Part shown: positions 1 to 37,918 of the stretch, one piece after another
Numbering within the stretch: the stretch's first letter is position 1
Layout: each line of letters opens with the position of its first letter
Assembly (NCBI GenBank): GCA_025935675.1
Contig: JAICUU010000007.1
Location: 1 to 37,918, forward strand
Direction: 5' to 3'
Length of the DNA stretch: 37,918 bases
Source: Burkholderiales bacterium
GTDB lineage: Bacteria; Pseudomonadota; Gammaproteobacteria; Burkholderiales; Casimicrobiaceae
Made by a program: the position numbers and the translations under genes
The notes under the pieces: generated by a model
What the model was told of the DNA's origin: nothing
What the model saw: only the letters and a program-made list of their open reading frames with translations
Databases searched by the model: none

Positions 1-606
1 GCGCGCCTGCGCGGTGTCGCCGAACGCGAAGCGGAACCACGCGGCCGTGAAGACGCCGTCGGGCGCGCTGCCGTCGGCGTGCTGCACGCTGCGGTAGCCG
101 ATCCGGTAGTCGGCCGGCGTGCGGACGCTGAACTCGCCGGCCCGTGACAGCACCTCGACGCGGACGACGTGCGGCCACGTCTCGTCGCCGTAGCAGCCGG
201 CGTTCATCGCCAGCGCGCCGCCGACGGTGCCCGGAATGCCGGCGAGGAATTCGCCGCGCGCGCCATGCTTGGCCGCGAAGCGCGCGAGCTTGGGCGACGC
301 CACGCCCGCCTCCGCATAGACGAGGCCGTCGGCGATCGCGAGCGCGCCGCCGGGGTTGTGCATGACCACCACCGCGCCGCGGATCCCGCCGTCGCGCACC
401 AGCACGTTGCTGCCGAGGCCGAGCACCGTGACCGGCATGTCGGCGGGCAAGCGGCGCAGGAATTCCGCGAGGTCGTCGCGGTCCGCGGGCTCGAACAGGA
501 TGTCGGCGGCGCCGCCCGCCTGCCACGTCGTGTGACGCGCGAGCGGCGCGTCGCGCGTGACGCGGCCGCGCAGCGATTCGAGGTGGCGGGCGTCGGCCAT
601 GTTCAT
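1..606 (-). CDS. murB: UDP-N-acetylenolpyruvoylglucosamine reductase (MurB), 3' part cut off by window edge
   Basis: Minus-strand translation from ATG at 606: [46 protein letters not shown]...[19 protein letters not shown]...[22 protein letters not shown], typical of the MurB FAD-binding domain; overlaps the murC stop (ATGA). Position in the dcw cluster is consistent. Confidence 0.93.
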
Positions 607-1988
607 CGACCGCCCTTCGCGAGCGCCGCCGGCACCTGCCCGATCGAGCCCGCGCCCATCGTCAGCACGACGTCGCCGTCCTGGACGACGGTGGCGATCG
701 CGTTGGCGACCTCGCCGACGTCGTCGACGAACACCGGCTCGACCTTGCCGGCGACGCGCACGGCACGCGCCAGCGCGCGGCCGTCGGCGGCGACGATCGG
801 CGCCTCGCCGGCCGGGTAGACGTCGGTGAGTACCAGCGCGTCGGCGGTCGACAGCACGGCGACGAAGTCCTCGAAGAGATCGCGCGTGCGGGTGAAGCGA
901 TGCGGCTGGAATGCGAGCACGATGCGCCGTCCCGGAAATCCCGCGCGTGCGGCAGCGAGCACCGCCGACATCTCGGCCGGGTGGTGGCCGTAATCGTCGA
1001 TCAGCGTGTAGCGCGCGACACCCTGCACGAGCTCGCCGTGGCTCTGGAAGCGCCGGCCCACGCCCTTGAACTCGGCGAGCGCGCGCGCGATCGCGGCATC
1101 GGCGACGCCCGCCTCGCGGCCGACGGCGATCGCCGCCAGCGCGTTGCGCACGTTGTGCACGCCGGCGAGCGCCAGCTCGACCGCGAGGTCCGGCGATTTC
1201 GCCGCGCGCGCGACGAAGCGCATCCGCCCGCCGTCGTGGCGGATGTCCACGGCGCGCAGCATCGCATCGTCGGCGAGGCCGTAGGTGACGACCTGCTTCG
1301 CGAGCTGCGGCACGATCGCGCGCACGTTGGCGTCGTCGACGCACAGCACCGCGACGCCGTAGAACGGCATCCGCTGGACGAAATCGACGAACGCGCGCTC
1401 GAGACGCGCGTAGTCGTGGCCGTAAGTCTCCATGTGATCCTGGTCGATGTTCGTCACCACGGCGAGCACCGGCGTCAGGTACAGGAACGACGCGTCCGAT
1501 TCGTCGGCTTCGGCGACCAGGAACTCGCCGGAGCCCAATCGCGCGTTCGCGTCGGCGGCGAGGAGCCGGCCGCCGATGACGAACGTGGGGTCGAGGCCGC
1601 CTTCGGCGAGCACCGACGCGATGAGGCTCGTCGTCGTCGTCTTGCCGTGCGTGCCGGCCACCGCGATCCCCTGCTTCATCCGCATCAGCTCGGCCAGCAT
1701 CAGCGCGCGCGGCACGACCGGCACGCCGCGCTCACGCGCCGCGACGACCTCCGGGTTGTCGGCGGCGACCGCGGCCGACACGACGACGGCATCGGCGTCG
1801 GCGACGTTGCGCGCGGCATGGCCGATCGCGACGTTGACGCCGAGGCCCTCGAGGCGCCGCGTCGCCGCGGAGGCCGCGAGGTCGGAGCCGCTGACGCGAT
1901 AGCCCTGCGTCGCCAGAACCTCGGCGATGCCGCTCATGCCGGCGCCGCCGATGCCGACGAAGTGCACGCGCTTGACCTTGTGCTTCAT
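603..1988 (-). CDS. murC: UDP-N-acetylmuramate--L-alanine ligase (MurC)
   Basis: [25 protein letters not shown]...[21 protein letters not shown]...; Mur ligase ATP motif; start placed at internal ATG 1988 of the longer ORF. Confidence 0.96.
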
Positions 1989-3049
1989 CGCGCCCCCGCC
2001 GCAAGGCAGGCCTCGGCGATGCGCACGGCGGCGTCGTGGCGGCCGACGGCGCGCGCCGCGACGGCCAGCGCGAGCGCGCGCTCGCGCGTCAGGCCGGCGA
2101 CGAGGTCGGCGAGCGTTGCCGCGTCGAGCCGGTCCTGCCTGATGCAGGTCGCGCCGCCCGCGTCGACGAGATAGCGCGCGTTCGCCGTCTGCTCGTCGGC
2201 GATCGCGCCGGGCAGCGGCACGATCAGCGCGCCGAGACCCACCGCGGCGAGCTCGGCCACCGTCAACGCACCGCCGCGGCAGACGACGAAGTCGGCCCAT
2301 GCGTAGCGCGCCGCCATGTCGTCGATGAACGCCACGCACTCCGCCTCGACGCCGTAGTGCGCATAGCGTTCGGCAAGCACCGCCTGGTGGCGCGCGCCGG
2401 CCTGGTGGACGACGCGCGGCCGACGCTCGACCGGAAGGCGCGCGAGCGCGGCAGGGACGCATTCGTTGAGCGCCTGCGCGCCGAGGCTGCCGCCGACGAC
2501 CAGGAGGCGCAGCGGGCCTTCGCGGCCGGCGAAGCGCTCGCCCGGCGGCGGCAGCGACACCATCTCGTCGCGCAGCGGGTTGCCGGTGAACTCGACGATA
2601 CGCCGGTGGCGGCCGCGGAACGCGTCGGGAAACCCCACCAGCAGCCGGTCGGCGCCGTATGCGAGGATGCGGTTGGCGAGACCCGCGATCGCGTTGGCCT
2701 CGTGCAGCAGCAGCGGCACGCGAGTCGCCGCGGTCATCAGCGCGCCGGGAAACGACGCGAAGCCGCCGAAGCCGATGACGACGTCCGGCTTGCGGCGCTT
2801 CAGCACGCGCGCGCTGGCGATGCACGCGGCGGCGAGCGCGAACGGCCCGAGCAGCAGCGTGCGCAAGCCCTTGCCGCGCACGCCGCGGAAGTCGAGGCCC
2901 TCGAAGTCGACGCCATGCTGCGGCACGAGCCGCGATTCCATCCCGCCGTGCGTGCCGAGCCAGAACACGCGCGCGCCGCGCGCCACCAGCTTGTGCGCGA
3001 CCGCGAGCCCCGGGAACACGTGGCCGCCGGTGCCGCCGGTGGTGATCAT
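1985..3049 (-). CDS. murG: UDP-N-acetylglucosamine--N-acetylmuramyl-(pentapeptide) pyrophosphoryl-undecaprenol GlcNAc transferase (MurG)
   Basis: [33 protein letters not shown]...[13 protein letters not shown]...[26 protein letters not shown]; 4-nt overlap with murC. Confidence 0.95.
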
Positions 3050-3059
3050 CACCGTCGCC

Positions 3060-3173
3060 GGCCCTGCGGCGCTCAGGCAGTAATCCCCCGCAGCGCGCTG
3101 CGCGCGCCTCCCCCGAAGGGGGCGAGCGCCTTGGGACGGCCCTGCGGCGCTCATACGGTAAACCCCCGCAGCA
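3060..3173. repeat. Imperfect direct repeat (two 36-nt copies, 78-nt period) across the ftsW 3' end and the ftsW-murG spacer
   Basis: Minus strand: gctgcgggggtttaccgtatgagcgccgcagggccg (3138-3173) versus gctgcgggggattactgcctgagcgccgcagggccg (3060-3095); 32/36 identical. The interior contains the palindromic run cctcccccgaagggggcg. Confidence 0.8.
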
Positions 3174-4380
3174 GCCGGCGATTCTCGTAGTCGATGCGCA
3201 GCAAGAGCGCGATCGCGACGCAGTTGGCGATGATGCCGCTGCCGCCGAACGACAGCAGTGGCAGCGTCAGGCCCTTGGTCGGCAGGAGGCCGACGTTGAC
3301 GCCGATATTGATGAACGCCTGCACGCCGATCCAGATGCCGATGCCTTGCGCGGCCAGCGCCGCGAATGGGCGCGACAGCCGCGCCGCCTGCCGTCCGATC
3401 GCGTAGGCGCGGTAGAGCACCCACACGAACAGCGCGATGACGACGGCGACGCCCGCGAAGCCGAGCTCCTCGCCGATCACGGCGAGCAGGAAATCGGTGT
3501 GCGCCTCCGGAAGATAGAGGAGCTTCTCGACGCTGGAGCCCAGCCCCACGCCGAAGATTTCGCCGCGGCCGAACGCGATCAGCGAGTGCGAGAGCTGGTA
3601 GCCCTTGCCGAGCGGGTCCGACCAGGGATCGACGAACGCCGTCAGCCGTTGCAACCGATACGGCGCGGCGACGAGGATCGCGCCGAGCGCGAACGGCAGG
3701 AGCGCCGACAGGCCGACGAACAGCCGCCAGTCGAGGCCGCCGAGGAACAGGATGCCGAAGCCGATCGCGACGATCACGACGAACGCCCCGAAGTCGGGCT
3801 CCATCAGCAACAGGCCGCCGGTCGCCGCCATCACGACGAACAGCGGCAGGAAGCCGCGCACGAGCGTCTGACGCAGCGGCTGCTCGGCATGCAGGAACGC
3901 GGCCTTGCGCACCGCGTAGCTCGCCGCGTACAGCACGGCTGCGAGCTTCATGAATTCGGACGGCTGAAGGTTGACGACGACCAGCGGCAGCCAGCGCCGC
4001 GAGCCGTTGACGCTCTTGCCGATGCCGGGCACCAGCACCAGCACGAGCAGCACGCTCGCCGCCATGAACGCCCACGGCGCGAGCCATTCCCAGGCCTTGA
4101 CCGGCACCTGGAACGCGATCGCCGCGATGCCGGCGCCGAGCGCCAGGAAGAGTGCATGGCGCGCGAGGAAGTACCACGTCCGGTAACCGGTGTACGACGA
4201 CGCCTCGGCGCTGGCGATCGACGCCGAGTACACCATCACGAGCCCGAACGCGAGCAGCAGGATCGTCGCCCACGCCAGCGAGACGTCGTAGGCGAGCATC
4301 GCGCGCGGATGGCGCGCCGCGTCGCGCGCCGCGGCGCGGCGCGGCGCGAGGGCGGCGGTCTCGACGACGCGGTTACGCAT
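3151..4380 (-). CDS. ftsW: Peptidoglycan polymerase / division protein FtsW (SEDS family)
   Basis: [11 protein letters not shown]...[13 protein letters not shown]...QPSEFMKLA...[51 protein letters not shown]...[17 protein letters not shown] motifs. Confidence 0.95.
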
Positions 4381-5749
4381 GTGCCGCCTCCGCGAGACCC
4401 GTGCGCACGAGCTCGGCAAAGCGCTCGCCGCGCGCTTCGTAGTTGGCGAACTGGTCGAGGCTCGCGCACGCCGGCGACAGCAGCACGACGTCGCCGTCCT
4501 GCGCGAGCGCCAGCGCACGCCCAACCGCACGCTCGAGCGTGCCGAGCGACTCGACCGCGGCGGGGGAGCCCGCGAGCGCGCGCTCGAGGATCGGCGCGTC
4601 GCGGCCGATCAGGAGCACCGCGCGGCAGTGCGCGTCCACGGCAGGCTTGAGCGGCGTGAAGCCCTGTCCCTTGCCGTCACCGCCCGCGATCAGGATCACC
4701 GGGCGCGTGCTGCCGGCGAGCGCGGCTTCGGTCGCCGCCACCGTCGTCGCCTTGGAATCGTCGATGAACGTGACGCCGCGTGCATCGGCGACCGCCTGCA
4801 TCCGGTGCGGCAGTCCGCCGAACGCCTTCAGCGCGTCGATCACCGGCGTGCGAATGCGCGCCACCGCCGCGGTCAGCGCGAGCGCGGCGAGCGCGTTCTG
4901 CGCGTTGTGGCGGCCGTGCAGCGCGAGTGCGCGCGCCGGCAGCAAAAGCTCGCCGCCGCGCGCGAGCCATTCGCCGCCCGCACGCGGCACGAGGCCCCAT
5001 TCCTCCTCGCTTTGCGGCACCGACGCGCCGAACGTCTGCACGGTGTCGCCGCGCCGGCGCATCAGCCGGACGACGGGATCGTCGCGGTTGAGGATCGCGA
5101 CGTTGCAATGCGCGAGGATGCGCGCCTTCGCCGCGGCGTAGTCGGCGAGTCCCGCGTAGCGGTCGAGGTGGTTGGCGCTGACGTTGAGCACCGCTGCCGC
5201 GGCGAGCTTGAGCGACCCGGTCGTCTCGAGCTGGTAGCTCGACAGCTCGAGCACGAAGAGGTCGGGCCAGGGCGCGCCCTCCTCGATGCCGGCGAGCGTG
5301 TCGAGCACCGGCGTGCCGATGTTGCCGGCGACGCGCGTCGCGAGCCCCGCCGCGCGCGCCAGCGCGCCGGTCAGCGCGGTGGTCGTGGTCTTGCCGTTGG
5401 TGCCGGTGATCGCCAGCACTTTCTGCTGCGGAGGCAGCGCGCGTGCGAAGAGCTCGACGTCGCCGACGAGGTCGACGCCGCGCGCCACCGCCTCGACGAT
5501 GGCCGGGTGGTCCTTCGGCACGCCCGGACTGATCGCGATCATCTCGGCGCCGGCGAACGTCGCCGCGTCGAACGCGCCGGTCGCGAGCGGCACGTCGGGC
5601 AGCTCCTCGGCGAGCGCCGGCGGCGGATCGCTGCGCGAATCGGCGACGCGCACGCGCGCGCCGTGGCGCTTCAGCCAGCGCACCAGCGAGCGGCCGGTGA
5701 GCCCTGCGCCGAGCACGACGACGTCGCGGTTGCGCACGCCGGCGCTCAC
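4373..5749 (-). CDS. murD: UDP-N-acetylmuramoylalanine--D-glutamate ligase (MurD)
   Basis: [39 protein letters not shown]...[21 protein letters not shown]...; GTG start at 5749. Confidence 0.95.
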
Positions 5750-5786
5750 GGCATTGGCCTCTTCACATCGCGTCCGGCGATCGCGC

Positions 5787-6938
5787 TCATCGCAGCTTCA
5801 GCGTGGAAAGGCCGACCAGCACGAGCAGCATCGTGATGATCCAGAAGCGCACGACGACCTGGTTCTCCTTCCAGCCCTTCAATTCGAAATGGTGGTGGAT
5901 CGGCGCCATGCGGAACACGCGCCGGCCGGTCAGCTTGAACGACGCCACCTGCACGATCACCGACAGCGTCTCGACGACGAACACGCCGCCCATGATGCAA
6001 AGCACGATCTCCTGGCGCACGACGACCGCGATCGCGCCGAGCGCGCCGCCCAGCGCCAGCGCGCCGACGTCGCCCATGAACACTTCCGCCGGGTAGGCGT
6101 TGAACCACAGGAAGCCGAGGCCCGCACCGGCGATCGCGCCGCAGATCACGGCGAGCTCGCCCGCGCCGGGGATGTACGGGAACTGCAGGTAGCGCGCGAA
6201 CACGGCGTTGCCGGTGACGTATGCGAACACGCCGAGCGCCGCGCCGATCATCACCGTCGGCATGATCGCGAGGCCGTCGAGCCCGTCGGTCAGGTTGACT
6301 GCGTTGCTGGTGCCGACGATGACGAACCACGACAGCGCGATGAAGCCGACGATGCCGAGCGGATAGCTGACCGTCTTGACGAACGGCACGATCAGGTCGG
6401 CGCGCGGCGACAGCGCGGCCGAGAAGCCCGAGCTCGCCCAGTCCGCGAACAGCCGCCAGAACTGCGCGTTGCCGGGCGCGGAGATCGAGAACGCGAGGTA
6501 CGTCGCGGCGACGAGCCCGATCACCGACAGCGCGACGAACTTGGCGCGCGCCGACAGCCCGCGCGGATTGCGGTGGACGACCTTGCGATAGTCGTCGATC
6601 CAGCCGACGGCGCCGAAGCCCGCGGTGACGAGCAGCACCACCCAGACGAAGCGGTTGGTGAGGTCGCCCCACAGCAGCGTCGTGACGACGATCGACACGA
6701 TGATGAGCGCGCCACCCATCGTCGGCGTGCCGGCCTTGGTGAGGTGCGTCTGCGGGCCGTCGTCGCGCACCGCCTGGCCGATCTTCATCCGCGTGAGCCA
6801 CGTGATCATCCGCGGGCCGACGACGAACGAGATCACCAGCGCCGTCATGCAGCCGAACACCGCGCGCAGCGTGATGTATCCGATGACGTTGAGCGCGCGC
6901 AGGTCGCGCGCGTAGTGGTCGGCGAGCCACAGCAGCAT
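5787..6938 (-). CDS. mraY: Phospho-N-acetylmuramoyl-pentapeptide-transferase (MraY)
   Basis: [38 protein letters not shown]...[21 protein letters not shown]...[11 protein letters not shown]...[14 protein letters not shown]. Confidence 0.97.
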
Positions 6939-6940
6939 TG

Positions 6941-8316
6941 TCAGTGGCCCTTGTCGAGCGGCGGCTCGCCCATCAGCGCGGCGACCACGCGCTCCATGCG
7001 CATGAACCGCGAGCCCTTGACGAGCACCGTCGCATCGCCCTCGAGCGCCGGCGCGAGCGCCGCGACGAGCGCGTCGAGGTCGTCGAAGTGCGCGGCCTGG
7101 GCGCCGAACGCGAGCACCGACTCGCGCGCGAGCGTGCCGGTCGCGTACAACCGGTCGACGCCGGCGACGCGCGCGTACTCGCCGATCTCGCGGTGGAACG
7201 CCGGCCCTTGCAAGCCCACCTCGCCCATGTCGCCCAGCACCAGCACGCGGCGTCCGCGGGCGCGCGCGAGCACGTCGATGCCCTCGCGCACCGAGTCGGG
7301 ATTGGCGTTGTAAGTGTCGTCGATGACGATCGCCCCGCCTTGCGCGCGGCGTACCGCGAGGCGGCCGCCGACCGCGCGGAATGCCTCGAGCCCGCGCACG
7401 ATCGCCTTGGCGTCGACGCCCGCGGCATGCGCGGCCGCGGCGGCGGCGAGCGCGTTACGCACCATCGCCATGCCGGGCGCTGCGAGCCGCACGCGCAGCG
7501 TCTCGCCGTCGAGGTGGAGGTCGACGTCGCTGCCGTCGACGCCGAGCGCGATCAGGCTGCCACGCACATCCGCGTCGGCGTCGATGCCGAAGCTCAGGAC
7601 CTCGACGCCGGCGCGCGTGGCGGCGCTGCGCCATACCCGCGCATAGGCGTCGTCGGCATTGATCACCGCGACGCCGGTTCCGCGCGGCAGCGCGGCGATC
7701 GCGTCGGCGTGCTCGGCGGCGACCTCGGCGACGGTCTTCATGAACTCCTGGTGCTCGCGCTGCGCGTTGTTGACGAGCGCGATCGTCGGTTGCGCGACGG
7801 CTGCGAGCTCGCGCGTCTCGCCGCGGTGGTTCATGCCGAGCTCGATCACCGCCGCGCGGTGCGACGCACGCAGCCCGAGCAGCGTCTGCGGCAGGCCGAT
7901 CGCGTTGTTCTGGTTGCCTCGCGTCGCCAGCACCGCGTCGTCGCCGTGCTGCGCGCGCAGGATCGACGCCGTCATCTCCTTGACCGTCGTCTTGCCGTTG
8001 CTGCCGGTGACGACGACGAGCGGCAGCGCGAAGCGCCGGCGCCAGCCGCTCGCCAGCGCGGCGAGCGCGGCACGCGTGTCCTCGACCGCTACGAGGTTGC
8101 CGCCGAGCGCCGCGTGCGCCTCGTCGACCATCGCCGCCGACGCGCCGTTGGCGAGCGCCGTCGCGACGAAGTCGTGGCCATCGAAGCGCTCGCCGTGGAT
8201 CGCCACGAAGAGATCGCCGGTGCGCAGCGCGCGCGAGTCGGTCGTGACGCGGCGGAACATCGCGTTGGCGCCGAGGCGCCGGCCTCCGGTCATTTGCGCG
8301 GCGGTGGACGTGTCCA

Positions 8317-8320
<4 letters not shown>
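6941..8320 (-). CDS. murF: UDP-N-acetylmuramoyl-tripeptide--D-alanyl-D-alanine ligase (MurF)
   Basis: Mur ligase motif [46 protein letters not shown]. Confidence 0.95.
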
Positions 8321-9777
<1,457 letters not shown>

Positions 9778-9799
9778 GAAAGTCGTCCCGGCGCGCACA

Positions 9800-11533
9800 T
9801 CAGGTCTCTTCCCTGACCCGCTGGTCCTCGGGCGGCAGCACGACGTTGCCGACGGGCGCGTCGGTGGGCACGCCGAGCATCCGCAGCGCGCCGCCCATCA
9901 CCGCCGAGAACACCGGCGCGGCGACGTCGCCGCCGTAGTAGCTCGATGCCTCCGGCTCGTCGATCATCACCGCGACGACGAGCCGCGGATTGGACACCGG
10001 CGCGAAGCCGACGAACGACGCCACGTACTTGTCGGTATAGACGCCGCCCTGCAGCTTGTGCGCGGTGCCGGTCTTGCCGGCCACGCGATAGCCCGCGATC
10101 TGCGCGCGCGGCGCAGTGCCGCCGGGCTGCGTCACCATCTCGAGCATGTGGCGCACTTCGGCGGCCGTCTTCGGCTTCACGACCGGCACGCCCGCGACGG
10201 CGCCGTCGGTCTTGAGCATCGTGATGGGCTTGAGCTCGCCGTCGGTCGCGAAGATCGTGTAGGCGCGCGCGAGCTGCACGAGCGTCACGGAGATGCCGTG
10301 CCCGTAGCTGATCGTCGCCTGCTCGATCGGCTTCCACGTCTTCGCGGGGCGCAGGCGTCCCGACACCTCGCCGGGGAAGCCGGTGCGCGGCAGCGCGCCG
10401 AATCCCGCCTCCGACAGCGTCTGCCACATCGTCGTCGCCGGCAGCTGCAGCGCGATCCGCGCCGCGCCGATGTTCGACGACTTCTGGATCACCTGCTCGA
10501 CGGTCAGCGTGCCCTCGCGGTGCGCGTCGTGGATCGTGCGCCCGCCGATCGTCATCACGCCGCCGTTGGTGTCGATCGGCGTGTCGGGCCGCACCTTGCC
10601 GGCGTCGAGCGCGGCGGCGATCGTGAACGGCTTCAGCGTCGAGCCCGGCTCGAACACGTCGGTCAGCGCGCGGTTGCGCATCCGGTCGCGCGCACCGCGC
10701 TCGCGGCTGTTGGGGTTGTACGTCGGCATGTTGGCGAGCGCGAGGATCTCGCCGGTCTTGACGTCGATCATCACGAGCCCGCCGGCGCGCGCCTTGTTCG
10801 CCTCGACCGCCGCCTTGAGCTCGCGGTAAGCGACGTACTGGAGGCGCGAGTCGATCGCGAGCGCGAGGTCGCGGCCTTCCTGCGGCGCGCGGATCGACGC
10901 CACGTCCTCGACGGCGTCGCCGCGGCGGTTGACGATCACCCGGCGGCTGCCGGGCACGCCGGCGAGCCACGCCTGCTGCGAGAGCTCCATGCCTTCCTGG
11001 CCGACGTCGCGGTCGCCGGTGAAGCCGACGATGTGCGCGGTCACCTCGCCGCCCGGGTAGTACCGGCGGTACGCGTTCTCGTCGTTGAGGCCGTGGATGC
11101 CGAGTGCGAGCGCGCGCTCGCTCGTCTCCGGCGACACCTCCTTGGCGAGGTAGACGAAATCGTCGGCGCTCGCGACGCGCTTCTTCAGCGCCTGCGGCGT
11201 CGTGGCGAGGATGCGCGCGAGCGAGGCGAGCTGTGCCGGCGTCGCGTCGAACTGCGCCGGGAACGCCCACAGCGACTTGACGGGCGTGGAGATCGCGAGC
11301 GGGCTGCCGAAGCGGTCGAGGATGCGGCCGCGGTGCGCCGCCACCTCGATCGCGCGCGAATACCGCGCGGCGCCTCGCTGCTGCAGGAAGTCGTTGTCGA
11401 CCACCTGCAGGTAGAGCGCGCGGCCGGCGAGCACCGCGAACGCGACGCCGAGCAGCGCGAACGCCACCGTCGCGCGCGAGCGCGGCAGCACCGGCGCAGG
11501 CTTCGCGGCGCGCGAAGGCGAGGTGCGCGTCAC
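9800..11533 (-). CDS. ftsI: Peptidoglycan transpeptidase FtsI (PBP3)
   Basis: AVEVAAHRG-like ...AHRGRILDRFGSPLAIS...FEPGSTLKPFTIAAALD (SxxK), KSSNIG (SxN), AGKTGTA (KTG); GTG start at 11533. Confidence 0.96.
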   Translation of the reverse strand: MTRTSPSRAAKPAPVLPRSRATVAFALLGVAFAVLAGRALYLQVVDNDFLQQRGAARYSRAIEVAAHRGRILDRFGSPLAISTPVKSLWAFPAQFDATPAQLASLARILATTPQALKKRVASADDFVYLAKEVSPETSERALALGIHGLNDENAYRRYYPGGEVTAHIVGFTGDRDVGQEGMELSQQAWLAGVPGSRRVIVNRRGDAVEDVASIRAPQEGRDLALAIDSRLQYVAYRELKAAVEANKARAGGLVMIDVKTGEILALANMPTYNPNSRERGARDRMRNRALTDVFEPGSTLKPFTIAAALDAGKVRPDTPIDTNGGVMTIGGRTIHDAHREGTLTVEQVIQKSSNIGAARIALQLPATTMWQTLSEAGFGALPRTGFPGEVSGRLRPAKTWKPIEQATISYGHGISVTLVQLARAYTIFATDGELKPITMLKTDGAVAGVPVVKPKTAAEVRHMLEMVTQPGGTAPRAQIAGYRVAGKTGTAHKLQGGVYTDKYVASFVGFAPVSNPRLVVAVMIDEPEASSYYGGDVAAPVFSAVMGGALRMLGVPTDAPVGNVVLPPEDQRVREET

Positions 11534-11594
11534 TGCGCGATCCTCCGCGCCTCGCGCACCGGCGCCGAATCGCGACCGGCGTGGCGCAGTGCGC

Positions 11595-11867
11595 TCATCG
11601 CGCCGCTCCCGTCGTCACCACCTCGATGCGCGACGCATCGGGCAGCTGCATCTTGAGGTTCTCGCGCGCGATCTTCTCGACGCGCGCCGGCATCCCCCAC
11701 GTCGACTGCTCGAGCAGGAGCTTGCCGTACTCGACGTCGTACGCGCGCCCCTCCGCCTGCGCGCGCTCGAGCGTGACGAAGAGCTTGCGCGACTGGTGGC
11801 GCGCGGTGATCAGCGACAGCGCGCACGCGACGAGCACCGCGAGCAGCACGAGGTTGACGCGCGTCAT
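11595..11867 (-). CDS. ftsL: Cell division protein FtsL
   Basis: 90-aa protein with one N-terminal TM segment, [39 protein letters not shown]..., located between rsmH and ftsI. Confidence 0.9.
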
Positions 11868-12841
11868 GCGGCGAGCTCCGCGAGATCGGCGGGCAACGGC
11901 GCCGCGGTGCGCTCCGCGACGCGCAGCACGGCGCTGCGCGAGCGCGGGTTCTCGGCGATTTCGGCGCCGGAGGCCTTGCGTGCGCGGCCGACGGCGACGA
12001 TCGGCGGCGCCGGCAGGTCGCGCTCGGCAAGTGCCAAGCGATCCAGGCGCGAGTCACCGCGGAACGGCTTCGCAAGGTCGCCGATGACGCGCTTGACGAT
12101 GCGATCCTCGAGCGAGTGGAAGCTCACCACGGCGAGGCGCCCGCCGGTGGCCAGGCGCGCGACCGCGGCCGGCAGCGCCGCGGCGATCTCGTCGAGCTCG
12201 CGGTTCACGAAAATCCGAAGGGCCTGGAACGTGCGCGCGGCCGGATCCTGACGCCAATCACCCCGCGTGCGCGCGCCGACGGCTTGCGCGACGGCGGCGG
12301 CCAGCTGCCGCGTGGTGACGACGGGCTGCCGCGCCCGCGCCGCAACAATTGCACCTGCAATCGATTGAGCAAACCGTTCTTCGCCATAGTCGCGGATCAC
12401 CGTCGCGAGTTCGTTGCGGGTCGCACGCGCGACGAACTCCGCCGCGCTTTCGCCGCGCGACGGGTCCATGCGCATGTCGAGGGGACCGTCGGTGCGGAAG
12501 GAGAAACCGCGCGCGGGAACATCGATCTGCGGCGAGGAGATTCCGAGATCGAAGAGCACACCGTCGACGTGGGGGATGGAGAGGGCGTCGAGCACAGTGG
12601 GCAATTGCGAAAACCACGCGCGGTGGAAAACGAAACGGGGATCGGCGACGGCGCGCGCCGCGGCCTCGGCGTCGGGATCGCGATCGAGTGCGACGAGACG
12701 CCCGCGCGCGCCGAGCGCGGCGAGGATCGCGCGGGCATGGCCGCCGCGCCCGAACGTCGCGTCGACGTAGGTGCCGTCGCCACGGATCGCCAGGGCGGAC
12801 ACGGCTTCGGCGAGGAGGACGGGAACGTGCCCATCGGTCAC
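11864..12841 (-). CDS. rsmH: 16S rRNA m4C1402 methyltransferase (RsmH/MraW)
   Basis: [40 protein letters not shown]...[14 protein letters not shown]...[22 protein letters not shown] start at 12841. Confidence 0.95.
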
Positions 12842-13350
12842 AGCGAGAAGCCCGCGAGCTCCGGCGGCAGGCCGCCTGCGTCGAATGCGATCGCGCGAGC
12901 CGTTTGCGCGGCCCACGCGGCGGCGTCCCACAGCTCGAAGCGGCGGCCCTGGCCGACCAGCACGACGTCGCGCGCGAGCGACGCGTAGTCGCGCAGCGGC
13001 GGCGGCACGAGCACGCGGCCCTGCGCGTCGATGTCGACGTCGTCGGCGTGGCCGACGATGAGCCGCTGCAGCGCGCGGATGCGCTCGTCGAACGACGACA
13101 GCGCCATCAGCCGCGCCTGGATCGGCTCCCACGCATCGAGCGGATACACGAGGAGGCAGCGGCTCGGGTCGGCGGTGATCACGACGCGGCCGTGGCCGTT
13201 GCCGAGCGCCTCGCGATGGCGGGTCGGCACCGCGAGGCGGCCCTTCGCGTCGAGCGTCAGCGTGGCGATGCCGCGAAAGTCAGACGTGCGGCCGGCGCCG
13301 TTGCCCGGGCCGCCATTCGCCCCATCGCCATCCAATGCCCGGTCCGCCAC
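12838..13350 (-). CDS. mraZ: Transcriptional regulator MraZ with N-terminal extension
   Basis: ...[26 protein letters not shown]...[16 protein letters not shown]...[18 protein letters not shown] start at 13350 preceded by GGAGAGG on the minus strand. No ATG occurs at the canonical MFRG position. Confidence 0.92.
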
Positions 13351-13423
13351 GCCCTCTCCTCCCCGTCGGGTCCAAAGTGAGCGGTTACTTACAAGCGCGT
13401 CGCGTTGGAGCAAACGGCGCGTT

Positions 13424-13453
13424 TTTTACCACTTTGGCCCACTTTTTACCACT
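13424..13453 (-). promoter_or_regulatory. MraZ box: three 10-bp direct repeats upstream of mraZ
   Basis: Minus strand reads AGTGGTAAAA-AGTGGGCCAA-AGTGGTAAAA: three AGTGG repeats at exact 10-bp spacing between the promoter -10 and mraZ. Confidence 0.88.
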
Positions 13454-13461
13454 CGGAGCGG

Positions 13462-13490
13462 ACTATACGCGCGGGCTGGCGTGAAGGCAA
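13462..13490 (-). promoter_or_regulatory. sigma70-type promoter of the dcw cluster (Pmra)
   Basis: Minus strand: TTGCCT (13485-13490), 17-nt spacer, TATAGT (13462-13467), immediately upstream of the MraZ box. Confidence 0.8.
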
Positions 13491-13881
13491 CTAATCCGGT
13501 TTCGCAACAAGGACTTAGGGCAAAAACCCAACACTCGAGATTTTCCTCGAAAAAATAGCCACTTAGACAGTGTTGCTCAGGCGATTTGGCAAGCCGCCTC
13601 GGAAAAATCGAACGAATGTTCGCCATATCACCTGCGCTCACAGGATGTTGCTTCGCAACATGGCCGCCCGTCCAACACCGCCTATGCCGGATGCATGAAA
13701 GTGCGACTTTCGGGGTCTGCGACGCGGCGTCCGGCGACGAGCCGTCGCGTGCCCCGCGCCCGGATGCGGCATTTCTGCCGACAGGACGCATCGGGCCGCT
13801 CGCCGGGCGGCTCGTTTGCCGGTTTTTTCAGGGAAATGTGCGACACTCGACGCCATCGGTCGTTTTGCCACGGAGTTCACG

Positions 13882-14307
13882 ATGCGCCGCCTGCTGCCGT
13901 TGCTCGCCGCCCTGCTCTGCCTCGGCGGCTGCATGTCGGATCGCTTCACGTACGGACGCGAGGATCCGTTCGTTTGGTTCTTGAGCGGAATGCCGGCACC
14001 GTATGATCTCAACTGGCAGAAGAACGACGTGCCGGATTTGCCGGTGCTCAACCCGCCTGACTACACCCCGCCGCCGCCGATGCAGCCGCTCGACTATCCG
14101 CGCGGCTGGAGCCCGGACCATCCGCCGCTGATCGGTCCGGATGCCGGCACGCCCGCACCCTCCACCGACGTCGACGGCGCGAGCGCACCGGCGCCTGCGC
14201 CGTGCGACGCGAACTGCGACGCAGTGCCGGACGCTCCTGCGCAACCGGCTGCTGGCGACGACGCTGTGCCTCGCGACGCTCGCATCGACGAGCCTTCGCG
14301 CAGCTGA
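13882..14307 (+). CDS. Small proline-rich lipoprotein of unknown function
   Basis: MRRLLPLLAALLCLGGCMSDRFTYGREDPFVWFLSGMPAPYDLNWQ...; lipobox LGGC; long Pro/Ala-rich tail whose 3' end overlaps the tamA ORF. Confidence 0.75.
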   Translation: MRRLLPLLAALLCLGGCMSDRFTYGREDPFVWFLSGMPAPYDLNWQKNDVPDLPVLNPPDYTPPPPMQPLDYPRGWSPDHPPLIGPDAGTPAPSTDVDGASAPAPAPCDANCDAVPDAPAQPAAGDDAVPRDARIDEPSRS

Positions 14308-16075
14308 CGAAGGCGTAGCACCGGCGGCGAGCGCCGCCTCCACTTCGGCCACCGATTCCGCTGCACCCCCGACGGGTGCCGCGTCGCGTCCCGACGCGTT
14401 CGCGTACACGCTCGACATCGACGCGCCGTCGTCGCTCAAGCCCGTCCTCCAGGACGCCGTCGGCCTCGCGCGCTGGCAGAGCTTCGGCGACATGACGCGC
14501 GCGCTGTTCGACGCGCTCGCGCGCGAGGCGATCGGCGAGGCCGAGGACGCGGCCGCCGCGTCGGGATGGTTCTCGGCCGAGGCCGAAGTGCGCGTCGATC
14601 CGACGTCCAAACCGGCCAAGGTCACGCTCGTCGTCACGCCGGGGCCTTCGACGCACGTGCGCAACGTGCACGTGCACGTCGAAGGACCGGCGGCGAGCGG
14701 CGGGCCGGCGGGCACCAGCGTCATCGCGCGCATCCAGGGCGAGCTCCCGGTCACGCGCGGCGACGTGTTCACGCAGGCGCAGTGGACGCAAGCCAAGAAT
14801 GGCGCGGTCGAGGCGCTCGCGCGCGGCGGCTTCGCCGCGGCGAAGATCACCGCGAGCGAGGCGTCGATCGATCCCGACGCGCGCGCCGCCGACCTTTCGA
14901 TCACGATCGCGAGCGGGCCGCGCTTTCGCGTGGGCGAATTGCGCATTCGCGGGCTCACGCGCTACACGCCCGAGCTCATCCGGAACTTCGGCGCGCCCAG
15001 ATCCGGCGACTACTACGACGCCGAGACGCTCGACATGCTGGTGCGCCGGCTCAACGCCACCGGCTATTTCGCGAGCGTGCAGGCCGCGATCGTCACCAAG
15101 GACGCCGTCGACGACGTCGCGCCGATCGACATCGCCGTGATCGAGGCGCCGACGCGCACGCTCGACGCCGGTTTCGGCTATTCGACGGACACGCGCTTTC
15201 GCGCCAATGCGAGCTGGCGCAACGTCGACATCGACGGCAAGGCGACCCAGCTCGCCATCGACGCGCGGCTCGAGCAGAAGCTGTCGAGCCTCGCGGTGCG
15301 CATCACGCGCGCGCCGAACGAAGCGGGATGGATCGATGGCCTGCAGGGCACGGTCGAGCGCACCGACATCTCCAAGCTCGTCACCGAAACGGCCGTTGCC
15401 GGCGTGCGGCGCACCAGCGTCGACACGCGCGACAACTGGGCGTTCGGCGCCGCGTACTACTTCGATCGCCAGCAGCCCGACGGCGCGCCGCGCGTGACCT
15501 CGCACGCGCTCTACACCGACGTCGTGCGCACGTGGCGCCGCACCGACGACCCGATCGCGCCGACGCGCGGCTACAACGTCGAGCTCGACGCCGGCGTCGG
15601 CATCCCCGGCCTGTCGACGCGCGGCTTCGGCCGCACCATCGCCAAGTTCGCGGCGTGGCACCCGCTCACGCGCGACATAACGCTGTCGATGCGCGCCGAG
15701 GGCGGTGCCGTGCTCGCCGCGTCACGCGAGGGCATTCCGTCGGCGCTGCTGTTCCGCACCGGCGGCGACTCGACGGTGCGCGGCTACGCGTTCGAGAGCC
15801 TCGGCGTCAAAAGCGGCGATGCGACGGTGCCGGGCCGCTACTACGCGGTGGCCAGCGTCGAGGCGACGAAATGGTTCGCGCCGACCTGGGGCATCGCCAC
15901 GTTCGTCGACGCCGGAAACGCCGTCGACGAACCGAAGGACTTGAGCCATCTCGCGCTCGGCTACGGCGTCGGCGCGCGACTGCGCACGCCGATCGGCCCG
16001 TTCCGCCTGGACCTCGCGTATGGCCAGGACGTGCACTCGGTACGCGTGCACTTTTCGGTAGGGCTCGCGTTTTGA
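14141..16075 (+). CDS. tamA: Outer-membrane translocation/assembly module TamA (Omp85/BamA-like, POTRA + barrel); start uncertain
   Basis: POTRA-like repeats (FRVGELRIRGLTRYTPELIRN...), barrel segment ...ALLFRTGGDSTVRGYAFESLG..., terminal ...RLDLAYGQDVHSVRVHFSVGLAF. A possible signal segment RNRLLATTLCLATLASTSLRA lies 30-odd codons into the ORF. Confidence 0.88.
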   Translation: MPARPHPPPTSTARAHRRLRRATRTATQCRTLLRNRLLATTLCLATLASTSLRAADEGVAPAASAASTSATDSAAPPTGAASRPDAFAYTLDIDAPSSLKPVLQDAVGLARWQSFGDMTRALFDALAREAIGEAEDAAAASGWFSAEAEVRVDPTSKPAKVTLVVTPGPSTHVRNVHVHVEGPAASGGPAGTSVIARIQGELPVTRGDVFTQAQWTQAKNGAVEALARGGFAAAKITASEASIDPDARAADLSITIASGPRFRVGELRIRGLTRYTPELIRNFGAPRSGDYYDAETLDMLVRRLNATGYFASVQAAIVTKDAVDDVAPIDIAVIEAPTRTLDAGFGYSTDTRFRANASWRNVDIDGKATQLAIDARLEQKLSSLAVRITRAPNEAGWIDGLQGTVERTDISKLVTETAVAGVRRTSVDTRDNWAFGAAYYFDRQQPDGAPRVTSHALYTDVVRTWRRTDDPIAPTRGYNVELDAGVGIPGLSTRGFGRTIAKFAAWHPLTRDITLSMRAEGGAVLAASREGIPSALLFRTGGDSTVRGYAFESLGVKSGDATVPGRYYAVASVEATKWFAPTWGIATFVDAGNAVDEPKDLSHLALGYGVGARLRTPIGPFRLDLAYGQDVHSVRVHFSVGLAF

Positions 16076-19000
16076 GCGACTCGTCCGCGACGCCGAAGCG
16101 CACGTGGCGCCGCCGCACGGCCCGCGCCGCGGCCTGGACGCTCGCGGCGCTGTTCGCGCTCGTCGTCGCGCTCGTCGCGCTCGTCGCGTTCGTCGGCGGC
16201 ACGCAGTCGGGCCTGCCCTACGCGATCGCGCAGCTCGAGCGGCTCTCGGGCGGGCGTCTTACCATCGAAGGCGCAACGGGGGCGCTCCTGTCGACCCTCA
16301 ACGTAGGGACGCTGCGCTGGAAGGGCGACACCACCACACTCGTCGCGCACGACGTCATCGTCGACTGGGATCCCGCCGCGCTCGCGCGCCGCGAGCTGCA
16401 TGTGCGGAGCGCCGGCGCCAGGACGATCGACATCGCCGTCGCGCCGTCGTCGGGCGGGCCTTCGTCGCTGCCGTCGTCGCTCGGCCTGCCGCTCACCGTC
16501 GTCGTCGACCATGCGAGCGTGACGACGTTCGACTATGCGCTCGGCGAGCGCAAGGGCCGCGCCACCGGCATCGCCTTCGCGTACCGCGGAGACGCGCGCG
16601 GCCACAGGCTCGACGAGGTGACGCTCGCGTTCGACCGCGCGCGCATCACGGGGCGCGCGACGCTTGATGCCGCGTCGCCATTCGCGCTCGCCGGCGCGAT
16701 CGGCGTCGAAGGCAGCGACGCCTTCGCGGGCTACGGCGCGAACGCGACGCTCGGCGGCACGCTGTCGCGCATCCTCGTCGCTGCGAACGGCCGCGCGCGC
16801 GACGCGCGCTTCGACGCCCGCGCCGCGCTGACGCCGTTCGCCACGGCGCCGATCGACACGCTCGACGTCGACGCCACCGGCGTCGATCCCGCCGCGTTCG
16901 GTGCGGCGCTGCCGCACGCGACGCTCGCGCTCGCCGTGCACGCACGACCGGCGCGCGACGGCTTCACCGGCACGCTTACGCTCGCCAACACCGCGCCGGG
17001 CACCCTCGATGCCGATCGAATGCCGGTGACGACGCTGTCGGCGACGTTCGCGCAGCGTGGCCAGGTGGTGTCGCTCGGCGGCATCGATGCGCGCGCCGGC
17101 GACGGCAACGTGCGCGGCGACGCGTCGTTCGACGTCGAGCACGGCACGACGAGCGCCACGCTCGCGCTCGCCGGCGTCGACCTGCGCGCGCTGCACAGCG
17201 CGCTGGCGGCGTCGCGCGTCAGCGGCACGCTGCGCGCGCGCGTCGACGCCGACGCGCAGGCGTATGAGGGCGACCTCGCCGACCGCGCGCGCGGCCTCGC
17301 GCTCGACTTCGCCGCGCGCGTCGCCGATCGGCGCGTCGCGCTGTCGCGCGCGCGCCTCACCGCCGCCGCCGGCACGCTGCAGGGCCGCGGCGAGTTGGCG
17401 CTCGACGGCGCGCGCGCGTTCACCTTCCGCGGCACGGCGACGCGCTTCGATCCGTCGCGCCTCGGCCGATTTCCGGCCGCCTCGCTCGAAGGCACGCTCG
17501 CGCTCGACGGGCACCTCGAGCCGGCGTGGTCGGTGAGTGCCGAGGCGAAGCTCGGTGCGGGCGCGACAATCGGCGCGAAGCCGGCGTCGGGTCACGCCAA
17601 GGCGAGCCTCGCCGCCGGGCGAGCGCGCGGCGTCGACGTCGACCTTCGCGTCGGCGACGCGCACGCGACGGCGCACGGAGACGCGGGCGCGAGCGGCGAC
17701 GCGCTCGCGTTCACGCTCGACGCGCCGCACCTCGCCGCGCTGGTGCCGCTCGTGCCCGGCGCGGCGTCGGCGCTGCGCGACGGCGCCGTCGCAGCGCATG
17801 GCACGCTGGCGATCGCGCCATCCGGCATCGGCGGCAGCGTGACCGCCGACGCAAGCCAGCTCGCGCTCGCCGACGGCACGCGCATCGCGTCGCTCGCGCT
17901 CGATGCCGACGTGGGCATGCCGGCACATCCGTCATTCCCGCGGAAGCGGGAATCCAGTCGTGACGTTGCGCGGGATGCGCGCGCCAGCCCCCCCGGGACG
18001 TCAAGGCTGGATCCCCGCATTCGCGGGGATGACGACCAGTCGTCGACGCACCCCGCGTCCGCGCTCGCCGATCGCGTCGTCGCGATCGACGTGCGCGCCA
18101 CCGGCATCGCGACCGAGGCGCACGCGATCGAGCGCGCGCACGTGACGGTAAAGGGCACGCTGGCGGCGCACGCGCTCGCGCTCGACGTCGCCAACGCCGC
18201 CGATCACGCCACGCTCGCCGCGCATGGCGCGCTGACCCTCGGCCCGGCGGCGAAGCGCGCGTGGCGCGGCACGATCGACGCCGCGGAGCTCGCCGGCACG
18301 CTGCCGGTCAAGCTCGTCGCGCCCGCCGCGCTCGAATGGACGCCTGCGCGCACCCACCTCGGCGTCGCGCGAATCGCCGTCGCCGATGGCGACGTCGCGC
18401 TCGACGATCTCGTCGTCGAGGACGCACGCGTCACTACACGTGGAAGCTTCACGCACGTGCCGCTCGGCACCGTGGCGACGCTCGCCGGCCAGCCGCTGCC
18501 CATCGCCTCGACGCTGACGCTCGACGGGCACTGGAACCTCACCGCATCGCCGCGCCTCGACGGCACGCTCGCGATCACGCGCCATGACGGCGATCTCTTC
18601 GCGGCCGGCGACACGCTCGCCAACTTCGCCGATTACCCGATCGGCGTCGACACGCTTGCGCTCGATGGCCGCGTGCGCGGCGACGCGTGGACGCTCGACG
18701 CGCGCTTCGCGTCGCTGCGCGCCGGGACCGCCACGTTGCACGCGACGCTGGCGCCGGGCCCCACGGCCGGCGTGCCTTCGCTCGACGCGGCGCTCGAGGC
18801 GAAGCTCGACGCGACGCTCGCGTCGCTCGCGCCGCTGCAGCCCTGGCTCGGCACGTCGGCAGTCGTCGACGGCCGCGCCGAGCTTCATTTCGCCGCCGCG
18901 GGAACGCTGCGCGCGCCGTCGATCACCGGCACGCTCGACGGCTCGGGCCTGCATGTCGACATGCCGCAGTACGGCATCGCGCTCGCCGACGGCCGCGTGC

Positions 19001-20088
19001 GCGCGACGCTCGGCCGCGACGCGATCGCGCTCGAGACGTTCACGTTCCGCGGCGGCGACGGCATGCTGGAGGCGCACGGCACGCTCGCGCGCGCGAAGGG
19101 CGGCGGCGGCGACGCGCGGATCACGTGGCACGCGTCGAAGTTCCGCCTGATGAACCGGCCCGACGCGAGGATCGTCGTCAGCGGCGAGGGGGGCATCGCG
19201 TTCGCGCCGAAAAAGCTCGCCGTCGACGGCAGGATCACCGTCGACGAAGGCCGGATCGTCTACTCGCCGGCGCCGGTGCTGCTGTCGAGCGACGTGGTGA
19301 TCAAGGGTCGCCCGCGCAACGACGAGTCGCCGTCGCGCATTCGCGTGCCGGTGCTCGCGCTCGACCTCGAGGTCGACCTCGGGCGCGCGCTGACGTTTTC
19401 CGGCGAGGGCCTCGAGACCGGGCTCGCCGGCCGCGTGCACGTGACGACGACTGCCGACGGCCGCCTCGAGGGCAAGGGCACGATCGTCGCGACGCGCGGC
19501 AGCTACTACGCGTTCGGCCAGCGCCTTACCATCGATCGCGGTCGCCTCATCTTCGACGGTCCGCTCGACAACCCCGCGCTCGACGTCGTCGCGCTGCGCA
19601 AGAACCTCGCCGTCGAGGCGGGCGTGTCGCTCACCGGCACGGTGCGCGTGCCGCGCGTGCAGCTGACGTCGAACCCGCCGGTGCCCGACGCGGAAAAACT
19701 GTCGTGGCTCATCACCGGCCAGGCGCCGGGCAACGGCAGCGCGGCCGACGCGGCGGCGCTCGCGGCGGCATCGTCGTGGCTCCTGGGCGGCGGCGATCCG
19801 CGCCCGATCGGCACGCGGATCGCGCAGAACTTCGGGTTCGACGAGCTGACGCTGCACAGCGCCACGTCGACGGGCGCTGCGAATGCGGCAGGCACGCCTG
19901 CCAGCGGCCAGGTGGTATCGATCGGCAAGCGGCTGTCGGACCGGCTGACGCTGGTCTACGAGCAGGGGCTCACGATCGCCACCAACGCGCTGCGGCTCGA
20001 GTACACGCTGTCGCGCTCGTGGACGGTGCGCGCGGAAGCCGGCACCGTCAGCGGCATCGGCCTGTATTTCCGGCGCACATACCGCTGA
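16072..20088 (+). CDS. tamB: Translocation and assembly module inner-membrane component TamB (DUF490)
   Basis: N-terminal TM (AAAWTLAALFALVVALVALVAFVGGTQSGLPYAIAQLERLSGGRLTIEGATGALLSTL), ~1300 aa, C-terminal ...GKGTIVATRGSYYAFGQRLTIDRGRLIFDGPLDNPALDV...LTLVYEQGLTIATNALRLEYTLSRSWTVRAEAG. TTG start overlaps the tamA stop. Confidence 0.92.
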   Translation: MSDSSATPKRTWRRRTARAAAWTLAALFALVVALVALVAFVGGTQSGLPYAIAQLERLSGGRLTIEGATGALLSTLNVGTLRWKGDTTTLVAHDVIVDWDPAALARRELHVRSAGARTIDIAVAPSSGGPSSLPSSLGLPLTVVVDHASVTTFDYALGERKGRATGIAFAYRGDARGHRLDEVTLAFDRARITGRATLDAASPFALAGAIGVEGSDAFAGYGANATLGGTLSRILVAANGRARDARFDARAALTPFATAPIDTLDVDATGVDPAAFGAALPHATLALAVHARPARDGFTGTLTLANTAPGTLDADRMPVTTLSATFAQRGQVVSLGGIDARAGDGNVRGDASFDVEHGTTSATLALAGVDLRALHSALAASRVSGTLRARVDADAQAYEGDLADRARGLALDFAARVADRRVALSRARLTAAAGTLQGRGELALDGARAFTFRGTATRFDPSRLGRFPAASLEGTLALDGHLEPAWSVSAEAKLGAGATIGAKPASGHAKASLAAGRARGVDVDLRVGDAHATAHGDAGASGDALAFTLDAPHLAALVPLVPGAASALRDGAVAAHGTLAIAPSGIGGSVTADASQLALADGTRIASLALDADVGMPAHPSFPRKRESSRDVARDARASPPGTSRLDPRIRGDDDQSSTHPASALADRVVAIDVRATGIATEAHAIERAHVTVKGTLAAHALALDVANAADHATLAAHGALTLGPAAKRAWRGTIDAAELAGTLPVKLVAPAALEWTPARTHLGVARIAVADGDVALDDLVVEDARVTTRGSFTHVPLGTVATLAGQPLPIASTLTLDGHWNLTASPRLDGTLAITRHDGDLFAAGDTLANFADYPIGVDTLALDGRVRGDAWTLDARFASLRAGTATLHATLAPGPTAGVPSLDAALEAKLDATLASLAPLQPWLGTSAVVDGRAELHFAAAGTLRAPSITGTLDGSGLHVDMPQYGIALADGRVRATLGRDAIALETFTFRGGDGMLEAHGTLARAKGGGGDARITWHASKFRLMNRPDARIVVSGEGGIAFAPKKLAVDGRITVDEGRIVYSPAPVLLSSDVVIKGRPRNDESPSRIRVPVLALDLEVDLGRALTFSGEGLETGLAGRVHVTTTADGRLEGKGTIVATRGSYYAFGQRLTIDRGRLIFDGPLDNPALDVVALRKNLAVEAGVSLTGTVRVPRVQLTSNPPVPDAEKLSWLITGQAPGNGSAADAAALAAASSWLLGGGDPRPIGTRIAQNFGFDELTLHSATSTGAANAAGTPASGQVVSIGKRLSDRLTLVYEQGLTIATNALRLEYTLSRSWTVRAEAGTVSGIGLYFRRTYR
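17931..18033. repeat. 103-bp palindromic (REP/MITE-like) element inside tamB: two inverted 27-nt arms, each itself a hairpin
   Basis: Left arm gtcattcccgcggaagcgggaatccag (17931-17957); right arm ctggatccccgcattcgcggggatgac (18007-18033); 23/27 complementary. Encodes PSFPRKRESS...LDPRIRGDDD within the TamB frame. Confidence 0.92.
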
Positions 20089-20132
20089 GCACGGCGTGGC
20101 GTTGCGCGGCATTCGGCGACCCACCTGAGGCG

Positions 20133-21680
20133 ATGATGCGAACCATGTCCACTCCTCGTCCGATCCTCGACAGCCCGTTCAAGCTCGCCGTCATCGGCTG
20201 CGCTCTGCTGCTCGCTTCGGCCGGCGCACTTGCGATCTTCCAGCGCCATGCGTTGAGGTCCGAAATGGAGCAGGACGCCACCCTCCTGCACCGGCTTGCG
20301 TCGCAGCGCGCCGATCAGCACGACGCGCATCTGACGGCGTTGTCGGCGATCGCGGTAGCCGCGAACGGCGAAAGGCACGACCTGTTCCTCGACGTCGCCG
20401 CGTCGATCATGCGCTTCTATCCGCGCATCGACGAAGTGCAGCTCGTCCCCCTCGATCCGGACGCCGCGACGATCGGCACGTCTCCGCTCGATTCGACGAC
20501 GGCGAACCTCGTCCGTTCGACGGCCAGGGCTTCCGATGGGCGGATCGGCCTGCTGCCGCATCCTTCGCGGCCGCACGACTACATCATGGTCAAGCGCAGT
20601 CCCAACAGCGACGCGGCGCGCTATGGACTGATGCTCGGCATCGACGCCGCGAAGCTGCTCGGCGAAGCGACGCCGTTCTGGTCGCGCCCCGGCGTCACGC
20701 TCAGCTTGTCGCTCCCGGACGGCCATCGCCTTCTGGGCCCGGGCGAGACGACCGGGACGATCCGGATTTCCCGGGCGCTCGACAGCGCGTCACAGCCATT
20801 GCTCATGGAGGCCGGCATGGCGATCGGGCTTGACGACCTCTTTCCTCCGGTGCGGACGAGCCTCGCGCTTCTCGCCGTCGGCATCGCCTATCTCGGCTTG
20901 CTCGCGGCTCTGCGGCAGCGCGCGAGAGCCCGCGCGGCGGTGGAGCAGGCACGCTTGAGCGCACTGGACTCTCGCCTCGCGCACGCGTCGCGCGTGAATG
21001 CGCTGGGCGAGATGGCGAGCGGCCTCGCCCATGAGTTGACGCAGCCGCTCACCGCCATCCTCGCGCAAGCGCAAGCCGGGCGGCGGATGCTCGGCCACGG
21101 GGACGTGGCGGCACTGGCGCCGGTGCTGAACGACACCGTGACACAGGCGCGTCGCGCGTCCACAATCCTCGAGCGGTTTCGCAACTGGTCGCGGCCACAG
21201 CAGATGCCGGTGTCGGCGTGCGACCTGCGCGACGTCGTCGGCAACGTACGCACGTTGCTGACGCCGCAAGCCGCGAAGCGCGGTACGCGACTCACGTTCG
21301 ATGTCCCGAGCGAACCGGTTCGCGTCACCGCCGATCCGGTCGAGATGGAGCAGGTCGTCTTCAACCTCGTGCGCAATGCCATCGAGGCGACGGGAGACGG
21401 AAGCGCTGCGGGTCGTGTCTCCGTCACGTTGCGCAAGACGGAGGGCCGAACCGTGCTCGAGGTTGCCGACGACGGGCCCGGCATCGCCGCGGACATTCGT
21501 CCGCGCCTCTTCACGCCTTTCACGACGACGCGCGCGGACGGCACCGGCCTGGGTCTCGCGCTGAGCCAGCGTCTCGTGGAGCGTGCCGGCGGGGAAATCA
21601 CGCTGGTCGACGGCGGACCGGGTGCGACGTTCCGGGTCGTCCTGCCTCGCCACGAAGGGATTGCGGAGGCCGCACCGTGA
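20133..21680 (+). CDS. Membrane sensor histidine kinase (N-terminal extracytoplasmic sensor, HisKA + HATPase)
   Basis: TM FKLAVIGCALLLASAGALAIF and second TM TSLALLAVGIAYLGLLAAL; H-box ALGEMASGLAHELTQPLTAIL; N-box VVFNLVRNAIEA; G-boxes DDGPGI and DGTGLGLALSQRLVE. Confidence 0.93.
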   Translation: MMRTMSTPRPILDSPFKLAVIGCALLLASAGALAIFQRHALRSEMEQDATLLHRLASQRADQHDAHLTALSAIAVAANGERHDLFLDVAASIMRFYPRIDEVQLVPLDPDAATIGTSPLDSTTANLVRSTARASDGRIGLLPHPSRPHDYIMVKRSPNSDAARYGLMLGIDAAKLLGEATPFWSRPGVTLSLSLPDGHRLLGPGETTGTIRISRALDSASQPLLMEAGMAIGLDDLFPPVRTSLALLAVGIAYLGLLAALRQRARARAAVEQARLSALDSRLAHASRVNALGEMASGLAHELTQPLTAILAQAQAGRRMLGHGDVAALAPVLNDTVTQARRASTILERFRNWSRPQQMPVSACDLRDVVGNVRTLLTPQAAKRGTRLTFDVPSEPVRVTADPVEMEQVVFNLVRNAIEATGDGSAAGRVSVTLRKTEGRTVLEVADDGPGIAADIRPRLFTPFTTTRADGTGLGLALSQRLVERAGGEITLVDGGPGATFRVVLPRHEGIAEAAP

Positions 21681-22285
21681 ACCATCCGGTCTATCTGGTC
21701 GATGACGACGAGGCGGTGCGCCGCGCCTTCGGCCTGTTGCTCTCGACGGTCGGCATCCGCGCGACCGGCTTCGCCGATCCGCAGTCGTTCCTGGCCCAGG
21801 CGCCGAAGCTCGAGCCCGGCTGCCTCATCCTCGACATCCGCATGCCGGCAATTTCCGGATTGAAGCTGCAGGAGCGGCTGGTCGCGCAAGGCGTCGACTG
21901 GCCGACGATCGTCGTTTCCGGCCATGGCGACATCGAGGCCTGTCGGCGCGCCTTCCGCAACGGTGCGGTCGACTTCCTCTCCAAGCCGGTCGACGAGCAG
22001 GACCTGATCGACGCAATCCAGCGGGGACAGGAAGCGCTGGCGCGCACGCTCTCCCGGCGCGCCGAGACCGCGGAAACGCAGGCACTGCTCGCCGCGCTGA
22101 CGCCGCGCGAGCATGAAGTCCTCGATCGCATCGCCGGAGGCTTCACGACGCGCGAGATCGCCGAAGGACTCGGGTTGTCGCCGCGCACGGTGGAAAGCCA
22201 CCGTGCCGGCATCGGCGCCAAGCTCGGCACGACCTCGCCGGCCGAGATGACGCGCATCTGGCTCGACGGGCACAAGACTCCGTAG
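21677..22285 (+). CDS. FixJ/LuxR-family response regulator
   Basis: VNHPVYLVDDDEAVRRAFGLLL...LILDIRMPAISGL...SKPVDEQDL...; HTH LTPREHEVLDRIAGGFTTREIAEGLGLSPRTVESHRAGIGAKLG; overlaps the kinase stop by 4 nt. Confidence 0.95.
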   Translation: MNHPVYLVDDDEAVRRAFGLLLSTVGIRATGFADPQSFLAQAPKLEPGCLILDIRMPAISGLKLQERLVAQGVDWPTIVVSGHGDIEACRRAFRNGAVDFLSKPVDEQDLIDAIQRGQEALARTLSRRAETAETQALLAALTPREHEVLDRIAGGFTTREIAEGLGLSPRTVESHRAGIGAKLGTTSPAEMTRIWLDGHKTP

Positions 22286-22376
22286 AACTACGGACGCCGC
22301 CGCGAGGCCAGCGGATACCGGGATCGCAGCGGTCGAACTAATCTCTTTCCTGCCATCAACCTGGAAGGAAGACACG

Positions 22377-22862
22377 ATGATCCGCAACCTCGTACTCGCC
22401 GCCGCCTTCGTCGCTCCGCTCGCCGCCGCCGCGCAGGAACTGCCGACCGCAGCGTACCTGCCGCTCGACCTTGCGGCCAAGGCCGCGGATGCCGCGCTGA
22501 AGGCCTGCGTGGCGCAGGGCCACAACGTGAGCGTCGCCATCGTGGCGCGTGACGGCTCGACCAAGGTGCTGCTGAAGGCCGACAATGCCGGACCGCATAC
22601 GGTGACGAGCGCGCAGGGCAAGGCGTTTACCTCGGCAGCCTTGGGCCGCGATACCGCGGGCCTCGCCGAGTTCATCGCCGCGAAGCCGGCCAACGACGGT
22701 TTGCGCGACATGGATGTGCGCATGGTCATCCAGGCGGGCGGCTTGCCGGTCAAGTTCGGCAAGGCGCTGGTCGGCGGCATCGGCGTCGGCGGCGCGCCCT
22801 CCGGCGACATCGACGCAGGCTGCGCGGCGGCCGGCCTGAAGGCGATCGACGCGGTCCAGTAG
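22377..22862 (+). CDS. Secreted GlcG/HbpS-like (DUF336) heme-binding-family protein
   Basis: Signal peptide MIRNLVLAAAFVAPLAAAAQ; ACVAQGHNVSVAIVARDGSTKVLLKADNAGPHTVTSAQGKAFTSAALG...GGLPVKFGKALVGGIGVGGAPSGDIDAGCAAAGLKAI, the GlcG/HbpS pattern. Confidence 0.88.
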   Translation: MIRNLVLAAAFVAPLAAAAQELPTAAYLPLDLAAKAADAALKACVAQGHNVSVAIVARDGSTKVLLKADNAGPHTVTSAQGKAFTSAALGRDTAGLAEFIAAKPANDGLRDMDVRMVIQAGGLPVKFGKALVGGIGVGGAPSGDIDAGCAAAGLKAIDAVQ

Positions 22863-22925
22863 GCCACGCGACACCGGAGCGGTCCGCCCCGGGAGGTGGG
22901 CTGCTCCTCATCAAGGAGAACTTCG

Positions 22926-23600
22926 ATGCTGCGCATGGTCATCGCTTGCGGGCTGCTTGCCCTGACGTCCGTCGCGCAAGCGCAAACCGCGCCATCGGCC
23001 GTCGAAATCGCCACCTATGAAGGCCTGCATCGGGCAGCGCAGGACGGCAACGTCGACGACATCCGTCGCCTGGCCAAGGCCGGCGCGGCGCTGAATGCAC
23101 GCGATGCAAACGGGCGCACGCCCGCCCATGTCGCGGCGTTCGCCTCGCAGGACGAGGCATTGCGCGCGCTGGCAGAAGCCGGCGCCGACATGAACGCGCT
23201 GGACGACCAGGTCTACGACGTCGTCACGATCGCTGCCGTCGCGGACGATCTTGAGCTGATGTCGCTCGCGATACGACTCGGTAACGAACCCGGCCTCACG
23301 ACCAGCCCCTGGCGCGGCACGGCGCTGATCGCCGCCGCGCATCTTGGCCATGTCGAGGTGGTGCGCCGACTGATCGCCGCCGGCGCGCCGCTCGATCACG
23401 TCAACAACCTCGGCTGGACGGCGCTGATGGAATCGGTGATCCTGGGCAACGGCGGCCGGAATCACCAGCAGGTGGTGCGGCTGCTCGTCGAGGCGGGCGC
23501 CGATCGATCGATCACCGATCGTGACGGGGTGACGCCGCTCGTCCATGCCCGCGCGCGCGGATATTCCGAGATCGCGCGACTGCTGGAAAAGCGACGCTGA
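22926..23600 (+). CDS. Secreted/periplasmic ankyrin-repeat protein
   Basis: Signal peptide MLRMVIACGLLALTSVAQAQ; ankyrin repeats DGNVDDIRRLAKAGAALNARDANGRTPAHVAAF, GHVEVVRRLIAAGAPLDHVNNLGWTALMESV, VVRLLVEAGADRSITDRDGVTPLVHA. Confidence 0.92.
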   Translation: MLRMVIACGLLALTSVAQAQTAPSAVEIATYEGLHRAAQDGNVDDIRRLAKAGAALNARDANGRTPAHVAAFASQDEALRALAEAGADMNALDDQVYDVVTIAAVADDLELMSLAIRLGNEPGLTTSPWRGTALIAAAHLGHVEVVRRLIAAGAPLDHVNNLGWTALMESVILGNGGRNHQQVVRLLVEAGADRSITDRDGVTPLVHARARGYSEIARLLEKRR

Positions 23601-23661
23601 CCGTCACCCGTGCCCGCGGCGTCGACCGCCAGCGATGGGGTCGGGATGGACCAGCGGCAGG

Positions 23662-23738
23662 TGGCGCGCCCGACAGGATTCGAACCTGTGACCCTTGGCT
23701 TCGGAAACCAATACTCTATCCAGCTGAGCTACGGGCGC
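23662..23738 (-). tRNA. tRNA-Arg (anticodon CCG), CCA encoded
   Basis: Minus strand GCGCCCGTAGCTCAGCTGGATAGAGTATTGGTTTCCGAAGCCAAGGGTCACAGGTTCGAATCCTGTCGGGCGCGCCA; anticodon loop TTCCGAA, intact acceptor, D, anticodon and T stems. Confidence 0.96.
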
Positions 23739-23797
23739 GAGGCCGGCGATTGTAGCCTCGCACGGGCGGCAGCGTCCAGCCGACGGCGTCGATTGGG

Positions 23798-23803
23798 TAT
23801 AAT
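23798..23803 (+). promoter_or_regulatory. Probable -10 element (TATAAT) upstream of the cytochrome c gene
   Basis: gggTATAATtgaaatc about 50 nt upstream of ATG 23854; no clear -35 seen. Confidence 0.5.
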
Positions 23804-23853
23804 TGAAATCTTGCCGCGAATCGCCATTCGTTCGAGTCACTCCTGCCGCGACC

Positions 23854-24732
23854 ATGACGGAAGAAGACCACCAGCACCAGTCAGCCATCAAGACGCCGAA
23901 GCAGCTCATCATCGTCGTCGTCCTCGCGTTCGTCGTGCCGATCACCGTGATCGGCCTCATCTCGCAGCTCGTGACCAGCGGCATGACCGGCGCCAAGGAT
24001 GACGACGTCGCACGGCGCGCGCGCATCGCGCCCGTGGGCACCGTGCTCCTCGCCGATGCCAATGCGCCGCATGTCGCGATGAGCGGCGAGGCGGTGTTCG
24101 GCCAGGTCTGCAAGACCTGCCACGAGGCCGGCATCGCGGGCGCGCCGAAGATGGGCGACAAGGCCGCGTGGGCGCCGCGCATCGCCGAAGGCGAGGCGAC
24201 GCTCTTCAAGCACGCGATCGACGGGTTCCAGGGGAAGACCGGCATGATGCCGCCGAAGGGCGGCAATCCCGACCTCGCCGACGACGACGTCGAGCGCGCG
24301 GTCGTGTACATGGCGAACAAGTCGGGCGGCAAGCTCGCCGAGCCGAAGCCCGCGCCGAATGCCGTCGCGGCCGCGCCGGCCGCAGCGGCGCCCGCCGCCG
24401 CGCCGGTTGCCGTTGCCGCCGCTGCAACGCCTGTGGCAGCCCCTGCCGCAGCGGCCGCGCAACCGGCCGCCGCCGCGGGCGGCGACGGCAAGGCCACGTA
24501 CGATTCGACCTGCCACGTCTGTCACGGTCCCGGCATCGCCGGCGCGCCGAAGTTCGGCGACAAGGCCGCGTGGGCGCCGCGCATCGCCGAAGGTCTGCCG
24601 ACGCTGCACCAGCACGCGCTGCACGGCTTCCAAGGCAAGAGCGGCGTGATGCCGGCGAAGGGTGGCAACACCGCGCTCTCCGATGCCGCCGTGCAGGCCG
24701 CCGTCGACTACATGGTGGCCGCGGCCAAGTAG
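23854..24732 (+). CDS. Membrane-anchored cytochrome c (c5-type) with two duplicated heme domains
   Basis: Two CxxCH motifs (CKTCH, CHVCH), each followed by GIAGAPK(M/F)[14 protein letters not shown]-terminal TM; Ala/Pro linker between domains. Confidence 0.93.
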
Positions 24733-24764
24733 CGAATCGCCATTACGGCGTCATCGCCGAATGC

Positions 24765-24796
24765 AAAGGCCGCCCGATGTCCGGGCGGCCTTTTTG
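24765..24796 (+). terminator. Intrinsic terminator after the cytochrome c gene
   Basis: aaaggccgcccg-atgt-ccgggcggcctttttg: GC stem plus T-tract. Confidence 0.85.
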
Positions 24797-24856
24797 TCGC
24801 GGTGGTTCCGTGCAGGGGCTCCTTTGTTGCACGTTGCAACGTGGCCGAAACCGCCG

Positions 24857-26857
24857 TCAGCGTCGCGCCACCAGCGCCTTGAGCGCGCGCAGCCGCTCGA
24901 TCCCCTGCGCCTTCTCGCGCGCCGCCTCGTCGGCCGGCAGCGGCGCGCCGCTGTAGCGCAAATCCTCCTGCGAAAGCTCCGCCAGGAAGCGTGACGGCGC
25001 CGCGTCGATGCGCGCGCCGGCGCGCTTGCGGACGCGGCAGAACGTCACGTGCAGCGTGCGCTGCGCGCGCGTGACGCCCACGTACATGAGGCGCCGCTCC
25101 TCGTCGACGTCGCCTTTGTCGATCGCCTCGCGGTGCGGCAGGATGCCCTCCTCGACGCCGATCATCGTCACGTGCGGGAACTCGAGGCCCTTCGCCGCGT
25201 GCAGCGTGGAGAGGTGCACCGCGTCGGCGGCCTCGCCGTCGCGGCCCTCGAGCAGCGTGACGAGCGCGATCATCTGCGTCAGCTCGAGGAGCGATTTGCC
25301 GTCGCTCTCGCCCTTCCGCGCGAGCCAGTCGACGAAGTCCTGCACGCTCTTCGCGCGCGCCTTCGCGTCCTCGCGCTCGAACGTCGCGACGAGGTAGTCG
25401 TCGTAGCCGATGCCGCGCACGAGCTCCGTCAGGAGCCGGCCCGCGGGCTCCTTCACCGCGCGATGGCGGATGCCGTTGACGAGCGCGCAGAAGCGCTCGA
25501 GCTCCTCGCGCGCGCGCGCCTGCGCGACTGCCGCGAACGCGGGCTCGAACACCGCTGCGAAGAGGCTCGCTTTCGCCTGGCGCGCGACGTCGCCGAGCTT
25601 CGCAAGCGTGGCCTCGCCGATGCCGCGCTTCGGCGTCGTCACTGCGCGCACGAACGCGGGATCGTCGTCGTCGTTGGCGACGAGCCGCAGGTACGCGACG
25701 ATGTCGCGGATCTCGGCGCGGTCGAAATACGACTGTCCGCCCGAGACGACATACGGGATGCTTGCCGCGCGCAACGCGGCCTCCATCGCGCGCGACTGGT
25801 GATTGCCGCGATAGAGCACCGCGAAGTCGCCGTAGCGGCCGCGCTCCTCGAAACGCCGCGCCGAGATGGCGGCGGCGACGGTCTCGGCCTCGGCCTCGTC
25901 GTCCGCGCAGGACGTCACGCGGATCGTGTCGCCGTTGCCGAGATCGCTCCACAGGCGCTTCTCGTGAAGCTTGCGGTTGTGGGCGATGAGCGCGTTGGCC
26001 GAGCGCAGGATGCGCACGCTGGAGCGGTAGTTCTGCTCGAGCTTGACCACGCGCGTCGCCGGGTAGTCGTCGGTGAGGCGCGCGAGGTTGTCGAGCGTGG
26101 CGCCGCGCCAGCCGTAGATCGCCTGGTCGTCGTCGCCGACCGCGGTGAAGCGCGCGCGCGTGCCGACCAGGTGGCGGAACAATGCGTACTGCGCGGGATT
26201 GGTGTCCTGGTACTCGTCGACCAGCACGTGCGCGAAGCGTGTCGACCAGCGCGCTGCCGCCTCGGCGTCGCGCTCGAACAGCGCGAGCGGCCGGATGATC
26301 AGGTCGTCGAAGTCGACCGCCTGGTAAGCGGCCAGCGTGTCGGCGTAGCGCGCATAGGCGCGCGCCGCGGCGCGCGCGTCGTCGTCGGTGGCCTCGGCGA
26401 GCGCGCGCGACGGCGGCACCAGCGCGTTCTTCCATTGCGAGATCCGCCATTGCGCGGCGCGCGCGCGGCCGCGATCGGCGGTGGCGACGAGCTCGGCGAC
26501 GATCGGCTCGAGATCGGACGGATCGAGGATCGAGAAGCCGGGCTTGATGCCGAGCGCCTTCGCCTCGCGGCGCATGATCGCGAGGCCGAGCGCGTGGAAT
26601 GTGGAAATCGTCGCCTCACCGGCGTCGGCGGCGCCCCCCTTGGCCGCCGCGGTGACGCGCTCGCGCATTTCGCGCGCTGCCTTGTTGGTGAACGTGATCG
26701 CGGCGATCTCTCCGGGGTCGATGCCGGACGCCGCGAGGTGCGCGATCTTGGCGGCGATGACGCGCGTCTTGCCGCTGCCGGCGCCGGCGAGCACCAGCAG
26801 CGGCGCGTCGATCGTGCGCACGGCTTCGCGCTGCGCCGGATTGAGCGGGAAGCTCAC
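24857..26857 (-). CDS. rep: UvrD/Rep-family ATP-dependent DNA helicase (Rep-like)
   Basis: VSFPLNPAQREAVRTIDAPLLVLAGAGSGKTRVI (Walker A), VDEYQDTN (motif II), GDDDQAIYGWRGA, LEQNYRSS, VHLSTLHAAKGLEFPHV. GTG 26857 preferred; ORF extends to ATG 26902. Confidence 0.9.
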   Translation of the reverse strand: MSFPLNPAQREAVRTIDAPLLVLAGAGSGKTRVIAAKIAHLAASGIDPGEIAAITFTNKAAREMRERVTAAAKGGAADAGEATISTFHALGLAIMRREAKALGIKPGFSILDPSDLEPIVAELVATADRGRARAAQWRISQWKNALVPPSRALAEATDDDARAAARAYARYADTLAAYQAVDFDDLIIRPLALFERDAEAAARWSTRFAHVLVDEYQDTNPAQYALFRHLVGTRARFTAVGDDDQAIYGWRGATLDNLARLTDDYPATRVVKLEQNYRSSVRILRSANALIAHNRKLHEKRLWSDLGNGDTIRVTSCADDEAEAETVAAAISARRFEERGRYGDFAVLYRGNHQSRAMEAALRAASIPYVVSGGQSYFDRAEIRDIVAYLRLVANDDDDPAFVRAVTTPKRGIGEATLAKLGDVARQAKASLFAAVFEPAFAAVAQARAREELERFCALVNGIRHRAVKEPAGRLLTELVRGIGYDDYLVATFEREDAKARAKSVQDFVDWLARKGESDGKSLLELTQMIALVTLLEGRDGEAADAVHLSTLHAAKGLEFPHVTMIGVEEGILPHREAIDKGDVDEERRLMYVGVTRAQRTLHVTFCRVRKRAGARIDAAPSRFLAELSQEDLRYSGAPLPADEAAREKAQGIERLRALKALVARR

Positions 26858-27135
26858 TTGACGACCCTCCGCGCTGCGCGCTTCGGGATGCGGGGTCGCC
26901 ACATCCGGCGCTTGGGGCGGCCCTGCGCGCTCATCGGCGCGCGCGGCGGTTGGGGTTGCGAATGCGGGACACGTGGAGGCGGAGCGGTCGTCGATGCGAT
27001 GCGTGCGCTAGAATCGCGGCGCGCTTCGAGCGTCGCGCGGGTTGTCGCGCGGCGCTCATTCTAGGGAGCGCGGGCGCGCGGCGTAAGTCTTGACGGCCGC
27101 GCCGATTTCAGGAACGCAACGCGGACACGATTGAC

Positions 27136-27978
27136 GTGGCGCACTTCGCCATCGGCGACATCCAGGGCTGCCACGCGGAATTCCGCGAGCTGCTCGCGCT
27201 CATCGATTTTTCGCCGTCGCGCGACCGGCTGTGGCTCGTCGGCGACCTGGTCAACCGCGGCCCGCGATCGCTCGAGGTGCTGCGCGACGTGATGGCGCTC
27301 GGCGACGCCGTCACCACTGTCCTCGGCAACCACGATTTCCACCTGCTGACGATCGCCGCCGGCCACCGTGCGCCGCATCGCGGCGACACGCTCGACGCGA
27401 TCCTCTCAGCACCCGACCGCGATGCGCTGGTTGACTGGCTGATGTGCCGGCCGCTGTGTGTCGCCGAGGGCGGGCGCGTGCTGGTGCACGCGGGACTTTT
27501 GCCCTCGTGGACCGCCGACGACGCGGTGCGCCTGTCGCGCGAGGTGGAGTCAGTGCTCGCTGGCGCCGACGCGTCGCGCTTCCTGTCGGTGCTCTACGGC
27601 GACGAGCCGTCGACCTGGCGCGAGGACCTCGCCGGCGACGATCGGCTGCGCGCGATCGTCAACGCCTGCACGCGGATGCGCTTTTGCGATGCAGATGACC
27701 GGATGGAGATGCGCGAGAAGCGCGGCCCGGCGTTCACGCCGCCCGGCTTCCTGCCATGGTTCCGCCAGCCCACGCGGCGCAGCGCGTCGCACCATGTCGT
27801 TTGCGGCCACTGGTCGACGCTCGGCCTCGCGTTCACGCCGAACATGTCGATGCTCGACAGCGGCTGCCTGTGGGGCGGCACGCTCACCGCGGTCGATCTC
27901 GACTCGCGGCGAATTTTTGCGGTGCCGTCGCGCTCGCCGGTTGCGCCGGTGACGGCAGCCCGAGCGACGCACGGATAG
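27136..27978 (+). CDS. apaH: Symmetrical bis(5'-nucleosyl)-tetraphosphatase (ApaH)
   Basis: VAHFAIGDIQGCHAEFRELLALIDF...LWLVGDLVNRGPRSLEVLRDV...VLGNHDFHLL; metallophosphatase motifs; GTG start. Confidence 0.95.
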   Translation: MAHFAIGDIQGCHAEFRELLALIDFSPSRDRLWLVGDLVNRGPRSLEVLRDVMALGDAVTTVLGNHDFHLLTIAAGHRAPHRGDTLDAILSAPDRDALVDWLMCRPLCVAEGGRVLVHAGLLPSWTADDAVRLSREVESVLAGADASRFLSVLYGDEPSTWREDLAGDDRLRAIVNACTRMRFCDADDRMEMREKRGPAFTPPGFLPWFRQPTRRSASHHVVCGHWSTLGLAFTPNMSMLDSGCLWGGTLTAVDLDSRRIFAVPSRSPVAPVTAARATHG

Positions 27979-28744
27979 CCGCTTCCGACAGCGCCGCGAG
28001 CTCGCGGCGCGTGCGCGTCGACGCGGCGATCGGCGGATGCGCGATCACCTCGATCACCTGGTCGCGCGCACCGCAGATGCTCCAGAACGAGCGCGCCAGC
28101 GACGTATCGCCGGCGTACTGCGTCGCGCGCGAGGCGCGGCCGTCGCGGTATGCGTAGCGCAGCGCAATCGGCTGCACGTGGCCCGCCGAGTCGATCACGG
28201 GCTGCAACAGCGAGCCGTGGAACTTGAGGAGCGCCGTGCCGTCGGTCGTCGTGCCCTCGGGAAACACCGCGAGCACGTCGCCGCCGCGCAGCGCCTCGGC
28301 GGCGATCGCGTTGACGCGCAGCGTATCGGCCTTGCGCGCCCGCGTGACGAAGATCGTACCGGTCTCGCGGACCAGCTTGCCGACGAGCGGCCATCGCGCG
28401 AGCTCGGCCTTGGCGATGAAGCGCGCCGGCGAATGCGCGTCGAGCACGAAGATGTCAAGCCACGACACATGGTTCGCGAGGTAGACGACGTTGCCGCCGG
28501 CCTCGTGGATCTCGCCCTGCACGCGCGGCTCGACGCCGAGGAGCGCGAGCAGGTGGCGGCTCCAGGCGCGATTGAGCGCGCGCTTTTGCGCCGCGCTCGC
28601 ACGCGGGAACACGAACGTGGTGATGGCGATTCCCCGGCCGACGTGGACGAGGACGCGCAGCGCGCGCCACGACTGGCGCGCACGCGACACGCGATCGGCG
28701 GAGGCGGTCACGGGCCGCGCGACGAATCCGGAAAGGCGCGCCAT
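27884..28744 (-). CDS. Lysophospholipid/1-acyl-glycerol-3-phosphate acyltransferase (PlsC-like)
   Basis: NHVSWLD (HX4D-like), KAELARWPLVG, FPEGTTTDG; start placed at ATG 28744 because upstream ATG 28765 falls within a terminator hairpin. Confidence 0.88.
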   Translation of the reverse strand: MARLSGFVARPVTASADRVSRARQSWRALRVLVHVGRGIAITTFVFPRASAAQKRALNRAWSRHLLALLGVEPRVQGEIHEAGGNVVYLANHVSWLDIFVLDAHSPARFIAKAELARWPLVGKLVRETGTIFVTRARKADTLRVNAIAAEALRGGDVLAVFPEGTTTDGTALLKFHGSLLQPVIDSAGHVQPIALRYAYRDGRASRATQYAGDTSLARSFWSICGARDQVIEVIAHPPIAASTRTRRELAALSEAAIRASLGLPSPAQPASATAPQKFAASRDRPR

Positions 28745-28750
28745 GCGCGA

Positions 28751-28774
28751 AAAGGCCCGCACCATGGCGGGCCC
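28751..28774 (-). terminator. Probable intrinsic terminator of the glycine-zipper gene, adjacent to or overlapping the plsC-like 5' end
   Basis: Minus strand aagggcccgc-catggt-gcgggcctttt; GC stem with short T-run. Confidence 0.6.
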
Positions 28775-28846
28775 TTGCGCGTCAACGCATCGCCACGGGA
28801 CGGTGGCGGTCGCCGCCGCGGAGCCGTTGCGCCGCGGGCAACGTCA

Positions 28847-29380
28847 TCAGAACGCGACGCGCGTCGTATAACCATCCGACAGCACGCGCACGCGATCGCC
28901 TGGGCGGAAATTCTCGCCCGCGTTCTCCTGCGGCACGGCGATCGTGCGACCGGAATCGAGGCGCACCGTCACTTCGACGCCGTTGCGCTGGTTGGCGTTG
29001 TTCTCGACGGCATTGCCGACCAGTCCGCCGACGATCGCGCCGGCGATGGCGCCCGCGGCGTTGGCCGCGCCGCTGCCGCCGATCTGCGCGCCCGCGATGC
29101 CGCCGAGCGCGGCGCCGCCGACCGTGCCGACGCCGGTGTTCGGCGCCGCGAGCTGCACGTAGCGCACGCTCTCGACGACGCCCATCTCGACTGTCTGCGC
29201 GCGCATTCCCTGCCCATACTGGTACACGTCACCGCGCTGCGACGGCGCGCAAGCCGCCAGCGACAGTGCCAGCGCCGCGACGGCGACGGCGGCGAGCGCA
29301 CGCGTGATGCGCGGCCTCCGAGCGGCTGCGTCGCGCGTCGAGACATTCGGTTGCACGGGCGTCTGAAAGGTCGTTTGCAT
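28847..29380 (-). CDS. Glycine-zipper outer-membrane lipoprotein (SlyB/17-kDa antigen-like)
   Basis: Lipobox-like LSLAAC; GTVGGAALGGIAGAQIGGSGAANAAGAIAGAIVGGLVGNAVE glycine zipper; C-terminal VTVRLDSGRTIAVPQE...FRPGDRVRVLSDG. Confidence 0.88.
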   Translation of the reverse strand: MQTTFQTPVQPNVSTRDAAARRPRITRALAAVAVAALALSLAACAPSQRGDVYQYGQGMRAQTVEMGVVESVRYVQLAAPNTGVGTVGGAALGGIAGAQIGGSGAANAAGAIAGAIVGGLVGNAVENNANQRNGVEVTVRLDSGRTIAVPQENAGENFRPGDRVRVLSDGYTTRVAF

Positions 29381-29385
29381 GGCGA

Positions 29386-30321
29386 TCACCAGAGGGTTCC
29401 GGCGAAGCTTTGATTGTATAACGCGTCGATCCGTTCCCGGTTGACCACGTGGTTCTGCGCGCCGCGCGAGCCGATCTTGAGCGCGCCGAGCGTCGCGGCG
29501 AGCTGGCCGCTGCGCTGCCAGTCCCATCCGCTTGCCATCCCGTACAAGAGACCGGCGCGGTACGCGTCGCCGCAGCCGGTCGGATCGACCACCGCCGCCG
29601 CGCGCGCGACACCGATGCGCAGCACCTGGCCGTCGGCGTGAATCTCGGAGCCCTCGCCGCCGCGCGTGACGACCATCGCGTCGACGCACCGCGCCAGCGC
29701 GTCGATCGTAAGCCCGGTGCGCTCGGTGAGAAGCCGCGCCTCGTAGTCGTTGACGGTGAGGACGCTCGCGGCGTCGACCATCGACACGAGCTCGTCGCCG
29801 TCGAAAAGCGTCATCGCCTGGCCCGGGTCGAAGATGAACGGGATGCGCGCGGCGTGAAACTCGGCGGCGTGCTGCAGCATGCCCTCGCGGCCGTCCGGCG
29901 CGACGATGCCGATGCCGATGCCGGCGACGTCGCCGACATGGTTGTCGTGCGAGCGTCCCATCGCGCCCGGATGGAACGCGGTGATCTGGTTGTCGTCGAG
30001 GTCGGTGATGATGAAGGCCTGCGCGGTGAACTGGTCCGGCACGTCGCGCACGCCGTCGCAGCCGATGCGCAGCGACGCGAGCCGGTCGCGGTAGCCCGCG
30101 CCGTCCTTGCCGAGCGTCGCCATCGCGACCGGCTCGCCGCCGATCGCCGCGAGGTTGTAGGCGATGTTGCCGGCGCAGCCGCCCCACTCGCGGCGCATGT
30201 CGCTCACGGTGAACGCCACCGACAGCACGTGCGCCTGGTCGGGCAGGATGTGCCGCGCGAAGCGGTCGGGGAACACCATGATGGTGTCGAAGGCGAGCGA
30301 GCCGCAGATGAGCGTGCGCAT
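29386..30321 (-). CDS. PfkB-family carbohydrate/adenosine kinase
   Basis: MRTLICGSLAFDTIMVFPDRF...GGCAGNIAYNLAAIGGEPVAMATLGKDG...VTRGGEGSEI...VDPTGCGDAYRAGLLYG (PfkB signature DPTGCGDA). Confidence 0.93.
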   Translation of the reverse strand: MRTLICGSLAFDTIMVFPDRFARHILPDQAHVLSVAFTVSDMRREWGGCAGNIAYNLAAIGGEPVAMATLGKDGAGYRDRLASLRIGCDGVRDVPDQFTAQAFIITDLDDNQITAFHPGAMGRSHDNHVGDVAGIGIGIVAPDGREGMLQHAAEFHAARIPFIFDPGQAMTLFDGDELVSMVDAASVLTVNDYEARLLTERTGLTIDALARCVDAMVVTRGGEGSEIHADGQVLRIGVARAAAVVDPTGCGDAYRAGLLYGMASGWDWQRSGQLAATLGALKIGSRGAQNHVVNRERIDALYNQSFAGTLW

Positions 30322-30450
30322 GCGAGAAATCCGCGCGCGCCGGCGGCGCCGCGGGAAAGGTTGCAAAGGGGGCGAAGTGTAGCGCGACGCGCCATTGCCT
30401 CGTGCCCGGTCGCGGTCATGAGGCGCATGCGAATGTGGTCGCCATGCGAA

Positions 30451-30530
30451 GGCCGGGCTGCGGGGATATCGCCAGTCGCTCAAACACGCTTCGCGAACTC
30501 GCTTGGTGGCGATATCCCCGCATCCCGGCC
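30451..30530. repeat. Hairpin element copy A (24-bp stem, 32-nt loop)
   Basis: ggccgggctgcggggatatcgcca-[gtcgctcaaacacgcttcgcgaactcgcttgg]-tggcgatatccccgcatcccggcc; 23/24 stem pairs. Confidence 0.95.
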
Positions 30531-30617
30531 ACCGATCGCCCTGCGGTCGTCACGAACTCCGGATGTCGGCGCTCTCATGCGCGGTGTCGTTGCCTTGCGG
30601 CCCGCACGACTGTCCGT

Positions 30618-30697
30618 CGTCGGGATGGCGGGGCATTGCCACCAAGCGAGTTCGCGAAGCGTGTTTGAGCGACTGGCAATGCCCCGCCAGCCCGACG
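30618..30697. repeat. Hairpin element copy B, inverted relative to copy A
   Basis: cgtcgggatggcggggcattgcca-[ccaagcgagttcgcgaagcgtgtttgagcgac]-tggcaatgccccgccagcccgacg; 23/24 stem pairs; loop is the exact reverse complement of the copy A loop. Confidence 0.95.
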
Positions 30698-30746
30698 CCG
30701 CGCAAGAAGGCCGATGCGCAACCGTCGCTTCGACCGTCGAGACGCC

Positions 30747-31520
30747 TCAGTCGATGACGACCTCGCGGCCGATCTCGCGCACCACCGATTGCTGGCGCCG
30801 GGACACCGGCAGCGATTCGTCGATGCCGTCGAGGATCACTTCCCAGTGCGCGTCGCCGTCGTTGTTGAGGCGCCGCTCGAAGCCGCGGATCGCCTCGCGC
30901 GCGACGAGGCAGTTGCGATGCACGCGCACGAAGCGCGCGCCGAATTCGTTCTCGAGCTTGGTCAGCGATTCCTCGAGCAGGTATTCGCGATCAGGCGTGC
31001 GGATCGTGATGTACTTGAGCTCGGCCTTGAGGTAGACGACCTCCTCGATCGGCACCAGCACGACGCGCGAGCGCTCGGTGACCGACAGGAAGCGCCGCGC
31101 GTTCGACGGCAGCTGCGCGAGGCGCTCGCCGTTGAGCGGCTTCAGCTTCGGCACCTTCTGCAGCGCCGCGAGCAGCCGCTGCACGCGCACCGGCTTGACG
31201 AGGTAGTCGACCGCGTGCACGTCGAACGCCTGCAGCGCGTGCTCGTGGAATGCCGTCGAGAAGATCACCACCGGCGGATGCGCGAGCTTGAGGAGATGCC
31301 GCGCGAGCTCGAGCCCGTCCATGTCCGGCATGTGGATGTCGGTGAGCACGAGGTCGGCCGGCGCCGAGGCGAGGAGGTCGAGCGCCTCGCGGCCCTGCGT
31401 CGCCTCGCCGACGACCACCAGCGGCAATTGCACGGCGCAGTCGTCGAGCAGCTCGCGCAGCCGTCTTCGCGCAGGCGTCTCGTCGTCGACGATGAGGATG
31501 CGTAGCGGCGTCTCGTTCAT
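30747..31520 (-). CDS. algR: LytTR-family response regulator (AlgR-like)
   Basis: [25 protein letters not shown]...VLTDIHMPDMDGLEL...VDYLVKPVRVQRLLAAL...LytTR domain FLSVTERSRVVLVPIEEVVYLKAELKYITIRTPDREYLLEESLTKLE...FVRVHRNCLV. Confidence 0.9.
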   Translation of the reverse strand: MNETPLRILIVDDETPARRRLRELLDDCAVQLPLVVVGEATQGREALDLLASAPADLVLTDIHMPDMDGLELARHLLKLAHPPVVIFSTAFHEHALQAFDVHAVDYLVKPVRVQRLLAALQKVPKLKPLNGERLAQLPSNARRFLSVTERSRVVLVPIEEVVYLKAELKYITIRTPDREYLLEESLTKLENEFGARFVRVHRNCLVAREAIRGFERRLNNDGDAHWEVILDGIDESLPVSRRQQSVVREIGREVVID

Positions 31521-32641
31521 GATCGAAGGGCTCCGGCGAGTCGAAGGCCCGCGCGGCGCGCGCCGGACGAAGGCCCGGCGTCGGCGCGCGGCGCGCGCGC
31601 TTGCGCGCGGTCGGCAGGTTGCGGTGGCGTGGCGGTGCGGTAAGGCAGTCGGATGTGGACTTCGTAAGCGTCGGCGAGCACGCGCGACTCGAGCCGCGCC
31701 TCGGCGTCGAAATGCAGCGCGAGCCGCTCGCGGATGTTGGCGATCGCCATGCGGTTGCCGCGCTGGTGGCGCGCGCCGTCCGGCTGGTAGGGATTGCGCA
31801 GGATCGCGTGCACCTCGGCGCGCGACAGGAAGATGTTGATCGAGATCGTGCCCGGCGCGCTTGAAGGCTCGATGCCGTGATAGACGGCGTTCTCGAGCAG
31901 CGGCTGCAGCAGAAGCGGCGGCACCAGCGCGTCGCCGGGCATGCTCTTGACGTTCCAGTCGACGCCGAGACGCTCGCCGAGTCGCAGCTTCTCGAGCTCG
32001 AGGTACTGGCGGCAGAGCTCGACCTCGTCGGCGAGGGGTGCCAACTCGCGGTTGTCGCGCATCAACACGCGGAAGAGATCGGCCATGTCGTGCAGCGCTT
32101 CCTCGGCGCGGCGCGGGTCGCTGCGCACCAGCGACATGACGCCGTTGATGCTGTTGAACAGGAAATGCGGGCGGATGCGCGCCTGCAGCGCCTGCAGCCG
32201 GGCCTCGCTGATCGCGGGCGACAGCGCCTTGGCGCGCAGCCGGAAGTAGCCCAGCAGCAGCAGCGTGGCGATCGCGGTGAACAGCGTGTGGGTCAGGTAG
32301 ACGGCGCCGTTTTGCGGCACCAGCGTGCCGACGAACGCCTCGATGCCGATGCCGATCGCGACGCCGATGGCGACGATCGCCGTGACCGCGGCCGGGTACG
32401 CGAGCCGCGCGAGCCAGGGTGCGAGCACCCACAGGATGGCGAGCTCGACCAGCAGGTGCGGCTCGACGACGCCGGCAAGCGTCGTCCACTCGGCGGCGAA
32501 CCCGCCGACGCCGGATGCGCGCGCGAAGCCGACGAGCGCCGCCGCGCCGTTGACGGCGAGGAGGACGCGCAGGATCGTGCCGAGGTTGCGCAGGTCCGGC
32601 AGACCCGGCTCGTCGTCGCGTTGTCTTATAATCGATCGCAT
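31517..32641 (-). CDS. algZ: LytS/AlgZ (FimS)-like sensor histidine kinase
   Basis: Several TM helices, then [43 protein letters not shown] (His_kinase family H-box) and [17 protein letters not shown]; 4-nt overlap with algR. Confidence 0.88.
32627..32632 (+). promoter_or_regulatory. Possible -10 element (TATAAT) for argH
   Basis: cttTATAATcgatcgcATGg in the algZ/argH divergent junction; no good -35. Confidence 0.5.
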
Positions 32642-32798
32642 GGTGGTTGCCGATCGGCGTCCGCATGCAAGCATCGTGCCCGATGCGGCCGGACGCCCGG
32701 CGAGACGCCGCCAGGTGACGTTGCCCGCCTCGCTGGCCGGGTCGCCGAGGAGTGCGCGTATTGTCGGCAACGCGCGACGCATTCGCAACCCGAAGAGC

Positions 32799-34232
32799 AT
32801 GTCACAACGCGCCAAACCGGATGCCGCGACGTGGTCGGGCCGCTTCGCCGAGCCCATGTCCGAGCGCATGCAGCGCTTCAACGCGTCGATCGACGTCGAC
32901 CGCCGGCTCGCCGACGCGGACCTCGACGGCTCGCTCGCACATGCGCGGATGCTCGCCGCCGCGTCGATCATCACGGCGCAGGACCTCGCCGACATCGAGC
33001 GCGGGCTCGCGGCGATCCGCGGCGAGATCGCGCGCGGCGAGTTCGCGTTCACGCGCGACCTCGAGGACGTGCATTTCGCGATCGAGAAGCGCCTGACCGC
33101 ACTGGTCGGCGACGCCGGCAAGAAGCTGCACACCGCGCGCTCGCGCAACGACCAGGTCGCCACCGACACGCGGCTGTGGCTGCGCGGCGCGGTCGATGGC
33201 ATCGCCGCCGAGCTCCGCGCGCTGCGGCGCGCGCTCGCCGATCTCGCGCTGCGGCATGCCGCGGTGATCATGCCGGGATTCACGCACCTGCAGGTGGCGC
33301 AGCCGGTGACGTTCGGCCATCACCTGCTTGCGTACGAGGCGATGTTCGCGCGCGACAGCGCGCGGCTCGCCGATTGCCGCCGGCGCGTCAACGTGAGCCC
33401 GCTCGGCAGCGCCGCGCTCGCCGGCACGAGCTACCCGATCGACCGCCGTCGCGTCGCGCGCGACCTCGGCTTCGACGGCATCGCCGGCAACTCGCTCGAC
33501 GCCGTGTCCGATCGCGACTTCGCCGTCGAGTTCGTCTCGCTCGCAGCACTCGCGATGGTGCACCTGTCGCGCCTCGCGGAGGAGCTCGTGCTGTGGTCGA
33601 GCCCGCGCTTCGGCTTCGTCACGATCGCCGACCGCTTCTGCACCGGCAGCTCGATCATGCCGCAGAAGAAGAATCCCGACGTCGCCGAGCTGGTGCGCGG
33701 CAAGAGCGCGCGCGTCGCCGGGCACGCGATGGCGCTCCTCATGCTGATGAAGTCGCAGCCGCTCGCGTACAACAAGGACAACCAGGAGGACAAGGAGCCC
33801 TTGTTCGATACGGTCGACACGCTGGTGGACTGCCTTTCGATCGTCACCGACCTCGTCGCCACGGGCCTGGCGCCGGTGCCGGCGCGGATGCGCGCGGCGG
33901 CGCGCGAAGGCCATGCGACCGCCACCGACCTCGCCGACTACCTCGTGCGCAAAGGCCTGCCGTTTCGCGATGCGCACGAGGTCGTGGCGCGCGCGGTGCG
34001 CGCCGCCGAGGGCGCCGGCAAGGACCTCGCCGACCTGCCGATCGATGACCTCCGCGCATTCGCGGATGCGATCGACGACGACGTGTACGCGGTGCTGACG
34101 CTCGAAGGCTCGGTCGCGAGCCGCGACCACGAAGGCGGCACCGCGCCGTCGCGCGTGCGCGCCGCCGCGGAGGCGGCGCTCGCGGCGCTTGCCGCCGAAG
34201 CGTCCGGCGCAACGCCGCGCCCCGCCACCTGA
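32799..34232 (+). CDS. argH: Argininosuccinate lyase
   Basis: [37 protein letters not shown]...[21 protein letters not shown]...[21 protein letters not shown]...[21 protein letters not shown]. Confidence 0.97.
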
Positions 34233-34267
34233 ACCCGCAGCAACCGTTTCGAGATGAGGCTTCCACG

Positions 34268-35152
34268 ATGAGCGAAAACACCGCGCGCGACGTCGCGTTC
34301 CTCGGCCTTGGCGTCATGGGCTATCCGATGGCGGGGCACCTGGCGCGCGCCGGCCATCGCGTCACCGTCTACAACCGCCATGGCGACAAGGCGGCGAAAT
34401 GGGTCGCGGCGTACGGCGGCAAGTCGGCGGCGACGCCGGCGGCCGCCGCGCGCGGCGCCGAGGTCGTGATGATGTGCGTCGGCAACGACGACGACGTGCG
34501 CGCCGTCGCGAGCGGCAAGGACGGCGCGCTCGACGGCATGGCGGAGGACGCGATCCTCGTCGACCACACGACGGCGTCGGCGACGCTCGCGCGCGAGCTC
34601 CATGCGCGGTGCGCCGGGCGCGGCGTCGGGTTCCTCGACGCGCCGGTGTCGGGAGGCCAGGCCGGCGCCGAGAACGGCAAGCTCACGGTGATGGTCGGCG
34701 GCGACGCCGCGACGTTCGCGCGCGCCGAGGGCCTGATGGCGCACTACGGTCGCGCGGTGACGCTGCTCGGCGGGCCGGGCAGCGGCCAGCTCACCAAGAT
34801 GGTCAACCAGATCTGCATCGCCGGCCTCGTGCAGGCGCTGTCCGAAGGCATCGCGTTCGCGCAGCGCGCCGGCCTCGACGCCGAGCGCGTCCTCGACGTC
34901 ATCGGCAAGGGCGCCGCGCAATCGTGGCAGATGGAAAACCGCGGCAAGACGATGGTCGCCAACAAGTTCGACTTCGGCTTCGCCGTCGACTGGATGCGCA
35001 AGGACTTGGGCATCTGCCTCGACGAGGCGCGGCGCAACGGCGCCGCGTTGCCGGTGACGGCGATCGTCGACCAGCTGTACAGCCGCCTGCAGGCGCAAGG
35101 CGGCGGCCGCGCCGACACCTCGAGCCTCATCAAGCTGTTGCGCGACGCGTGA
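34268..35152 (+). CDS. NAD(P)-binding 3-hydroxyisobutyrate/beta-hydroxyacid dehydrogenase family protein
   Basis: FLGLGVMGYPMAGHLARAGHRVTVYNR; FLDAPVSGGQAGAENGKLTVMVGG; GQLTKMVNQICIAG. Confidence 0.94.
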   Translation: MSENTARDVAFLGLGVMGYPMAGHLARAGHRVTVYNRHGDKAAKWVAAYGGKSAATPAAAARGAEVVMMCVGNDDDVRAVASGKDGALDGMAEDAILVDHTTASATLARELHARCAGRGVGFLDAPVSGGQAGAENGKLTVMVGGDAATFARAEGLMAHYGRAVTLLGGPGSGQLTKMVNQICIAGLVQALSEGIAFAQRAGLDAERVLDVIGKGAAQSWQMENRGKTMVANKFDFGFAVDWMRKDLGICLDEARRNGAALPVTAIVDQLYSRLQAQGGGRADTSSLIKLLRDA

Positions 35153-35634
35153 GCGCGGCGAACGCGCGCGGACGCCCGCGGGCGCCGCAGCGCGCGGCAA
35201 TCCTGCTCGCCTTCACGTTCATCGTTGCGGCGGTCACGGTCGCGAGCGCAGCCGCGAACGCCGCCGTGCAATTTCGCGACGGCTGGATGCGCCCGGCCGA
35301 GGCCGGCGACCCGACGGCCGAAGCCTACGTCGACGTCGAGGCCGATGCGGCGGTGACGATCGTCGCCGTGCGAACGGGAATCGCCGAGCGCGTCGAGCTC
35401 GTCGCCCCGCCCGCGCCTTCGCGTCCGCCCGGAGCGACGTGGCGCATCGCACCCGGCCAGACGCTGCGCTTCGCGCGCAAGGGCAACGTGCTGAAGCTCC
35501 ACCGCGTCACGCGCACCGCAGCGACCGGCGACACCGTCGAGGTGACGTTCACGTTCGAGGACGCCGCCGGGCGGCGCTTCGACGCCCGCGCGCCGATCGT
35601 CGTGCGCGGCGTGCGGCCACCGGCGCCCCACTGA
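35149..35634 (+). CDS. Secreted PCuAC-like (copper chaperone fold) protein, apparently lacking the usual metal-ligand motifs
   Basis: Signal/TM then VQFRDGWMRPAEAGDPTAEAYVDVEADAAVTIVAVRTGIAERVELVAPP...WRIAPGQTLRFARKGNVLKLHRVTRTAATGDTVEVTFTFEDAAGRRFDARAPIVV; PCuAC layout. GTG start overlaps the preceding stop. Confidence 0.65.
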   Translation: MSAANARGRPRAPQRAAILLAFTFIVAAVTVASAAANAAVQFRDGWMRPAEAGDPTAEAYVDVEADAAVTIVAVRTGIAERVELVAPPAPSRPPGATWRIAPGQTLRFARKGNVLKLHRVTRTAATGDTVEVTFTFEDAAGRRFDARAPIVVRGVRPPAPH

Positions 35635-35720
35635 TTCGTCGGCACCCGCCCTGGCCCATCGAGTCGTCGGCGCTCGCCGGCGCACCGCGTCGACGGCGCC
35701 CGTCAACGTCGCGATCAGTA

Positions 35721-36173
35721 TCAGCGCATGTTCGCGCGCGGCGGCTTTGCATCGCGCGTCGCTTCGACGAGCTCGATCGTCGCCTCGATCGTCGCGGTCT
35801 TGCCGAGCATGATCGTCGCCGAGCAGTACTTTTCCTTCGACAGCCCCACGGCGCGCTCGACGGCCGCACGATCGAGGTCGTGGCCCGTCACGGTGAACCT
35901 GAGCGCGATGTGCGTGAAAACCTTGGGGTCGGTCGGCGCGCGCGTCGCGTCGGCGTCGACGACGCAATCGACGATCGTCTGGCGCGATTTGCCGAGGATC
36001 AGCACGACGTCGAACGCGGTGCAGGCGGCGGCGCCCATCAACAGCATCTCCATCGGCCGCATCCCCGCATTCCCGCCGCCGTGCTCGGGGGCGCCGTCGA
36101 TCAGCACGCGATGGCCGCTGCCGCTCTCGCCTTCGAAGCGCACGTCGCCTTGCCATCGGACGCGCGTCTTCAC
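35721..36173 (-). CDS. OsmC-family peroxiredoxin-like protein
   Basis: GAPEHGGGNAGMRPMEMLLMGAAACTAFDVVLIL...VGLSKEKYCSATIMLGKTATIEATIEL; two conserved Cys of the OsmC/YhfA family; GTG start at 36173. Confidence 0.9.
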   Translation of the reverse strand: MKTRVRWQGDVRFEGESGSGHRVLIDGAPEHGGGNAGMRPMEMLLMGAAACTAFDVVLILGKSRQTIVDCVVDADATRAPTDPKVFTHIALRFTVTGHDLDRAAVERAVGLSKEKYCSATIMLGKTATIEATIELVEATRDAKPPRANMR

Positions 36174-36230
36174 GCCAATACCACACAATAGTATGTGCTC
36201 ACACTCTCACAAGTCATTGAGAACTCGCCT

Positions 36231-36236
36231 TATAAT
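36231..36236 (+). promoter_or_regulatory. -10 element (TATAAT) of a candidate small-RNA transcription unit
   Basis: cgcctTATAATcaaaac, about 390 nt upstream of rplM; -35 weak. Confidence 0.6.
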
Positions 36237-36242
36237 CAAAAC

Positions 36243-36406
36243 AAATATGGCGCATAGGAAAGAGGGATTGGCATGTTGCGCCGCGCAATGCCATCATCAT
36301 ATCCATCCGTGGGCGCAAGGAGCCTCTCCTTCTCCGCACGGTCATTCCTCCATTCTCCTCCTATGGCGGAATCCTCACGGCGCGGTCTTCGACCGCGCTT
36401 TTTTTT
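36243..36406 (+). ncRNA. Candidate structured small RNA (~164 nt)
   Basis: Bounded by TATAAT (36231) and an intrinsic terminator (36380-36406). Contains a closing stem CGCATAGGA/TCCTATGGCG (36251-36259 with 36359-36368), hairpin ggcatgttgcgccgcgcaatgcc (36270-36292), hairpin ccgtg..aaggag-cct-ctcctt..cacgg (36307-36341) and UCCUCC motifs. Confidence 0.62.
36380..36406 (+). terminator. Intrinsic terminator ending the candidate sRNA
   Basis: gcgcggtc-ttc-gaccgcgc followed by tttttttt. Confidence 0.92.
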
Positions 36407-36507
36407 GCTCCCGCGCAATGTGCGGCGCAATGCGTGCCCGGCGACGGGCCGCCGCCGCCGCCCGTTGCCGCGCCCTCGGGCCACTCCAAGGCGGGCCTCG
36501 TCCCGCG

Positions 36508-36537
36508 TTGACCGGATTGCCGGAAACGCCCTATAAT
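36508..36537 (+). promoter_or_regulatory. sigma70-type promoter of rplM-rpsI
   Basis: TTGACC (36508-36513), 18-nt spacer, TATAAT (36532-36537). Confidence 0.85.
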
Positions 36538-36626
36538 GCAGGACTTTGCCGCGCCGGCACCCCAAGGCCGCGGCGCACCGGCCGCAGGGCGATTCCCGTC
36601 CCGGGCCGGCAACGGAACGAATCGCC

Positions 36627-37064
36627 ATGAAAACCTTTTCCGCGCGTGGCCAGGACGTGGTCCACGACTGGTACCTCGTCGACGGCACCGACAAGGTCCT
36701 CGGCCGCCTCGCCTCGCAGATCGCGCTGCGGCTGCGCGGCAAGCACAAGGCCATCTATACGCCGCACGTCGACACCGGCGACTTCATCGTCGTCACCAAC
36801 GTCGACAAGATCCGCGTCACCGGCAACAAGGCCGACGACAAGCTTTACCACCGCCACTCGGGCTACCCGGGCGGCGTCACCACGACGTCGTTCGCCAAGA
36901 TGCAGTCCCGCCACCCCGGCCGCGTGCTCGAGAAGGCGGTGCGCGGCATGCTGCCCAAGGGCCCGCTCGGCTACGCGATGCTGAAGAAGCTCAAGTACTA
37001 CGCCGGCGACACGCATCCCCACTCGGCGCAGCAGCCCAAAACGCTCGAACTCGACAGAACATGA
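36627..37064 (+). CDS. rplM: 50S ribosomal protein L13
   Basis: [56 protein letters not shown]... Confidence 0.98.
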
Positions 37065-37453
37065 TCGGCAACTACTACTACGGCACCGGCCGCCGCAAGA
37101 CCTCGGTCGCACGGGTGTTCATCAAGCAAGGCAGCGGCAACATCGTGGTCAACGACAAGCCCGTCGACCAGTTCTTCTCGCGCGACACCGGCCGCATGGT
37201 CGTGCGCCAGCCGCTCGTGCTCACCAACCACGAGAAGACGTTCGACATCATGGTCAACGTCATCGGCGGCGGCGAGTCGGGCCAGGCCGGCGCGGTGCGT
37301 CACGGCATCACGCGCGCGCTGATCGACTACGACGCCGAGCTCAAGCCGACGCTGTCGAAGGCCGGGCTTGTCACGCGCGACGCGCGCGAGGTCGAGCGCA
37401 AGAAGGTCGGCCTCCACAAGGCGCGCCGACGCAAGCAATTCTCCAAGCGCTGA
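37061..37453 (+). CDS. rpsI: 30S ribosomal protein S9
   Basis: [39 protein letters not shown]...[25 protein letters not shown]. Confidence 0.98.
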
Positions 37454-37473
37454 CGGTCCGCTTCAGCACGTCC

Positions 37474-37508
37474 GAAGGGGGGCTGCCGGCAACGGCGCCC
37501 CCTTTTTG
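37474..37508 (+). terminator. Intrinsic terminator after rpsI
   Basis: aaggggggctgccggcaacggcgccccctttttg. Confidence 0.82.
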
Positions 37509-37509
37509 T

Positions 37510-37537
37510 TTGTTTTCGCGGCAAAGCCCTGTACACT
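37510..37537 (+). promoter_or_regulatory. Probable argC promoter
   Basis: TTGTTT (37510-37515), 16-nt spacer, TACACT (37532-37537). Confidence 0.55.
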
Positions 37538-37560
37538 GCAATCTTATGACGGAGGCATAA

Positions 37561-37918
37561 TTGGCGGAGAAGCTCGCGATCGGCATCGTCGGCGGCACCG
37601 GCTACACCGGCGTCGAGCTGCTGCGCATCCTTGCCCGGCATCCGGGCGCCGAGCTGCGCGTCATCACCTCGCGCAAGGAAGCGGGGATGCCCGTCGCCCA
37701 GATGTTCCCGTCGCTGCGCCGCGTCGTCGACCTCGCGTTCAGCGATCCGGCCAAGGCGCCGCTCGCCGCGTGTGATGTCGTCTTCTTCGCGACGCCGCAC
37801 GGCGTGGCGATGAGCCAGGCGCGCGAGCTCGTCGGCGCCGGCGCGAAGATCATCGACCTCGCCGCCGACTTCCGGCTCAAGGACACGGCGACGTTCGAGC
37901 GCTGGTACAAGATGCCGC
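37561..37918 (+). CDS. argC: N-acetyl-gamma-glutamyl-phosphate reductase (ArgC), 3' part cut off by window edge
   Basis: TTG start after [50 protein letters not shown]...[13 protein letters not shown]...[12 protein letters not shown]. Confidence 0.94.

Follow-up and report, generated by a model that had tools for sequence, protein, structure and literature searches.

Inverted pairs of long hairpins with identical loops in a Burkholderiales genome: a possible product of replication template switching

Selection on an RNA or DNA fold is usually proved by covariation, and the question raised by the algR-pfkB locus described here is whether covariation retains that meaning when it is seen between two neighbouring, inverted hairpins. 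The locus lies in a window, i.e. the whole stretch of DNA analysed, of 37,918 nucleotides from a Burkholderiales bacterium of the family Casimicrobiaceae.

Anatomy of the hairpin pair

The two hairpins, A (30451-30530) and B (30618-30697, inverted relative to A), are located in a non-coding interval of 425 bp (30322-30746) between two genes that are both encoded on the minus strand:

29386..30321, minus strand: PfkB-family carbohydrate kinase gene, the downstream neighbour (Pfam PF00294; synteny in congeners)
30451..30474, plus strand: 5' stem arm of hairpin A, 24 nt
30475..30506, plus strand: 32-nt loop of hairpin A; loop B has the same sequence on the opposite strand
30507..30530, plus strand: 3' stem arm of hairpin A
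30531..30617, no strand: spacer between the hairpins, 87 nt
30618..30641, minus strand: stem arm of hairpin B adjoining the A side
30642..30673, minus strand: 32-nt loop of hairpin B, the reverse complement of loop A on the plus strand
30674..30697, minus strand: outer stem arm of hairpin B
30747..31520, minus strand: AlgR-like LytTR response regulator gene, the upstream neighbour (Pfam PF00072 and PF04397; start codon taken from the sequence)

Both hairpins consist of a stem of 24 positions and a loop of 32 nt. The loops are identical at 32/32 positions, and as the copies are inverted, they are exact reverse complements of each other when read along one strand; the loop and the innermost 4 bp of the stem make up an identical core of 40 nt. 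The stems differ at seven positions (1, 3, 11, 12, 16, 17 and 20), each change being compensated in the opposite arm (7/7), while a C-T mismatch at stem position 8 is common to A and B. Coordinates, stem and loop lengths, inversion, loop identity, compensated positions and the mismatch had all been given in the initial annotation of this DNA and were reproduced, and its view that the pair is more than a plain duplication was borne out. Some of the seven stem differences may be mirrored indels, in which case fewer than seven events would be needed; a candidate is CTG-CGGGG in A versus CTGGCGGGG in B, with a compensating gap near positions 17-20. The ends of the spacer show weak inverted similarity, and homology may extend slightly past the hairpins.

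A and B are the top two long hairpins within the window, with folding z-scores of -7.2 to -8.5 relative to dinucleotide shuffles. The predicted RNA energy of the H1:H2 duplex is -148.7 kcal/mol versus -108.3 kcal/mol for the two local hairpins, and the lowest-energy RNA fold of the whole 247 nt is a single long imperfect hairpin.

Copies in the genome and in related genomes

The genome from which the window was drawn comprises 3.68 Mb in 410 contigs and is ~96% complete. The initial annotation had proposed a blastn search for the core and a covariance model. Within this genome, blastn and a covariance model built from A and B returned A and B and no third hairpin copy, and DNA and covariance-model searches of 21 congeners, 64 genomes of the family and 399 of the order returned no homologue. 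Likewise, no exact 20-24-mer match turned up in genome or viral contigs; a 20-mer taken from the loop, for instance, occurs neither in the contigs of genomes from ~85,000 species nor in those of viruses. Blastn against plasmids and phages gave no match to the hairpins. All matches in Rfam 15 fall far below the gathering scores, in agreement with the initial annotation, which had not recognised the family. The sub-threshold Rfam matches, most of them with miRNA families of eukaryotes, were set aside as generic to long hairpins, and the weak search matches that were inspected (RTX-type repeats in G001, and the loci L004 and L008) look like chance. A search for plasmids carrying AlgR relatives yielded no useful control set.

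The synteny of algR and pfkB is retained in congeners, where the interval has a median length of ~110 bp (31-379 bp, 20 loci) versus 425 bp here, and none of the congeners examined has a hairpin pair in this interval. Since the congeners are distant (PfkB identity of at most ~73%), this absence says little about the age of the pair. No target duplication is visible by eye around the pair, and the congeners are too diverged to reveal an exact empty site.

Because A and B are the only two copies in the genome, they do not belong to a dispersed family of the REP, BIME or MITE type. The pair resembles a REPIN, REP doublet or BIME in having two inverted palindromic units, an intergenic position and compensatory changes (PMC3116915), but differs in its copy number of two, in loops of 15-52 nt when the two further loci described below are included, in the lack of a core sequence common to these loci and in that no RAYT was found. 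The search for the RAYT (Y1) transposase, which had also been proposed, gave no PF01797 match in the genome, of which the missing 4% leaves a small doubt, whereas control genomes were positive. A MITE is similar in size (~250 bp) and has terminal inverted repeats, but the present pair occupies a single locus, has no family and shows no target duplication by eye. The suggestion that the pair is a mobile hairpin or a REPIN/BIME mobilised in trans is thus disfavoured by the presence of only two copies in the genome, none having been found elsewhere, and by the failure to find a Y1 transposase.

Ordinary REPINs of another sequence are frequent in the same genome. They consist of inverted pairs of CGTCATYCCCGCG..GCGGGRATCCAG repeats of ~100 bp, although no RAYT was found, and tandem arrays of REP-containing units also occur. 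A different palindrome family, around GGGTCAGACCC / GGGTCAGGTC, is present in congeners and related loci; at L030 it forms a hairpin immediately beyond pfkB, with a loop of 34 nt. The positions are:

Ordinary REPINs: window 17930-18034; L108 12721-12824; L096 2609-2756; L059 9045-9154; also L069, L072, L085 and L119
Tandem arrays of REP-containing units: L119 2855-3175 and L161 1120-1289
GGGTCAGACCC / GGGTCAGGTC palindromes: L018 3221-3257; L027 3292-3342; L030 2450-2537; L184 1585-1641 and 7117-7153

Two further loci with the same layout

A sequence-independent scan for hairpin pairs in which the loops match and both hairpins fall within 400 bp was run on 1.19 Mb of the genome, about a third of it (contigs picked by number and truncated at 20 kb where long). 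It identified three inverted pairs, namely the algR-pfkB pair and two others:

L042 (contig C1): hairpins 2858-2928 and 3033-3103, inverted, loop 15/15 identical; in the intergene of divergent metZ-like and radical-SAM genes
L145 (contig C103): hairpins 1677-1776 and 1841-1952, inverted, loop 52/52 identical; between the co-directional genes pilQ (secretin) and aroK (shikimate kinase)

The direct pairs in the scan were only tandem copies of REP-type and similar repeats. In an independent list of local inverted repeats, the same three loci take the top ranks (arms, 64-80 nt; gaps, 93-106 nt), while the next entries score at most 30 and are mostly ordinary REPINs. By architecture, the pairs form a class, of which the scanned third or so of the genome contains at least three loci, with total sizes of 247, 246 and 276 bp. 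Long hairpins outside REPs occur in this genome mainly as pairs. Twenty surrogates of this 1.19 Mb, generated with a first-order Markov model, contained no hairpin pair with matching loops, and none was found in 1.31 Mb of sequence surrounding pfkB in related Betaproteobacteria; the contrast of three pairs in 1.19 Mb with zero in 1.31 Mb supports a special status of the lineage only modestly. Searched across 22 genomes of the genus, the L042 and L145 elements each find just their own two hairpins, and sequence shared among the three loci does not exceed that of shuffles.

Extra repeats accompany both further loci. The pilQ-aroK interval (L145 1580-2037) contains a partial direct copy of the arm and the loop start at a spacing of 84 nt, a sign of local rearrangement, and two more diverged direct repeats; at L042, an extra partial arm copy (CTCACCCGACGAC) lies past the second hairpin at 3127-3139, near the radical-SAM start.

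In all three pairs, the loop and the inner 3-6 bp of the stem are 100% identical (cores of 40, ~21 and 64 nt), whereas the stem outside the core differs between the copies and similarity is gradually lost in the flanks. Pooled over the algR-pfkB pair and L042, the loops show 0/47 differences versus 13/52 changed stem positions (Fisher p ~1e-4). Stem changes are compensated in 7/7 cases at the algR-pfkB pair and in 3/6 at L042, where three are uncompensated, and at L145 a 2-nt length difference occurs in both arms, i.e. as a mirrored indel. Each pair also has a mismatch shared by both copies, C-T at the algR-pfkB pair and at L042 and a similar pyrimidine one at L145. As the loops are wholly different between loci, no common sequence-specific binder explains their retention, and the idea of the loop as a conserved family motif had to be given up. 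What the sequences retain is the match between the two members of each pair, which points to either loop-loop pairing or copying of one loop into the other.

Loop-loop pairing would correspond to a selected cis-acting structure that preserves self-pairing within each stem as well as complementarity of the two loops, e.g. bistable DNA (a cruciform pair) or RNA that alternates between two hairpins and the long H1:H2 duplex. The full compensation at the algR-pfkB pair, the existence of three loci that have this layout and are alike in total size, and the two alternative folds (-108 versus -149 kcal/mol), between which a switch is conceivable, are in line with such a structure. However, the gene contexts are unrelated, being co-directional at the algR-pfkB locus and L145 but divergent at L042, the congeners examined lack the pair at the syntenic site, three changes at L042 are uncompensated, and a fully paired loop-loop contact of 32 or 52 nt with both stems closed is probably sterically implausible; a selected structure is hence considered rather unlikely. 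The occurrence of the layout between divergent genes at L042 and the hairpin-free syntenic site of the congeners examined also speak against a 3'-UTR motif for the algR transcript, as had been suggested. Generalised to several loci, selection on the hairpin/duplex switch would define a new class of 'paired-hairpin' cis-elements, recognised by an architecture of self-complementary stems and mutually complementary loops, and this we regard as unlikely.

The regular dimensions could also reflect a miniature mobile element, MITE-like or REPIN-like, with hairpin arms and a sequence turnover so fast that its copies look private. Total lengths (247, 246 and 276 bp) and inter-arm gaps (93-106 nt) are alike at three intergenic loci, and the algR-pfkB interval exceeds the congener median (425 versus 110 bp), but no two loci share sequence above shuffles, each has just its own two hairpins in the genome, and neither a target duplication by eye nor a Y1 transposase was found, making mobility quite improbable. 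Alternatively, recombination between the identical inverted loops could flip the segment between them, as recombining sites remain identical, and three loci indeed have a short intergenic segment bordered by identical inverted repeats (15-52 nt), as in invertons (invertible promoters). Such a switch is very improbable, since the core length is too variable for one site-specific recombinase, no serine recombinase (PF00239) was found in the genome, the candidates being just three tyrosine recombinase genes (PF00589), and the interval lacks a promoter-like match; moreover, the arms match perfectly in the present orientation only and would pair with mismatches once flipped. Finally, palindromes are hard to assemble and the genome is a draft of 410 contigs, yet an assembly artefact is hardly credible, given that stems, flanks and spacer all show mirrored differences between the copies, that these are placed within a contig of 38 kb, and that three loci have the same layout with different sequences.

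Template switching as a possible origin

The explanation that we favour, with a probability of about one half, is that replication template switching at palindromic DNA produced the pair locally and in this lineage only, and that the pair is not a dispersed element. Template switching homogenises the arms of inverted repeats and inverts the spacer between them (PMC8604942), and it accounts for compensatory changes and loop inversions in RNA genes, including bacterial rRNA (PMC8794818). As it gives rise to mirrored changes and loop inversions without selection, covariation between two copies alone is no proof of a selected fold, and the conclusion of the initial annotation that covarying stems imply selection on the folded form does not follow (PMC8794818, PMC8604942). 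Like reported template-switch mutations at quasipalindromes, the present loci combine mirrored stem changes and an inverted loop with a locus-private occurrence and no dispersed copies (PMC8604942, PMC8794818, PMC7202029); unlike those, they involve two neighbouring hairpins and retain a mismatch in both copies, and the copied loops are 15-52 nt long instead of a few nt.

Extending the published mechanism to two neighbouring, similar hairpins, we infer three steps and their order from what is directly seen, which comprises the layout and its recurrence at two unrelated loci, the changes mirrored between arms, the identity of the cores and the absence of further copies. In the first step, a hairpin-forming sequence would be duplicated locally and inverted, e.g. 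by folding back of the nascent strand. The stems would then diverge, with one arm of each hairpin repeatedly templating the other, which would generate mirrored substitutions and small indels. Later, synthesis inside one hairpin arm would jump to the similar arm of the neighbouring hairpin, copy the neighbour's loop backwards and return, so that one loop becomes the exact reverse complement of the other. The switch points would lie in the inner few bp of the stem, leaving the older mirrored differences in the outer stem. A sequence-specific function would be unnecessary, while side effects on the transcript or on DNA topology would be possible.

Several observations are consistent with template switching: the loops are private, the identical core ends within the inner stem at 3/3 loci, and extra partial arm copies are present at L042 and L145. 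The inversion of all three pairs is likewise expected, as backward copying of a strand requires it. Other observations argue against it. In particular, the mismatch that persists in both copies of each pair should have been removed by arm correction, and it lowers the claim; at L042, uncompensated changes equal the compensated ones in number. Reported loop inversions span 2-8 nt versus 15-52 nt here, single long hairpins should be commoner than pairs outside REPs, although the opposite is found, and the total sizes are rather regular. With one genome per species, no strain-level intermediate or event was seen.

Three loci with unrelated sequences combine strong two-copy covariation and a perfectly kept loop. 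This recurrence is hard to fit with a sequence-specific function and easier to reconcile with a mutational process in which arms and loops are copied. If selection is the cause, the pairs represent an unrecognised class of elements that is invisible to sequence searches. If template switching is true, they provide a natural bacterial test case with loops much longer than in the cited reports, and call for caution when structured RNAs are called from paralogous hairpins.
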